DNA of 64,000 nt from NCBI RefSeq assembly GCF_026210795.1, contig NC_089429.1, positions 6,419,001-6,483,000 of the forward strand, in the 5' to 3' direction. This DNA is from Rhizophagus irregularis. Lineage: Eukaryota > Glomeromycota > Glomeromycetes > Glomerales > Glomeraceae. The notes beneath the pieces are model-generated. The model did not search any database and was not told the origin of the DNA. It saw only the letters and a program-made list of their open reading frames with translations. Within the stretch, counting starts at the first letter, position 1. The number at the start of each line of letters is the position of its first letter. Positions 1-64,000 of the stretch are shown piece by piece. A program made the translations under genes and the position numbers.

Positions 1-1440
1 CCCTGCATTTTGTTAAAGTATACAAGTTTTAATCAGTTGAATTTATAAATCTCCTGAAAAGCCTAATGGTCCGAAGTGTAGATAGAGAAATAGTATGCAA
101 GTAATATATCTGCATGTCCTATCAAATAATTTATTTGGAATCAAGTACATACTTCTGGTTTTACATTTAGACTATTCTAAAATTTCAAAGTAATTAATTA
201 TATATTAACAATTCAAATCTCAAATGAAACTACTGGTTCTTAATTATAGATTATTTTATTAATTTTTATGCACCATTTAAATAATTTTTTATTACATTTA
301 TTTACTACATAATGTATAATTTTATTCTGTACCAACATATATACAAATAATATAAATTATTTCCAAATAATCGTGATTTAAATAACTTTAGCTAAATTTT
401 ATAATTTTGCACAATATTATACTATTTACGTAATTATGATTGAATAAATTATTTTTCTAGTTTTTATCCAGAAAAACTCAGACATGTAAGCAATCTTCTA
501 TGGATGAATAATAATGTTAATTTATTGCATAAGTTTTATCAATAATGTAAAAATTTACAAATTGTGTTAACTCATACTTTAATAGTTTTAAAACAATGTA
601 ACAGAAGATTTAATAATAAGTAGCTTTTGCCAATTATAGTATACATTTTATTTTATTTTATGCATTGCAGCTTCTCATATTTTTTCTTTCTTTTAAGTTT
701 CTTTTGTAGCAAAAAGTTTTCTTCAAATGTTATATTTTATAGAAGGTTACGTGTTGATTGTATAATTGTAAGCAAAATTTAAAATGGCATAGTATCCAAA
801 GTTGATCGAGAATAATAATGTATAATTTTTCGTAATTATTAATTATTCAGTTATAGAAAAAAATATTATTTATAACCTTTCACCTTTTTTGAAAACTCTA
901 CTAATTTAATAATTATGTGATATTTAAGAGCCATTTGTTTTAGAGAAAAAACGGGATTTTTAATATTTTTATTTTATTCTGTAAAGATTCAGTTTAAATT
1001 ATACCACAATAAAATAGGTTGTGATATTTCAGTTACAGCAGGTCATGTAAAAATTAAGCCGCACCATGTAACTTAAAGCATAAATATTTTGTCTGTATTA
1101 TATTTTTAAATTTTTCATTCGAAATATATTTTATTGGATTAATAGAGGTTATCGCAATTAATTTTAATTTTGTTATATATATATATTAATTTTAATTCTG
1201 AAATATTTTGAAATTTGAATCTATATTGAAGATTTAATAAAAGGTAATGGTATTATGAAGTTATCTCTTGTAGAATTAGAATGAATTTCTAGATTTTGTG
1301 TAAGTCACCATTTAATTATACTGTATATTCCCAAATTGAATTCATCCATTTGAAGACTATCAATTTAAACAATCATGACCAAAAAGTTTTTCTGGAATAG
1401 TAAAAAATTATTGTGAGTTTAAAAATCTTATTCGTTTAAT
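1..1440. other. AT-rich spacer, no gene seen
   Basis: Low-GC sequence with short open frames only and no recognisable protein in any frame. The only structured piece is a partial MITE copy near 448-495, listed separately. Confidence 0.6.
448..495 (+). repeat. Partial copy of the CCTATAAAAAATTTT-type MITE
   Basis: The stretch with TTTTTCTAGTTTTTATCC followed by AGAAAAACTCAGACATG matches the centre of the better-preserved copies at 12426-12533, 29736-29833, 30160-30257 and 30822-30892. The terminal repeats are missing here, so it is a fragment. Confidence 0.5.
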
Positions 1441-1800
1441 TTTGCAGGAACACCGGCTTTAAACGTATAACGGAAGAATGGGAACTGTATTTGTTTGAGA
1501 AACGTATTAACGTTTCTTTTTTGTAGGAATTAAACTGGACTTGAGACTTTAATGGAAGATGGGTAGACAGACCAGAGCTATATATATATAGGGGTAAAGT
1601 GCAGCCTTACTATTAGCTCTACCGCATTTTTTAAGGGCCGAAATTATAATAATGCCAGACAGCGTCTAAACAAGGAAATAAATTCCGGCCGGCATTATCT
1701 ATAAAAGGAAAGAACTACATGATTATTTTGGTCAATTCTACGCAAACTCTTACCCTACCTTTTTATGTATAGCTCGGGGGTCCTTGTAAAGCGAATTAAT
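1441..1800. other. GC-richer island of unknown nature
   Basis: Base composition is clearly less AT-rich than on either side, but no frame stays open and no protein family is recognised. It contains TAAGGGCCGAAATTAT near 1632-1647; the reverse complement of the same 16-mer lies at about 12987-13002, so it is a dispersed repeat. A short imperfect inverted repeat (AATGCC near 1653, GGCATT near 1690) follows. It could be a remnant of a non-coding repeat or an RNA gene. Confidence 0.3.
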
Positions 1801-2510
1801 TTCTAAATGTTCATCCATTAATTTCATTTTCAACAATTTCATTTGGTAATAAACAAGACGGTATTTGCAATTATGTTTTTAAATGTATTATATAATGTAC
1901 TAGTTAATTAATATTAATTATTATTTAGTTTATCATCAAAAAATTTAACAATTCAAATTCAATCTCTTTAAAAAGGCGAAACATTGAAGAATTAAACCTT
2001 GAAACATATGACAATAGTAGTAAATATTAATTTGGCTTATATTAGGCTTTTTTTTGAGTTTTAATTTTAATATTTTCTTAATTTCATTGATAAATTTCTT
2101 ATTATATAATTATATAGTATTCATATATAGTAACATAAATTAAAAAGTTTTTAAAATAAATTGTTAAATAAAGTAAGATAAATTTTTTAATAAAATACCA
2201 TATAAATAAATTTTAGAAATCTGAAATTATTAAAATAAAACAAATAAAACAAAAAAAAATACTAAAAAGAATTAAAATTAAAGAAATAAGAAATACCAGG
2301 ACTAAAAACTAATAATGAATTTAAAAAAATAATTATCAAGATAAAATTGATAAAATTAAATAGTATGCTAATATAGATCAAAAAGAATATTAATTATATT
2401 AATTAAACAAAGAAAATACAGTACTATAGAATAAATTAAAAAAACTGAACTATATACTAAGAAATAAGAATAAAATTTAAAAAAAAATAAAAATTTAATA
2501 AAATTGTAAA
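1801..2510. other. Very AT-rich spacer
   Basis: Nearly pure A/T low-complexity sequence. I see no gene, repeat unit or inverted repeat that I can support. Confidence 0.5.
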
Positions 2511-3625
2511 ATTTAATAAAAAATTTTCCAATAAATCTTCAATCAATTTTTATAAAAAAAAAAAAGATCTCTAATGAAATTCTTTATACCCTTAATTAAG
2601 ACTTCTAAACAAAATTCTCCATCAAAAAATAAAAAAATTTTTCAACAATTCTAATTCTCAATCAAAAAAATATCCCCGATTAAAGAAAAATATCTAACGA
2701 AAATCTTCCATCAAAAAACATATTTTCCCTATTAAAAAAAAATTCTCTATATCAAAAAAAAACTCCCCCTATTAAAAAAAAAAATTTACTAACGAAATGA
2801 TCTATCAAAAAAAAAAATCTTATCTATCAAAAAAAAATTCTATAATGAAATTTCTATCAAAAAAAAAAAAAAAATTCTCAGCGAAATTATTTATCTTCCT
2901 ATCAGTTTCTCTGCGGGATAAATTTGGCGGAGGATCCTTTATGATCATATGATAATCTAATAGCCAAAAGTCACGTGATAATAATTTTTTTTGTATGCTA
3001 AAAATGCAATTTACTAGCATTGGATTAAAGAAAAATTCTTTAACAAAATTCTCTATCAAAACAATCCCCCTATTAAAAAAAATTCCCAAAAGACAATCCT
3101 TCTATTAAAAAAAATTCTCTAATAAAATTCTCCGTCAAATATTACTTTCACCTATAAAAATTCTCTACCAAAAAAAAATCTCATTTGCTCTTTCTAACCA
3201 ATCTATATAAGTATTAAAACCTTTTTCAGTTGTTTCCGTCATGGTTTTCAAGTAAAAAAATCTTATTTGAATTACAATATGACTCGATAATTTAAACATG
3301 CTTTGAATAGAAAATCCTAAACGCAATACCACAAATTTTTCAAATTGCCACATGGGCAAATTTGACTTTATTTATTCCGCAACACAATTACTATTCAGCG
3401 GTAAGATGAATACCAGTGGTGTAGGGTCTACCGCATGTGTGGTGTACTTGTTAAAAAAATTTCTAACGAAATTATCTATCAAAAAAAAAAATCTCTCCTG
3501 CTGTTAAAAAAATTGTTCCAGCAAATTAGGTATATGTCAAAAAAAAAAATCTTATTAAAAAAAAATTCAATGAAATTTCTATCAAATAAATTCTTTAACG
3601 AAATTATCTATATGAAGTTTAAAAT
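2511..3625. repeat. Degenerate TCTATCAAAAAAAAATTC-type minisatellite
   Basis: About 20-30 bp units of the form (A)8-13 followed by ATTCTCTAT(C) or AATCTTATCTATC recur irregularly over about 1.1 kb. Two non-repetitive islands, about 2885-3030 and 3180-3440, interrupt the array. The second holds a 64-codon minus-strand open frame whose composition looks coding-like but which I cannot assign. Open frames inside the array itself are poly-Lys/Phe artefacts. Confidence 0.6.
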
Positions 3626-3789
3626 TTGTTGTTGTTTTAATGAAGAGCTAAAACACTGTTCAAAATAGCTAGAAATCGGATGTCTGATTTCAGGCTGAAT
3701 TTGGTGATAAAGATGGCCAAATTATTAATCTAAAGAAAGTTCCCGTCAATATGGCTTGAGATACTTATAATAATATGAACATCAATATG

Positions 3790-4095
3790 GTGAGATTGAT
3801 CATATTCTAGTACTGGAAGTGGAAGAGTATTTGATAGGTATCTAAATTTTGTGATACCCTTGCTTCTAGCCATTTTGTCATGGCGAAAATAATATATTTA
3901 TTTCCACTACTGGTGATTGGTAATGGTCCTTTAATTTTGATTCCTATTCTATGGAATAGTCCTTTTACTGGTATTGGTATTAATTTCTTTCGTCGATTTG
4001 AAAGTCCTCTTCTCTGGCAAATATCACATATTTTATATATTCTTTAACACCTTCTCCCATTTGTGGCCAATAATAACAAGCCACATCATTTAGAG
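3790..4095 (-). pseudogene. Ty3/Gypsy-type integrase remnant
   Basis: Reading the minus strand from about 4085 gives a zinc-finger tail (YYWPQMGEGVKEYI, then CDICQRRG after a one-base frameshift) and then the start of an integrase core (KGLFHRIGIKIKGPLPITSS, then NKYIIFAMTKWLEA). This order of HHCC-type finger followed by the first core beta strand is characteristic of Ty3/Gypsy integrases, which insert retrotransposon DNA. The usual first catalytic Asp (GIDIKGPLP-type motif) reads Lys here, and the frame ends at a stop soon after, so it is dead. No LTR was recognised nearby. Confidence 0.6.
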
Positions 4096-4377
4096 AATGA
4101 AGTGAGAGTTTAAAGTTTAAACCAGATAAGTTAATTGTAGTAATCTTAAATGTATCAAGTATTCAAATTACGAGAATCCATTTTTAATTCTTAATTACGA
4201 GCTAAAATATTAATAATAGTTAAATAAAATTTTTAATATTATAGCTTGTCTAATATGTTATAATATATTAATATATTATATTTGCCTTCGGAGTTGAGAT
4301 TCTTTTGTACAACTTAAAACTAGTTAATAATTTGAGAATAACTGTAATTTGTATTTCATCGATGCCTTCGGTGTATA

Positions 4378-4504
4378 TGTTGTGCGTCAAATGCTAATTT
4401 GCGTCAGATGACGGCTGCTTGGTAATGCTAGCCAACCTACTTAAGGCATTATAATATTGAGCAATATTGGCCGATAATGTAGGCGCGTCATCTACCGCAC
4501 AACA
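4378..4504. mobile_element. 127 bp MITE with TGTTGTGCG ends and TATA target duplication
   Basis: The left end TGTTGTGCGTC and the right end CGCACAACA are inverted repeats, and both are directly flanked by TATA (4374-4377 and 4505-4508), a perfect 4 bp duplication. The interior (GGCATTATAATATTG with GGCCGATAATGTAG) reappears in reverse orientation in the copy at 8154-8350. The TGTNR start and 4 bp duplication are the pattern of Ginger-type elements, and the first seven bases equal those of the large Ginger-like element at 41097-46397. Confidence 0.75.
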
Positions 4505-4669
4505 TATACATATTATTAATTTGACCACATGATGTTACGATGTAAAGTTAGTACGGAATATCAAATAGTACAGGAAATTTTAATTTTTTTTTTTTTAAGC
4601 GTCTGTACTAATTTGTATTACCATACTGTACTAATTTACTATATACTCATTATTTGATGATTCACTATT

Positions 4670-5520
4670 TACAGCTTATGATCATCCTAGATCTCCAATT
4701 TCCCAATCATCATTTAACGTTCTATTATCTTTTGGATCAAATAATATGTTTCCACTATGGAAGTCTCGATGTATAAATTCAATTTATTATGAATAGTTTC
4801 AAGTCTAAAAATATAAAAAAATTAAATTTAAAGAAAATTAATAAATATATAAAAATATAAATACCCCATTGAAATTTGATGTAAAATACGTAATTTTTGT
4901 TTATTCCATGTAATACTTGCAAAATCCTTCTGCAAATGCTTTATGTAAATCCTCTCCTGATGCATATTTCATAACTGATATATAATCCTATCCATTATTT
5001 TGTTTTGCTTTTTTCTTTAAATATAGACTCTAATATATTATCTGGTACAAAATATTTATTAATGTTTTTTACAATATTTTCAAATTCAGCTAACTTCAAA
5101 TTATAAAAATCATCGCATGTTATAAGATTATTATTAAAAAGAAAATCATCAAAATTACTATTTATGAGCGATATTCTTTTGCATTTTTTTACATTAAGAT
5201 TGATCCGCAGGTCCAAAAAAAAATGTTTGTCATTAAACAATATCTACATCCAAAATAAAATATAAAACAATTTGCACAATACTTTTGACAGTCTGATGTA
5301 AATATTAATTTTGATCCACAAACATCACACCAAGGTCTATTATGCCACCATGGTAAGTAAAGAATTGGATGATTCTATCAATCCAGAAGAAATTAGATAA
5401 CAATCTGAGCATAATTTAATTTGCGTTTTATCATACATTTTCTTGATATAATGACTTTCCACATAATTTACAATTTTTTCCACTTTCAATCACCTTATTG
5501 TATAAAGTGATGTTGTTTTA
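4670..5520 (-). pseudogene. Protein kinase pseudogene, N-terminal Cys-rich type, centrally deleted
   Basis: Fragments in successive frames on the minus strand follow the order of a known Glomeromycotina kinase layout. First come cysteine pairs (CKLCGK, LCSDCY, WCDVCGSKL, YCANCF, CRYCL) at about 5500-5230. A linker follows to about 4995. Then comes kinase subdomain V (ISVMKYASGEDLH, then QKDFASITWNKQKL after a frameshift) at about 4975-4870. Last is the catalytic loop HRDFHSGNILFD at about 4785-4740 with IGDLG just after. The glycine-rich loop and VAIK lysine region, expected between linker and subdomain V, are absent, and there are several stops and frameshifts. An AT-rich stretch at about 4805-4860, between subdomain V and the catalytic loop, may be an old intron. 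The gene is non-functional. Confidence 0.75.
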
Positions 5521-5579
5521 TCAGTTCCATAATAACTAGTATTACTATATTCATTTATTTGTTTAAAACATAAAATTAT

Positions 5580-5760
5580 TCTTGAATGCTTTGTGGTACT
5601 TTGTCCCACTTATTACATTAAAATCACCTGTAATAATTACAATAGATATTCTAATCCAAAAGGAAGAATTTGTTTTAAATTTTGTAGTACTCTTTAATTA
5701 AATAAATTAATCTCAGTTTCATAAATTAATTATTGATGAATATCAGCCAAAGATCAATTA
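5580..5760 (-). pseudogene. LINE endonuclease fragment (GDFN motif)
   Basis: The minus strand reads VIITGDFNVISGTKYHKAF near 5648-5580. GDFN is the hallmark strand of the APE-type endonuclease of non-LTR retrotransposons. Just upstream, in another frame, is LQNLKQILPFGLE, which fits the helix that precedes this motif. No RT is adjacent, so this is a small isolated remnant. It rests on one motif and could be chance. Confidence 0.4.
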
Positions 5761-6519
5761 ACAATTGATCAAAAATTAATGGATCAGAAAACTTTTTTTT
5801 CATATGATCAAATATTCTTTATGTTGGTTAAATTTACTAGCCAAGATATTTAAAATGTTAATAAAAAATTTCATTACAATTAAATGGAATGCTCTGAAGT
5901 TTAACTTCATTGATGGAGAAATAAGTAATCTTTGAAAATTCTAAGAAAAATCTTGCCTTGAATTTCATTTATTCGTCAATATGGCATGATAGTTACTATA
6001 TAATTTAATTATTCATTGTTCTATATTTCGCATGTTCTGAAACTATTTACTATATCGCAGATGCTAAAGAAAAAATTATTATGATTTGTATATTGATAGA
6101 TTTAGCAACAATTAAAGTAGGATACTATGTATTAAGCAGATGAAAAAAAGCCGAATTCATACGGATTGTCAACATTTAAAATTGTCTATTTACATGTATG
6201 ACTAAAATCAAAAAAATTAAGAACCAATCCTAAATCAATTTTCATCCTTACCTAAGCCAATGACCAACTCTAAGGTTTTATTAATTCTATTTTAAACTTC
6301 TTAAAGAAAAAGTAAACGTCCTGAAAATAATCAAATTATAAAAGTTTGGCGGAAAGAAGTAGTCTTTATGTAATTTCTTATTCATAATTAGTTGCTAAAA
6401 TAATTTGGTTAATAAATTAACTATACATTTCATATTTGATAAAGCAAGTTATTATGTCTAGAATTTGATGAGGAGAATAACGAATGAGGTAGAAGAACAA
6501 TACATATTACTAGGCAATA

Positions 6520-7320
6520 TGATTAAAAAAAGGTTGCAACATTAAAAAATATACAATATTTAGCTCTTAGCAATGAATATGGTGAATTATATGAAAGTGT
6601 TGAGTTGTGTGAATGGAAACGCTACTCTTTTCCAGACCTTTAATATCTTGAAACAAAATGTTTACTAGTATTGCATGTTTAATAATTGAGAAATCCAGGA
6701 AGAACATTTTAGAAATTAATATACACTTTCCACTTGAATCTAAATATTATAAACCTGACAATAGAAAGTTAATTAAGGTGATATCAAGATATTGTCCAAA
6801 ATTAATAAAGTTATCTATGATGTTGACCATAAAAACTTGGAAACCCTATAAAAAATTTTATCCGTTATTCTGTAAAAACTCCGTAAAAATAAGCCTTTCA
6901 CGGATCCATTCACGGAAAATGTATATGATTCGATAATTTCCGTGATATAAGGTTTGTATTAATCCCGGAAATATGAGCCTTTTATGAAAAAAAGACGGAA
7001 TATAAAAAATGGATCAACTTTTTTTACAGGGAAGAATGACCAATATTTTTTCAATTGGAGAAATTATTTCTTACAGCAAATGTTAATATATTACCCAATG
7101 GGGATGAATTATTAAAAGTAATAAGCAAAGTGTCCACAAGAATTTAAATTTGGAGACAAATGGAATTTCTCATTGAAAGGGTTGGAGTCATTTTTTGAAA
7201 CTTGGAAATCTAAAAATACAGTAGACCACCAATTAAATTTATTCATGATTGGGATGAATTGATTTATTCGTGGACGTCGGATCATGATAAGATGGCGGAA
7301 AAGTATAAGAAAGTGTAATT
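6520..7320 (+). pseudogene. F-box/LRR protein pseudogene
   Basis: Coding pieces in different frames match the C-terminal half of the expanded Glomeromycotina F-box family. They are NIQYLALSNEYGELYESVEL (about 6547), then IIEKSRKNILEINIHF and LIKVISRYCPKLIKLS (about 6680-6815), then NGDELLKVISKVSTR (about 7097), GLESFFETWKSK (about 7180) and DWDELIYSWTSDHDKMAEKY (about 7250). The last piece is a typical C-terminal end. The F-box itself is not visible, there are in-frame stops, and a 188 bp MITE (6844-7031) sits in the middle. The intact relative lies 2 kb downstream at 9314-10738. Confidence 0.7.
6844..7031. mobile_element. 188 bp MITE inside the F-box pseudogene
   Basis: The left end CCCTATAAAAAATTTTATCC and the right end TTTTTTTACAGGG form a short inverted repeat. 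The interior contains further CCG/CGG-rich partial palindromes (TTTCACGGATCC, TTCCGTGATAT, AATCCCGGAAA). Its edges coincide with the break between two F-box coding blocks, which supports an insertion. I do not see a clean target duplication. Confidence 0.5.
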
Positions 7321-8153
7321 AGGTAAAATCGAACATTAAGTTTTATTATATATCAAATTTTATGTTGATAATTGTATACTAAAAATGCTTCTGCAAGCAG
7401 AAGTATAAATACGTTAATAAAATTTCTTCTCACCCAAATTTCTCTTATTTATATATTGTTTTCTAAGTTACTTATCATTCATGTTGTAAAATTACTGTGA
7501 AAGTTTTAACACAGCGCTATACAATTTGTAAACTGGGTGAATTATCTTTTATTTGATTTTGTCAGATCATTACTTAGGTAAACTATTATGATATAAAGAG
7601 TAATAATGAGGCTCAATTAATTTTTTTTTTCGTTTTGGATCTTTTTTAAATCGGACAATAAAAATGTAATTTATGCAAAATCATACCAATCACATGTTCT
7701 TTTTTTTCCTTCAGTTCTCCTATTATAAAGCTTACGTATTCCATTTACGATTTAAAATCAAGACTTAATTTTATTTTTCTAACGTGACGCACTAGGACAT
7801 TGATCACGCGACTGATATGATTTCTGATCATTTCACAGACATTTTGAATGCACGCCACTAAGATGAATCATATATAAGTACCGTTATGAGACTTTGTAAA
7901 AACAGTTAAGTTGAATTGATTTTTATTCAAATAAATAACGAAATCCTCATTCTCTTTTTTACATATTATAATAGTTGTGATTAAATTTAATAAAGCTTAA
8001 GTTCTATTTAATCCATATTAATTATAATAAAACCGGATTAAATTAATATAGTTGTCGGAACAACCGATTTTTAACACCAAAATATTGTAAATAGAGGAAC
8101 ATCAGATTAGAAATATGTGGAAGTTTTTTCATGTAAAAATTTGTTTATATATA
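7321..8153. other. Spacer with no recognised gene
   Basis: AT-rich sequence with short open frames only. No repeat family or conserved protein was recognised. Confidence 0.5.
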
Positions 8154-8350
8154 TGTTATGTGTCGGATGCCGATTTGCGTCTGACGACTCTGACGTGCGT
8201 CAGCAGCAGATGACGCCGGTCTACATTATCGGCCCGATATTGCCTGATATTATAATGCCTTAAGTGTGTTGGCCAGAATTACTAAGCCAGTCTTCATCTG
8301 ATGCACGTCAGGACGTCAGGTCGTCAGGTGTCCACATCTGACGCACAACA
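8154..8350. mobile_element. 197 bp MITE, relative of the 4378-4504 element
   Basis: Starts TGTTATGTGTCGGATG and ends CATCTGACGCACAACA. The interior (GTCTACATTATCGGCC, GATATTATAATGCCTTAAG) is the reverse complement of the centre of the 4378-4504 copy. It carries extra GTCAG/CTGAC-rich direct repeats near both ends. The left flank is TATA and the right flank TTATA, so a one-base-shifted TATA duplication is plausible but not perfect. Confidence 0.65.
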
Positions 8351-9313
8351 TTATATATTTAAACAAGCTTCAAATTACCTGAAAATGATAATGTTGAATA
8401 AAAAAAGCAAATATTTGATCTCTTAAAATAGTAAAATTTCTATTTTTCTTTATTCAATTTATTAAAATATGCAGTTTGAAAATATTCCATGGAAACATGA
8501 ATTTCTTTAACATCCTGCATAAATAACAACTTGACATCACATTTATATATCAGCATTTATATATATCAGTAAGTTTTTCATAATCATATCAAAATTATAG
8601 ATTCCATCTAATTCCATAATTTATTCGTCCATTTTTAATAGTTTGATGATTAAAACTTGGCCTTAATTCTTTGTTACAATATATCCTCATATTCTCTGAA
8701 TTTTTCTGTAATATGAAATCTAAAAGGGTATTTAGTTTTTGTCATAAGCATGTTCATATTTTCAATACAGTACTATATAATACGACAGAACGTTGTCCTA
8801 CAAAATTTATTTCATTATATATCATTAAGAAAGAAAGTAGGGCACAATTAGATGAATTACATAGATAATTTAGAACATATTAAAAGATAAAATTTTATCC
8901 CAAAGTTTGAAAGACAAAGTTTGTTGGTTTCAGTCAAAAAACCTTCGTGAAATATTATAATTGATTTATAAATTCGCAATTTAAATATTTGACTCGTACT
9001 ATCAATAATCATAGGTACCATTGAAATAAACTGAAATTATTTGATCTCATACAACTTATAATATAGAGTGATAACATAAGTGATGTAATAGAAATTTGTT
9101 ACTATTAAAATTCGTATGTATATTAGTACGTAATCAACAAAATGACGCATTCCCGAAGCTCCGCTTATTGTAACACAAAATAAAATTTGTGATCGATGCA
9201 CAAAAAAATCATTGCCATTTTTGCATTAGATCAATTTCAAATGAATAAAAGGGGAACGTAATTCTTAACCATTTATTTATAAGAATTTTTTTTCCCCCTT
9301 TTTGAAAAATAAA
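8351..9313. other. Intergenic region upstream of the F-box gene
   Basis: No supported gene. A 65-codon open frame at 8671-8868 has no conserved look. The last 30 bases before the F-box start are T-rich; no distinctive promoter element was recognised. Confidence 0.45.
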
Positions 9314-10738
9314 ATGGAAAAATTAAATATTGATTGCCTTATTCTTATTTTTAAAGAATTATGGACAGATAAAAAATCATTATATTCCTGCCTTTTGGTT
9401 AATAGAGAGTGGTGTCACTTAGTTGTCCCTATTTTATGGAGAAAATATCCATACTTTTTCAGTTGTAAAAAATCAAAAGAAAAATTTTATAATATAATAC
9501 TTTCTTGTCTACCAACTTCTTCAAAACAACTTTTACTTGACAATGATATTAAGTTACCCTTAACGAATCTTCCAAAATCCCTAACATTTAATTATCTCAG
9601 CTTTTGTAAATATCTTAAAGTTGATATTGTAGATAATATTATAAATGTTGTATTTAAAAAAGAAATTTTTAATAAGGCAAAAAAAAGAAATCTTTTAGAA
9701 AAAGAAATTTACAAATTATTCATTAGTCAATGTAAAAATATTAAAGAATTAGAGTGGCAAACTTCTAAACCTCTACCATTATTTTCAGGAGCCCTAACAT
9801 GTTTCCCTCAACTCTATAATCTAAGTATTGATTTATATTCAGTAAATTCCAACAATCTTCGTGAGATGGCAGAGATTTGCAAAGATTTAAACAAATTATG
9901 TGTTTACAATTATTCTCAAAGTGTTCCCGGGTTGATTTCTTTAATTGATGCACAAAGAAATTTAAAAAGTTTTTCATTTAGTTCTCATATTAAGAAAGGA
10001 ATAACATGTGAAGAACTAAGTACAGCATTAACAAGAAAAGGTCGTACAATTAATAATCTTTTTTTACATGGTTCAATTGGGGTTATTTCACATTCATTTT
10101 TAACGTCACTTATCAATCTAAAAGATTTAACAATTTATCATGATTGTGAAAGTTATAAAGGAATTAAAGAATTCCAAAAATATTTAGCAAATTCAGAATT
10201 TCCAGATCTCAACTCACTTGGTATATATGATGATTTTTTATGTTTTAAGGAAATGGCAATGTTAATTGAAAAAACCAAAGGAAATATTTCATATTTCTCT
10301 GTTTATACATCTAATAAATCTGCTGAGGGTACAGGAATGTTAATTAATGCTATTTCTAATTTTTGTCCAAAGATAGAATACCTAACTACATATCTTGGTC
10401 CTAAAGATTTAATTTATGTAAAAGCATTATTAATGAATTGCAAAAATTTATTAAGTTTACATCTTAATAGTTTGAATGAGACTAGCGATATAGGAGATGA
10501 ATTATTAGATAATTTAACAAAATTTTCTCCAAAATCTTTAACTTATGTAACAATTAGTGGGGATTGGAAGTATTCTATTGATGCTTTTAAAAAATTTTTT
10601 GAAAGTTATAGGGAACGAAAATTACTTTGTTTTAATATCGATAATTATATTGGAGAACATTTTACAACAGAACATACAGATGTTGTTAAAAAATACTTTA
10701 ATGAAGAGATAATAGTAAATTCAAATCTTTTATTTTAA
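9314..10738 (+). CDS. F-box domain protein with leucine-rich-repeat-like region
   Basis: Single-exon gene of 474 codons. I use the first ATG at 9314; the frame is open 4 codons further upstream but has no earlier ATG. Residues 1 to about 45 (MEKLNIDCLILIFKEL, then CLLVNREWCHLVVPILWRKY) form an F-box: the helix pattern LxxLxxIF-kEL, a variable loop, then LVNREW and the WRKY-type end that bind Skp1 in an SCF ubiquitin ligase. The rest consists of degenerate LRR-like blocks (for example FPQLYNLSID, LNKLCVYNYS, NLKSFSFSS, CPKIEYLTTYLG, CKNLLSLHLNSLN) that usually recognise substrates. The C-terminus (KFFESYRERKLLCFNID) matches the usual family ending. This family is hugely expanded in Glomeromycotina; the substrate cannot be predicted. 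The gene looks intact, and a broken relative lies just upstream. Confidence 0.85.
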   Translation: MEKLNIDCLILIFKELWTDKKSLYSCLLVNREWCHLVVPILWRKYPYFFSCKKSKEKFYNIILSCLPTSSKQLLLDNDIKLPLTNLPKSLTFNYLSFCKYLKVDIVDNIINVVFKKEIFNKAKKRNLLEKEIYKLFISQCKNIKELEWQTSKPLPLFSGALTCFPQLYNLSIDLYSVNSNNLREMAEICKDLNKLCVYNYSQSVPGLISLIDAQRNLKSFSFSSHIKKGITCEELSTALTRKGRTINNLFLHGSIGVISHSFLTSLINLKDLTIYHDCESYKGIKEFQKYLANSEFPDLNSLGIYDDFLCFKEMAMLIEKTKGNISYFSVYTSNKSAEGTGMLINAISNFCPKIEYLTTYLGPKDLIYVKALLMNCKNLLSLHLNSLNETSDIGDELLDNLTKFSPKSLTYVTISGDWKYSIDAFKKFFESYRERKLLCFNIDNYIGEHFTTEHTDVVKKYFNEEIIVNSNLLF

Positions 10739-11620
10739 TTATATATTCGTCCGGAAGTTATCTTATATGTAAGAGCTCGTGATCCTGTAAATTTACGTAG
10801 GTTTACAAAAAAATTTCCTGATGTTTATTAAGATAATTACATAATTACAAGTATTAGTTCAATGAAGCTTAAAAATCAAAATTAGCATAAGGTTTGCGAC
10901 TTAATAAGGATTATTATAGAAATTACTTGTATATTTTTAAAAAAATAAAATAAGAATCCCTTTCGCTGACATATAAATGTTTATAAAGAAATTTGCTCGT
11001 CTTGTAACAAATGAAGTGAAGTTATCGTAAAAGATAACATTTACGTTACATAAGCGTAAAGTGTAAACTTTTTTTCAAATTTTATTGAAATTATTCCTTA
11101 ATTCGGACATAATGGTGGATTCGACCTATGAAAATACGATGTAACGTCAATAGATAATACAAATTTTTTTTTTTCTTCTGTAAAAAATTTACGTCGAATA
11201 ATATTATTTTGATTATTATAAAAAAATTATCTGTAACTTAAACACATCCGGTACCCAATTAATTATATCAAAATATGCAAATTATTATAAATAAATTTAG
11301 AAATATTTAATTTCATTTCATATTTATTCTCATTATGAATGCATTGAAGCAAATATAATATTTGTTTCGCCATTGATATATATTGTATTCTCAAATGTTT
11401 TTTGCAATTATCAAAATATTTTCAAAAATTGGGAGAAAATATTATTTACTGTTGATTATGCTTTCTAAAAACACAGAATTCATTAAACCTTAACGGCTAA
11501 TAACAATATTATTCTTATATCAAAGTTAGAAATTGACACAACAAATACTCCTTCATTAGATTTTAATTTAAAGATTCGTACTAGGAAATTTTTTTCATGG
11601 TCAACTGCAAAAATAATCGT
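10739..11620. other. Spacer downstream of the F-box gene
   Basis: AT-rich, with no open frame of note and no recognised repeat. It includes the probable 3' untranslated region of the F-box gene, but no poly(A) signal can be singled out in this composition. Confidence 0.45.
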
Positions 11621-12173
11621 AGTGTTTCAATCCGTTTATCCGCAATCCGTATCCGTGGACGAATATCCGCTATTTACGGTTATATCACTAACGGATCCTA
11701 GTGGATCGTAACGGATTTGTATCACTAACGGATTATATATTATAATGAAAAAAATTTTTTTTTATTATCAGCTTTCTAATTCGTTAGATCCTTTGGTTCT
11801 TCGACCACCTGGACTTTGGAGACAATAGTTAGGTTAACTTTTTTATTTCTTTTCTTCGTTACTTTTTTTTTGTTTCTTTTCACTAATTTCATTTTTCTTC
11901 TTTTAAGTCCTTCATTTTATTATAAAGAATGGTTATCTATGTCTAATACAATTATAGCTATTAAACAAAAGAAACTATCTGGTAAAAAGAACTAGAAACT
12001 CATCCCGACGCAGGACCTCACCCTTCGGGTAGCACCATTTTAACAGTAAATCTACCCTACTGAGAAAATTCGGCCCGCGTTTCCACAGTTACATGGGTAG
12101 CGTAAATAGGTGTTGCGTTCTAACCAACTGAACTAACCGGGCGATAACGGATTATCCGCGGATTGAAACACTA
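11621..12173. mobile_element. 553 bp non-autonomous element with TAGTGTTTCAATCCG inverted ends
   Basis: The left end TAGTGTTTCAATCCG (11621-11635) is exactly inverted at the right end CGGATTGAAACACTA (12159-12173). Next to each end are ATCCGC/GCGGAT-type subterminal repeats, and at 11640-11740 there are several AACGGAT direct repeats. The TAGTG start is typical of hAT-type ends, but no matching 8 bp duplication is visible (AATAATCG on the left, ATAGCACA on the right). There is no coding capacity. It contains a tRNA-like segment, listed separately. Confidence 0.65.
12000..12142 (-). other. tRNA-like / SINE-like segment
   Basis: On the minus strand, GCCCGGTTAGTTCAGTTGG followed by TTAGAACG (about 12142-12116) has the form of a tRNA 5' acceptor strand, D-arm and A box. 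GGTCCTGCGTCGGGATGAG (about 12020-12002) could be a decayed T-arm and B-box region, but the spacing of about 100 bases is too long for a normal tRNA, and no standard anticodon stem can be drawn. A tRNA-derived SINE head or a tRNA pseudogene captured inside the TIR element is the best reading; I do not call a functional tRNA. Confidence 0.35.
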
Positions 12174-12425
12174 ATAGCACAGCCTCACGAAAAATCACGT
12201 GACTAACTTTCTGGTCAACTCATTTTTACTATTGGGTTAACAAAATTTTATTTTTGATGTATTTTTTGTCACGTAATCAATTTCTTTTAAGCAATTTCGT
12301 GATATTATAAATTATATGCAAGTCAATCTCACATAGTATATCTGTTAAAAGTATAGTACTTATATGCCAAAATAACCTAATGTATTAAAAATGCTTCATA
12401 TTTTAAGAAATGTCATTATTAACAT

Positions 12426-12533
12426 CCTATAAAAAATTTTCTGGGAAAAATTCTGATAAATGATCATTTTTTTAGTTTTCATTACAAAAAACTCCGATAG
12501 TATGTGATCAATTTTCTAAAAAAATTTTATAGG
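12426..12533. mobile_element. 108 bp MITE, CCTATAAAAAATTTT family
   Basis: CCTATAAAAAATTTTCTGG at the left is mirrored by TCTAAAAAAATTTTATAGG at the right. The interior carries the family marks TGATCATTTTTTTAGTTTTC and ACTCCGATAGTATGTGATCA. Related copies occur at 29736, 30160 and 30822 and as fragments at 448 and about 30584. No target duplication could be fixed. Confidence 0.65.
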
Positions 12534-13304
12534 GACAAGTTAGACACCATAACAGGGAGTTCCAAACAGTCCCATGAACGAAAAAGAAAAACGCTGTGCT
12601 AATCCTCAGATTATCCTATCGTTCAGCGGTGTAGAACTAGTGCCCGTCATAAAGACGTTTTGCCACCACTAGCTACAAAAATATATTTATTATTAAAATC
12701 GATAAAAATTATAAAATTAGTAAAATGATAAATTCAAAAAAGACGATATTTCTAATTAATAATATTAAAACCAATTAAAATAATAATTTCTAAAAGATGT
12801 CATATCTGCATTTCGTCACGATTATGTAGATCATTTCAAGGTACTAATCTCGTAATTAAATCAAATAACCCGATCCTCTAATCTTAACAAAAAAAATCTT
12901 AACGTCATTACGGACGCAGTACATTTCAACCACTATACACTTAAACTAAATATAATACTGCGCCCCAAAATTAATAATTTCACTAGATAATTTCGGCCCT
13001 TACAGCGGGAATCCCGTTTAAAAATTAATCCGGCGTATCGAGTTCTGACTTGTATTTCTTTAATTCTAATGCGAAATTTTTATTTTATTTTAATTTTTGT
13101 ATTCATGACTTAAAATTTAATAAATCTTGAATGATTTATTTATTTATTTATTTATTTTTTAAAATAAAAAATTATAATTATCTAATTTCATCATATAATT
13201 GAAAAAATGATCATTTTCAGTTAAAAATTGAAGTTCTCTATATAATATGAACCAATCACTATTAATAATTTAATCTAAATGATAAATTTCAATTAATCAT
13301 ATAG
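12534..13304. other. Spacer with a dispersed-repeat trace
   Basis: No supported gene. About 12987-13002 carries the reverse complement of TAAGGGCCGAAATTAT, also seen at about 1632. A short (TTTA)n microsatellite lies at about 13133-13160. Confidence 0.4.
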
Positions 13305-13785
13305 GCGTTTTTTAACAAACAGATTGGATGAATAACTGAACAATCATCATAAATTCACTATTTGTAATTTGAAATAAATTCTTCGCCCAATTACGATAAT
13401 TGCCATCTATATTTAAATATTCCATTTAACTAAGAAAACTATTCCAATTTACACGTAAATCATTTGTACTAAACACGGCGTTATATAATTCTTGCTTCAT
13501 TGCCTCTATCTTAACTTGGTAATCCTCCGATTCATCTTTGGATTCAAATACGAAACTAACCTTAATATTCTTTTACAAAATTAATGTTTCAAACATTTAA
13601 TAATGTTGACTTAACTTGTCAAAATAAATTTTTTGTAGACGTCGTGGGATAAATCGAGTTGGTAAAGTGTAAATAATGTGAATTACGTTTTGTGATTTGA
13701 CATGACTGTTTTTTTGAACAGATGAACAGATGATCAAGATTGTAAATAATTCGTGTGGAATTTGCCCAACGTTCTGAGTTGCCAC
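13305..13785 (-). pseudogene. Decayed gene of unknown family
   Basis: One minus-strand frame runs from about 13785 to 13305, broken by only two in-frame TAA codons before its end. It contains coherent coding blocks such as PHELFTILIICSSVQKNSHV, VSFVFESKDESEDYQVKIEA, MKQELYNAVFSTNDLRVNW and YRNWAKNLFQITNSEF. Further down, in a shifted frame, is SDWFILYRELQFLTENDHFF (to about 13180). Codon use and amino-acid mix look like real protein, and the breaks look like decay. I do not recognise the family. Confidence 0.5.
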
Positions 13786-13829
13786 GAAAAATAATTAAAG
13801 TTAAATAATAAATTTTTGTCTTTTTATTT

Positions 13830-14015
13830 CACTTCACTCCCAAACCGCTAAAACCAGTCATCCATGTAATACCAAAACAGTAACCCTCGAAAGGAGATAC
13901 GAGCCGAAGCCCATGTAAAGTTGAGGTATTAGCTTCTCAAATGTGGCCAGCAAATGAGCAGGACACGGGTGACATCGATCCTGGTAAAAGATCCACCATC
14001 TATTTAAAAGAAAAC
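13830..14015. other. GC-richer island without an open frame
   Basis: About 180 bases with normal base composition in an AT-rich setting. A possible small hairpin is CTCG-aaaggagata-CGAG near 13887. A shifted minus-strand reading gives HLLATFEKLIPQLYMGF, which may be chance. Candidate explanations are an unrecognised repeat or an RNA gene. Confidence 0.25.
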
Positions 14016-14504
14016 TAAAAATTATGGGATTGGAACAGGCTGGTAAATCATCGGAAAATTGCTGTAAGTCTTTTCTATAAATGTTGAATAATCTGATAAC
14101 CTGATTAACTATTTAGAAATTACGGCACGAAAAATAATTACATATAAAAATCCACCCTTTTTATTCATTAGACTTTACATTATATATAAATTATAAAAAT
14201 ACAAATATACTCTATTTTAAAGGTGGAAAACAAAAGTGCGGAGAAACAACACATATAAATTCTAAAAATATGAATATACCTACTTTAAAGATGGAAAACA
14301 AAAAGGTGCGGAGAAAAAAACCCACAAGTTATCAGATTAAGAATACCTGGCACATGATGTTTTATGTGAATTGGTTTTACCTAGTTGTAACTTTTATGGT
14401 TAAAAAATGTACCGTAGCATGTTTCTTCATATTCGCCTGATGCACGTCTGAAATTGGCTCAGTTTACGTGGTCGTATTCTTTTTTTTTATTTTATTTTTT
14501 CGTT

Positions 14505-14765
14505 TTAGGAACATTGTTATTCTTTATTTTATTAGAAACAGCCTCTTGAACTTTAATGGGCGAAATAGAGGTATTTATTTTTATTTTTTACATTTTATTT
14601 TTGTTTTAGGAACGTTACTAACGTTACTAACTGAACGTTCCTTTTTCCTTATTTTTTTTTTAGGAACAGCCTCTTAAACTTTGAAATTGGGCGAAATGAA
14701 GGTATTTCTTTATTTTTTTACATTATATTTTTGTTTTAGAAACATTACTAATTATTTTTTCTCTA
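14505..14765 (+). repeat. Tandem duplication of an exon-intron-like module
   Basis: The block GAACAGCCTCTTGAACTTT (AAACAGCC in the first copy), then GGGCGAAAT, GAGGTATTT, a T-rich tract and TTTTGTTTTAGGAAC, occurs twice (starting about 14537 and about 14663), with a partial third GTTTTAGAAAC end at about 14735. Each unit has a GTATTT donor-like and a TTTTAG acceptor-like sequence. The short exon-like parts do not give an open protein. It may be a decayed gene fragment that duplicated. Confidence 0.4.
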
Positions 14766-15111
14766 GATCGTAATTTGTTCTTTAGTTTAAAAATTTATAT
14801 CAATTAGTAATAGATATATATTTCTCTTAAACTTGTGTGATTTGTTAGCAATCTCATTAATTTGAAAATAATTTGCAGTAATATATTTTAAATTACGACA
14901 AATAATTCTATTTAAAATATAAAGTATTATAAAACAATTTATTTCAATCTAAAATTTCTATTAAAATCCTCATTTTTTAAGCAAAATTTACAATATATCA
15001 ATCAATTTTTATTAAAATTTCGTATAATTTCAAAGAGCAACTTTTACATATACCATAAAAGATGGGTTGATTAATAAAAAAAAAGGTTTATATAGAAGTA
15101 CAATTGTTGTA

Positions 15112-15742
15112 GGTGATCGGACACTTTTTTCGGGTTACGGTACATTTCGCCGAAACCCATTTCGCCAAAGCCATTTCACCGAAGGGACGTTTCGCCAAAA
15201 GTGCATTTTATCGAATCCAAATGGACATTTCTCCGAAAATGGTAGCGATTAAAATTTTAATAAAAAATATTCGTCGCGCAATAAAAATAAAATAAAATTA
15301 TTTTTAGATTTTTTTTTTTTCGGGATAATATCACTTTAGCATTCAAGTAACTGCTGATATTAATTGTTAAGAAATAAATACATTTATTCACGAAAAGTAA
15401 GTAAAAAAAGACTATAAATATATTATAAACAACGAGATAAATTTAATAAAAATCAGCTAATTCAAAATTTTTCTAGAAAACATTTCTTTATGTATTTAAT
15501 ATAAAAACAATAAACTAACCAAATGGAATAAATAATTTTTCGGCGAATGTTCATTCGATAAAATGGATTCGGCGAAATGGAATTCGATGAAATGGGGTTT
15601 CGGTAAAATGGTATTTCGGCGAACGTCCTTTCGGCGAAATATCCTTTCGGTGAAATATCCCTTTGGAGAAATGGCTTCGGCGAAATTGGTTTCGGTGAAA
15701 TGGACTTCGGAGAAAAGTCCGGATACCCTTTTCCGAGCACTG
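15112..15742. mobile_element. 631 bp foldback element built from TTTCGCCGAAA-like units
   Basis: The left arm (about 15112-15245) repeats units such as CATTTCGCCGAAACC, CATTTCGCC and CATTTCACCGAAGGG. The right arm (about 15540-15742) carries about twelve of the same units inverted (TTCGGCGAAATGG, TTCGGTGAAATGG and so on). The ends are imperfect inverted repeats (GGTGATCGGACACTTTT on the left; on the right, read inward, CAGTGCTCGGAAAAGG) and both are flanked by TA. The middle is AT-rich and non-coding. TA flanks and CAGTG ends resemble Tc1/mariner non-autonomous elements. Open frames across the arms only reflect the repeat period. Confidence 0.65.
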
Positions 15743-16064
15743 TATATATAGTATTAACCTTACGAAAAGTAATATCTATAAGGGAGAGCCATTGCTGCCT
15801 CCCTCCGCTTATAGCGATAAAAAGAGAGTCTTCAGTAGTAAGGCTTAATATAGTCATAAAAAAATAAACGGTATTAACTGAATAAAAAAAATTGTAATAT
15901 TTTATGATACATACTAATGAAAACTTAAATATATGAAAAAAATTTAATATTTATTCATTAATTAATTTGCCCATACATGTAATGTAATAGCTAAAATGAA
16001 ATGAAGAAATAGAATCTATAATTTATAAAAAACTGTACTTTTTAAAATTTAAAAAAAAAAACTA

Positions 16065-17181
16065 TCAAAATTTAAAAAAGATCTTATATAAAGTTCTAAT
16101 TCTCAAAAATTCAGTATAAATTTCTAATAAAGTTATATTGAAATTTTCATAATCTTCTAAATTTGCCGAAATTTCTTTAAATTCTTGAGATCGATAAACC
16201 TCCTCAAAATTTATTGCCATAAAATTTAAAACTGGTTTTTTTAAGTCATTATAGTTTGGGACTAAATTAAACATAATTTTTGATACATTTGAGATTGTTA
16301 ATTCGTCTAAAATCCTAGTTTTTGCTCGTTCTCGAAGATCTAATAAAACATATTGATCCGCTAAACGAAATAATTCTATAGCGATAGAATCATCATTATC
16401 TTCATTAGTCCATTGAATTTGATTTGTGTAAAAGTATTTGAGCATGGCAGAAATTGTAATTGGGCTATATGTTGAAATTTGAATCCGATGTTTTATTTGA
16501 CATGTCGAATTATTAAGTGTTGATTCGAACCAATGACCTGATAACATTTTCTCAAAATATTCGGATCTTTTGGAAAGTATTGAACTACATGCATAGAATT
16601 TTTCACCTTGTACATCAAATTCTACGTCAGCCGATTGAAAATTAAATAAATGTTCTTTCCATGCGTCTATAAGATCCTTTGGAATAGGTTCAGGATAATA
16701 TGTTTTGCTTTGATTATATTCAATGTTATCAAAATTAGCTCCAATTATCAATTCTCCATTTTCAAGTGAAGATTTTCTAATTGCATAACGATATCCAGGA
16801 TCTATATTAAAAAAGACATAAATTTAACGATTAGAAAAAGAAAACTAAGTGTGAAAAGAAACACCAAATATTACCATTATCAATAGGGGTACCAGGAGGT
16901 ATAGCAAAGCTTTTACTATAAAGTTCAATGATTTGATTATCATTTCTAATTTCTTTTGCGAATAAATTGAAAGTTAATTTTGAACGTTCTCCCCAAATAA
17001 TTTCATCTTGATTTGCAACTGGCTGTAAATAAAGTCCATAATAGTCATCGTCTTCAAGAAGTATAAATATTCGCCAAAACATATTATTTGTACCAAAAAT
17101 AGGACTATAATAATCTTCTTCTATTTCAAGCGATTTAGGTAAATTTACTTGATAAGTTAATTTTGGAGTTATTTGAGACAT
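16065..17181 (-). CDS. MATH-BTB domain protein (two exons)
   Basis: Minus-strand gene: exon 1 at 17181-16875 (ATG at 17181), a 73 bp GT-AG intron at 16874-16802, exon 2 at 16801-16065; joined length 347 residues. The splice keeps the frame (…TPIDNG then PGYRYAIRKSS…). Residues about 5-125 form a divergent MATH-like domain (FWRIFILLEDDDYYGLYL, LTFNLFAKEIRN). Residues about 155-265 are a BTB domain (SADVEFDVQGEKFYACSSIL, RSEYFEKMLSGHWFES, MLKYFYTNQIQW, LADQYVLLDLRERA). The C-terminal about 80 residues are helical, as in SPOP-type proteins. Such proteins link substrates (MATH side) to Cullin-3 (BTB side). This family is expanded in Glomeromycotina. No frameshift or stop is seen; the last few residues (YKIFFKF) are Phe/Lys-rich, so the true 3' end could involve another intron. 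Confidence 0.85.
16802..16874 (-). other. Intron of the MATH-BTB gene
   Basis: 73 bases with a GTAATA donor and an ATATAG acceptor on the minus strand. Removing it joins the MATH-like and BTB parts in frame; reading through it hits stops. Confidence 0.8.
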
Positions 17182-17428
17182 TTTTTTTTCTTTGGTATTT
17201 TTGGATTAATCCAAAAAGGCTCTTTATAACAAACATTTTGTGAAGGCTTGTCAATAGAAAAGCAATTTACTAATTTATTCCGTGTTTTATCGCTCCATGT
17301 TACTTCCGTAAATATCATATTCCCGGAATTTATAGCCTCAAAGCATGAAATTATCCAAGTTCAGTTGCTTGGTATTCACGGAGATTTTACGTGAATTACT
17401 GAATTACGGATAAAATTTGAACATTAGC

Positions 17429-17511
17429 CCTGTTCAAAAATCCAAGCTCATATTGCATATATATTCAATTTCGAAACATTCGGATCAATTTTTTTAATCA
17501 ATTTGAACAGG
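17429..17511. mobile_element. 83 bp MITE-like inverted repeat
   Basis: CCTGTTCAAA at the left and TTTGAACAGG at the right are a perfect 10 bp inverted repeat around an AT-rich core. The flanks (ATTAGC, ATTATTGC) are similar but not a clean duplication. It lies about 250 bp upstream of the MATH-BTB start. Confidence 0.45.
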
Positions 17512-17937
17512 ATTATTGCTAAATATCAACCTGCTGGTGATTGTCATCTCACCAGAATTAGGATAGAATTTTGGGCAGAATTAAAAATGTCATGAAACTC
17601 CGCTCGCACTCGGTGATTGATCACCACACTGTGATTTTTGACATTTTCTACAGGATAAATTTATTAAATTGCTTTTATCTTTCGTAATTTTGATGCAAAG
17701 CATTTTAGCTTCGGATAAATTTTCCTCGTTCAATAAGTTATAGTAGTAATATTTTATAAACTTAATATAAGTTCTTCTATAAATTAATTCTAATTTCCTT
17801 GGCTTAGAGAAAGCAAAGATGGGCTTATTGGTGTAGGCTGTGTTTACCACAAAATTCAAAAAAAAAAATTTGGACAAATTCAATTTGAGATGATGAGAAG
17901 GAATGTGAGAAAGTTTTACCATCACTGATGCTGATGC

Positions 17938-18063
17938 TGATGTGGCTTTCAATGTGGCTGCACAGCCTTCTGCAACAAAGCATGATTTTACATATTATTT
18001 GACTTTGACTTTAATCATGCAACGATTGCAACATATGTACTAATCTAAGGTAAAGCCACATCA
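17938..18063. repeat. Candidate small inverted-repeat element
   Basis: TGATGTGGCTTT (17938-17949) is perfectly inverted as AAAGCCACATCA (18052-18063), with ATGATTTTA/AATCATGCAAC arms inside. This is probably a small MITE; no target duplication is evident. Confidence 0.35.
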
Positions 18064-18245
18064 TGTATCAAAAAAATGCCGATATAAATTATACGTTTAA
18101 ACCTATAGTGAGAGATTTGAGAGTACTAAGCCTCAATGATGATGAAATGATACAAAAAAAAGTTAACGAAATCACAAATTTTTTTTTATTTGTAGTAGCT
18201 TCATTTGATTGGATATTCGTATCAATTTTTATGAGAAAAAAATAA
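18063..18245 (+). CDS. Possible small ORF or exon remnant
   Basis: A 60-codon frame starting at an ATG. The first two thirds (MYQKNADINYTFKPIVRDL, VLSLNDDEMIQKKVNEIT) look coding-like and the tail is Phe-rich and random-looking. There are no homologous features nearby, and this could easily be a gene fragment or chance. Confidence 0.2.
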   Translation: MYQKNADINYTFKPIVRDLRVLSLNDDEMIQKKVNEITNFFLFVVASFDWIFVSIFMRKK

Positions 18246-18603
18246 ACATTTCTCTTTTAAAATTACATCAATTACGACAATAACGGCAAAAATTCGTTTT
18301 ATTTAATTTGGCAAAAAAATCGCTAAATATGGCAAAATATTACACACAGCACAATTAAAGAGAACAAGAATTTATATAAAAGAGAAAACGAGATATTATT
18401 TAGTCGTGGTAATTTTTCGATAAGTAAATACGAGTGGTAAAAAAGTACGATAACGTAACGTAAAAAAATAATAAACGAATTAATAACGAAAGGTTCTAAA
18501 ATAGCGATTTTAAAAATTTACTCTTAGAAATTTTTTTTTTTCTCATATACAAATATAAAAAATGCTTTTTTTAAAAAAAAATTCTTATAATTAAAAAAAA
18601 TAA

Positions 18604-18807
18604 CTGCCAAGCAGCGTGTAAAAAATCTCGGTCACTGGAAGATAAGGAATGTTGCATATTCCTATCGTCATCCTTCTGAATTTGCCCCGTTAGAAGAGCC
18701 AGTCTTCCATGTTTATCATTCGTTAGGCGCGGTAAGAAAATAACACGAAAAAATCCGGTTCACTGAACATATTCCAGTAGATTTTATACGCTGCTGCCAA
18801 GCAATAA
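18604..18807. repeat. Imperfect inverted repeat of about 200 bp
   Basis: The left arm CCAAGCAGCGTGTAAAAAAT is matched by the reverse complement of TTTTATACGCTGCTGCCAAG on the right, with CACTGG/CCGGTTCACTG sequences just inside. It may be a decayed MITE. Confidence 0.35.
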
Positions 18808-18879
18808 AATCTTATCTTATTTGGTGGTAAAGTTAATGATTTGATTTTCGGTGCAGGCGGCACGGGCGGTTTTGTAAAT

Positions 18880-19160
18880 GCAAATGAAAAGAGAGTGTGT
18901 CATTAATTTTTTTTTTTTTTTTTTATTTAAGAAATCGGGAGAATTGAGTGTCATTAAATTGTTATGAAAAGAGTGTCATTAATTTGTGTCATGAAAAGAG
19001 TGTTTTGTCATTTTTTTATTAGAAATCGGGAGAATTAAAAAGTCATTAAATTCATTAAATTTTTTTTTTTTTTTTATAGTTAGAAATCGGGAAAATTTTA
19101 AAAAAAAATTTTTATGAAAAGATTATATTAAATTTTTTTTTATTTTTTAATATTTTTTAT
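18880..19160 (+). repeat. Three-copy minisatellite with AGAAATCGGGAGAATT
   Basis: AGAAATCGGGAGAATT or close variants occur at about 18929, 19020 and 19081, alternating with ATGAAAAGAGTGTCATTAA and long T tracts. The period is roughly 60-95 bp and irregular because of T-tract length changes. Confidence 0.5.
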
Positions 19161-19636
19161 TTTTTTTATTTTATTTTTTTTTTTAGAAAAATTAAAAAAT
19201 TTTGAACACTTTTTATAACAATTCTTACAATTGCGTAATATATTACATCATACAAATTGTGTATACGCTTTTCCTAAAGATATTTAACAGCTTAATATCT
19301 GTGTCTCAAATTTTTGAATTATTAGACCAGTACTTTTGTGTTTATTTTATCATGCAATTGGTTCGAGGTTGTAGATTAGCGGAGTTTACTTTTTTTAAAA
19401 GGAGAGCGTGTTACCGTTATATAATTATTTTACAAACAAAAAGTAATATGATCATAACTTTTCGCAATTTTTATTTGATGTCGGAAAAACTCCAAATTAC
19501 AAATTACACAAACAATGACAAACCAATAAACAATCTTTTTTTAGACCAAATCCAATTTAGCAATTAATTATAAAATATTTATGGATTTTAGGAAGTCACC
19601 CGAATAACACAAAAATAATATTATTTATACTGTATA

Positions 19637-19818
19637 CACAGTGAAATTCGATATAATTAAACCATCCGTTCCATTAGTAAAATTTGTCAAAAATCCGTTA
19701 TATCAAGAATTTCGTTATATCGAGGGTAAATTAATTATGTTATCCGTTCCAGACCCCAATTCCGATATTTACTTACGATCCGTTATGTCGAGGTTTCGGT
19801 ATATAGAATTTCATTGTT
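19637..19818. mobile_element. TA-flanked MITE (mariner/pogo-like)
   Basis: The left CACAGTGAAATTC and right GAATTTCATTGTT ends are inverted repeats, each flanked by TA. Inside are several CGATATA/TATATCG and ATCCGTT repeats. The CAGTGAAATTCGATATAA start resembles ends of pogo-like elements. There is no coding capacity. Confidence 0.5.
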
Positions 19819-20302
19819 TATTAAAATATTCCAGTTTAAATTAGGTGTGGGAAAATAATAAATTTAATTTAACCATATTTCTGAAACGATATGGACAAAG
19901 ATTATGTTCAACATTTCTATAATTATCTATTGTAAAATTATCTTTGTTAAATGAAATATAAATTTTGTACTCCTCGGCCGTTATATCGTATTATGACGAA
20001 ATTCTATATTTCGACCTATTATTATTACTTTATATTGTATTGTTTATATTTTTGATTTATAATCATTTTTTTTTGATTAATAATATCATAGAGATTAAAA
20101 AATTACGTATAATGTTTACGATTCGGATATTCGTTATCCGGTTATGGATGAATTTGGATGACAATAAATTCTATTGTCACTAAAAATAAATATATTTAAT
20201 TTAATTTGAACATTTTTTTTTTGTGTACGTGTTTTATAAATTAAAAAAATCCAAAGTTCTGAAATGATACAAATGAAACAGAGATATCCGGTACAACGTT
20301 AT

Positions 20303-20830
20303 GTTTACCTCCTTAAAATTTGTATTATTTGGAGATGAAGGAGGAAATTTAAATAATGAACTCGAACATATAACAAGTAATAAATTATGGCCAGGAAAAT
20401 ACTTTTTTAAGAGATAATGACTTTAATTTTGACAAAAGAAAAAATGATGGCGCTAAAAGTACAAGATAAAATATAAATTCAAGCCACAAGATAACATGGA
20501 ATTAGTAATTTACCATTATAATGGTAAACGTCTAATCTTATGATATTGCGTCATTTACTACGATATTATTTTATTACGGGTAAAGATAACATGCGGGCCG
20601 ATTCCTTTGTTATTTAAACATAATTATGGTTCGTTTTTTAATTCTAATTTTATTTTCATCCAGAAAAAAATATTTAACATAGACGGTTAAAAAATGTTTT
20701 GTAAGTTCAAGATTCTCTTGAAATTCCGGTAGATTTCTTAACAACGAATTTAGAAGCATTTAAAGTTGAACTTATATCAAAGTTATTACAAATAGTTTTC
20801 TTCCTAGTTCAATTATAAGCGTAATTAAAA
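20303..20830 (+). pseudogene. Weak coding remnants of unknown family
   Basis: A 38-codon frame from the ATG at 20303 (SLKFVLFGDEGGNLNNELEH, NKLWPGKYFFKR) and, in another frame at about 20712, DSLEIPVDFLTTNLEAFKVE followed by LISKLLQIVF look like real protein in an otherwise random-looking stretch. The pieces may belong to one decayed gene. No family was recognised. Confidence 0.3.
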
Positions 20831-20873
20831 ATTTAAGCTTGTAGAACCACCATTATTAGGGTCGCGTTTAACT

Positions 20874-20935
20874 CTCCGACAATTACTTCACCGACATCAT
20901 TTCACCGACAAACGTTTCACCTCACCGACATATAT
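20874..20935 (+). repeat. Single arm of TTCACCGACA-type units
   Basis: AATTACTTCACCGACATC, ATTTCACCGACAAACG and TTTCACCTCACCGACA follow each other after GGGTCGCGTTTAACTCTCCG. The spacing and core (TTTCRCCGA) resemble one arm of the foldback element at 15112-15742, but no opposite arm is seen. Confidence 0.4.
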
Positions 20936-20939
20936 AAAA

Positions 20940-22275
20940 AATATTTTTACATATATCTTTATATGAAATGGGGATTTTTTTTGTTAGTAACACGTATTTC
21001 TTAGTTAGATTTAATAAAATACAAAAAAACTACTACTATAGAGAAATTGATTTAGCTTAATTATAAAAGTACTTTTCACAATATATTTTTTTGTCGTGAT
21101 GACGCGAAATTTATATTAAATTACATATATAAAAAAAATAAAAAATACAATAGATATAACTATATGTTATTCTATCTATCTACTAACGGAAGTAAGTATC
21201 AATATTTACTTATTAGATCTAAACTAAATATCTAAATAAAAAGTTTTTATAATAAAATATCTCGCATTATTACGAGTAGTTCCTCTTTCAAGTTTATTAT
21301 AAGCAAAATTTTGTTCCAATTGATGGTAATAGCAACTGAAAATTAAAAGAGATGAGAAGATTACGTTAAGCAGGAATGATAATATTTATAATAAATCAGC
21401 AAATTTGAAACGTTATTTAATTTCGTTGGAAAAAAGCAAGAAATTACTTATTTTTGCCATTTGTTTTGGTTTAATTTTTAATAAAAATTTTTTATTTACA
21501 TTAATTGATTTATTCTATTATTTGGCAATTTATTTACTTATTACTAAAGTATTACATCTTCGTTATTATAAATCTAAAAAGTATTTGCTGTATAACTAGG
21601 ATAAACGGAAACTCGTAATTATAAATCACGTGTTACAAGTAAATACAAAATATAAAAGGAAATAAGCAGGGTAGTTTGGTGGAAAATTACATGGGTTACA
21701 GTCGCTCAATAATGGTTAAAAAATTTCAATTTTCTAATGGATTTTGGAATTTAACACTGGATTAATTGTGAGAATATCGATACTGTTCTCAATTTTCTTG
21801 ATTTGGATTTTGCAATTTCAGTTATTAATTAAACTCATAAATTAATTAACCAAATTTTTAATAATTTTAAATTTTTTAAAATAAGATGAATTTAAAATAC
21901 TAATATTATTTTTTACATTAATATAACCTAATTTTTTTTTTATTTTATAGATATTCATGTCTTAATTATTTTCGAAACCATACTTCTATATATTAGCATT
22001 TGCACGCACCGTGTAAGGAGACTAATTTAAATATTTTATTTTATGTAGGTTTGTGTTGCTCAGAAATTCTATGATATTGAGATTAAAGATTCTAGAGTTG
22101 CTAACAAATGTGACACTTAATATTGAATTTAAGTGCGATTTTGATCCCACTTCTAATGATAATCCATTTCTTCAGATAAGTTGTTATAATACGGATTGAA
22201 AATTATTAACAATGATCCATAAATTTAAAAAGAAAAAAACATAATTAATTCATATTAAATTGAATAATTTCATTT
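20940..22275. other. Spacer with no recognised gene
   Basis: AT-rich sequence. A 64-codon hydrophobic frame near 21405-21599 has no ATG start and is not supported. Nothing else stands out. Confidence 0.45.
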
Positions 22276-22279
22276 GAAC

Positions 22280-23200
22280 CAGTTTTTATCCAACCGGTTT
22301 GCGTAAACCAATCCCATAATTTACTAGATTTATTGATATCTATTGGAAGATGTCTTTGTGCATCAGTCTTACGAAACGGGAGTGATTGTTGCAAAAAACT
22401 TCTTGCTGTTGAAATTAAAATGAATTTGGCTCTTAAATATTGAAGAGGTGTAAGACGTAAAGAGAGCTTTTTTCGAATATAATAGTTTGTAGTGAGATAA
22501 CATTTCTATAGATAAAGGCTTTCTTTTTTTCCAAATGATGTTTGGTGTTATATGTTCAAGTATATCCGAATCAAGATTTAATTGTGCAATATTATTTATC
22601 AAATCAAAGAATTTCATAGAAGAGTGTTGGTATCAATGATTTCTCCTTTACAACCACAGGAATTATAACAAGAACTATCGTGGCTCTGTTTCTTTTACCT
22701 CTTTTTTATAAATGTTTTGTTTGATTTGTTTTTGTTTTAGCTTTCGATTTCTTTGCTTTTTTTAGATGTCATGTTTGTTTTAGTTTCATTGGCATGATTC
22801 TGTGGGAATGGATCTGTGCTGGACGAACCATCATTAAACGGTGATGATGTTGAGAATGATATTGATGAATCATTTCTTCGTAATAAATCTTTTGGATTCT
22901 TTTCAGGTGGTGTGTAGATCTCAGGAGATGATTTGGAAGAAACTTTCTCTTGATAAGAATTTTTACTATTATAGTAGATTTTTAGATGGTGACGTCATTA
23001 TATATAGGGTATATCCGCCATAATCAGAAAAGTTTTATGAATAAAACTCAAATTATTTTCTATTGAAGATTCAGTGGAAGGAATTTTGACATATTCAAGT
23101 CCATTTTCGTTATTAGTCAATGACTGTGGTGAAGGAGATTGTGTAAAAGATTCGACGGCCTTAGGTAGCAATAGGAACTTGCATTAATAAATTTGAAGAC
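22280..23200 (-). pseudogene. Decayed gene of unknown family (Ser/Thr/Pro-rich N-terminus)
   Basis: Minus strand, several frames. An N-terminal part starting MSSNLLMQVPIA near 23200 is followed by SFTQSPSPQSLTNNENGLEY, then YTPPEKNPKDLLRRNDSSI and DGSSSTDPFPQNHANETKTN, a low-complexity polar region with basic patches. After frameshifts come KFFDLINNIAQLNLDSDILE (about 22610) and a conserved-looking C-terminal block RLTPLQYLRAKFILISTARS, FLQQSLPFRKTDAQR, KLWDWFTQTGWI (about 22460-22290). At least three stops or frameshifts break it. The C-terminal block looks like a multi-copy family, perhaps transposon-linked, but I cannot name it. Confidence 0.5.
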
Positions 23201-23204
23201 ATTC

Positions 23205-24780
23205 TTTCGAAAAAAAGAAAACCGAGAATAATTTATTTATTATTTAGGAATTATTTTTTCTTTAGAAGTTTACTATATTTTTTATAAAAAAATTTTTTTT
23301 TTTTTTGGGAAGTGGTTTTTTTTTCAAGAATGGGTACTTTTGCACATCGTTTATATATTTGAATTTTCGTAGTTAAGATATAATTGTATCCAATTGAGCT
23401 ACAGTATTTTAATTTACATGTATAAAGTCACCTTAATTAATTTTTGTGAATATATAGAGGTTTTACTCTATGTAATCACGCTTCTATATAATCACCAATT
23501 TGGATGTGATTATATAGATAAATTTGTTACTGATATACCATATATACATACCTATATATATTGTAAAGTAAAATAAGTCCAAAGTTTTCTCTGTTTATTG
23601 ATATTTTAGTGAAAGTATAAGATTGAGTATCGGTAATGTATTAATTCAATACTTCGAATTTTGTAATTATCCGGAGCGAAGCGAAGGACAATATGTCTAC
23701 GCACTATAAAAAAAAAATCAATCACGTGAATTTCTCTGTCCGTCACGTGATCGTAACCCAATGAAATCGCAAAATTTAGTTTTTTCTACAACGGTTCCCG
23801 TTTCCTAGTATTAGCAGATATCAGATTAATCAGTTTGTATAAAAAAGGGAAGTGAAAAAAGAAGGAAGTTCCGATCCGAAATTGACAAATAGAGGCATTT
23901 GTAACATATATCCGTTTCAAACATTTCTACACTTCCTTATAGAAACGCTCTACACTGCGCAACATATGTAAAACAATATCCGTTATTTTCTCATGTAATT
24001 TGATTAGTGAAACAAGAAGATTTATTCCTTACGGAATTTGAAATTTTTTATTCTAAATATACAAGCGTATTGTTTGTCATTCCAAAGATTAAAAATGAAT
24101 TATTACATCTGGGAAACGCTAAATGCTAACAGACAATCGGGGATCGGAACGACTTTCAAGATTTACCATTTATGAAACGACCATTACATATAAACAATAA
24201 ACGATTAATAATGATCGCTAGCGAATTCGACTAATGTTACTCAATAAATCTTTTTTTTCTCATGAACCTAAATACCCCAAAAATCAAAACTTGATACTAA
24301 TAGAAATGCAATAAAAAAAGCTCGACAATTTTTTACTATAAATTGTTAGTACAACTTAATAGCTTGTCGTATGTGTAAATAATTATCATTATTGCATTCG
24401 TCAAGTATTATTAATTGAATGCGAAATAAATTTAAAATTGTTCATGAAATAATCATTTTTAACTCTTTCATCAACCTTTTTGTTTCTTATGTATCACTAT
24501 AATATAAATACAATCGTTATGTTTCAGAAATATTCCAAATAAGGAAACTTATTGTTATTTTTTATCGTACAGAATTTAGAAAAAAATTGATTTTCTCCCC
24601 TCGCTTATTAATATGATAATATCATGTACGAAAGAATATTAAATTTATGAATTATCAACATGAAACAGGTACATACATTTTTTTTATAAATTGTATCTTA
24701 TTTAATTGTTACACACGATGAGATCCAAAGGTAATCAACGGCTCAACAAGTAATCGTGTGTGTAATTAAATTACAAAAGT
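23205..24780. other. Spacer with no recognised gene
   Basis: AT-rich. A GGAGCGAAGCGAAGGACAAT motif near 23673 resembles TTTTTCGCTACGCTTCGGACAATT near 28718 in inverse orientation, so a dispersed repeat end may be present. Confidence 0.4.
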
Positions 24781-24781
24781 T

Positions 24782-25036
24782 TTATTTTAATTGTTGCCAT
24801 ATATAGGAGATAAATGTACCATAAATTTCATTTGAGATGATATTTTTAAACTGTGTCATTTGTGTATGAGATAACAAAGGTATTTTATTATATGCGTTCG
24901 GAATATTTGTTTTTCCTCTTAATCTTGTTTCCTTAAATTTTAAATATTCAACTCCTAAATATGGTATATAAGCAATTAAAGTTACACTTTTGCCTACATT
25001 ATAAATAGGACCGCAAAAAAAAATGCAAAACCCCAA
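24782..25036 (-). CDS. Possible exon or gene remnant, unknown
   Basis: An 84-codon minus-strand frame without an upstream ATG. Blocks such as SVTLIAYIPYLGVEYLKFKE, TNIPNAYNKIPLLSHTQMTQ and IISNEIYGTFISYIWQQLK have a protein-like mix. No upstream exon or splice acceptor was convincingly located, so it may be a fragment. Confidence 0.3.
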   Translation of the reverse strand: MGFCIFFCGPIYNVGKSVTLIAYIPYLGVEYLKFKETRLRGKTNIPNAYNKIPLLSHTQMTQFKNIISNEIYGTFISYIWQQLK

Positions 25037-25082
25037 TTATAAACAATTAGTAAAATGTATACCAAAGAAATAATATTTGGTG

Positions 25083-25420
25083 ATTTCGACACGATATACA
25101 CGATATCTATATCGTCGATATTCAATAAAACCTACCTGGCCCTTTGGCAGTATCGACATGATATACATGATATCTATATCGTTGATATTCAATAACACCT
25201 ACCTGGCCCTTTGGCAGTTTCGACATGATTACACGATATCTATCGTTAATATCCAATCACCTAAAATCTAACACCAACTTGACCTTTTGGTAGTTTCGAC
25301 ATGATTACACGATATTTATATCGTTGATATCCAATAACACCAACCTGGCCCTTTGGCAGTATCGACATGATTACACGATATCTATCGATCACCCAAAATC
25401 TAACACCAAATTGTTACTGA
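25083..25420 (+). repeat. Five-copy minisatellite, unit about 65-70 bp
   Basis: Unit: TTTCGACATGAT(ATA)CACGATATCTATATCG, then TTGATATTCAATAACACC, then (A/C)ACCTGGCCCTTTGGCAG. Copies start at about 25083, 25153, 25218, 25295 and 25362. The last ones alternate with a CACCTAAAATCTAACACCAA variant. The core CGATATCTATATCG is nearly palindromic. Open frames across it reflect the repeat only. Confidence 0.7.
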
Positions 25421-25424
25421 TAGT

Positions 25425-26640
25425 ATTTGTATTTTTTCGAATAATTTCCACGATTTGAGGCTATAAATTTTATATTTGCGGAATACATTTACAGTTTAAA
25501 ATAAAATTTTTTCTTTCTTGAGGTCTTTTTTTCAAGAATTTTTTACAAATGTTCTTCCAATTTAGTATAAATTTATTCGCTATCTTTGTAAATATTGTAA
25601 AATTTAGTATAGAGAAATACTGTAGTATGTAGAATTAAGTCCATCATATCCTATAAAGAAGAATTCTGTAATAACTCCGATAATGATCTTAAAGACTTAG
25701 TTACGTTCGTAGTTTGATTTTACAATATTTCTAAAGTTATATGAGACGTAAATAAAATATATGCAATTTTTTTTCAAAAAAACATATTGATTTGTGCTCG
25801 CATATTCTCTCATATCGTTAGCCAATAAATCGAACCAAAGCGATTAAAATTTATTGAACACATTCATAACCATTTCCTAATTTTACGAAATTGATTCTTC
25901 AAAATTGACACCGAAATATCTACCTGAATAGCGAAAAGTTCGAAGACGTCCACGTTAGTAAATAATAGTTATCGGCTCGAGGTATCACGATGCAATACAC
26001 GAATTATAAAAAATCACGTGATGCCGGATAAATCACTTAACTATATTACTCGGCTATATTTAAATTGCCGATAATACAGCAGTTATACAGCATATTTCAG
26101 GAAATTTATTTAGCCGACCTCATTGCGAAAATTCTGTGACAAGTCAACCTGCATATTAATATTGTTCATTTGTTTTGTACTATCAATTATTGTACAAAAA
26201 ACTGAATTTAGAAACAATGAACAAAACATATAAATGACAGAGGAACAGAAATTTTATAATTTAACTTATTTTATACAACAGGGTATGCTGACCCACTAAA
26301 TTTTTGTTTATTCAAATTACATTTTTGTTTGTGCGTGCAAAACTTTGATTTCACGCGAGTATAAAATTTGAATAAAACAATCGTTTTTTTTTTATTTATT
26401 TGATGGTAAAATTTATTTATCTATTTTGGTAAATAATTTCTGACATGTTTCGAGTTTTGTGACACGTTAATTTGAATACCCGATAGTAAATATGAACACA
26501 TCGCTTATTACACAGCATCATCGTTTTCCTTATCATTCTAGTTTTGTTTCAAGGAAAAATGACTTAAACTTCTAGATTTCTCAGTTGAACATTTGTTTAC
26601 TTTATTCTGAATTTTAATTTGAATCTAATACAAAGAAGTT
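25425..26640. other. Spacer with no recognised gene
   Basis: AT-rich sequence without supported features. Confidence 0.45.
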
Positions 26641-26643
26641 GTG

Positions 26644-26946
26644 ATGGAAAGAAATATTGGAGAAAAAACTTGTACCACAACCAAAAAAAAATTCAATTTA
26701 ACTTGTTATGATAATGAATTCTTTCTGCTCTCGGTAAAAAGGACAAAAGAAAAAAATCATATGATTTATTTTACCTTTGCCAGTGCATGAACATCAACAG
26801 GAAATAAAAAAAGAGCTGAAATTCCTTTAAATTATTCAAGAAGAGGAATAAAAAAAACTTATAATAAAATTGAATTTCAACAATATATAGTTATATATGA
26901 ATCTGCGTTAAGGATTTCAATTTATTTGAAAAATGGGATTTTTTAG
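26644..26946 (+). pseudogene. 101-codon frame interrupted by one TGA, unknown
   Basis: From the ATG at 26644 one frame runs to a TAG at 26946 with a single TGA at codon 49 (26788-26790). The product is Lys/Thr-rich with blocks ERNIGEKTCTTTKKKFNLTC, FFLLSVKRTKEKNHMIYFTF and RAEIPLNYSRRGIKKTYNKI. The regular composition on both sides of the stop suggests a decayed gene or exon. No family was recognised. Confidence 0.35.
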
Positions 26947-26949
26947 GTA

Positions 26950-29440
26950 GTAAAATGTAATAATACGTCTATACATGAGGGTGTCCAGGGTGATTTTCAA
27001 CGATTTTTTCGCAAATTCGCGATTGGCTGAAATTAACGTAATTTCGGCCTTTCTAGTAAGGCACCATAATTTTAGCCGGAATTATTTTGGCCAGAATTTC
27101 AGCAAAATCATAATCACATGGTTATCCAGCCATCCAATCAAATTTAAATATCGTGAAAATCGTGAAATTTTATCAAAATCGCGACCGCTGTGGAAAATAA
27201 AATACAGAAAATAGTATATAACCGATTATATGCTAACATAAATGATCTCATGCATTTTCCTGTTTTCATCTCCCAAACTTTACAATATTTCTAAAATTTA
27301 TCAGGATTGATAATAAATAAATTGTGAAAGTTACGTACATCACTCATTAATTTCTATTATGAATTCTGTAACGTAAAATATTCAAAACACAAAAAATTTG
27401 CAACTAAATCAATGTAATCGGTGCAACTTTATAGCTCATTACAGGAATTAACGTGATTTGTGGTATTTTGTCATAATTTCAAACGAGTATGCGTCTTTGG
27501 TACGGATTCGATAATAATTTTATTTCTCACGATAAATCTATCTTATCGTACTGATGATAAACGTGTTGTTCGTTTTGCTATATAAATCTATCTCACCCAA
27601 CTTGTTTTTTTTCTTTTTAAAAACAAAATTTTTAAATTTTATTTTTAAATCTTCCAACATTTCATTTAAATCATTATAAGTTTATCCGTCACTTAAACTC
27701 ATACGCATTTAAACTATTCATTCATATTAATTTTGAATATTAAATCAATAATCGTTCCAAGTAGTTTGTGGAAAATATTATTAATTTTTGAATTCTTCAA
27801 CCTACATGTATTATTTATTATTTGTACGTCATGCCTTCTTTACCAGTGTATTAAAAGATAATAAAAACATCGTTAAGAAATCTTTTATGGCTATCTAAAG
27901 TATAATAATTTATAGTAACTTTTACGGGTTATTTTGATTTGTCAAATTCTTAACCAATCATGCATTAACTCGTGTAAAGTTAAACGTTATGAACCCCTTT
28001 AGATAAATAATTAATAACGTTAACGAAAAATGTATATCGAATTAAGTGTATCGTTCCGTAAGTTTACATGATAAATCAGCTGCTATATTTGTAAAAGATG
28101 GAAGAGGAACAATATTTTCAAAATTAAAATTATTCTTTATATATATATATTTTAGAAAATTAAACAATCGGAAATCGCCGTCACATTAAATCATAATCTT
28201 ATGTCTTACTGTATTTGTATTGTTAGGAAATTTCAGTATCATCAGAGCGATAATGTTGTTTTTCTAAAGATGCGATTCACGAAAATTATATAATTTCAAA
28301 AATTCTAAATCAACTTTTCCAATATTTGGATATCCATAACAAATTAATTTTACAAATTACTACAGTAACGCTCGTTATAGTGAAGCTCGTTATAGTAAAT
28401 TTGGCTTATATTATTCCCCCAGTTCACTTGCTAATAAATCTAATAACGCTTTTACTATCGCAATCGATGTGACGTATCTGCAATCCTGTGACATTGGTTT
28501 CCTTCCGCAGCCAAATTAATCGTAATGAAACGCTACGTCATTTGATCATCGCGCATTTTTGATAGACACCTTTCCAATTAAGAGATAGGTCGCAACACGG
28601 AAGTCGACTAAAATAGGGCGTTTCGTTTCCGAATTTCTTATCAAAAAAAAATGTGAAAATTATTGGATAGAAATATTGGTTTTCTTTTACACCTGATGAC
28701 AAACGTGTAAAACACGAGTATTTTTCGCTACGCTTCGGACAATTATTATTATGATTATTAGTATATAATTATTTTAAAGATAATATTTTATTTTATTGAT
28801 TTGGTTTCATTTTATATTATAAAGTTTGGTATATTAAATGCACAAAAATTTATTTATTTATTTATTTATTTATTATTTATTAATCATTACGATACAAATA
28901 TTCCTCAAATGTAATTTTAAAATTTTCAATTACACCTTCATTTTTATATTTTTCTTTATATCACTTGTCGACCTTTTGACTCCTCCAAAAACGCTTCCAA
29001 ACTTCTTGGAGAAAATCAAAAATTATTAAAAATATAATCTCTTTTAGATCTAATTAATATATCAAATAACTTATCTCCTATGATTACAATAGTATTTAAT
29101 TTAAAAATTACTAATAATGAATGCAAATTTTGACAATCCAGTAAATATTCATCTGATGGTAATAATGCTAATGATAAATATTCAATTAAATGGCAGTACT
29201 TGCAAATATTACAAATAAAATAAGAGAATCTTCAGAAAAATTATCCTCATAATTAACAAAATATTGGTTATTAAATAAAATTTCTTTGATATTCCCTCCG
29301 CTATTTTAATAATACTAAAAACTACATTTAATTTAATATCTCAAGGTTAGGGATATATTCATTTCGATTTGCTATATATAAATAAATACCCATTAAATAA
29401 ACGACTTCCTCATGTAATATAATTAACGAACCATTGAAAT
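26950..29440. other. Spacer; microsatellite and possible TIR-element traces
   Basis: No supported gene. About 26985-27200 has loosely inverted GGTGATTTTCAACGATTTTT and AAAATCGTGAAATTTT sequences that may be a decayed MITE. About 28373-28420 (CAGTAACGCTCGTTATAGTG) resembles one pogo-like end. A TTTA microsatellite lies at about 28850-28880. Confidence 0.35.
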
Positions 29441-29735
29441 ATCTACAGCTTCATCTTCATTATAAATCATATGAGTATTCGTCTAATTTACTTGACAGCT
29501 TCATCCTCATTATAAATCATATGAGTATTCGTCTAATTTAATTGACGGCTTCATCCTCATTATAAATCATATGAGTATTCGTCTAATTTAATTGACGGCT
29601 TCATCCTCATTATAAATCATATGAGTATTCGTCTAATTAAATTGACGGCTTCATCCTCATTATAAATCATATGAGTATTCGTCTAATTAAATTGACGCTT
29701 TCATCCTCATTATAAATCATATGAGTATTCGCTTA

Positions 29736-29833
29736 CTTTATAAAAAAAATTCTGGAAAAAACTCATTTTTCTAGTTTATATTCCAAAAAAAACTCAGATA
29801 CGTAATCATTTTTCTGAAAAATTTTTTATAGGG
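29736..29833. mobile_element. MITE copy inside the satellite
   Basis: TTTATAAAAAAAATTCTGG at the left pairs with CTGAAAAATTTTTTATAGGG at the right; the interior TTTTTCTAGTTTATATTCC and AAACTCAGATACGTAATCA are family marks shared with 12426-12533. It interrupts the 50 bp array. Confidence 0.6.
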
Positions 29834-30159
29834 TTATTTATGTGTAACACTCCTTTAAATAATAATGATGTATAGTTGTATGGGTAAACATGTAAAAAGA
29901 ATACTTTTGAAATATCTACAGCTTCATCCTCATTATAAATCATATGAGTATTCGTCTAATTTATTTGACGGCCTTCATCCTTATTATAAATCATATGAGT
30001 ATTCGTCTAATTTAATTGACGGCTTCATCCTCATTATAAATCATATGAGTATTCGTCTAATTAAATTGACGGCTTCATCCTCATTATAAATCATATGAGT
30101 ATTCGTCTAATTAAATTGACGGTTTCATCCTCATTATAAATCATATGAGTATTCGCTTA

Positions 30160-30257
30160 CTTTATAAAAAAAATTCTGGAAAAAACTCATTTTTCTAGTT
30201 TATATTCCAAAAAAAACTCAGATACGTAATCATTTTTCTGAAAAATTTTTTATAGGG
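30160..30257. mobile_element. Second MITE copy, duplicated with the satellite
   Basis: Apparently identical to the 29736-29833 copy at an offset of exactly 424 bp, together with its flanks. It therefore arose by segmental duplication and not by a second insertion. Confidence 0.6.
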
Positions 30258-30821
30258 TTATTTATGTGTAACACTCCTTTAAATAATAATGATGTATAGT
30301 TGTATGGGTAAACATGTAAAAAGAATACTTTTGAAATATCTACAGCTTCATCCTCATTATAAATCATATGAGTATTCGTCTAATTTATTTGACGGCCTTC
30401 ATCCTTATTATAAATCATATGAGTATTCGTCTAATTTATTTGACGGCCTTCATCCTCATTATAAATCATATGAGTATTCCGTCCAATTTATTCGACGACT
30501 TCATCCTCATTATAAATCATGAGTATTCCGTCTAATTGTATTTGACGGCTTCATCCTCATTATAAATCATATGAGTATTCGTCATATTTTCTGAAAAGTT
30601 TTTTATAGGGTTACTCCTTTAAATAATAATGTATAGTTGTGCAGGTAGCTGTAAATCATATGAGTATTCGTTTAATTTATTTACTACGTTACTTTCAAAC
30701 GATTAAGAACATTCTTCTACTTTGCTAACATGATGAATACTTCCTCATACTTTCTCGTATGAATCTTCATCAAATCCTCTTCAAATTAAATTCATCATTC
30801 TATTCAAAATAATTTTTTGTA

Positions 30822-30892
30822 TATCATTTTTCTAGTTTTTATTCCGAAGAAACTCAGACACGTGATCATTTTTCTGAAAGATTTTTTATAAG
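30822..30892. repeat. Partial MITE of the same family
   Basis: Carries ATCATTTTTCTAGTTTTTAT, GAAACTCAGACACGTGATCA and TTTTTCTGAAAGATTTTTTA, but the left terminal repeat is missing. A smaller scrap with TTTTTTATAGGG lies at about 30584-30611. Confidence 0.5.
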
Positions 30893-33530
30893 GTTTACAA
30901 ATTTTTCCTAATTCACAAAATACACGGTTTTTACTAGATGATAGCTGATCTGCTGTAGCGCTATACTTTCTTTGATTGTATTATAGTTTTACTTAGACTT
31001 CTGCCTGCTTGACATAAACTAAATTTTCTAATTCAAAAGGTAGGAGGGATTAATTATGGTGTACAGACTAATTCTATGAGTAATTCCAGTCGTGGATATA
31101 GCTTCTGAGATGTTCAGTGTTTATCACGTCGAGATATTGTACTCTTGAACATTTACTTAACAAGAGTTGGTAAATTTCTCATCATTTTATATTATTGGGT
31201 AAAAACGTTAACAATTTTATGATAACGCTAAGGTTTTCGCCATAAATGCACCAAAGTTTATTTATTATTGAACATGAGTGTGGAGTATTTAAATCATCTT
31301 GAAATTTTTATCATATTTTTATAAAGGTTGGCGATTTCTAACGACTGGAGTAGTGCTTTTAAATATATAAATTTCGTCTAAAAACCAATACAAATCATTC
31401 AATCATTCGTATGACAATCACATAACAACATGTATTGTGCATATATTAAAAAATAGATGCGCCATAATTCCTTATAGGAAAAGATCCACTTTTTGTGAAA
31501 GAATTTTTACCCATGATCGCATAACTTATCACCTCAATTAATTTACTATTTTGTTATCACTTTATAAATATGCCGGAACATCCGAGATGGAATGTTAGAT
31601 ATATAAATAGCCCCTGACTTCTCATGTAGGATCTGTAAACCTTATTTTAATAGTTCATGTGATTCATGTGATATTTGATATTCACAAAAAAAAAACTTGT
31701 TAATTGTTAATATGCACTATGCAGTTAAAAATACAGCAACTCGTTCATAATATGATGGGAATTATTTTATTTAAAAATAATCAAGTATAATGACGGGTAT
31801 GTTGGTGTGGAAAAATTACTAACTATTGTATTGCCCACGCCAAAATTTTAAATAAAAGAAATCTCTTAAAATCACAAGAATGCGAAGTTATCACCAATAT
31901 ATAACGTTTATTTGAATATGATTCTTATTCATACAATGAAATTACGCAAAAGGAATAATGAATAGGAATTAAAAAAAGAATTTTTTATTTCAATGACATA
32001 AACACATGTGAAAAATATAATCTTACAAGAATTTATACAATTAAAAATGTCAATAAGAACTTTCGAAATCTAATTTAAGTAAGGGTTTACTTGATTCTAG
32101 AAAGTTCAAAATGAAAATTTTATTTAATAATTCTTTTAAAAGGTTACATTTTTTGAAATTACAAATGCATGTTGGCGCTTCAGAATTAGTCATCTGCCAT
32201 CTTTTTTTCTAAAAAAAAATCCTCGTATCTTATCAAGAAAAATATGACCGAATTTAGTTAATTCATTATTTTTTTCACAAAATATTTGTAGTGTGATTAT
32301 ATCATGAAGTCTTAGATTATTTCACAAAGATTTTAAGTGATTTTTTACGATCGTCAATTCATTTAAGTACTTATTGCCCGACCCGCAGTCGACTGCAGTG
32401 ATTAACATAATGAATAATTTCGTAATCCATTTCTTAATATCTTAGGAAATTTTTAATTAACCTTCATATTTTCTTATATGACATACTCTAAATCCTTTTT
32501 TCTATATAATTTTGTAAAATTCAGGAATTAAAGTTTGGATCGCTGCAATCATTTCCGCAGTAAATAAACTTTTCGTTATTAAAGCATATAGATGATCATA
32601 CAGTATTCATATATTTTCCATGCATATACTACATCTCACGAAAACGTCATTGATAATTTTCATAATTGTGTGTATATGTTTTTAGTCCATAATTATATAT
32701 TTTTTATATAAAACTCTAGTAATAATAAAAAGAAAAAATGCTTAATTATTTTTTCGCATTGTTGAATTTCCGAATTATTCATGTTCCATTCATTTCATAG
32801 TTGCCTAACAATTTATTAATTAGATATAAAAGAATCTATAACCGCTTTTCTTCTGCTTCTGTTACCATAAATAATGGCGACGGATGTTATATGCTACATA
32901 TTAGTTACTAAATACCTCAATTTGCGAACGTAAAAAATGTAAACACATCATTTGAGGCATCTTCGACTTTTAATGGCGGATGAATTGTTCAAGGGATCAT
33001 AATTTAATAATAATATTTTATTATTCTAACCGAAGTTTTATTTATATTATTTTATAATAACGCGTACAATAAATAAAAAAATTAAATTTTTTTTTTTTTT
33101 AAGACAAATTGAACGACTCTAAATAATAACACGACTGAATATTTTTCTTTCACAAAAGAATTTCAACGAGTGTTTTAGTATGTAATATATTTTCAATAAA
33201 TAACTTTTATATGTTAGAAATTGTGAGTTACAGCTTTCGATCTGTTAGAAAATCAAATTAAAATTTTTTGAAGTTGATGTAGCTTCAGTTGTGGTGACAA
33301 ATCAATGACGTACTTCTATTCTGTAAAAATTTCTTGATGAAATGGAGCATCACGTTATCAGTATGTAACATGATTACGTGAACTTAAAAATCACGATCAT
33401 AATAAATTTAATAAAAATTATTCAGCGAGAACGTCTTCCTGTAACTTTTTATTTTAAATTAATATATAATTTATATTATTAGCTATTTAAGTTAATGACA
33501 CCTACTTTTTCAAAAAATTGATTGTTTTCG
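30893..33530. other. Spacer with no recognised gene
   Basis: 2.6 kb of AT-rich sequence. I found no coding block, inverted repeat or tandem array that I can support. Confidence 0.45.
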
Positions 33531-33539
33531 TTTTAAACT

Positions 33540-33859
33540 TTTCATTAGTGATCTTCGGTTTCTTATGATGGACTGTTTCATTTTCACGGGTACCCTCAGG
33601 AATATTTCGTTATGATGGATTCTTCTAGAGCTTTTCATGTAGGATGTCTTATTCGTTTAAGTGTTTGATATGATTGATGGGACGAATAAATTCCTAGTTG
33701 ACGGCATTATAGATTCATGAGGTCTTTTAGTTGTTGTCGCAGCGCTTTTTTTGCTTTTAGATATTCAATCAACTGAGCAATTTCAGGATCATTTTCAATA
33801 TCATATCTATGTCTTCCGACAAAATGCGTGTGTAATGAAAATTTTGTTTTACTATTCAT
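33540..33859 (-). pseudogene. Small ORF and frameshifted continuation, unknown family
   Basis: A clean 50-codon minus-strand frame runs from the ATG at 33859 to a TAA at 33707, with blocks THFVGRHRYDIENDPEIAQL and IEYLKAKKALRQQLKDLMNL. Charged, helix-like composition suggests real protein. After the stop, another frame continues with MPSTRNLFVPSIISNT, then SSRRIHHNEIFLRVPVKMKQ and RNRRSLMKSLK. It is probably one gene broken by a frameshift. The family is unknown. Confidence 0.4.
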
Positions 33860-34067
33860 TTATTATAACTTTTCTGCTTTACCATGGCGTAGTAATTTTT
33901 GTACACATGTAATTTTAATTAATGAAAAATTTATAAAATATTTTTTTTTGTGATCCTGATGTTGATCACGGGATTTAAGCTTTTATTAAACTTTTCACTC
34001 ACAGTCACATGTAGACTTATTTATTACTTTCTAATAGTTCTTTTGTGTAAAAAACCTAAAAAAAAGA

Positions 34068-34430
34068 TGCCGAATACCAATTCTAGAACGCCAACATGCA
34101 TTGGAATTTCTAATCCAAATGTAATATACTTTATTTTTTTTTGTTTGTCCATTTAGAACTTAAAAGATTTTTGTGTTACAAAAATTCTTTTATATGTTTC
34201 ACACATGTTTATCATAATTTGATTTAATAATATAAAAAAGAAAGAAATTTATTTTATTAATATATAATATACATATAATAAAAAAAAAGAAAATTATACA
34301 TATATTTTTTTTTTAATTGTTTTTTTAATTATTCTTTTTACAGAAAAAGAAGAAAAGAAATTCAAAAGAGTTACATACGGATTGTCCTATTTTATGCTCG
34401 TTTTGTTATTATGGATCGAGCTAGGCCCTG
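34068..34430 (+). pseudogene. Possible two-exon remnant starting MPNTNSRTP
   Basis: ATG at 34068 gives MPNTNSRTPTCIGISNPN, then a GTAATA donor-like site. A T-rich stretch ends in TTTTTACAG at about 34342, followed by KKKKRNSKELHTDCPILCSF. The start resembles MSNTNSKSTASLS at 49901, and both are preceded by a Lys-rich AAAAAACSTAAA stretch, so the two may be decayed copies of one gene. The evidence is weak. Confidence 0.25.
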
Positions 34431-34434
34431 TATA

Positions 34435-35035
34435 TCTAAGATCTGCTAACTTTAAAAAAAATTAGTTTTCTACTCTCATATTTTTTTTTATTGGTTATTA
34501 TTTAAAATTGTATTGTTATTTTAAAATTATTCAATTTTTTTTAACAAACTCCGTGTGAATTTCTTGAAAAATATATTATTCTTAAAAAAGATTATTAGAT
34601 TGACAATCCTTATATTTTCATTACTTGTGTTCATGTTTATTTTCAGGAGATAAAAAATGTTTCAATTGTTTCATGATAAGTTGAACCATATTTTTTTTTT
34701 TCTTTAGAGAAAGGTTATATTACATGTATGTTAACGCAACAAAGAATCCTAATGGCTAATCCTATCTATATATAGTGCATCACACAAATATAATTTTTTT
34801 GACAATCATTCATCACTTTATGATCGACATTCCCGATCATCATATGTGATATATCACAGTCAATTAATATATGTTGTATAAATTCAGGTCAAACTAATGA
34901 TGCCGGCCAGAATTACATATTTATAATATCACGTGATATATTTTATCGATTATGAGATTACATAATGTAATCTAATCAAATTTCTGACATCATATACGGC
35001 AAAGTGTTCGAAAAAAACTTCCTTTCCTATGGTAT
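34435..35035. other. Spacer with no recognised gene
   Basis: AT-rich sequence without supported features. Confidence 0.45.
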
Positions 35036-35657
35036 ACATCGAACATTATCACTTTAACCTGAGTCTGTCATCAACCTTCCCAAACGACACGACATCAACA
35101 CCTAAATCAAGAATCTCCGCGCGTTACATAACTCCTACTATATCAGATATAGGTGATATTTGACCTAATTACATCATTAGTGCACAACTTACCAATACCT
35201 TCTTCTACGTTTTTCCAACTCAAACAAAATTAGACAACTCAACAAACCACATATTACTTATCGTACGATCACATACAATGATTTTTTAGAATATTATCAC
35301 CCACATCTAATCCAAATCCAATCGTAGACTTGACGCCTAATGCCTTTTCTTTACTAGTTCCCCTACTTCTATTGTTAATTTTTAATTAAAAAATTACTTT
35401 TACCAATTCTTTAAATACAGAATTTTTTAATATTACTAATAGATTACAAGATTTTAACCAATTAGAATTTATGCCGTGGCTTTTTAAAAAGAAATGACAA
35501 ACTTACCAAACCAAGATGGGATACAGCTGGTATTTCACTTCCCCTAGCGCTCATACTGTTGTTCATTTGAACAATGGCAAACGTTTTCGATTTTTACGAT
35601 ATGTCTTAAATTTAATCACGTGACGATTTATACAGATTCTCAATCAACCATATAAAC

Positions 35658-35803
35658 GGGTCTGGTACAAAATCCCGAATGTCAAAATCCCGAAAATCCC
35701 GAACCGGGCAGCATTATGCTTAATGTTGGCCAATATTTCGGGATTTCGTACCATTCGGGATTTTGACATTCGGGATTTTGTACGGATCCCATCCCATATA
35801 CCC
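35658..35803. mobile_element. 146 bp hAT-like MITE with ATATAAAC duplication
   Basis: Begins GGGTCTGGTACAAAATCCCG; the right half mirrors it (TTCGGGATTTTGACATTCGG then GATTTTGTACGGATCCC), with a short extra tail ending CCC. Both sides carry ATATAAAC (35650-35657 and 35804-35811). Deleting the element and one copy restores the RNase H frame IYTDSQSTI…, apart from an old stop. The internal palindrome is TCCCGAA/TTCGGGA-rich. Confidence 0.75.
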
Positions 35804-35972
35804 ATATAAACGCATAACAACCTGGAGTCTTGGATAATCCTAAATTAACTCAAGACGGCTCCAAAAATCAATAACTGTCTGTTATGCCAAGGTATCAAAT
35901 ATTTAGTCAATTACATGTATCACTGCTGAAAGTTAAGGCTCATTCTAACGATCATAAGTTGCATTTAGCACC

Positions 35973-36090
35973 GGGATCCGTACAATATCCCGAATGGTAC
36001 GAAATCCCGAAATATTGGCCAACATTAAGCATAATGCTGCCCGGTTCGGGATTTTCGGGATTTTGACATTCGGGATTTTGTACCAGACCC
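35973..36090. mobile_element. 118 bp hAT-like MITE with TTAGCACC duplication, inverted sister copy
   Basis: Nearly the reverse complement of the element at 35658-35803 (begins GGGATCCGTACAATATCCCG, ends GATTTTGTACCAGACCC). It is flanked by a perfect 8 bp direct repeat TTAGCACC (35965-35972 and 36091-36098). Removal joins KLHLA and PLLEKKKF in frame. An 8 bp duplication is the mark of hAT-superfamily transposition. Confidence 0.85.
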
Positions 36091-36820
36091 TTAGCACCAT
36101 TATTAGAAAAAAAGAAATTCATTTTAGATTTTTTTTTTTCTTGTAGAAGCTAATTCGTGCAAGGATAATTAACTTTTCGGAACCATGACTGAAATTACTT
36201 TCTCTCCCGCTAAAAACCCTATCCTTTTAGAGGACGATATAGATCATTTTTTTAAATGATGGCTAATGAAATATGGACATGTAACTGATGTAAAACCTTT
36301 TCAAATGCTCATGATAGAAGCTTATAAAAATAATTCTAATTTTGGGACTGATGAATTGGATGATTATTATACTTCATGTAAAACTCGTACTAAATATTTG
36401 AATTTTATGAAGGATTATTTAGATAGACTTACGAAAGATCAAATATTTACGCTAGCGTGGATGGTCAATTTACTCGTTATAAAATGACCATTAACGATTA
36501 TTGTAATTTTTTAGTGAGTGGGAAACCAAAATAATAATAACAATTTAAAAAAAAATTTGATTACTATGTATATTATATTAAGAGAATTAGAAGACAGTAA
36601 CATTTGGTCATGGATCAGAACGGTGAGGTGGAATAGGAATAGTCGATTGACTTGAGTTGCGTGTTTTGTTATTCTTAGCTCGATGTTTGTATGATTTCTT
36701 TTCTTTTTAGTTTTATCCCTTGAGATAATTCTTATGTCTTAAGCGCATCACAATGTGTTTTCCAGATCAGTTGGTAAAGTTGTGAATTAAATGAATTGTT
36801 TAGTTGCAGTGTATTTATTC

Positions 36821-37830
36821 TTATATTGTTGAATTGGCTAATTCCACAGGTATTAGTTGGCGAATAATTAGGTAGATCGGATGAGATATAGAGGTGACTT
36901 GCGTGAATAACCTTAACGTTGTTTTGTGTTTATATGGGATAATAAAACTTTTGAGTTTTGTTCCGTTAAAATGAGTTGTAGCGCCTGGTCCATCGCCCAA
37001 ATGTGAATTCGTGTCTTCATTTTTGAGCAGACGGAGCAGAGGTGACAGAGGATAAGTCGGGATGGGTATAATAAAGGGTAGTGTTTTTGTAATATATCGC
37101 CACATGGAAGAATATAATTTAAACTCTTGATTTACAGGCATTTTTTTAGTTTTGAAAGGACTACACATATCCAAAGTGTTGTTATGTTTGATCCAATCCT
37201 GTGTGAGCGGCCAGTGTATTTCCGTCATCGAATGACGGAATGATTACTGGAAATTTGTGATCACTTTGAAAATGAATGTCCATCGTACGTATACGCTTCA
37301 CTAATCCTTGTTCCAAATTTCCTAATATCTCTATCGATCGGTTCTATGGCGTCCCACATAGACGTCATTAACGAATTGGAGACGAATTTCGGGTTAATCA
37401 AAATCGGAGGCGTGTCTAACCTTCTTTGGCCAGAACATCAACCATTTTGTTGTAGGTGTTCTTTGATCTTATGGAAAATGATATTTAAGTTACGTTGAGT
37501 GTATAATTGTTAATTTTAAGATATCTACGTTCCGAAAGTAATTGGTTAGAAGTGTTGTAGTATGTTGAAATAACGTTCTGCAAGTCGGTATAGATGCTGA
37601 CTGTACTATTCTCGGGACATGTCATAATGGCCGTTAAAACTGCATATCCTTCAGCTTTAGTAGACGACGGAGAAATTGTAGTACTACTTTGAGAGTAAGA
37701 CTGTAAGAGGTGGTGTTGACTGGTCTTTTGCCCAACCAAAACTTATGCATGTTGTAGTGTTCGACTCCTTATTATATTTTCGTAAAGAACCGTCTCTATA
37801 GAATTTAAGTCTTTCTATATGTCCGCATAA
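36821..37830 (-). pseudogene. LINE ORF2, RNase H domain and C-terminal tail
   Basis: RNase H pieces in order on the minus strand: FYRDGSLRKYNKE (about 37803; the family usually has YTDGS here), SFGWAKDQ (about 37745), SSTKAEGYAVLTAIM (about 37670; catalytic Glu), VSIYTDLQNVISTYY (about 37610; catalytic Asp) and KIKEHLQQN (about 37470), a decayed KVKAHS…N motif. Downstream come PPILINPKFVSNSLMTSMWD and a tail with DTNSHLGDGPGATTHFNG, which looks like a decayed Cys/His knuckle. Frameshifts separate several blocks. Confidence 0.65.
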
Positions 37831-38856
37831 AAGCTGTATAATATCCGCATCAAAAATTGCATAATATGATGATGGATAGCTTTATTGGCGGTGGAAATGT
37901 GTTAAGATCGGTTGTTAAAATCGTTATGTTTTGAACGTATGGATTTGTTGTTAAATGTTGGATGTTGGAAAGATACTACGTTTTGATAGCAGACGTGAAT
38001 TAAAATTAGGTTTGTATTTACTAGAGTGAATTGAAAACTTGATTAATTGATTAGTATTCATAAGGACACATTTTGGCCCCTGGGTAAGGAATTAAAATAG
38101 GGGCTTGACTTTGTGGTGTGAATCCTTGAAAATTATCGTCTGGATGAGTATAAGGTATAAAATGTTCCTATACGTGATCGATATTTTCATAGGATCGTTA
38201 ACTTGTCCAATAGTTTATCCATAGAGTTCTTTGTTGGTGACTGCGTCCGGCGTCCCAATAAATAGTCCATTCGTTATTTGGGCGATGATAGTAACTAAGC
38301 GTGATTTTTGGTGCCTTATAATACAAATAATTGATAAATGGTGACGTTAAAGGTATGGTTAATCTGCGATTTTGTGGCGTCAAAATACCGTCGGATTCAA
38401 TTTGCAAAACCAGTTTGGTTTACGACCTTTAAATTTGTTTTGAGGGGAGATCACGAATATGATTCCATGTTCTCCGTCTATCGTGGTAATTTGGTCTTTA
38501 AACATTATATGTTTTTATCTAAGTGAAGTAATGTCTTGTTTTGTAAGATTCGATATATGATAAATAATGGGGTATTACCTCCTGTTATGGGGATTATTAT
38601 GGGATAAGAAAGTAATGTTAAATTTGTTGTATAATACTAATTCTTTAGTTAAAAGTGACGCTTTCCCTTTAGAAGAACCATTAAATCGTTCAGTGTTGGG
38701 AAATGTGGTAACCAGTATTCATACTGGGTTGTAAGATTTTTTGGTAACCTATAATTTTAAACATTCTTGAATTGGAAGCACGTTAGTAATGGCGCAAACG
38801 CGCAATATGCGTAAAATTGGTTATAGAAAAAATTGTTGATACAAGGGGACAATTTG

Positions 38857-39320
38857 TTATGTATGATATTTGTCGTATGTAGATTTAGGTAATGATAAAT
38901 TCGGGCCATGAGTATGGAAAGCATTGATATAAACTGTAGTAACTTTAATTGATTTTTGATGAGTGACCTGTAATGTAATTTCTTTGTTGCATCTTTTCTT
39001 GTCGTTTGTTAAAATTTCGTATTTATCATGATTGATGGTGATATTAGCCAGTTCGTAGAATTCGTTCGCCAATTTCAATTTCTCTAAACTTGGCGCGTAC
39101 CAACTGGTATCGTCCAAATATCCTACTACTGATGTGTTAAAGTTGATTTGTTGGTCTGAGTTTTGATTAATTTTTGTTAAGTTATTGGTCAGGAGATTCA
39201 TTAATTTAGCGAACATTGGATCGTAATAACAGATTCATAGAATTGGACTTATAACTTCGCCTTGTTCGATACCCTGTAAAACATCGTATGGTTTTCGTTG
39301 ATGAAATTTAAGTACGTCTT
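38857..39320 (-). pseudogene. LINE ORF2, reverse transcriptase C-terminal half
   Basis: Reads LEDVLKFHQRKPYDVLQ and GIEQGEVISPIL, the RT motif B region (GxxQGxxxSPxLW), followed by a TGA where the family has Trp. Then come MFAKLMNLL and VVGYLDDTSWYAPSLEKL, where YLDD is the RT active-site motif C, and NEFYELANITINHDKYEIL (motif D/E region). RT motifs before B, including the motif A Asp, are missing: the sequence jumps from endonuclease to motif B within about 30 bases. The enzyme would be inactive. Confidence 0.7.
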
Positions 39321-39890
39321 CTAAGAACAGGTTTTAAGTGTATCTTTAATTTTAGATTTCCAATGTGGGTATTTATTTTGTTCGTTTTGATTACGTCTAA
39401 ATCTATGTTGAAATCTCATTATGGTGATTTTATATTTGTTTTGTTTTCTTGTTTTGATAGTATTTTCAATATAGTTGTAAAGTTCAATAGTTAAGTCTTT
39501 ATCTTTTGATTGGTCTGCCAGTAAGTATACGTTAATTAATCTAATGTGTTTTGTGTATTTAAACATAGATCAATTGTTAACACTCTTCCTTTGTAATGGG
39601 TTGTTTTAATAATATGTTTGGAAAGTGAATTTGATAAGACTACTGCGACTTTTGATTCTTTAGTCGAGCCGTTTACGTCGTAATATATACGGACTTTGTC
39701 GTTATTATCTTCAATGGTCATATGTATATGTAATTGATGTGTACCATAGTATGTTTTTCGTGTTGTTTTGGTATCCTAATTCTGTTAATGTAAGTATGTC
39801 GAATTTCTCAAATTTATAAAATGATAGGATATCGTTTAATTTTGAGTGATATCCTTGTTGTATGTTGATGGTGCCTATTTAATGTAATCA
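39321..39890 (-). pseudogene. LINE ORF2, APE-type endonuclease domain
   Basis: Blocks on the minus strand: INIQQGYHSKLNDILSFYKF and DILTLTELGYQ (about 39870-39780; the Glu in TELG corresponds to the metal-binding Glu of APE-like nucleases). Then KVAVVLSNSLSKHIIKTTHY and GRVLTIDLCL (about 39650-39560), and after a frameshift HIRLINVYLLADQSKDKDL (about 39545). The GDFN strand is decayed (ITIMRFQHRFRRNQ). This domain nicks target DNA for target-primed reverse transcription. Confidence 0.65.
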
Positions 39891-40389
39891 TTAAAATGTA
39901 AAGAAATATTATTGTGTTCTGTTATTGTGGATGTATTTGTCTCGTAAGAGGAGTTATTGTTGTTAATTTAATTTAATATATTGATGTCATCGATATATAT
40001 CTATTGGGTGCGTGTAGTGTAGTTTTCTATTTGGTAAGTAGATTGGGGTTGTTCGTATGATGAAGAGAGAGTTAAGTGAAGGTAAATAAGAATGGGTTGT
40101 TATTATTTTGAGTATATGAAGTATTTAAAGAATGAACATTCTATGTTGATGATTGGTCAGTAAGTACTGTATTTTTCGTAACCTCTCTTTTTGATTCTTT
40201 TTGTTGATGATGTGTTATATATATGGGTGAAGGGAGTGTACCTAGCGCATTTTTGTCCAGCTAGTGAGCCGGTGAATGGTTGAGTTGAATCATTATAAGA
40301 GGTATCAAAATCTTCATTGATAATTAATTCATTATTATATCCCATTGAGTGACTTGTACTAGCTTGTTCGTATTATCAGTAGCGTCTTC

Positions 40390-41092
40390 TAGATCGCTAA
40401 CTAAGGTGTTGTCACATTCGATGAATCGTTTAGTTTTATGATTTTTGGGTGTTTGATAGATTGTCGTTGTTCGTTAAGTGGCGTAGTATCATTAGTTGTT
40501 TCAGTTTCCATTTGAACTGAAGTTGGTGTTTTTGGACGTGTAGTACGGGTTGATTTATCAGAACCTGGTACACTGTCGTCGTCCTTTTCAACATCAACAA
40601 TATCAGTCGTTTGTTTAGCTTCCGATATATGATTCGTTGATAATATATGATAGCATTTCTTTGTTCGTCTTGACGTCCATTTTGATTTGTTAAAATAGAT
40701 TGTGTAATGGTACTTAAATTGTGGACTATTTCACCTAATTTATTGATCATAGATTCTTGATTAATTATGACTTTTTCTTGATTTGTGACGGTTGTAGTCA
40801 ATTCCTTTAGTTTATATTCCATATCTTGGATTCTATTTTGTATCTGACTAATATTATCGTCATGTATGGATACAGTAAGTCCTAAAGTGTTGTATAATTT
40901 TGATCGTAGTATTCATTTTTATCCAGCGGATAATCCCCATTATTCGTTGGATTCTTCTTGGGTTTATTATTTTAAGATGCGTAAAGTGGTTTGTTAACGT
41001 CTTCGTCTAATTGAGGAACTAGATATCCATATATGAAGCGTTCTCCGTTGTTACTATAGGTGTTATTTTTGTGTCCTTGAGGGGGACGGTCG
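40390..41092 (-). pseudogene. LINE ORF1, C-terminal part with coiled coil
   Basis: After the transposon breakpoint the minus strand reads NDRPPQGHKNNTYSNNGERF, IYGYLVPQLDEDVNKPLYAS, one stop, then NNKPKKNPTNNGDYPLDKNE, SIHDDNISQIQNRIQDMEYK and LKELTTTVTNQEKVIINQES. The last 50 or so residues of this run have the hydrophobic spacing of a coiled coil. After a frameshift near 40660 come TTDIVDVEKDDDSVPGSDKS and TTRPKTPTSVQMETETTND, a polar linker. ORF1 proteins of LINEs bind RNA and trimerise through coiled coils. Its N-terminal piece lies across the insertion at 46402-46540. Confidence 0.6.
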
Positions 41093-41096
41093 TTTA

Positions 41097-41215
41097 TGTT
41101 GTGCCCCAAGTTGATGATCTGCCCCAAATCTAAATTTCAATTTGGGGCGATCCAACTTAAAATTTCAAATTGGGGCAATACAATTTTATTGCCCAAATTT
41201 TAAATTGGGGCAAAT
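41097..41215 (+). repeat. Left terminal and subterminal inverted repeats of the Ginger-like element
   Basis: TGTTGTGCCCCAAGTTG is followed by GATCTGCCCCAAATC, AATTTGGGGCGATCCAACTT and further GCCCAAA/TTTGGGC palindromes. The same modules, inverted, end the element at 46271-46397 (for example GGGCAATCCAACTT). Confidence 0.8.
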
Positions 41216-41233
41216 TGAGATATTGGGCCTGTG

Positions 41234-41885
41234 GTGCCCCAAGTTAACTATTGCCCAAATTTTAAATTGGGGTGATAGTCAACTTGGGGCACCACGGGCT
41301 CGATATCTCAATTTGCCCCAATTTAAAATTTGGGCAATAGTTAACTTGGGGCACCACAGACCCAATATCTCAATTTGCCCCAATTTAAAATTTGGGCAAT
41401 AGTTAACTTGGGGCACCATAGTCCCGATATCTCAATTTGCCCCAATTTAAAATCTGGGCAATAGTTAACTTGGGGCACCATAGTCCCGATATCTCAATTT
41501 GCCCCAATTTAAAATCTGGGCAATAGTTAACTTGGGGCACCATAGTCCCGATATCTATATTTGCCCCAATTTAAAATTTGGGCAATAGTTAACTTGGGGC
41601 ACCATAGTCCCGATATCTATATTTGCCCCAATTTAAAATTTGGGCAATAGTTAACTTGGGGCACCATAGTCCCGATATCTATATTTGCCCCAATTTAAAA
41701 TTTGGGCAATAGTTAACTTGGGGCACCATAGTCCCGATATCTATATTTGCCCCAATTTAAAATCTGGGCAATAGTTAACTTGGGGCACCATAGTCCCGAT
41801 ATCTATATTTGCTCCAATTTAAAATTTGGGCAATAGTTAACTTGGGGCACCATAGGCCTGGTATCTATATTTGCCCCAAATTTAA
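41234..41885 (+). repeat. Ten-copy 62 bp subterminal array containing TIR core
   Basis: Unit: AACTTGGGGCACCATAGTCC, CGATATCTATATTTGCCCCA, ATTTAAAATTTGGGCAATAG, TT. Copies of AACTTGGGGCACC start at about 41281, 41344, 41406 and then every 62 bp to 41839. One further copy lies inverted at about 41231. CAACTTGGGGCAC is the inverted TIR core, and GCCCCAATTTAAAATTTGGGC is a near-perfect palindrome. There are no spacers, so this is not a CRISPR. The frame open across part of it is a repeat artefact. Confidence 0.85.
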
Positions 41886-42206
41886 ATTAACGAATGTAGT
41901 AAGACTTTAAGTTAACTATTATTTTTCTATAAAATTAAAATAGAAATAATACTTATTTAAGGTCTTAATTTCACTCTATACATTTATTTATATTGTCGCA
42001 ATTTTTTAATTAATTTTTTTTTAATCATTTAATTATTTAAAATTTGAATCTTTTATTTTATATTTTAGTTGTTAATGTTAATACTCAATATTTTATAAAA
42101 TTTATCTTAAATTTTTGCAATAGAAAACTTTTAAAATTCCAAAATAAACAATTTATAATTATAAAATTAGATCTTTATTATTGTAGATTTATAAAATTTT
42201 TAATTA

Positions 42207-44965
42207 TTATAAAGAAGGATTATGACATGTTTTACCAGGATGACATCTAATATTACAAGACAAATTTAATTTCTTACATGCACATTTCATAGTACTACAA
42301 TTTGTATTAGGACATTTGCATTTAACTGAATTTATATTACTTTGTAATCTAACTGCTTCTGTAACAGTTACTACCTTGTTTGGAATATTTGTTAATTCAG
42401 CCATAGAAGTTAATTCAGTTGATTCCAAACAATTTCCCTTATAGTTTACATTTAATGTTCCCGCAAAACATCCCAAATTGTAAAAGCCATTAGATTTAAC
42501 TTGTAAAATCTTACAAGGTAAATGACTGCGTCCTAATTTTCCTTTATCTGCTTTTGGAATTTTAAGATTAACAATATCACCAACCTTAAATAGATCTTTC
42601 TTTTTAACTTTTTTCTCCATTAATATTTTCATGTCATCTCTATATTTTTTGTTATTCATTTTTGCATCTTCACGTATATAATCATGAGATGTTGAAGCTT
42701 CAATTGTTTCAGACTAAAAAAATAAAAATAAATTAATAAATATATTTTTTAAAAAATAAAAATAAATAATTAAATATAATAATTAAAATAGAAATTATTA
42801 CAACTCACATTTTGTTCATTATCTAGTTCATCAAGCCACTTGTTGAATTTTTTTCCCAAATATTTAATAAAATATTGTCAAATGAATTTGTTTCGCGCAT
42901 TGCTTTTAAATCACGTAAACATCCTAGGATGTCTCTTTTAATTACGCCTAATCTTAATTTATTACTATATCCAAACATGCCTTCCCATGATGCATTAATC
43001 TCTTCCCAAGTGATATTTTTAATTTGTGGAGGTTTTAATTGAAATAATGTACTTGAATCAACATTAGATACTTGCTTAGGTTTAGGTTGCTTTATTAATA
43101 CAAATTCAAAAAAGAGTTTACTAAAATAAATTAAAAATTTAATCAAGAATATAACTTTTTTGTTTACCTTCTTAATATTTTTATTTTTGTTAAATTGCTT
43201 CTAAGATCGTTAAAATCTTCAGAATTTTCATCAAAATCATCAGAATCTTCATTAAGATTATTAGCATGATCTTCATTAAAATCATCAGAATCTTTGTTAG
43301 AATCATCAGAATTTTCATTAAAATTATTAGCATCTTCGTTAAAATCATCAGAATCTTCATTAGAATCATCAGTATCTTTATTAAGATCATCAGAATCTTC
43401 ATTAAAATTATCGGAATCTTTGTTAAGATCATTATTGTAGTGATTATAATCTGATTCTTTATTTTGATTATTGTTAACAGCAAAAGTTACTTGCTTTTGT
43501 TTACCTTTGTTTTTAGAATTTTTATTCAATGACTGCATAAAATTATAAACAAATTTTTAATATATTGAAATAATTTGATTTAAAATATTGTGATTAAATA
43601 AATATATTACGGTTAACTACCTTTGTATTTCTACTTTTACTCTGATGTTTATCATGAATAGAATTACTATTATTATCTTCATTTTCGTCATTTTCCTATG
43701 TTATATATTGTAATTTTTTAAAAAAAATTATTTTATTATAAACAAATTTAAAGATTTTTTTATTTATACTTACTTCTTCAAAGTCAAGTGAAGTATCTTC
43801 TTGTTCTACATTAATATTTTCTAATAATTGCTCTTCATCTATACAATTTTCTTCTTTAAATAGATGTTCCATCCATGCTATATCACTGTGTGGATGCATA
43901 CCAAATACTATTTCATATGGAGTTTTATTGGTAGCTCGGCATATAGTATTATTCATAGTAAAAATAACATAATTTAAGCACAAAGTCCAATTTATTGAAT
44001 TATTTTGTTCCATCCACATTCCAATTTTTTTTTCTAAAATAGAATTTGCTCTTTCTATTAAGCCTTGTGATTGTGGATGCCTAGGTCTACCATTTACCAA
44101 TTTTAAACCAGGCCATAAGTCTACTAGATTTTTAATTATTTGTGCAGTAAATTCTTTGCCATTATCACTTTGCAAAATAATTGGAGGTCCAAATTGACAA
44201 AAAATTTCATATAATATCCCTGCAATAGCTGCGGGTTCCTTAGAAGTTAAGGGTTTTGCCCATGAATAACGGGAAAAATGATCTCTTACATGTAAGATAT
44301 ATTTGAAATCATTGTCAGAATACTGACGTAAATCAACTAAATCCATCTAAATATTATAAAAAAATATAGCAAATTAAACAGGAGGTAAAGTAATCAAACA
44401 GAAGCTAAAAATCAAACATTAAAATTACCTGTACTCTCGAAAGAAATCTTTTCGCAACTATAGGCCTTGCTGCTAAGGTGGATTTGGACATAGTTCTGCG
44501 TGGTACACATATTTCACAATGATTCACAAACTCCTCTATAATCTTCTTTTTCACCCCATACCATTTGCTTCTTAATTTTCTATACAATTTTTTTTGTCCA
44601 CAATGAACATTTTGTACATGCTCCAAACAAATTGTTTTATACATTTCTTCTAAGACTAATATTGGTAAAAAATCAGCAGATTTACCTTCTTTATCTAAAG
44701 CTGTTTTTGTTCTTTTATTATTATTTTTACATACAACAGAATCACCTCCAGTATTTAATAAAATGAAATTCTTTCTACACCAATAACGAAAGTCTGCATC
44801 CCGTAATGTAGAAACATGATCTAAAAGAACTGTTTTTATTTCATCATAAAGGTGTCTATTTATAAATTGCTTTTCAGATGTTTTAGATTTACTGTTTTGT
44901 ATACATTTATCAATAATTTTATTAAAAGTATCTTTACTAATAAAAGAAAATTCTTCTGTTTCCAT
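42207..44965 (-). CDS. Ginger-like transposase (DDE integrase), six exons, one frameshift
   Basis: Exons on the minus strand: 44965-44429, 44346-43774, 43695-43621, 43532-43168, 43120-42809, 42713-42207; introns are GT-AG and 48-95 bp except about 88 bp at 43620-43533, all keeping phase. Exon 1 has an HHCC zinc finger (LEHVQNVHCGQKKLYRKL, VNHCEICVPRRT). Exon 2 is the integrase core: MDLVDLRQ (first Asp), ILQSDNGKEF (second Asp) and QGLIERAN (Glu), with 36 residues between Asp and Glu. Exon 4 is an Asp/Asn/Ser-rich octapeptide repeat. The last exon has FKVGDIVNLKIPKADKGKLG and a Cys-rich end (CKCPNTNCSTMKCACKK, CNIRCHPGKTC), the type seen in KRBA2-like/Ginger proteins. Total length is about 789 residues. 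Exon 5 needs one extra A in the run at about 42850-42856 to reach its donor, so the copy is frameshifted or has a homopolymer error. Confidence 0.8.
43210..43430 (-). repeat. 24 bp coding minisatellite in transposase exon 4
   Basis: The minus strand repeats octapeptides such as DSDDFNED, DSDDLNKD, DTDDSNED and NSDDSNKD about nine times; the plus strand shows GAATCTTCATTAAAATCATC-type units. It encodes an acidic linker between integrase core and C-terminal region. Frames on other strands here are shadows. Confidence 0.75.
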
Positions 44966-45226
44966 GATAAAAAATTTTTTTATAAAATTTAGGGTGGAGA
45001 GACACGAAAAAAAGGATTGATAACAAAAGAAACGACAAGTTGGAGTTAACTGAAGTATAATGCTTTTATTGAATAAACGTAGGATTATTGTTTTATAACC
45101 AAAACAATAAAAGTGATAACTTAAAAGAATTCAAGGGAAAACTAATTAATGCTTAATACTCTTATGATTTCTGAACACTTTTTCACTATTCTGACACTAC
45201 TTCTATCAGTGAGTTGGCAGAAGGTA

Positions 45227-45748
45227 TAGGGATGCCAAAAGTTCGGTTATAACCGATCATAACCGGTTTTTACCGGTTCGGTTATCGGTTCGGTTTCAGT
45301 CCAAGACCGACCGGTTAACCGTCAGTTTTATATATAAAAAAAACCGATCAAAAAACCGATCGGTTAATTGTAAATTTTAATATATTCCGGAAAAAAAAAA
45401 TGATTTTGTTTATTGAGAATACCATTAAAAACTATTGTTTTAGTGTTTTTATGTATAATATTCTCATTTTTGAAATTATCGAATTTACGCGTTGATCACG
45501 TGATTTTTCGTTTCTCTGAAAAATCACAACATCAGCGTTATTGTTGTAAAAAATTACATCAATTCAAAGAATATTATTCAAAAAGTTATAATTGATACTT
45601 TATGGCATTATTTTATTCGATTTTGCGGTATTTTTGTAATCGGTTTTGTAGTTCAGTTTTATCGGTCGGTTTTGCGGTCGGTTCGGTTTTGGTTGAAAAC
45701 TGCAGTTTTAAAACCGAAACCGAACCGAACCGACCGTTGGCATCCCTA
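45227..45748. mobile_element. 522 bp hAT-type MITE nested in the Ginger-like element
   Basis: TAGGGATGCCAA (45227-45238) is perfectly inverted as TTGGCATCCCTA (45737-45748), and AGAAGGTA flanks both ends (45219-45226 and 45749-45756), a perfect 8 bp duplication. Both subterminal regions are full of CGGTT/AACCG direct and inverted repeats (for example ACCGGTTCGGTTATCGGTT). There is no coding capacity. It lies between the transposase start and the right TIR. Confidence 0.92.
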
Positions 45749-45756
45749 AGAAGGTA

Positions 45757-46270
45757 TATTTATATCTATTTTTATCTAACTGACATCTCTTTTTCTGATA
45801 TTAAGGGCGAAATCTAATCTATTGATTTCCTATTGACATCATATATCTATCTAGATTGTTAGTGTTTCATTATAATATATCTATGTAATTACAATGGTGA
45901 CAGTTTTATTGTAAGCCACATTTTAATAGAACACAAATGATAAATTTGAACGGTTAATTACTATTGAGCTAATTATTCTACAATGAATCTTAATAAAAAT
46001 CGTATACATATAAACAATACAAATACAGAAAATTAATAATATAAACAATAATAAAAATGAATATACATAATAATACTATATGTGTAAATTAATCAAATAT
46101 AATCAATATTATCTATTAGGTTAATCTGTCGACTGGTTGTATATCGACTTGTAACATCGGAATCATGTGTACAAAATTTTGCGTAACAGTTTCACAAACA
46201 AATTAACAAATTGAAAGCCAATGATTTTTGATGATCATATAAGTCACATGACCCAAAATCAAAATTTCGG
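45757..46270. other. Non-coding right arm of the Ginger-like element
   Basis: AT-rich sequence between the nested MITE and the right subterminal repeats; no gene seen. Confidence 0.5.
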
Positions 46271-46401
46271 GCAGTAAAATGTCTGTGCCCCATTTCGAAA
46301 TTTCAAGTTGGATTGCCCAAAATTGAAATTTCAATTTCGGGCAAAATGGATCTGCCCCAATTTTAAATCGGGGCAGATCGCAACTTGGGGCACAACATAT
46401 T

Positions 46402-46540
46402 CGTCCGATTGAGGATTAGCGGATAAAATTCTGAAGTTAATTGTGCCATGAGAGATACTCCAAATGTCATGTTCGATGATCTCGTTAATAGATTTAGCAA
46501 AAAATGTCATACGGATTTGAAAATATTTGCAAAACAGCAA
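46402..46540 (-). pseudogene. LINE ORF1, N-terminal piece across the Ginger insertion
   Basis: The minus strand reads MTFFAKSINEIIEHDIWSIS, HGTINFRILSANPQSDE and then runs into the transposon end. The left-flank reading NDRPPQGHKNN (41092 downward) continues it in frame if the element and a 4-base duplication are removed. The upstream frame starts near 46560 without a clear ATG beyond that in MTFFAK. Confidence 0.55.
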
Positions 46541-46904
46541 AGTTATGGCTCAACTGAAAATTGTTATAAAATATCCTGTCGGCTTTGATATTGATCATTA
46601 TTATTTATTATTTATCGTTTTAATATATATATTTACGAAAATCCTTAACAAAGATCACGTGAAACTTTATACAATGAATTTTCACATTTTTTACTCATTT
46701 CATATTATTAATATCTTTACTATGATGTTCCAAAGTATTTTTTATGCAGCCAGATTCCATAATCGACCAATTTTGATAGTTCAATTTTAATCGAGGCTGC
46801 CTGACTGTTTGGTCTTACGATATATTTTCATTAATAATTTTATTAAGGAGAAATGTTATCTTTTAATGCATTAATATTATTATCGTATTAGAATCAGTAA
46901 TTAA

Positions 46905-47140
46905 CATACCAAATCGATTGACATCGTTGGAACGGAAAGAAGCTCTCGGGTGATCGTAAAGGGTGAAACGGAGAAATTTCCAGAAATAAGACCGGGAAAA
47001 CAAATGAGCTTGAGATGTATATCGCCGGAAGGAAAAAGTTACAGAAATAAAGTTGTTCAAACTGATCATTCAGGAAGTGTCGGAGATTCACATAAATGAT
47101 GCGATCATCATAAAAGGTGGAGAGAGAAGTGCATTTAGAT
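46905..47140 (+). pseudogene. GC-richer coding-like island, unknown family
   Basis: The plus strand reads SIDIVGTERSSRVIVKGETE, KFPEIRPGKQMSLRCISPEG and KSYRNKVVQTDH, and then in the next frame IQEVSEIHINDAIIIKGGER with SAFR. Polar, protein-like composition with a frameshift points to a decayed gene or a retro-copy. A hydrophobic stretch in the frame at about 46680-46760 (IFYSFHIINIFTMMFQSIFY) could be an upstream signal segment, but the link is not shown. The minus-strand 94-codon frame over the same bases is probably a shadow. Confidence 0.35.
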
Positions 47141-47179
47141 AACTCAAAGTCCAGATGATTCACCATGCGTCTTGGCAAG

Positions 47180-49348
47180 GCAATCTAATATTTTGTGATC
47201 GAGTCATTGATTGAATCAATCAATGATCAATATTAATTAAGAACCCTAGGCAACCAATATATTAATTGAATTATATAAAATTTGAGGCTCAATTTAAGGT
47301 CCAATATAATATTTAATATTACATAATTTTGCAAAGTTTATGAAGTTCACTAATTTTAAATTTTTAAAATCCACATATTAAGAAATATATTTTTATCATT
47401 AGATTCATCTAATTAAAACAATTCTAATGATAATAATTTCATGCTTGTAGGATCAATATTTTAAATACAATTACGCTTTAAATATTTAGAATTATTCTTT
47501 TTATAAAAGAAAATATATATAAAGATTTATGGATTCTCAAATTACCTGTGTTATGAAATTATTAGGCATATTTTATGATTACTTTAGTCGAAAAATTTAA
47601 TTAAAAAAAAATGACAAATATTTATGTAACATATTTATTGAATGTATTATTATATATAATATTTAATATAATATTTTTACTATTTTTACGTATAAATTTT
47701 ACATCAAAGTTTGATGGGCAAATCACATGATGATAAATGCGTATTTTTTCTGTCATCTTTATACATATATTTCGGGGTCCTTGTATGCTGTATCCTATAT
47801 TATCAATTAATGATCGATTGTGCTTAACGTTTATAAATATTTTAGTGGAGGTAAAAATGAACAGTGTACATTATAACCATTTTCCCTTTTATCACTATCG
47901 CTCATATTATAGCGCAGAGAATTCCTTCGTAAAATTGAAATCGTATGCTAACCATTAGAGATGAGAAGAGGGTAGTTTTTTAAGTATCGATATTTATAAT
48001 TTTAAAATAACGCGACCCAAAATTAAAAAATATTTATATTTTTAATTAAAGGGAATAGCTAACAATCAAATTTAAACCCGTAAGTAACTTTCCATTTTTT
48101 TTAAAAAAAAATATCTTGTTTAGTTAGATTTGAAATTTGAAATTAATAACGTATTTTATTCTTTTATTTTTTAAAAAATGGGAAAGTAGATTTTAATAAT
48201 ATTTTGGAAAGACTGACAAATCATTTCACACAAAAATTTGCTCTTACAAAATGTATCAGATATGAGACTTGCCGGCGCAATTAATGCCAAAATTGTAAGA
48301 TTCATATTGAGATTAAACAAATTTATTAAAAAAAAAGAAAAAATCTATAAATATCAAAAATCAAACAAATCAAATAAAGAAAATCTATAAAAAAAAAGAA
48401 AAATCTATAATAAATGAGTAAAAAGGAAAAAGAAAAAAGAAAATAAACTTGAAGTCTTGAGTCTTGATGTAGGTTTGTTTTCTCTGATATGATGGGAGTA
48501 CGTAAAATTTCAAGAGATTATAATAGCTGCGGCCTCCTTAAATAAAAAATAAGTTTTAGATTTTTGCTTGAAAAGTATTTAGAACGGTCGAACAATATCA
48601 CATTATAAAACACATATCCCCATCCATCAGATTCGTTTAAAATGATGTGATGTCTGACATTTTTAAATCAATTTATTTAAAATTTTAATTAAAGTGTTAA
48701 AATTTAAAGATTTTTTAACGTCTTTTTTAAATTCCGTATGGCTAAATCGGTTACAAATTACAAATTTTTTCTTCATTTTATTTGATATAAGAAATGGATA
48801 CATTTAAATTTTGTATAAAAGAATTTTTGGGGGACGCATAACTTATATTTATATTTATAATTGCTGCTTCAACGCTCATGGAAAAATATGTTTGATTGGT
48901 ACTTCAGTCCATGAAAATGATTACCCAAATGGTCAAATTCAGGAGGGCAAGTCATGCAAAAGAATTAAATATTCAAGATACCAATTTTGTTAAATTGATC
49001 ATACGATATTTCGCGTTATACATGATTGGTTCTTCTATCACAATTCACGATTGCAGCCTTTAAATCAAATCAATACAACCATTAAACTAAAAAGATCGAA
49101 TACTTCTATGATATGAGACAAAAGATATAACCGTTTAGTGTTTGATTCTTCCGCGCTATTGCTAAAGAATCATCGGCAATATCTTCGGAATTTTTTTTTT
49201 CTTTTTTTTTGCAAAGAACTTTGTTAAAGCATCACAATTAATTTTTCTAATAAAAGAAATTTATTCGGCCATGTGTTTTTAGCAGTACTCAAATGTAAAT
49301 GTGACTTAAAAACATTTGATATTTCTACATTTAGTAATTTTGATAACG
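47180..49348. other. Spacer with no recognised gene
   Basis: AT-rich sequence; the open frames at 47737-47958 and 48811-48993 have no conserved look. Nothing supported. Confidence 0.45.
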
Positions 49349-49354
49349 ATTAAC

Positions 49355-49739
49355 TATGGAAAGCCGTCCTTGACAAAAGGTTGATATCCAGACATCATGT
49401 TGGATAATGTCTAGACATCATGTTTGATATATGTAGAATAATGTTTGTACATCATTCAACATGATGCTCAAGCATCAACCAACATGATGTCTTAGACATC
49501 ATGTTACCAAATATAGTAAATTTTATTTTGTGTAACTCATAAATATACTATATTTGGTAATTTGATCAGCATGATGTCTAGACATCATGTCGGTTAATGT
49601 CTTTCACATCATATTAAATAATGTACAAACATCATCCTACATATATCAAACATGATGTCTAGACATACCATCATGATGTCTAAATATTATATTTCATGAT
49701 GTTTGGACATCAACCTTTTGTCAAGGACGGCTTTCCATA
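49355..49739. mobile_element. 385 bp foldback element of CATGATGTC palindromes, ATTAAC duplication
   Basis: The terminal inverted repeats are about 31 bp and perfect or nearly so: TATGGAAAGCCGTCCTTGAC then AAAAGGTTGAT at the left, mirrored at the right. ATTAAC flanks both ends (49349-49354 and 49740-49745). Inside, CATGATGTCTAGACATCATG-type palindromes recur on both arms, and the centre is a further hairpin (ACCAAATATAGTA…TACTATATTTGGT). The whole element can fold into one long stem. No coding capacity; superfamily not assigned. Confidence 0.85.
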
Positions 49740-49900
49740 ATTAACGAACTAAAATTATGATAAACATGGCTTGTACCATTCAAAAAACAGCTCGATGTGC
49801 TTGACATCATGCATTTCTTTGCTTCTTCTTATGAACTTTGAATTTTTCTTACAGCGAAATAATTCTTAAAAAACGTAAAGAAAAAAAATTAACATGTCTA

Positions 49901-51240
49901 ATACTAATTCTAAAAGTACTGCCTCGCTCTCAACATGGTAACCCTGGACTTTCATTATACAAAAAACGTACAAAGCCTATTTCTCCCACTTCTAAATGTA
50001 AAAAGGCTCACAATGAGGACGAAAAGCAACGACAAATTGAAAGAAACGAAAATTGATGTCGTTCCAGATAATGAACAGAAACTATCAAAGGAAAAAACAA
50101 AGAAAAAAAAATTATTGAACTGTCTTACGAAGATAATACAGAAGACGCACGCATAAAGTACTAAGTATAACTACTCCCTTGAGCAATATCCCAAAAATTG
50201 ATGATTCTATAAGATGAAAGTTAATAAATTTGTCAATGATTTGAGGGGACAGACCAAAGCAAAACTCTTTGAAGTTCCCAAAAAGCCGCTTCCAACTTAT
50301 TTTCATGAATATCAAAATATGTTGTTACTAAAGATCCATGTTTGCCAAGAAATTATTGAAAGTAATGAAAGTAAGTATTTTTATTAAAGTTGTCGATTTT
50401 TTTTTTTAAAAAAAAGGTTGAATCGTTAATATTTGAATAGTACTTCAATATTCAGACATACAATTGGTTTACAGGAGATCAAAAAAGTCGTCTCTTGAAA
50501 CTTATAACGGATTGTGACTTAGTTCAAATTGCGGATGATAATGGAGTTCCTATTGACACTCCAAGAATTGAACGAGAATATATGGCGCGGAATTAGAATA
50601 TAATCATACTGGATACACAATGGAATAATCTTGAAAAATTTAAGGCCGAAATTCTCAAGAGTTGAAAGGTGATTATTTATTATTTATTTATTTTTTATAT
50701 ATTAATTAAAACGTTATCATTCAATAGAGCTATGATCATGAACAAGAGTAGGACTCTGAGAAAATTAGGGAAGTATAATGTAAGTGATCCGTATTCCCGA
50801 AATGACCAAGGCACAGATCATTGGATTAGATGATACATTAAACATAAACGACAATTTAAAAACATGAGGATAACAGTTTTAACGAAATTAAAGTAATCAC
50901 TTAATTTAATAATTTTTATTCAATGTTATATGTTATATAATTCTAAATTTGTTTAGGTTGTTGTCATTTGAAACTCGAGTTATTAGAAGGTGAACAAAGC
51001 AAAATCAAAGATGACATACATCAATCCAACTCGTCTGGAAATGAAGTTTTAGATTTTGACGGGTGTGTTACAAAAGGTTCTCGTTATAATGGTAATGCCT
51101 CTAAAAACTTTAGCACTGTAAGGTCAGAAGATTATTCCCCAAGTCTATTCGAGGCGAGAAATGAATATTGGACGAAAAAAATCAATAATTTTTGTTTTTT
51201 CTCTTTTAATATTATATACACTTCATTTTATCGATTAATG
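49901..51240 (+). pseudogene. Decayed multi-exon gene of unknown family
   Basis: Plus-strand coding blocks are separated by intron-like gaps. First comes a Lys-rich N-terminus (MSNTNSKSTASLS at 49901, then GLSLYKKRTKPISPTSKCKK in a shifted frame). Next are KVNKFVNDLRGQTKAKLFEV and PKKPLPTYFHEYQNMLLLKI, ending at a GTAAGT donor near 50370. After an acceptor TTTACAG near 50474 come GDQKSRLLKLITDCDLVQIA and DDNGVPIDTPRIEREYMARN, ending near 50668 with GTGATT. The last long block, at about 50967-51180, is KLELLEGEQSKIKDDIHQSN with SGNEVLDFDGCVTKGSRYNG. Several stops and frameshifts break it. I do not recognise the family. Confidence 0.5.
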
Positions 51241-51244
51241 TAAA

Positions 51245-54200
51245 ATATAATTTATAAACGATATTCTGAATTTAAATATGAGATGTTGACATAATAAAGA
51301 ATAATATGTTCATTAATTGATAATAGTATAATACAGTTAAGATTGGTATTACTGTAATATCATCTGGCTTTAAAATAAATTTCCAATGATTTTCTCATAA
51401 TTTTCTATTTGCTTGAGTAACAATAATTTAAGGAACTGGGTTCGATCACGTAATTTGTAGGCAATCTTCTATCTTGTAAATTAGATTTGCGAAAATATTT
51501 TTTTCAAGACATACAGTATCACATGACTGAACCGACATAATTATTCATAACAAATTTTTATTTTAATATTATCAGTTATGTGATATGCATTATTTATAAT
51601 ACAAGTATTATACAATTATTGCAATATACAAAATTTTTCTATTATACCAGATTTTCATATCATTTTCTTATAATAATTAACTAAACTTTAGTTAATCTGT
51701 TAAAATATTAAAATTTTCAGTTTTTTAATTATTAGTAGATTAACAATATATAATTTATATATAGATTATTTTGAATCCTATATAAATTATAAATTAATGT
51801 ACTGGTAAAAGTAATTGGAATTGCAATTAATCTTAAATAATTATATAAAACTATATTATTCTTAAATATTTAGCTAAAAAAAATTTGATTTTTATATAAA
51901 TCAATATAAAATTTTATATATGATAAAAAATATATATAGTTAATTTCTTATTGGTAAAATTAGACTATTTTAAATTATATTACTAAAAATAATACTTTAC
52001 AATGAATATTAATAGGCTAGTAGCCAAATAATTATTATAATATTTGCTTTTATATAAAATTAATATATAAAATACTTTGCCAGTTGTTAATATATAAATT
52101 TAATAAAAATCCTTTTATTTCTTTTAAATTGCAAATTAACTATTAATTTAACATTTTAACTGTAAAATTCCAATAATATTTATAACAAAATTTAAATAAT
52201 ATAAAACAAATAAATTAAATAAAAAATTTTTCTAACTATTACTGAAGGTGATGATCACCAGTGAGGCAGTGACTGAAATTATGATGATCGACCAGCATTA
52301 AAAAAATATAGTACCAGTAAAAATTGATAATTTTGACCAATGGTGATGATTACCCCTAGTAAAAATCTTAAATAAAATAAATAAAATAAAAATAAAAAAA
52401 TTAAAAAATTATTATAAAATCTTTATAAAATTATTACATTATATTCCATTTTTAATAATATATTAATTATATAAAATTTTCAAAGAATTGCTATTTTAGA
52501 AGTATTTTTAAAAATTTTAAATTATAATTATACTTCTCTATTATATTTTAGTTAATTAATAATTCAAATTTAATAAATTTATACTATTTTCTAACTTTAA
52601 TATTTACTAAAATATTAATTCTTAAAAATAGGTGGAAAAAAAAATTTAATTAGTATTATTCTTATTTTTTATATTGCAAATATTGCAAAATAAAAAAATT
52701 TGTAAAAAAAAATATATTTGAAATTTATTTTATTTATATTAATTTACAAAAAACTAATTAAAAAAATAACAATTAAATTTTTTAATAAATTAAAAAAATT
52801 AAAAATATTTTATTATTATTATTATTATATTTAAAGAAAGCAATAATCTTTATTTCAAAAAAATATTAAGAATCTATTCTATTATAAATGATTTGCATCT
52901 TACCTGCCAGTCCTATTTACCTACCTGCAAATATACTTTATGAATCTATAAATTAAAAATATATTTTATTTTATTTTTTATATAATTATATAGTTGATTA
53001 TTAATAATTAAGTGTAATATTAAATTTTTATTAAATTTTTACTTTACTTTAAATTTTAGTATTTTTTCTTAAAAAAAAATTAATTGTAAGATAAGAAAAA
53101 TAAAATAAAAGGTTGAAATTTATACAATTAATATTAACCTATTTAGCAATAAATTTACAAATTTAAAGTAATTTTAATTATATAATGTCAAAAATATAAT
53201 ATTAGAATATAATTAGTTAAAATAATTATTTTTATGTTAATATATTTTTATATTTTAATAATACTAAATTCAGAATTAAATATAAATAATGTATAACAAT
53301 TTATTTGATCTACTCAGATTATTTTTTAATTTAAAATTAGTAAAAAAAAAATATATATATATATAAATTTAATCAAGAATTTGACAAATTGGCCAGGCTC
53401 TTGGTTTTTTATAAATAATAAGAAGGTAATTTGACTATAATTTTCAAACTGGTTAGAATAATAAGTTTCTCTATTAATTAAAAAAATTGAAGTCTAATTT
53501 TTCCTTTGATAGAAATAAAGATTGTGAAAACTATATTCATTTTATATAACTGTAAAAGTTATATAATATAGTAAATATATTATGTTTTATATAATATTTT
53601 AAAAATGTAAGTCTTATACTCTTATAATCTACTAGATAATGATCTTAAAGCATTTGCTAAAATGGTATATAGTTATTTTATATATCGCCTATCTGATTAG
53701 CCAATATGACCACTCTGTTTCAAAAAAAATGATGAATGATTTAATATTAGAATAATTATAATAGTAGAATAATTATTTGGTTTTTTACTTTTATATATAC
53801 TAAATTCTAGCTTTATTTTAATAAATTTGTAAATATACTATAATTTTAATATTTATTTATAAAATTTAATTGCATTAAAATTTAAAAATTATTAATTTTA
53901 TTTTATTAATATTTTTATTTTTATTTTGTTTTTATTTTTGTTTTTGTTTTTATTTTAATTTTTATGTTTATAGTTTATAGTATGTTATTTTGGTTTGCTT
54001 TTTGATTACTTTTATTCTTAATTCTATTGGTAATATAATATCTAATGTTTGATCAGACTGGCCTGGAGCTGGAAGTATCATTCATAGAATATTTGTGATT
54101 ATTATGTAATCCAAATATATTCTAATAAAATGGTACATGATTCAACATTTTTTTTTAAAAAAAAAAAATTTAAAAATAATAAAAAAATTAATAATTTATA

Positions 54201-56560
54201 AAAATAAATAATATTAAAGTAATTTCTTTTATATATTTAAGTATAAATTTTAAAAGAAGTTGAATTTTTATTTTAAGTTTTTAATATTAGTTAAAATTAA
54301 TTTACAAAAAAATAATAAGAAAAAAAGATTTATTAAATATCAAAACCATTTATATTTATCAAGTAGTATATATGTTTAAATACCTTATATATATTAAGAA
54401 ATTTTTTATATAAATTTAATATAATTAGCTAATATAGTATTAATACTTAATATATCAAATATCAGTATATTAGGATCTGAATATTTCTCAAATTCTAAAA
54501 TAAAATACTTCTAATATATTAATTTACTTTAAATAAATATTAAACTAATACAAACAAATTTTTATGGTATTTGACTATATTCAAAATAAAAGATTTAGCT
54601 TTTCCATCAAATATATTCTTGCTTAATACTGTAATAGCTTAAAAGCTGCTTTTTTGAAAATTTGGAAAATTCATTATGATAAAAAAAATACATGCCACTA
54701 AGCCACTCAGCCACTGATGTGGCTATTACCATAATTAGCTACTTCATTTGCGATCATACCCATATATGGTTAATATAATTAATTTTATTAAATTTTTTAA
54801 TCAGTTTTTTAAAGTTGATCTGTTTATTTCGAAATGTTAATAAACCGCGTTTACTCTACAAAATTGCTTTTATGAAACCTAGTAAAAAAACCTAAATTTC
54901 AATATTTTACGAAGAAATATAGGTATTTTTCATGTTTTAATAATATTTCAGCGTTTTTATATGTAACTCTTGTAATTTTTAATTAGGCGTTGATAATGTT
55001 AAAAATAATTTATATTATAATTATAATTTCAATTTGTAACTTGTATAATCAGTAAAATTCTTTACAACTGGTTTCCATTTTTTGTATTCTGTTTAATTGA
55101 CTCTGCTAATGCATTCTTTTTTTACGTAGTGGATCTATATTTCTATATTTTCAAGATCTTTTTGATTTTTTACCTTGAGTTTTGTATAGACGTTACTTGC
55201 ACTTTTATTCATTTATTATTTCCAATCTTGAATATTTGTATTTCTAGCTTTTGATAATTTATATGCTAATAAAAACCTTTTAACCCAGTTCGAAAGTTTG
55301 GATCTCCATTTTTAATATATTATATCTTTTAATAAGTGCATCAGGATTATCATCATCAGATGACGAAAAAAATTTTAACTTGATTCTGAGATCGTGAATA
55401 CTGAATACACTTATACACACACTGTTTTTATTACAAAATCTTATATTTAACTGGTTAAGTTACGGTTACCATTATTTACTCATTAATTTATCCGATTATG
55501 TTTAACCGATTACAAAATTTTAACGATATTTAGAACTGAGTTTCGGGTCGAATTAATTTTATTTTATTTTAAAAAATACCTATCATCTTTTGATACTAGT
55601 GAAGAACTAATTAATAATAATAAACTTTCAACTTTTCGCACAGATTCATGAATATACATTGATAATAAAAATTAAAACAATAAATTAGAAAGATTATTAT
55701 TATATATATATATAATTATTGTACCTTGCTCATAATTCCCATCACAATCATCGTCAATAATTAGAACTAACTTTATCAAGTTTTGACAACTTTTTAGTAA
55801 TTTTTCAAATTCAACAAAGATGAACCTTTGTTGATGGTACCTGCATTTTCAATTTCCTCAATAATATTTGCTTTTTACCGGAAAATGAGCGATAATGCCT
55901 CAATTAGTGGGCATTTTTTACACACACTACTAATTAATAGCAGGGTATTTTTGGTGAAGTTTTCATCATCCATTATAAAATTTAATTATAAAATCCATGC
56001 GTAAGATGTTGACTTCGAAGATTCTCTCTTGAAGATGATTTACACCAACTGTTCTAGCAGATAAACAATCGTAATTATTAATCTTATTATCAATAATAGA
56101 TTCGCTCTTCAAATAGATGTAGCCACTTTATTACCTATTTTCTCTCCCGTCTATTTCCTTCCAGATATCCCTCCAGCTTCTATTTTTTAGTAGTAGCTCA
56201 ATGAAATATGTACTTTCGATTTTGTTTACCAGAATATTCATTTGCACTACTCAATCCTCTTCTATCCTCATTTAATTACTCTTCTCTCTTTCCTTGCAAT
56301 CAAGTTTCTTCTCTCCCTTTTTCTTCATGCAACCACTTTACATCCCCATAAGCGTTCATTTCTTTATCATTCTTCGTCTTTTTTTAGTTTTTCTGCATCG
56401 AATGTCAAAACATGATTTAACAGATATATGTCTGCAAATATATTAAGGCGATCTTCACATTTCGCCGTCAAAGGGAACGCGGAACTGTTGTTTTCATTTT
56501 CTGTTTCTTCAAAATCTGTAATTTCATGATTACTTCCTCAACCAGAATCACATTATCATT
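51245..56560. other. Extremely AT-rich gene desert
   Basis: About 5.3 kb made largely of A/T words with long A and T runs. There is no open frame of note and only tiny GC-richer patches (about 52245-52350 GGTGATGATCACCAGTGAGG; about 54050-54090 CAGACTGGCCTGGAGCTGG; about 54690-54730 AAGCCACTCAGCCACTGATG). The right end, about 55900-56400, becomes pyrimidine-rich. No repeat unit was defined. Confidence 0.55.
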
Positions 56561-56619
56561 ATCGGTTATTTTTATAACTTTGTAATTTAAATTCGCTTAA
56601 TAAAATCCCCACTTTCCGT

Positions 56620-57480
56620 ACTCGTCTAAAAAAAAAAGAAGAACGAAACGTTAGAGACTATTTCGTTAAAATAATATATTAAAATTACTGTGTTCCCACC
56701 TAGATCCAAATTTCTGAATTTCCACTGAAATCCACGTCCCAGATCTGACTAAAATGAAAAAGTTGAAATGTCAGATTCGTTAAAATTAACAAAATTAAAA
56801 AAATATCTTCCGATTTCTCACCAAGAAAAACCTTTGATTTCCTACTGAATTACTGAATTCACACATCCATACTCATCTAAAAAAAAAAAGAAAAGAACGA
56901 AATGTTAGAAACATTTCGTTAAATGAAAAAAAATTAAAAAACATATTCGTTTTCCCACCGAAATCCACATTTTACCGTCTAAAAAAAAAGAAATTTTCCG
57001 AATTTTATAAGTTCAGGCCTATTTAAAATTAAAAAAAAAAGAATTTGAATGTTAACAAGTATTTTCAATAAAATAGGTCTTTTTTGGAATATAAACATTT
57101 TCATTTTTTTTTTTCATAACAATTGTTTTAATCGTTATAATTTCAATAAGGAGTAGCGTTTAAAACAGAAAAAAAAACTTACCGAAAGTGAAGTTCCGTG
57201 CATCCAAAGATCCCAGAGTGCAGTGCTTGCTGTTTGAGAAAAAAAGAAAAGAGCAAAACGTTAGTAAGCGTTTCATTAGAGAAATTTTAAAGAAAATTTC
57301 TGGAATCCCTACCAAAATTCAGCACGTCCAAGGACTTGGCTGCTTATAAAAAAAGAGAGAAAATCGAAACGTTAGCAAAATGTTTCGCTAAAAGAAAGAA
57401 ATTACGTTTTTTTTTCAGAAGCCCTTACCGAAAAAAAGAAAAAAATCGAAACGCTAGAAACATTTCGTTTAAGATTTTTT
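56620..57480 (+). repeat. Five dispersed copies of a small hairpin, GAAACGTTAG…TTTCGTT
   Basis: AAAAAAAGAA(GA)ACGAAACGTTAG followed by 3-10 bases and (A)CATTTCGTTAAA-like sequence occurs at about 56637, 56893, 57246, 57360 and 57440. Each can fold into a short stem (CGAAATGTT-aga-AACATTTCG in the second). CCCACCGAAATCCAC-type sequence precedes several copies. Periods are unequal, so this is a loose array. Confidence 0.55.
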
Positions 57481-57660
57481 CAACAAGAGAAGCGGGAAAG
57501 GGGAAAGAAAAGAGAAGGGAAATGTAAAAGTAAGAGAAAAGGGAAGGGAAGGAAAAGGAAAGAATGAGGGAGAGATGAAGGAAGGTACAAAGGGAAGTGA
57601 AAGGGCAAACGAAAGAAAAGGGAAGAATGAAAAAAAAGTAAAAAAAAAAAAAGTTTTTAG
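57481..57660 (+). repeat. Purine tract (GGGAAAG/AAAGGGAAG)n
   Basis: About 180 bases almost entirely A and G, built from GGGAAAGG, AAGGGAAGG and GAGAAAAGG words. It adjoins the hairpin array. Low-complexity, not coding. Confidence 0.75.
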
Positions 57661-57664
57661 TTAG

Positions 57665-59025
57665 TTGCAGATTATATCACGTGAATCATATGATACTTGA
57701 AAACAGCCACCCAAATATATTTTGGAATTTATAATTAACATCTTAAAGAGATGGCTCAGCAGGATCTTATGGTCTTCACAATCAATTTTTTTATTTTTGT
57801 TGTTAATAATTCTAATGGCTATATTGGCTAGTAAATTAACCAGGTAATAAACTAATAATCTCTAAGCCAAAATACAATTATATTTTTATGCGATTACTTT
57901 ATTTACACACTTTTCCGTAGGAGATAAATAAACGCATTTTTATAAAAAAAATCTTTTATTAATAAAATTTTGAAACATATTTTATTTTACATCCAAATCG
58001 AATCGTATGGTAAATGATCCTTGAACGAATATCGCGCATACGCTTGTTCATTAGTTGATACATTAAAGTTTTCAAAAAAGAAAAATGAGAATTTAACATC
58101 TGGGATTTCCACTAATTAATGATTATTTTAGCTTAAAAAAAATTTTATATAAATTTTATTCTGTGAATAGATATACAGTATATTCTTTTCTGTTAATATC
58201 GTGTGATAAAGAAGTAATAAAATAAAGTCAAATGATATGTTGAGCGAGGAATCTGAAAAATGTTGTGGTTGCAAGAATATTAAAATTTCTTAAAAATCAA
58301 ATAGATGTTCTAACATGAAACTTCAGATTGTTCAGAATTTATAGAAATTATTAAACAATTTAGAATGACAAGTGTTAATGTAAGATTTCTCCATTTTTTG
58401 CAATGGGAAAGAATTTTTTCTTATACAAATTAAACATATGACTGTATGATAGCCATTACTAAAATGATCTTAACTTTCACACTGATATATGAACATATTT
58501 GGATATCTTTGTTTCTTTTATCTGTTCGAAAATCAATCTTCCACTGCTCAAGTGCGCGTTTAAGGCTTAACAACAATATCGGTCGATATAAGATCAAAAT
58601 ACAAGCAAAATACAAACGTACAAATAACATTAAGGTAATGGAACAAAAGATTTGAGATTTGTGATGGTTATAGAAAATTGTGGGATTAAAGATATTTTTT
58701 ATTATATACAGGATTACGCGTGACTATCAATAGTACAATTATGCAGAATTGAATAAAGATGTTAAAATCTTTAGATTTAAGATTTCTTTCGTATAATAAA
58801 ATGTAAATAATTTAAGATTATATGGTGGACATCTCAATATTTGTATAAGATGTTCAATTATTAGAATAAATTACGACAAAGTATTATACCGCGTCGGAGC
58901 GTCCTCCCCCTTATAACCAAAACATTACTTACAATAAATCTAAAAATAGATCACACATCATTAATGAATGTAATATTTAATTAATAATATTATATATGTC
59001 AAATTAATTTATAAAATAAATAATA
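57665..59025. other. Spacer, no supported gene
   Basis: AT-rich. Opposing open frames at about 58430-58655 overlap on both strands and neither is convincing. A short block at about 58250 (LSEESEKCCGCKNIKIS) and DCSEFIEIIKQFRMTSVNVR (about 58328) may be decayed coding sequence. Confidence 0.35.
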
Positions 59026-59027
59026 TA

Positions 59028-59216
59028 CCGTAAAGTCCCGATTATAAGCACCCCCGAATATAAGCACCCCAGATTTTTATATTACCCGAAAGTAAGCACC
59101 CTTGACCAACACTATGATAATTTTGGCCAATACTACAATATACCAAATATATAAATTTACCCAAATATAAGCACCCCTATAACAAAAAAAGGTTGCTTAT
59201 ATTCGGGACTTTACGG
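59028..59216. mobile_element. 189 bp TA-flanked MITE
   Basis: CCGTAAAGTCCCGATTATAA at the left is mirrored by TTATATTCGGGACTTTACGG at the right, each flanked by TA. Internally, TATAAGCACCCC repeats occur in direct orientation. TA duplication points to a Tc1/mariner-type non-autonomous element. Confidence 0.75.
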
Positions 59217-59409
59217 TATTACATACTTACACTATTTACATTTACGGAAGTAAGTATTCAAAAAAATTTACACACGGAGAAATATTATATAAGATATCTC
59301 CAATTATTTCTGCTGGATTTTTTTTCAGCTCCATGGGCTATTAATCTATAGGCCATCCAAATTTTGTGTTTGGGATTACATACATACATGAATAGAAGTT
59401 TTATTGCAA

Positions 59410-59765
59410 TCATGAATAAAATGTGCGTTATTAACCAAGTTTAATCTGATTAGTCTCTTCAAACCATTTCACAACAATAAATGCATAAAATTTATCATCA
59501 TTGCCTTGATGACTAAAAATTGCTTCAATAATAGCATTACTTTCATTATAATCTTGTATTGCATCATAACAAACATCTCCGATATGCAGGTGATTTTTGG
59601 TGAAAGTGCCATGTTCATCTTCGTAAAGATATGTTGCAAGCTCATAAATAAAAATTTTTTGTATATCAAAGCTGCATTATAACCCATATTTGTCATTAAT
59701 TCAGATCGGGTTATGTGTCCAGTTTCTATCTGGATTACTCGACTCGGATATATTGGATTATTTAA
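59410..59765 (-). pseudogene. Decayed gene fragment of unknown family
   Basis: The minus strand reads NPIYPSRVIQIETGHITRSE, LMTNMGYNAALIYKKF, then after a frameshift YELATYLYEDEHGTFTKNHL, HIGDVCYDAIQDYNESNAII, EAIFSHQGNDDKFYAFIVVK and WFEETNQIKL. The composition is clearly protein-like over about 110 residues. It ends in stops just below 59430. The tail block, DKFYAFIVVKWFEE, might be part of a small beta domain. The family is unknown. Confidence 0.55.
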
Positions 59766-59952
59766 TTTTTTTTTTTAGAGACTTTAGATCGAAGTCGCAC
59801 GTTGTTTATTAAACTTTATTATCAATATACTAATTATAAATAAAAAGTGATGCATGATGAATTCAAAGTAAAATACACTGCCCAAGACTAATCTACAGAC
59901 CAACCCCGTGTCAAGAGCTTGCTACAAGACTCTTATAATGAAATGATATATA

Positions 59953-60189
59953 CCGCATCCCCCAAAGTTAGTACCCCCACGTTATAAGACCCGGGTATTT
60001 TACTGATATAAAATTTTTACTCTCAATTAGTACCCCTCCCCTAATTCTGGTAACTTTAGCTTAATTCCGGTTAAAATTATTATGTACCCCCTCATATAAT
60101 ACCCGGTATCTCACAAAGTACCCACGGGTATTATATAATTTTTAAATCAGGTATTTTATATAATACCCGGGGTATTATGTGCAGTGCGG
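59953..60189. mobile_element. 237 bp TA-flanked MITE with ATACCCGG repeats
   Basis: The ends CCGCA and TGCGG are inverted and each is flanked by TA (59951-59952 and 60190-60191). Behind them are inverted GTACCCC/GGGGTA and repeated TATAATACCCGG words. The terminal repeat is short, so the boundary is less certain than for the element at 59028. Confidence 0.5.
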
Positions 60190-60489
60190 TACGGTAATAA
60201 AAGGATCTAAATAAGACATGTAGTTAACGTGTAGCGTAAAACCAAAATATACTCGCAACGAAATCGTTTTCTATAAAATCGTGATTAGAAATAAAAGAAA
60301 ATTATTGTCACTATAATTCCTATTACGATTTCTATATTCCCGTTTAAAATTCCTATTAGTATTATGATGCTTTTCTTTGGAAGTTGTTTATTACAACGTG
60401 GTTTCCAGATTTTCTCAATCATTCTCGATATACATAATATTGTAAATCTTGTACGATTCCTGTACGATCCTTCTTGTTAAATTAAAGTG

Positions 60490-62050
60490 ACGACAAAAAT
60501 TGAGATAAAGATAAAGGAACAAAACCTTTGACCAAATCAATAAATGTCAAATCAGAATCATCTTGAGGTAAGATCCATAAATCGGAAATCTGCGATATCG
60601 TGTCGAGTAAGACTCTACTTTGATTATCAGCTAGTTTGTTATTGATACATTCAAGCAATACCTATTGTAACATGAGCGTGATCAGTACAAGACCAAATAT
60701 GATTAAAGGTTCCGATATTAGTTAGATTCACAAGAAGGCATTGGTCATAAATGTCTAAGAAGGTTTTCTTCATCTGTTCAATTGTAGGAAGTTCTTCAAT
60801 TTTTGAGCTTTGAGAGCGGAAGCTTGAAAAGATGTAGTGTTAGAAGATTCATCACATGATAAAAGGAAAAAAGTCGATTCCCATTCCACATTATTTCTAC
60901 GATATTTCGTATTGCGCGATAAATTGAAAAAGGATTTAAAACCTTTCACAAGCGAAGTCTGCGCAATAAATTTTCGTGAATCCCATACATACTTTATGTT
61001 GATTAAATGTAGCGTCGCTAACGTAACAATTGAGGCATCGTTATCATTATGAGTATCAGATATCTTTTGATCAATAAAATTATTCCATGTGTTTTGACGT
61101 GAAATAACTTGACAATTAAACGTATAATTTCATTGACAATATTCCATACCAATAAATTATTTTGTTGTTTAAAAATGGTACGAATATGTGGTAGTCCCAC
61201 GTATCAATAATAATATTTTTGCTGTCAGTAAAAATCGTAACATTAGCAAATTCTGGTGAGACGATTAAAGCAGATAATATCGCCATGATGGATTCAGCCC
61301 GATATGAAGACGGCCAATGTTGACAAGTGGAAGTGAATAAAACTTTAGGCGAAGATTCACAGGCTTGTGCAAGCCAAAGCTCATAGAACATGATTCCTTT
61401 CCCACGTCGATGAGAGATTCATCAGCAATTCACCTTTGATGCGTAAGGGATCAGCAGTACGGGAAGAGGTATTATCCAGATATTGATCAACGAGAGTGTC
61501 GGCGAATTAAGTAAGTCTTCATTAATTAATGGATGAAATTCAGAGCCATATCGGTTAAAATGGAATAAAAAATTATGCTTGTTGATAATAATCCAGAAGA
61601 TTACAAGTTGTAGTCGGTTGTGTTTTCACATTGGTAAAAGTGGCAATCGGAAAACGAAATTAAATCTTTGCATGGGAGAATAAATTGACAATTGCCTTGT
61701 TGATGGTTGTTAAAAATACATCCATTACAAAACGATGCGTATGTAGAAGAAGGGAAAGGGGTAGCGATAGAAATACCTTTAAAATTAGTAGCACTAGCAG
61801 AAATAAATTCAGATCGAAGGATATACGAATTAGGGGTAGTAATACGGCTAGCCAACAAAGCAAACCATTTAGGTACAGTAGGAGGTGAAATTATATTAGA
61901 AAATGGACGACTTTCCATTGAATAAGTTGAGTGCCATCCAAATTAGAAAGTTGTATCAAAGATCGTTGTCGCAGATGATTCAAATCTTTCAACGGGAAAT
62001 CCGAACCAAGAATAGAACGTAATTCAATGTTACCTCTCAAGACGCGATTC
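60490..62050 (-). pseudogene. Second LINE fragment: pol 3' half with RNase H
   Basis: Minus-strand blocks: SPPTVPKWFALLASRITTPN, SYILRSEFISASATNFKGIS (about 61890-61770) and FCNGCIFNNHQQGNCQF (Cys-containing, about 61725). Then come the RNase H domain YRAESIMAILSALIVSPEFA (about 61305; catalytic Glu) and NVTIFTDSKNIIIDTWD (about 61245; catalytic Asp). After more frameshifts comes VLLECINNKLADNQSRVLLD with TISQISDLWILPQDDSD (about 60670-60540). It differs from the LINE at 36.6-46.6 kb, so it is another subfamily. RT and endonuclease are absent. Confidence 0.6.
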
Positions 62051-62425
62051 TATATAATTATGTTTTTAATTGGCAAAATATTTTGATAAAAACCTATAAT
62101 TTTTAATTTTGACGGTCATGAAAGATGACAAAGGCGCAGCCGTTTGGACAACTTTAGTCACGTGATCTTATAGGATTTTTCTTTCTGGATCCTGGGGATA
62201 AGTTTCCTGAATCGCAAGTAAGATTTCACTTTTTTCTTTTCTGGTACCGGAGGTTTTCGAAACGTCGGGTAACCATATTTGATAAATATTTCTTGGTTGA
62301 GAACTAACAAGTCAAAATCCCGAAGAATTAAAAGATTTATAATTATTATAATTAGTTTAATATTAACAATATATATTTTTTTGTATAAAAGGTAAATAAA
62401 ATATTTTTCAACAAAGAGACGTAAT

Positions 62426-63069
62426 TAGTGCTCCTACCGGGTCAAGTCGGGTCGGGTTTTGAGAATATATTCGACCCGACCTGAAGTGAAAAAGGAGGGA
62501 CTCGTATATGTTCAGGTCACACAATTTTATAACCCGAAATCGACTTGACCCGAGTGTAGTTTAACCCGTATAACCCGGGTTCAAACTCGAATTTTTGGTT
62601 AACCAATAATAAGAAAAATTGACCTACAAGATAATGACAATGATCATCATGTAGGTTGCACAACTTTTATCTATCGTATTTAAAGTTATATATTATTCAA
62701 TTACATTTAATTTTAAACTTAAAAGAATTTACATTACATATGTATAATTAACTATTTAATTAAGATTAGAATTAAAATTCAAAATTTTATTAAATACATC
62801 AATAGAAACTCAATAATACCTTTATTTCTGCCAGAATTTCAAGCACATGCTCTAATTGTTTTAATAAAGGTGCGAAAAAAAAAGATTTGGATAATCAAAT
62901 GATTATTCGGGTTAAAACCCGGGTCAAGGAAATATATGACCCGACCCGTCGGGTCGGGTCATGCGGGTCATGCGGGTCACGAGTCACTCAAAATTACAAG
63001 TATCGACCCGATTTAAAAGTCGAGTCGGGTCAAAATAACCCGGGTTAACTCGGATTATTCGGAGCACTA
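62426..63069. mobile_element. 644 bp hAT-type MITE with GGGTCGGGT arms
   Basis: TAGTGCTCC (62426-62434) is inverted as GGAGCACTA (63061-63069), and GACGTAAT flanks both ends (62418-62425 and 63070-63077), a perfect 8 bp duplication. Subterminal arms are dense in GGGTCGGGT/ACCCGACCCG and AACCCGGGTT repeats that can pair across the element. The middle is AT-rich and non-coding. Confidence 0.9.
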
Positions 63070-63077
63070 GACGTAAT

Positions 63078-64000
63078 ACGATCACGTGATATAGCTGATT
63101 ACGAAATTTTACGTAATTAAAACGCAGTGCGTCGTTGATATTTTATTGGAAGATCACATGTGTTGTACTTCATGATGGCACAGAACAGCAAAAAGAAAAT
63201 AGTATAGAATTTCGGTCATGCAAATTTGTGCGACAAATTTGCAATCAATATTTTTCCGAATGAATTTTTGAATAAGAGAAAATAGAAATAAAAAAAAATC
63301 AAAAATATTCATAAAAAATTACTTACATAATATATAATTTATATTTTAAGATGAATAAATATCGAAAAAAAAATTATTTTTTTAAAAACTCATTTTTAAA
63401 TATTTCACGTTAAGAAAAAAAAATACCACCAAATTTTGACAAAAAAAAAAAAAATTGGAATTTTCTTTTTTTCTTTTGTGCTTGTTACTTTGTCTAATTT
63501 GTTTATATTGATTATGGTTTAATTGTCATGATGCATGTAAAAATGAATAAATCGAATTCTGCAACAATCTTTCCTTTTTAAAAAAAACTATTGATATAAT
63601 TTTGATAAGTCCTTCCGTACAAATTCCGAATATAAATATAAATAAAAATTTATTAAATTTATTAGTCTGTAATACTTTAATTGCATATCTTTTATATCTT
63701 TTTAAACAAGTTTTTTTTTAAGACTCAATTTGGTTTATTATCAAATATAATATGCATAATTTTTTTTTTTTTACATCGGCCATTCAAAAGTTTTTTAAAG
63801 TCAGTTGAAAAAAAAAGATAAGGATGATATTACCAATAAAAATCATATTACTAGATTGTAAAACAATAAAAAAAACATACTTTACTTATTTTGGTACAAT
63901 TCAAATTTTTTGTTATCAATCACTTTTTCTAATTAATAATTGATTCATTACGTGAGAAAGATCTTTGATTCTTTTTTTTTTTAAGAAGAATTCTGTAAAT
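63078..64000. other. AT-rich spacer to the window end
   Basis: No gene or repeat that I can support; long A and T runs. Confidence 0.5.

Follow-up and report, generated by a model that had tools for sequence, protein, structure and literature searches.

A probable Ginger2/TDD-type DNA transposon with a six-exon transposase gene and three sister families in Rhizophagus irregularis

The window, a 64,000-nucleotide stretch of the Rhizophagus irregularis genome, contains an element at positions 41097–46397 of the minus strand that was confirmed as a genuine transposon of the cut-and-paste type. Set against Ginger2 by its published description, the element is very probably a damaged copy of an autonomous Ginger2/TDD-kind DNA transposon, and it is best filed as a new element within this known, rarely described kind. 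Its ends, boundaries, sister-copy duplications, target preference, gene layout and relatives were read directly from the sequences. The family to which it belongs is referred to as family A, and its three sister families as B, C and D.

The element, whose gene lies on the minus strand, was delimited by exact 17-bp inverted ends and by the matching boundaries of paired sister copies. The end sequence TGTTGTGCCCCAAGTTG is present exactly in the gene-upstream TIR (46381–46397, minus strand) and in the gene-downstream TIR (41097–41113, plus strand), and it had no match in 100 shuffles even when two mismatches were allowed. These exact repeats in family A are followed by ~90 bp of offset and imperfect complementarity. 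Genome-wide, 35 exact element ends were counted, and all five paired copies terminated at one common boundary. The original prediction of matching ends spaced 5.3 kb apart, at 41097 and 46397, was therefore confirmed, and the search for other genomic copies that it had proposed revealed this shared boundary rather than differing ones. An extended inverted repeat of 27 nt at the flanks of the window copy was considered as an extension of the TIR or as a target of palindromic form, and was dropped because other copies place the element start at TGTTGTG.

The 5.3-kb length was correct as a span, although 522 bp of it is a foreign insertion. This insertion is a nested hAT-like MITE (45227–45748, minus strand) with the TIR TAGGGATGCCAA, bordered by the 8-bp duplication TACCTTCT at 45749–45756 (minus strand, upstream side) and 45219–45226 (minus strand, downstream side). 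It is multicopy in the genome, is located 261 bp upstream of the transposase start codon, and is missing from the three sister copies that hold the place. Between the gene and the 3' end, a subterminal array (41251–41886, minus strand) repeats a 62-bp unit 10.2 times; the unit contains the end motif together with a near-palindrome of that motif. Neither the nested MITE nor the array had been noted in the original prediction.

Duplications of 4 bp were found at four of the five paired copies of family A. The sole exception was the window copy, with the atypical flanks AATA/TAAA, which was counted against the Ginger2/TDD reading. A 2-bp TA duplication is present around the window copy, yet the sister copies show 4 bp, and this candidate was dropped. 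Neither flank, searched over 600 bp, led to another copy of the insertion site; the right flank gave four partial matches, all past its first 400 bases. A total of 24 MITE copies of family A, 151–166 bp in length (about 161 bp) and without a transposase, carry the ends of the element, and 21 of them have 4-bp duplications. The family A target is T-A-[4-bp duplication]-T-A, with R preceding the duplication in 23/24 sites, Y following it in 21/24, and both in 20/24. The published target of Ginger2 is RTATAY (PMC2836005). The duplication was TATA in just 3 of the 24 family A sites, which was also counted against the Ginger2/TDD reading. Among the chosen elements of families C and D, by comparison, TATA was duplicated in 20/29 and RTATAY was found at 19/29; 4-bp duplications were present in 34 of 36 chosen elements of families B–D.

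Family A copies are about 99% alike, and the best pieces of the window copy were 99.1–99.6% identical to three other copies, which fits a recent spread of the family. The claim of recent activity thus suits the family, whereas the single-frameshift argument advanced for the window copy itself is weak. This copy has an upstream hAT-like MITE and an A-run length that are both private to it, and it lacks a target-site duplication. Each of the six copies examined in this assembly had one or more coding lesions, a finding counted against the main reading.

The gene model comprises six exons, all on the minus strand. Exon 1 (44429–44965) contains the start codon, N-terminal helices and an H2C2 zinc finger (~44507–44620); exon 2 (43774–44346) holds the DDE integrase core with D2, D61 and E98; exon 3 (43621–43695) was placed by splice sites and frame only; exon 4 (43168–43532) includes acidic 21-bp repeats at 43210–43432; exon 5 (42809–43120) contains the A-run frame break; and exon 6 (42207–42713) carries the stop codon, a probable SH3/Tudor-like barrel and a Cys-rich, CXC-like tail (~42219–42320). 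The five introns, of 82, 78, 88, 47 and 95 nt, all have GT...AG borders and would be removed by splicing. In the joined frame, 615 of 789 codons are open, and a second frame stays open from nt 1793 up to the stop; the sole coding break is therefore a single frame change where the two overlap, and the A-run near 42850 falls within this overlap. The break may be real or a homopolymer error, the matching assembly being reported as Nanopore-based with a QV of 36.27 (PMC10234402). The single poly-A frameshift proposed originally was therefore upheld for the window copy, as was the minus-strand gene with its five in-phase introns, the first of which is conserved in three other families.

The predicted protein features were likewise recovered. 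The HHCC finger consists of H116/H121/C150/C153, invariant across five aligned rows, and exon 1 matched Pfam Integrase_H2C2 slightly under the cut-off (E 4.8e-05; mean pLDDT of the exon 1 structure model, 72). The predicted spacing of 36 residues separates D61 and E98, both invariant in seven aligned rows, and exon 2 matched Pfam rve above the cut-off (E 1.2e-08). In a PDB profile search of the core, the best 60 of 130 matches were integrases or Pol polyproteins, led by PFV integrase (E 3.2e-11). The Cys-rich C-terminus has eight Cys conserved in families A–D. Its likeness to Pfam TCR/CXC is suggestive, with 2/6 members matching (best E 0.021) and the window exon under the curated cut-off. A Foldseek search with the exon 6 model placed Tudor/PWWP domains at the top, with a best E of 8.3e-03 and none at 0.001, and mean pLDDT was 72 for the model and about 53 for the Cys tail; the barrel is therefore claimed only as probable. 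A likeness of exon 6 to E1 glycoprotein in the PDB profile search involved only six sequences at E 0.09–0.2 and was taken as chance.

The gene layout and TGTTGT ends are shared by families A–D, core identity being 49–57% for B, C and D. The position and phase of the first intron in B–D are as in A. In seven loci of these three families, similarity in exon 1 stops at SRVQ, as in A, and similarity in exon 2 begins at [MI]DL (MYL in one D copy); the recurrence of these limits places the gene model beyond chance. In the one copy per family that was checked at base level, the intron had GT-AG borders, kept its phase and measured 63–85 nt. By an ungapped measure, the TIRs are 101, 126 and 347 bp long in B, C and D. 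Core dN/dS between families, estimated by NG86 for six pairs, was 0.08–0.27, with dS saturated at 1.5–2.7. Each of the four families is accompanied by short elements bearing its ends. Relatives were also sought in viral contigs, where none of 75 pattern matches was confirmed, and in other genome contigs, a set that may omit records near the host genome, where none of 83 was confirmed.

An integrase core of this type could also be what survives of a Gypsy LTR retrotransposon, lying between unrelated inverted repeats. Such integrases are very numerous in the host genome, and those of 13 fetched loci share the integrase core at 25–33% identity. An RT motif, however, was present in 11/13 of these loci and in none of the fetched A–D elements (loci L041–L053), the single match, in L053, being outside the element; the ORF list held no RT frame around the window copy. 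W-x-GPY/F was found in 8/13 Gypsy-type ORFs, the other five being ORFs of 142–341 aa, and was not seen in the family A exons or the aligned B–D exons. In a tree built from A–D and these 13 integrases, all from the host genome, the four families were split from the Gypsy-type sequences with 100/100 support; an integrase placed inside LTR retrotransposons, named in the original prediction as a refuting outcome, was thus not seen among these 13. The ends are identical among independent copies, which carry 4-bp duplications, and one layout is common to four families, all of which further makes a Gypsy remnant exceedingly improbable.

Placement in the Ginger1 group was likewise considered. Ginger1 resembles the element in its ends, duplication length and integrase core, and TGTNR ends, 4-bp duplications and possible introns are also described for it in the Ginger paper (PMC2836005). 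Nevertheless, its CCGG/CCGT target, GPY/F and OTU/Ulp1 domains had no counterpart here: the duplications examined in families A–D were AT-rich, with none being CCGG or CCGT/ACGG; no GPY/F was seen by eye in the family A exons or the aligned B–D exons; and Pfam scanning detected neither OTU nor Ulp1 in exon 1, 2 or 6. Ginger1 membership is accordingly highly unlikely. Given RTATAY in sister families C and D and no GPY/F, OTU/Ulp1 or RT motif found, the prediction of a Ginger-like DNA transposon stood and could be narrowed to Ginger2/TDD.

A Ginger2/TDD element of this build suggests the following mechanism. The six-exon gene would encode an integrase-like transposase that recognises both the TGTTGTG termini and the repeated subterminal motif, possibly through its Cys-rich tail. 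The enzyme would catalyse excision and then join the ends to target DNA, palindromic and AT-rich, at cuts staggered by 4 bp, which would yield the 4-bp duplication. It may also mobilise short non-autonomous elements that share these ends, such as the ~161-bp MITEs.

The arrays were compared in two families, A and B, whose cores are 57% identical and each of which has an array of 62-bp period between the gene and the 3' end. In both, positions 1–12 of the unit bear the family's own end motif (one mismatch in B), and position 30 or 31 is the centre of a palindrome based on that motif. The best rotation of the two units gave 27/62 identical positions, which was equalled by 386 of 2000 shuffles; therefore, no case is made for sequence homology between the units, and only the layout is compared. 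Tentatively, the arrays may be transposase-binding sites whose layout was kept while the letters were rewritten, ends and arrays having changed alongside the DNA-binding part of the protein, with the CXC-like tail as a candidate reader. If true, families A and B would constitute a natural record of an integrase-type transposase gaining a new end specificity.

Ginger elements are reported to be rare in fungi and known from a handful of species (PMC5982816), with a single element in Umbelopsidales (PMC7928374), and, for the host fungus, roughly two-thirds of all repeat content was reported as unclassifiable prior to curation (PMC11075540). Four related families of probable Ginger2 type occur in this one fungal genome. 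Closely related families with differing ends and a common gene plan allow direct tests of end recognition by integrase-type transposases, and they bear on the relationship of retroviral integrases to DNA transposons.

Compared with Ginger2/TDD, the families described here are alike in TGTNR ends (TGTTG in A–D), 4-bp duplications (5 bp in TDD-4/5), an AT-rich target that was RTATAY at 19/29 C and D sites, the H2C2 finger and DDE core with GPY/F not seen, and short non-autonomous relatives, represented in Ginger2/TDD by the 252-bp Ginger2-1N1_NV (PMC2836005). The element differs in its five introns and 62-bp subterminal array, in a Cys-rich tail that goes unmentioned for Ginger2 in the available part of the Ginger paper (PMC2836005), in exact TIRs of 17 bp in family A against ~50–180 bp, and in a family A target that is looser inside the 4 bp. 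A separate, unnamed integrase-type lineage near Ginger2, set apart by having a CXC-like tail along with introns and subterminal arrays, was also considered, with the eight-Cys tail in all four families, the conserved first intron and the arrays in its favour; since the ends, duplication length, C/D target and GPY/F absence are nevertheless those of Ginger2, such a lineage is improbable. KRBA2-like proteins, which have a similar core and Cys-rich tail, also argue against it. KRBA2, unlike the element, is a host gene with a KRAB domain. This mammalian gene is itself said to be derived from Ginger2 (PMC13359818).

The original prediction of matching ends 5.3 kb apart, enclosing a minus-strand gene with five GT-AG introns, was borne out. 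The element (window 41097-46397) was bounded by exact 17-bp inverted ends spanning 5,301 bp, and shuffles of the window contained no match to the 17-bp end with two mismatches allowed. Its gene comprised exon 1 (44965-44429), exon 2 (44346-43774), exon 3 (43695-43621), exon 4 (43532-43168), exon 5 (43120-42809) and exon 6 with the stop (42713-42207), all on the minus strand; the five intervening introns were 47-95 nt long and each of the GT...AG type. In the joined exons, 615 of 789 codons lay in an open frame, while the frame ending at the stop was open from nt 1793 onward. Since these open frames overlap, one frame change is needed, consistent with the single frameshift proposed as the coding break. 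The overlap contained an A-run whose length was private to the window copy among the five copies holding that place. Pfam placed rve above the cut-off and Integrase_H2C2 just under it, and the proposed DDE spacing was recovered, with 36 residues separating D61 and E98. Within exon 4 (43210-43432), approximately ten 21-bp repeats encoded an acidic Asp/Asn/Ser-rich stretch; their number was 10.5 in the window copy, 10.5 in that on contig C20 and 9.3 in that on C28. No target-site duplication was present at the window copy, which was flanked by AATA and TAAA; its flanks at 41087-41096 (CGGTCGTTTA) and 46398-46407 (CGGACGAATA) were near inverted repeats of each other without a 4-bp duplication. 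A genome search with the flanks found no second copy of the insertion site.

An LTR retrotransposon identity would place the integrase inside the LTR retrotransposons. In a PDB profile search, the best 60 of 130 matches were integrases or Pol polyproteins, headed by PFV (E 3.2e-11). For comparison, 13 Gypsy-type loci were fetched from the more distant integrase matches (25-33% identity). An RT active-site motif occurred at 11 of these 13 loci and W-x-GPY/F in eight of the 13 ORFs, the remaining five ORFs being 142-341 aa. A 17-row tree parted the family of the window element (family A) and three sister families (B, C and D) from the 13 Gypsy-type integrases with support of 100/100, at a split where long branches meet and among rows without an external reference. 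On these comparisons the LTR retrotransposon identity was dropped. The element is filed, in line with the predicted Ginger-like DNA transposon, as Ginger2/TDD-type; judged from sequence, it represents a real transposon family of what seems an arbuscular mycorrhizal fungus, and its sister families are instructive as a set. Ginger1 and Ginger2 are defined in PMC2836005, the available text of which states the Ginger1 excision mode as unknown. The 2024 curation of R. irregularis repeats (PMC11075540) used a Ginger profile, but the accessible portion of its text does not list Ginger as a superfamily. In PMC8647823 the word Ginger is the name of an author. An earlier mention of such an element in print may exist.

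Searching the genome (146,748,485 bases, 32 contigs), in which the window occupies C1:6419001-6483000, returned 35 exact matches to the 17-bp end, which were all fetched together with five one-mismatch ends. Twelve of these 40 ends lay in copies with gene or array pieces and 24 in MITEs with a second end; no second end was found for four loci (L015, L029, L033 and L039). The search for further copies thereby gave five gene-bearing family A copies for comparison with that in the window. C16:4567256 matched the window copy at 99.35% across 2,463 bp and, on the array side, at 97.9% across 1,408 bp; the identity was 99.06% across 4,134 bp for C20:1008152 and 99.6% across 2,031 bp for C31:1244859. 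Exons 5-6 and the 3' end of the C31 copy were not found within the 5.5 kb fetched. The C21 and C28 copies were degraded, with main pieces at 89-96%. Intron 5 of the C16 copy held a ~3 kb nested repeat-rich insert (L041:2201-5157), the adjoining exons being uncut. A seventh, partial family A place (C16:3676288) was met in the exon 6 search only, where all 29 candidates were scored and gave 26 matches across all related families, some being fragments of one copy.

All six compared copies carried a coding lesion in the present assembly, in which single-base homopolymer differences could be assembly errors. These comprised the A-run frame break, alongside a nested insertion, in the window copy, an exon 1 short by 11 nt in C16, an exon 2 stop and exon 4 indel in C20, an exon 2 stop and absent exons 5-6 in C31, and absent parts of exons in C21 and C28. 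Four of the five paired family A copies had 4-bp duplications (TATA, which sits inside a longer TA run, GTAT, TAGT and GTTA); the exception was the window copy, which is damaged, interrupted and without a duplication of its own.

Family B was represented by C7:2097072 (ends TGTTGTAACTGAA, 6.4 kb), family C by copies on C14, C16:1238968 and C17:22414 (ends TGTTGTGCGTCAAG, 2.7 kb), and family D by copies on C12, C8, C2 and C3 (ends TGTTGTGCCTCAGATCG, ~4.5-5.0 kb in C12, C8 and C2). No TIR was found in the fetched stretch of the C3 copy (L049) or in the degraded locus L052. In tblastn searches of exons 1, 2 and 6, exon 1 similarity stopped at SRVQ in 7/7 loci of related elements. At base level, the GT and AG of intron 1 occupied the identical place and phase in four families, compared by one copy each (82 nt in the window, 85 nt in C7, 63 nt in C14 and 73 nt in C12). 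By eye, the exon 6 acceptor appeared common to the window and C7 only. Core dN/dS between families was 0.08-0.27, with dS saturated. The predicted gene model thus holds across families, support for introns 2-4 being confined to family A.

Paired short elements existed for each end pattern separately. Among 36 chosen paired B-D elements, one being a full-length C copy, 34 showed 4-bp duplications. In families C and D the duplication was TATA in 20/29 and the site RTATAY in 19/29, whereas TATA was duplicated in only 3/24 cases in family A (Fisher P 6e-5). Target sites of family A still formed a palindrome, T-A-[4 bp]-T-A: 40/48 half-sites had T at -2 (hence A at +2). For family B, 5/7 target sites were usable, two of them with near-identical flanks. 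The family A MITE numbered 24 copies of 151-166 bp, after exclusion of four false rows from the tandem array (L002, L016, L024 and L030). These differed by 0.6-5.0% substitutions from the majority sequence, and 21 of the 24 were flanked by 4-bp duplications. Two of them, L026 and L040, probably represent one duplicated insertion, since their flanks are common to both.

In family A a tandem array separated the gene from the 3' end, with a 62-bp unit repeated 10.2 times (window 41251-41886). Family B had a 62-bp unit of its own, repeated 13.6 times, at the matching place. This layout was shared by two families, A and B; C and D had other repeats (28 bp; ~110 bp). Unit positions 1-12 matched the family's own end motif, exactly in A and with one mismatch in B; positions 18-42 in A (one mismatch) and 20-42 in B (perfect) formed a palindrome built on that motif. 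The letters of the two units agreed at 27/62 positions, no better than shuffles (386/2000 reached 27/62). The equal 62-bp period can be explained by passive inheritance; the matching change of ends and array between A and B suggests a putative binding function.

The nested insertion is a 522-bp element (window 45227-45748; ends TAGGGATGCCAA, 8-bp duplication TACCTTCT) absent from the C16, C20 and C31 copies. Its ends and 8-bp duplication fit a hAT-type MITE. With 40 of 91 genome candidates scored, 65 match rows were obtained, of which at least 35 spanned all 522 bases at 77-100%. At least eight full-length rows, the window insertion included, reached 99% or above, so this MITE is apparently young as well. 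Situated 261 bp upstream of the start codon, the insertion may influence expression of the transposase gene. Elsewhere, the window contained a tandem array with a 50-bp unit inside a 424-bp higher-order unit (29448-30583; GCTTCATCCTCATTATAAATC...), and two open frames resembling host genes by eye, one of 489 aa and F-box/LRR-type (9269-10738) and one of 252 aa and BTB-type (16065-16823).

The ends, duplications, target, gene and relatives are directly visible in the DNA, and cut-and-paste is the most likely mode of transposition. The transposase, translated from a presumably spliced transcript, would bind the subterminal motifs and the ends, pair the bound ends and cut at TGT...ACA, a putative catalytic step leading to excision. 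The ends would then be joined, with a stagger of 4 bp, to an AT-rich palindromic target, and the MITEs may be mobilised too. The Cys-rich tail of the transposase may resemble that of KRBA2-like proteins. KRBA2 is linked to a Ginger2 origin in the available text of PMC13359818.
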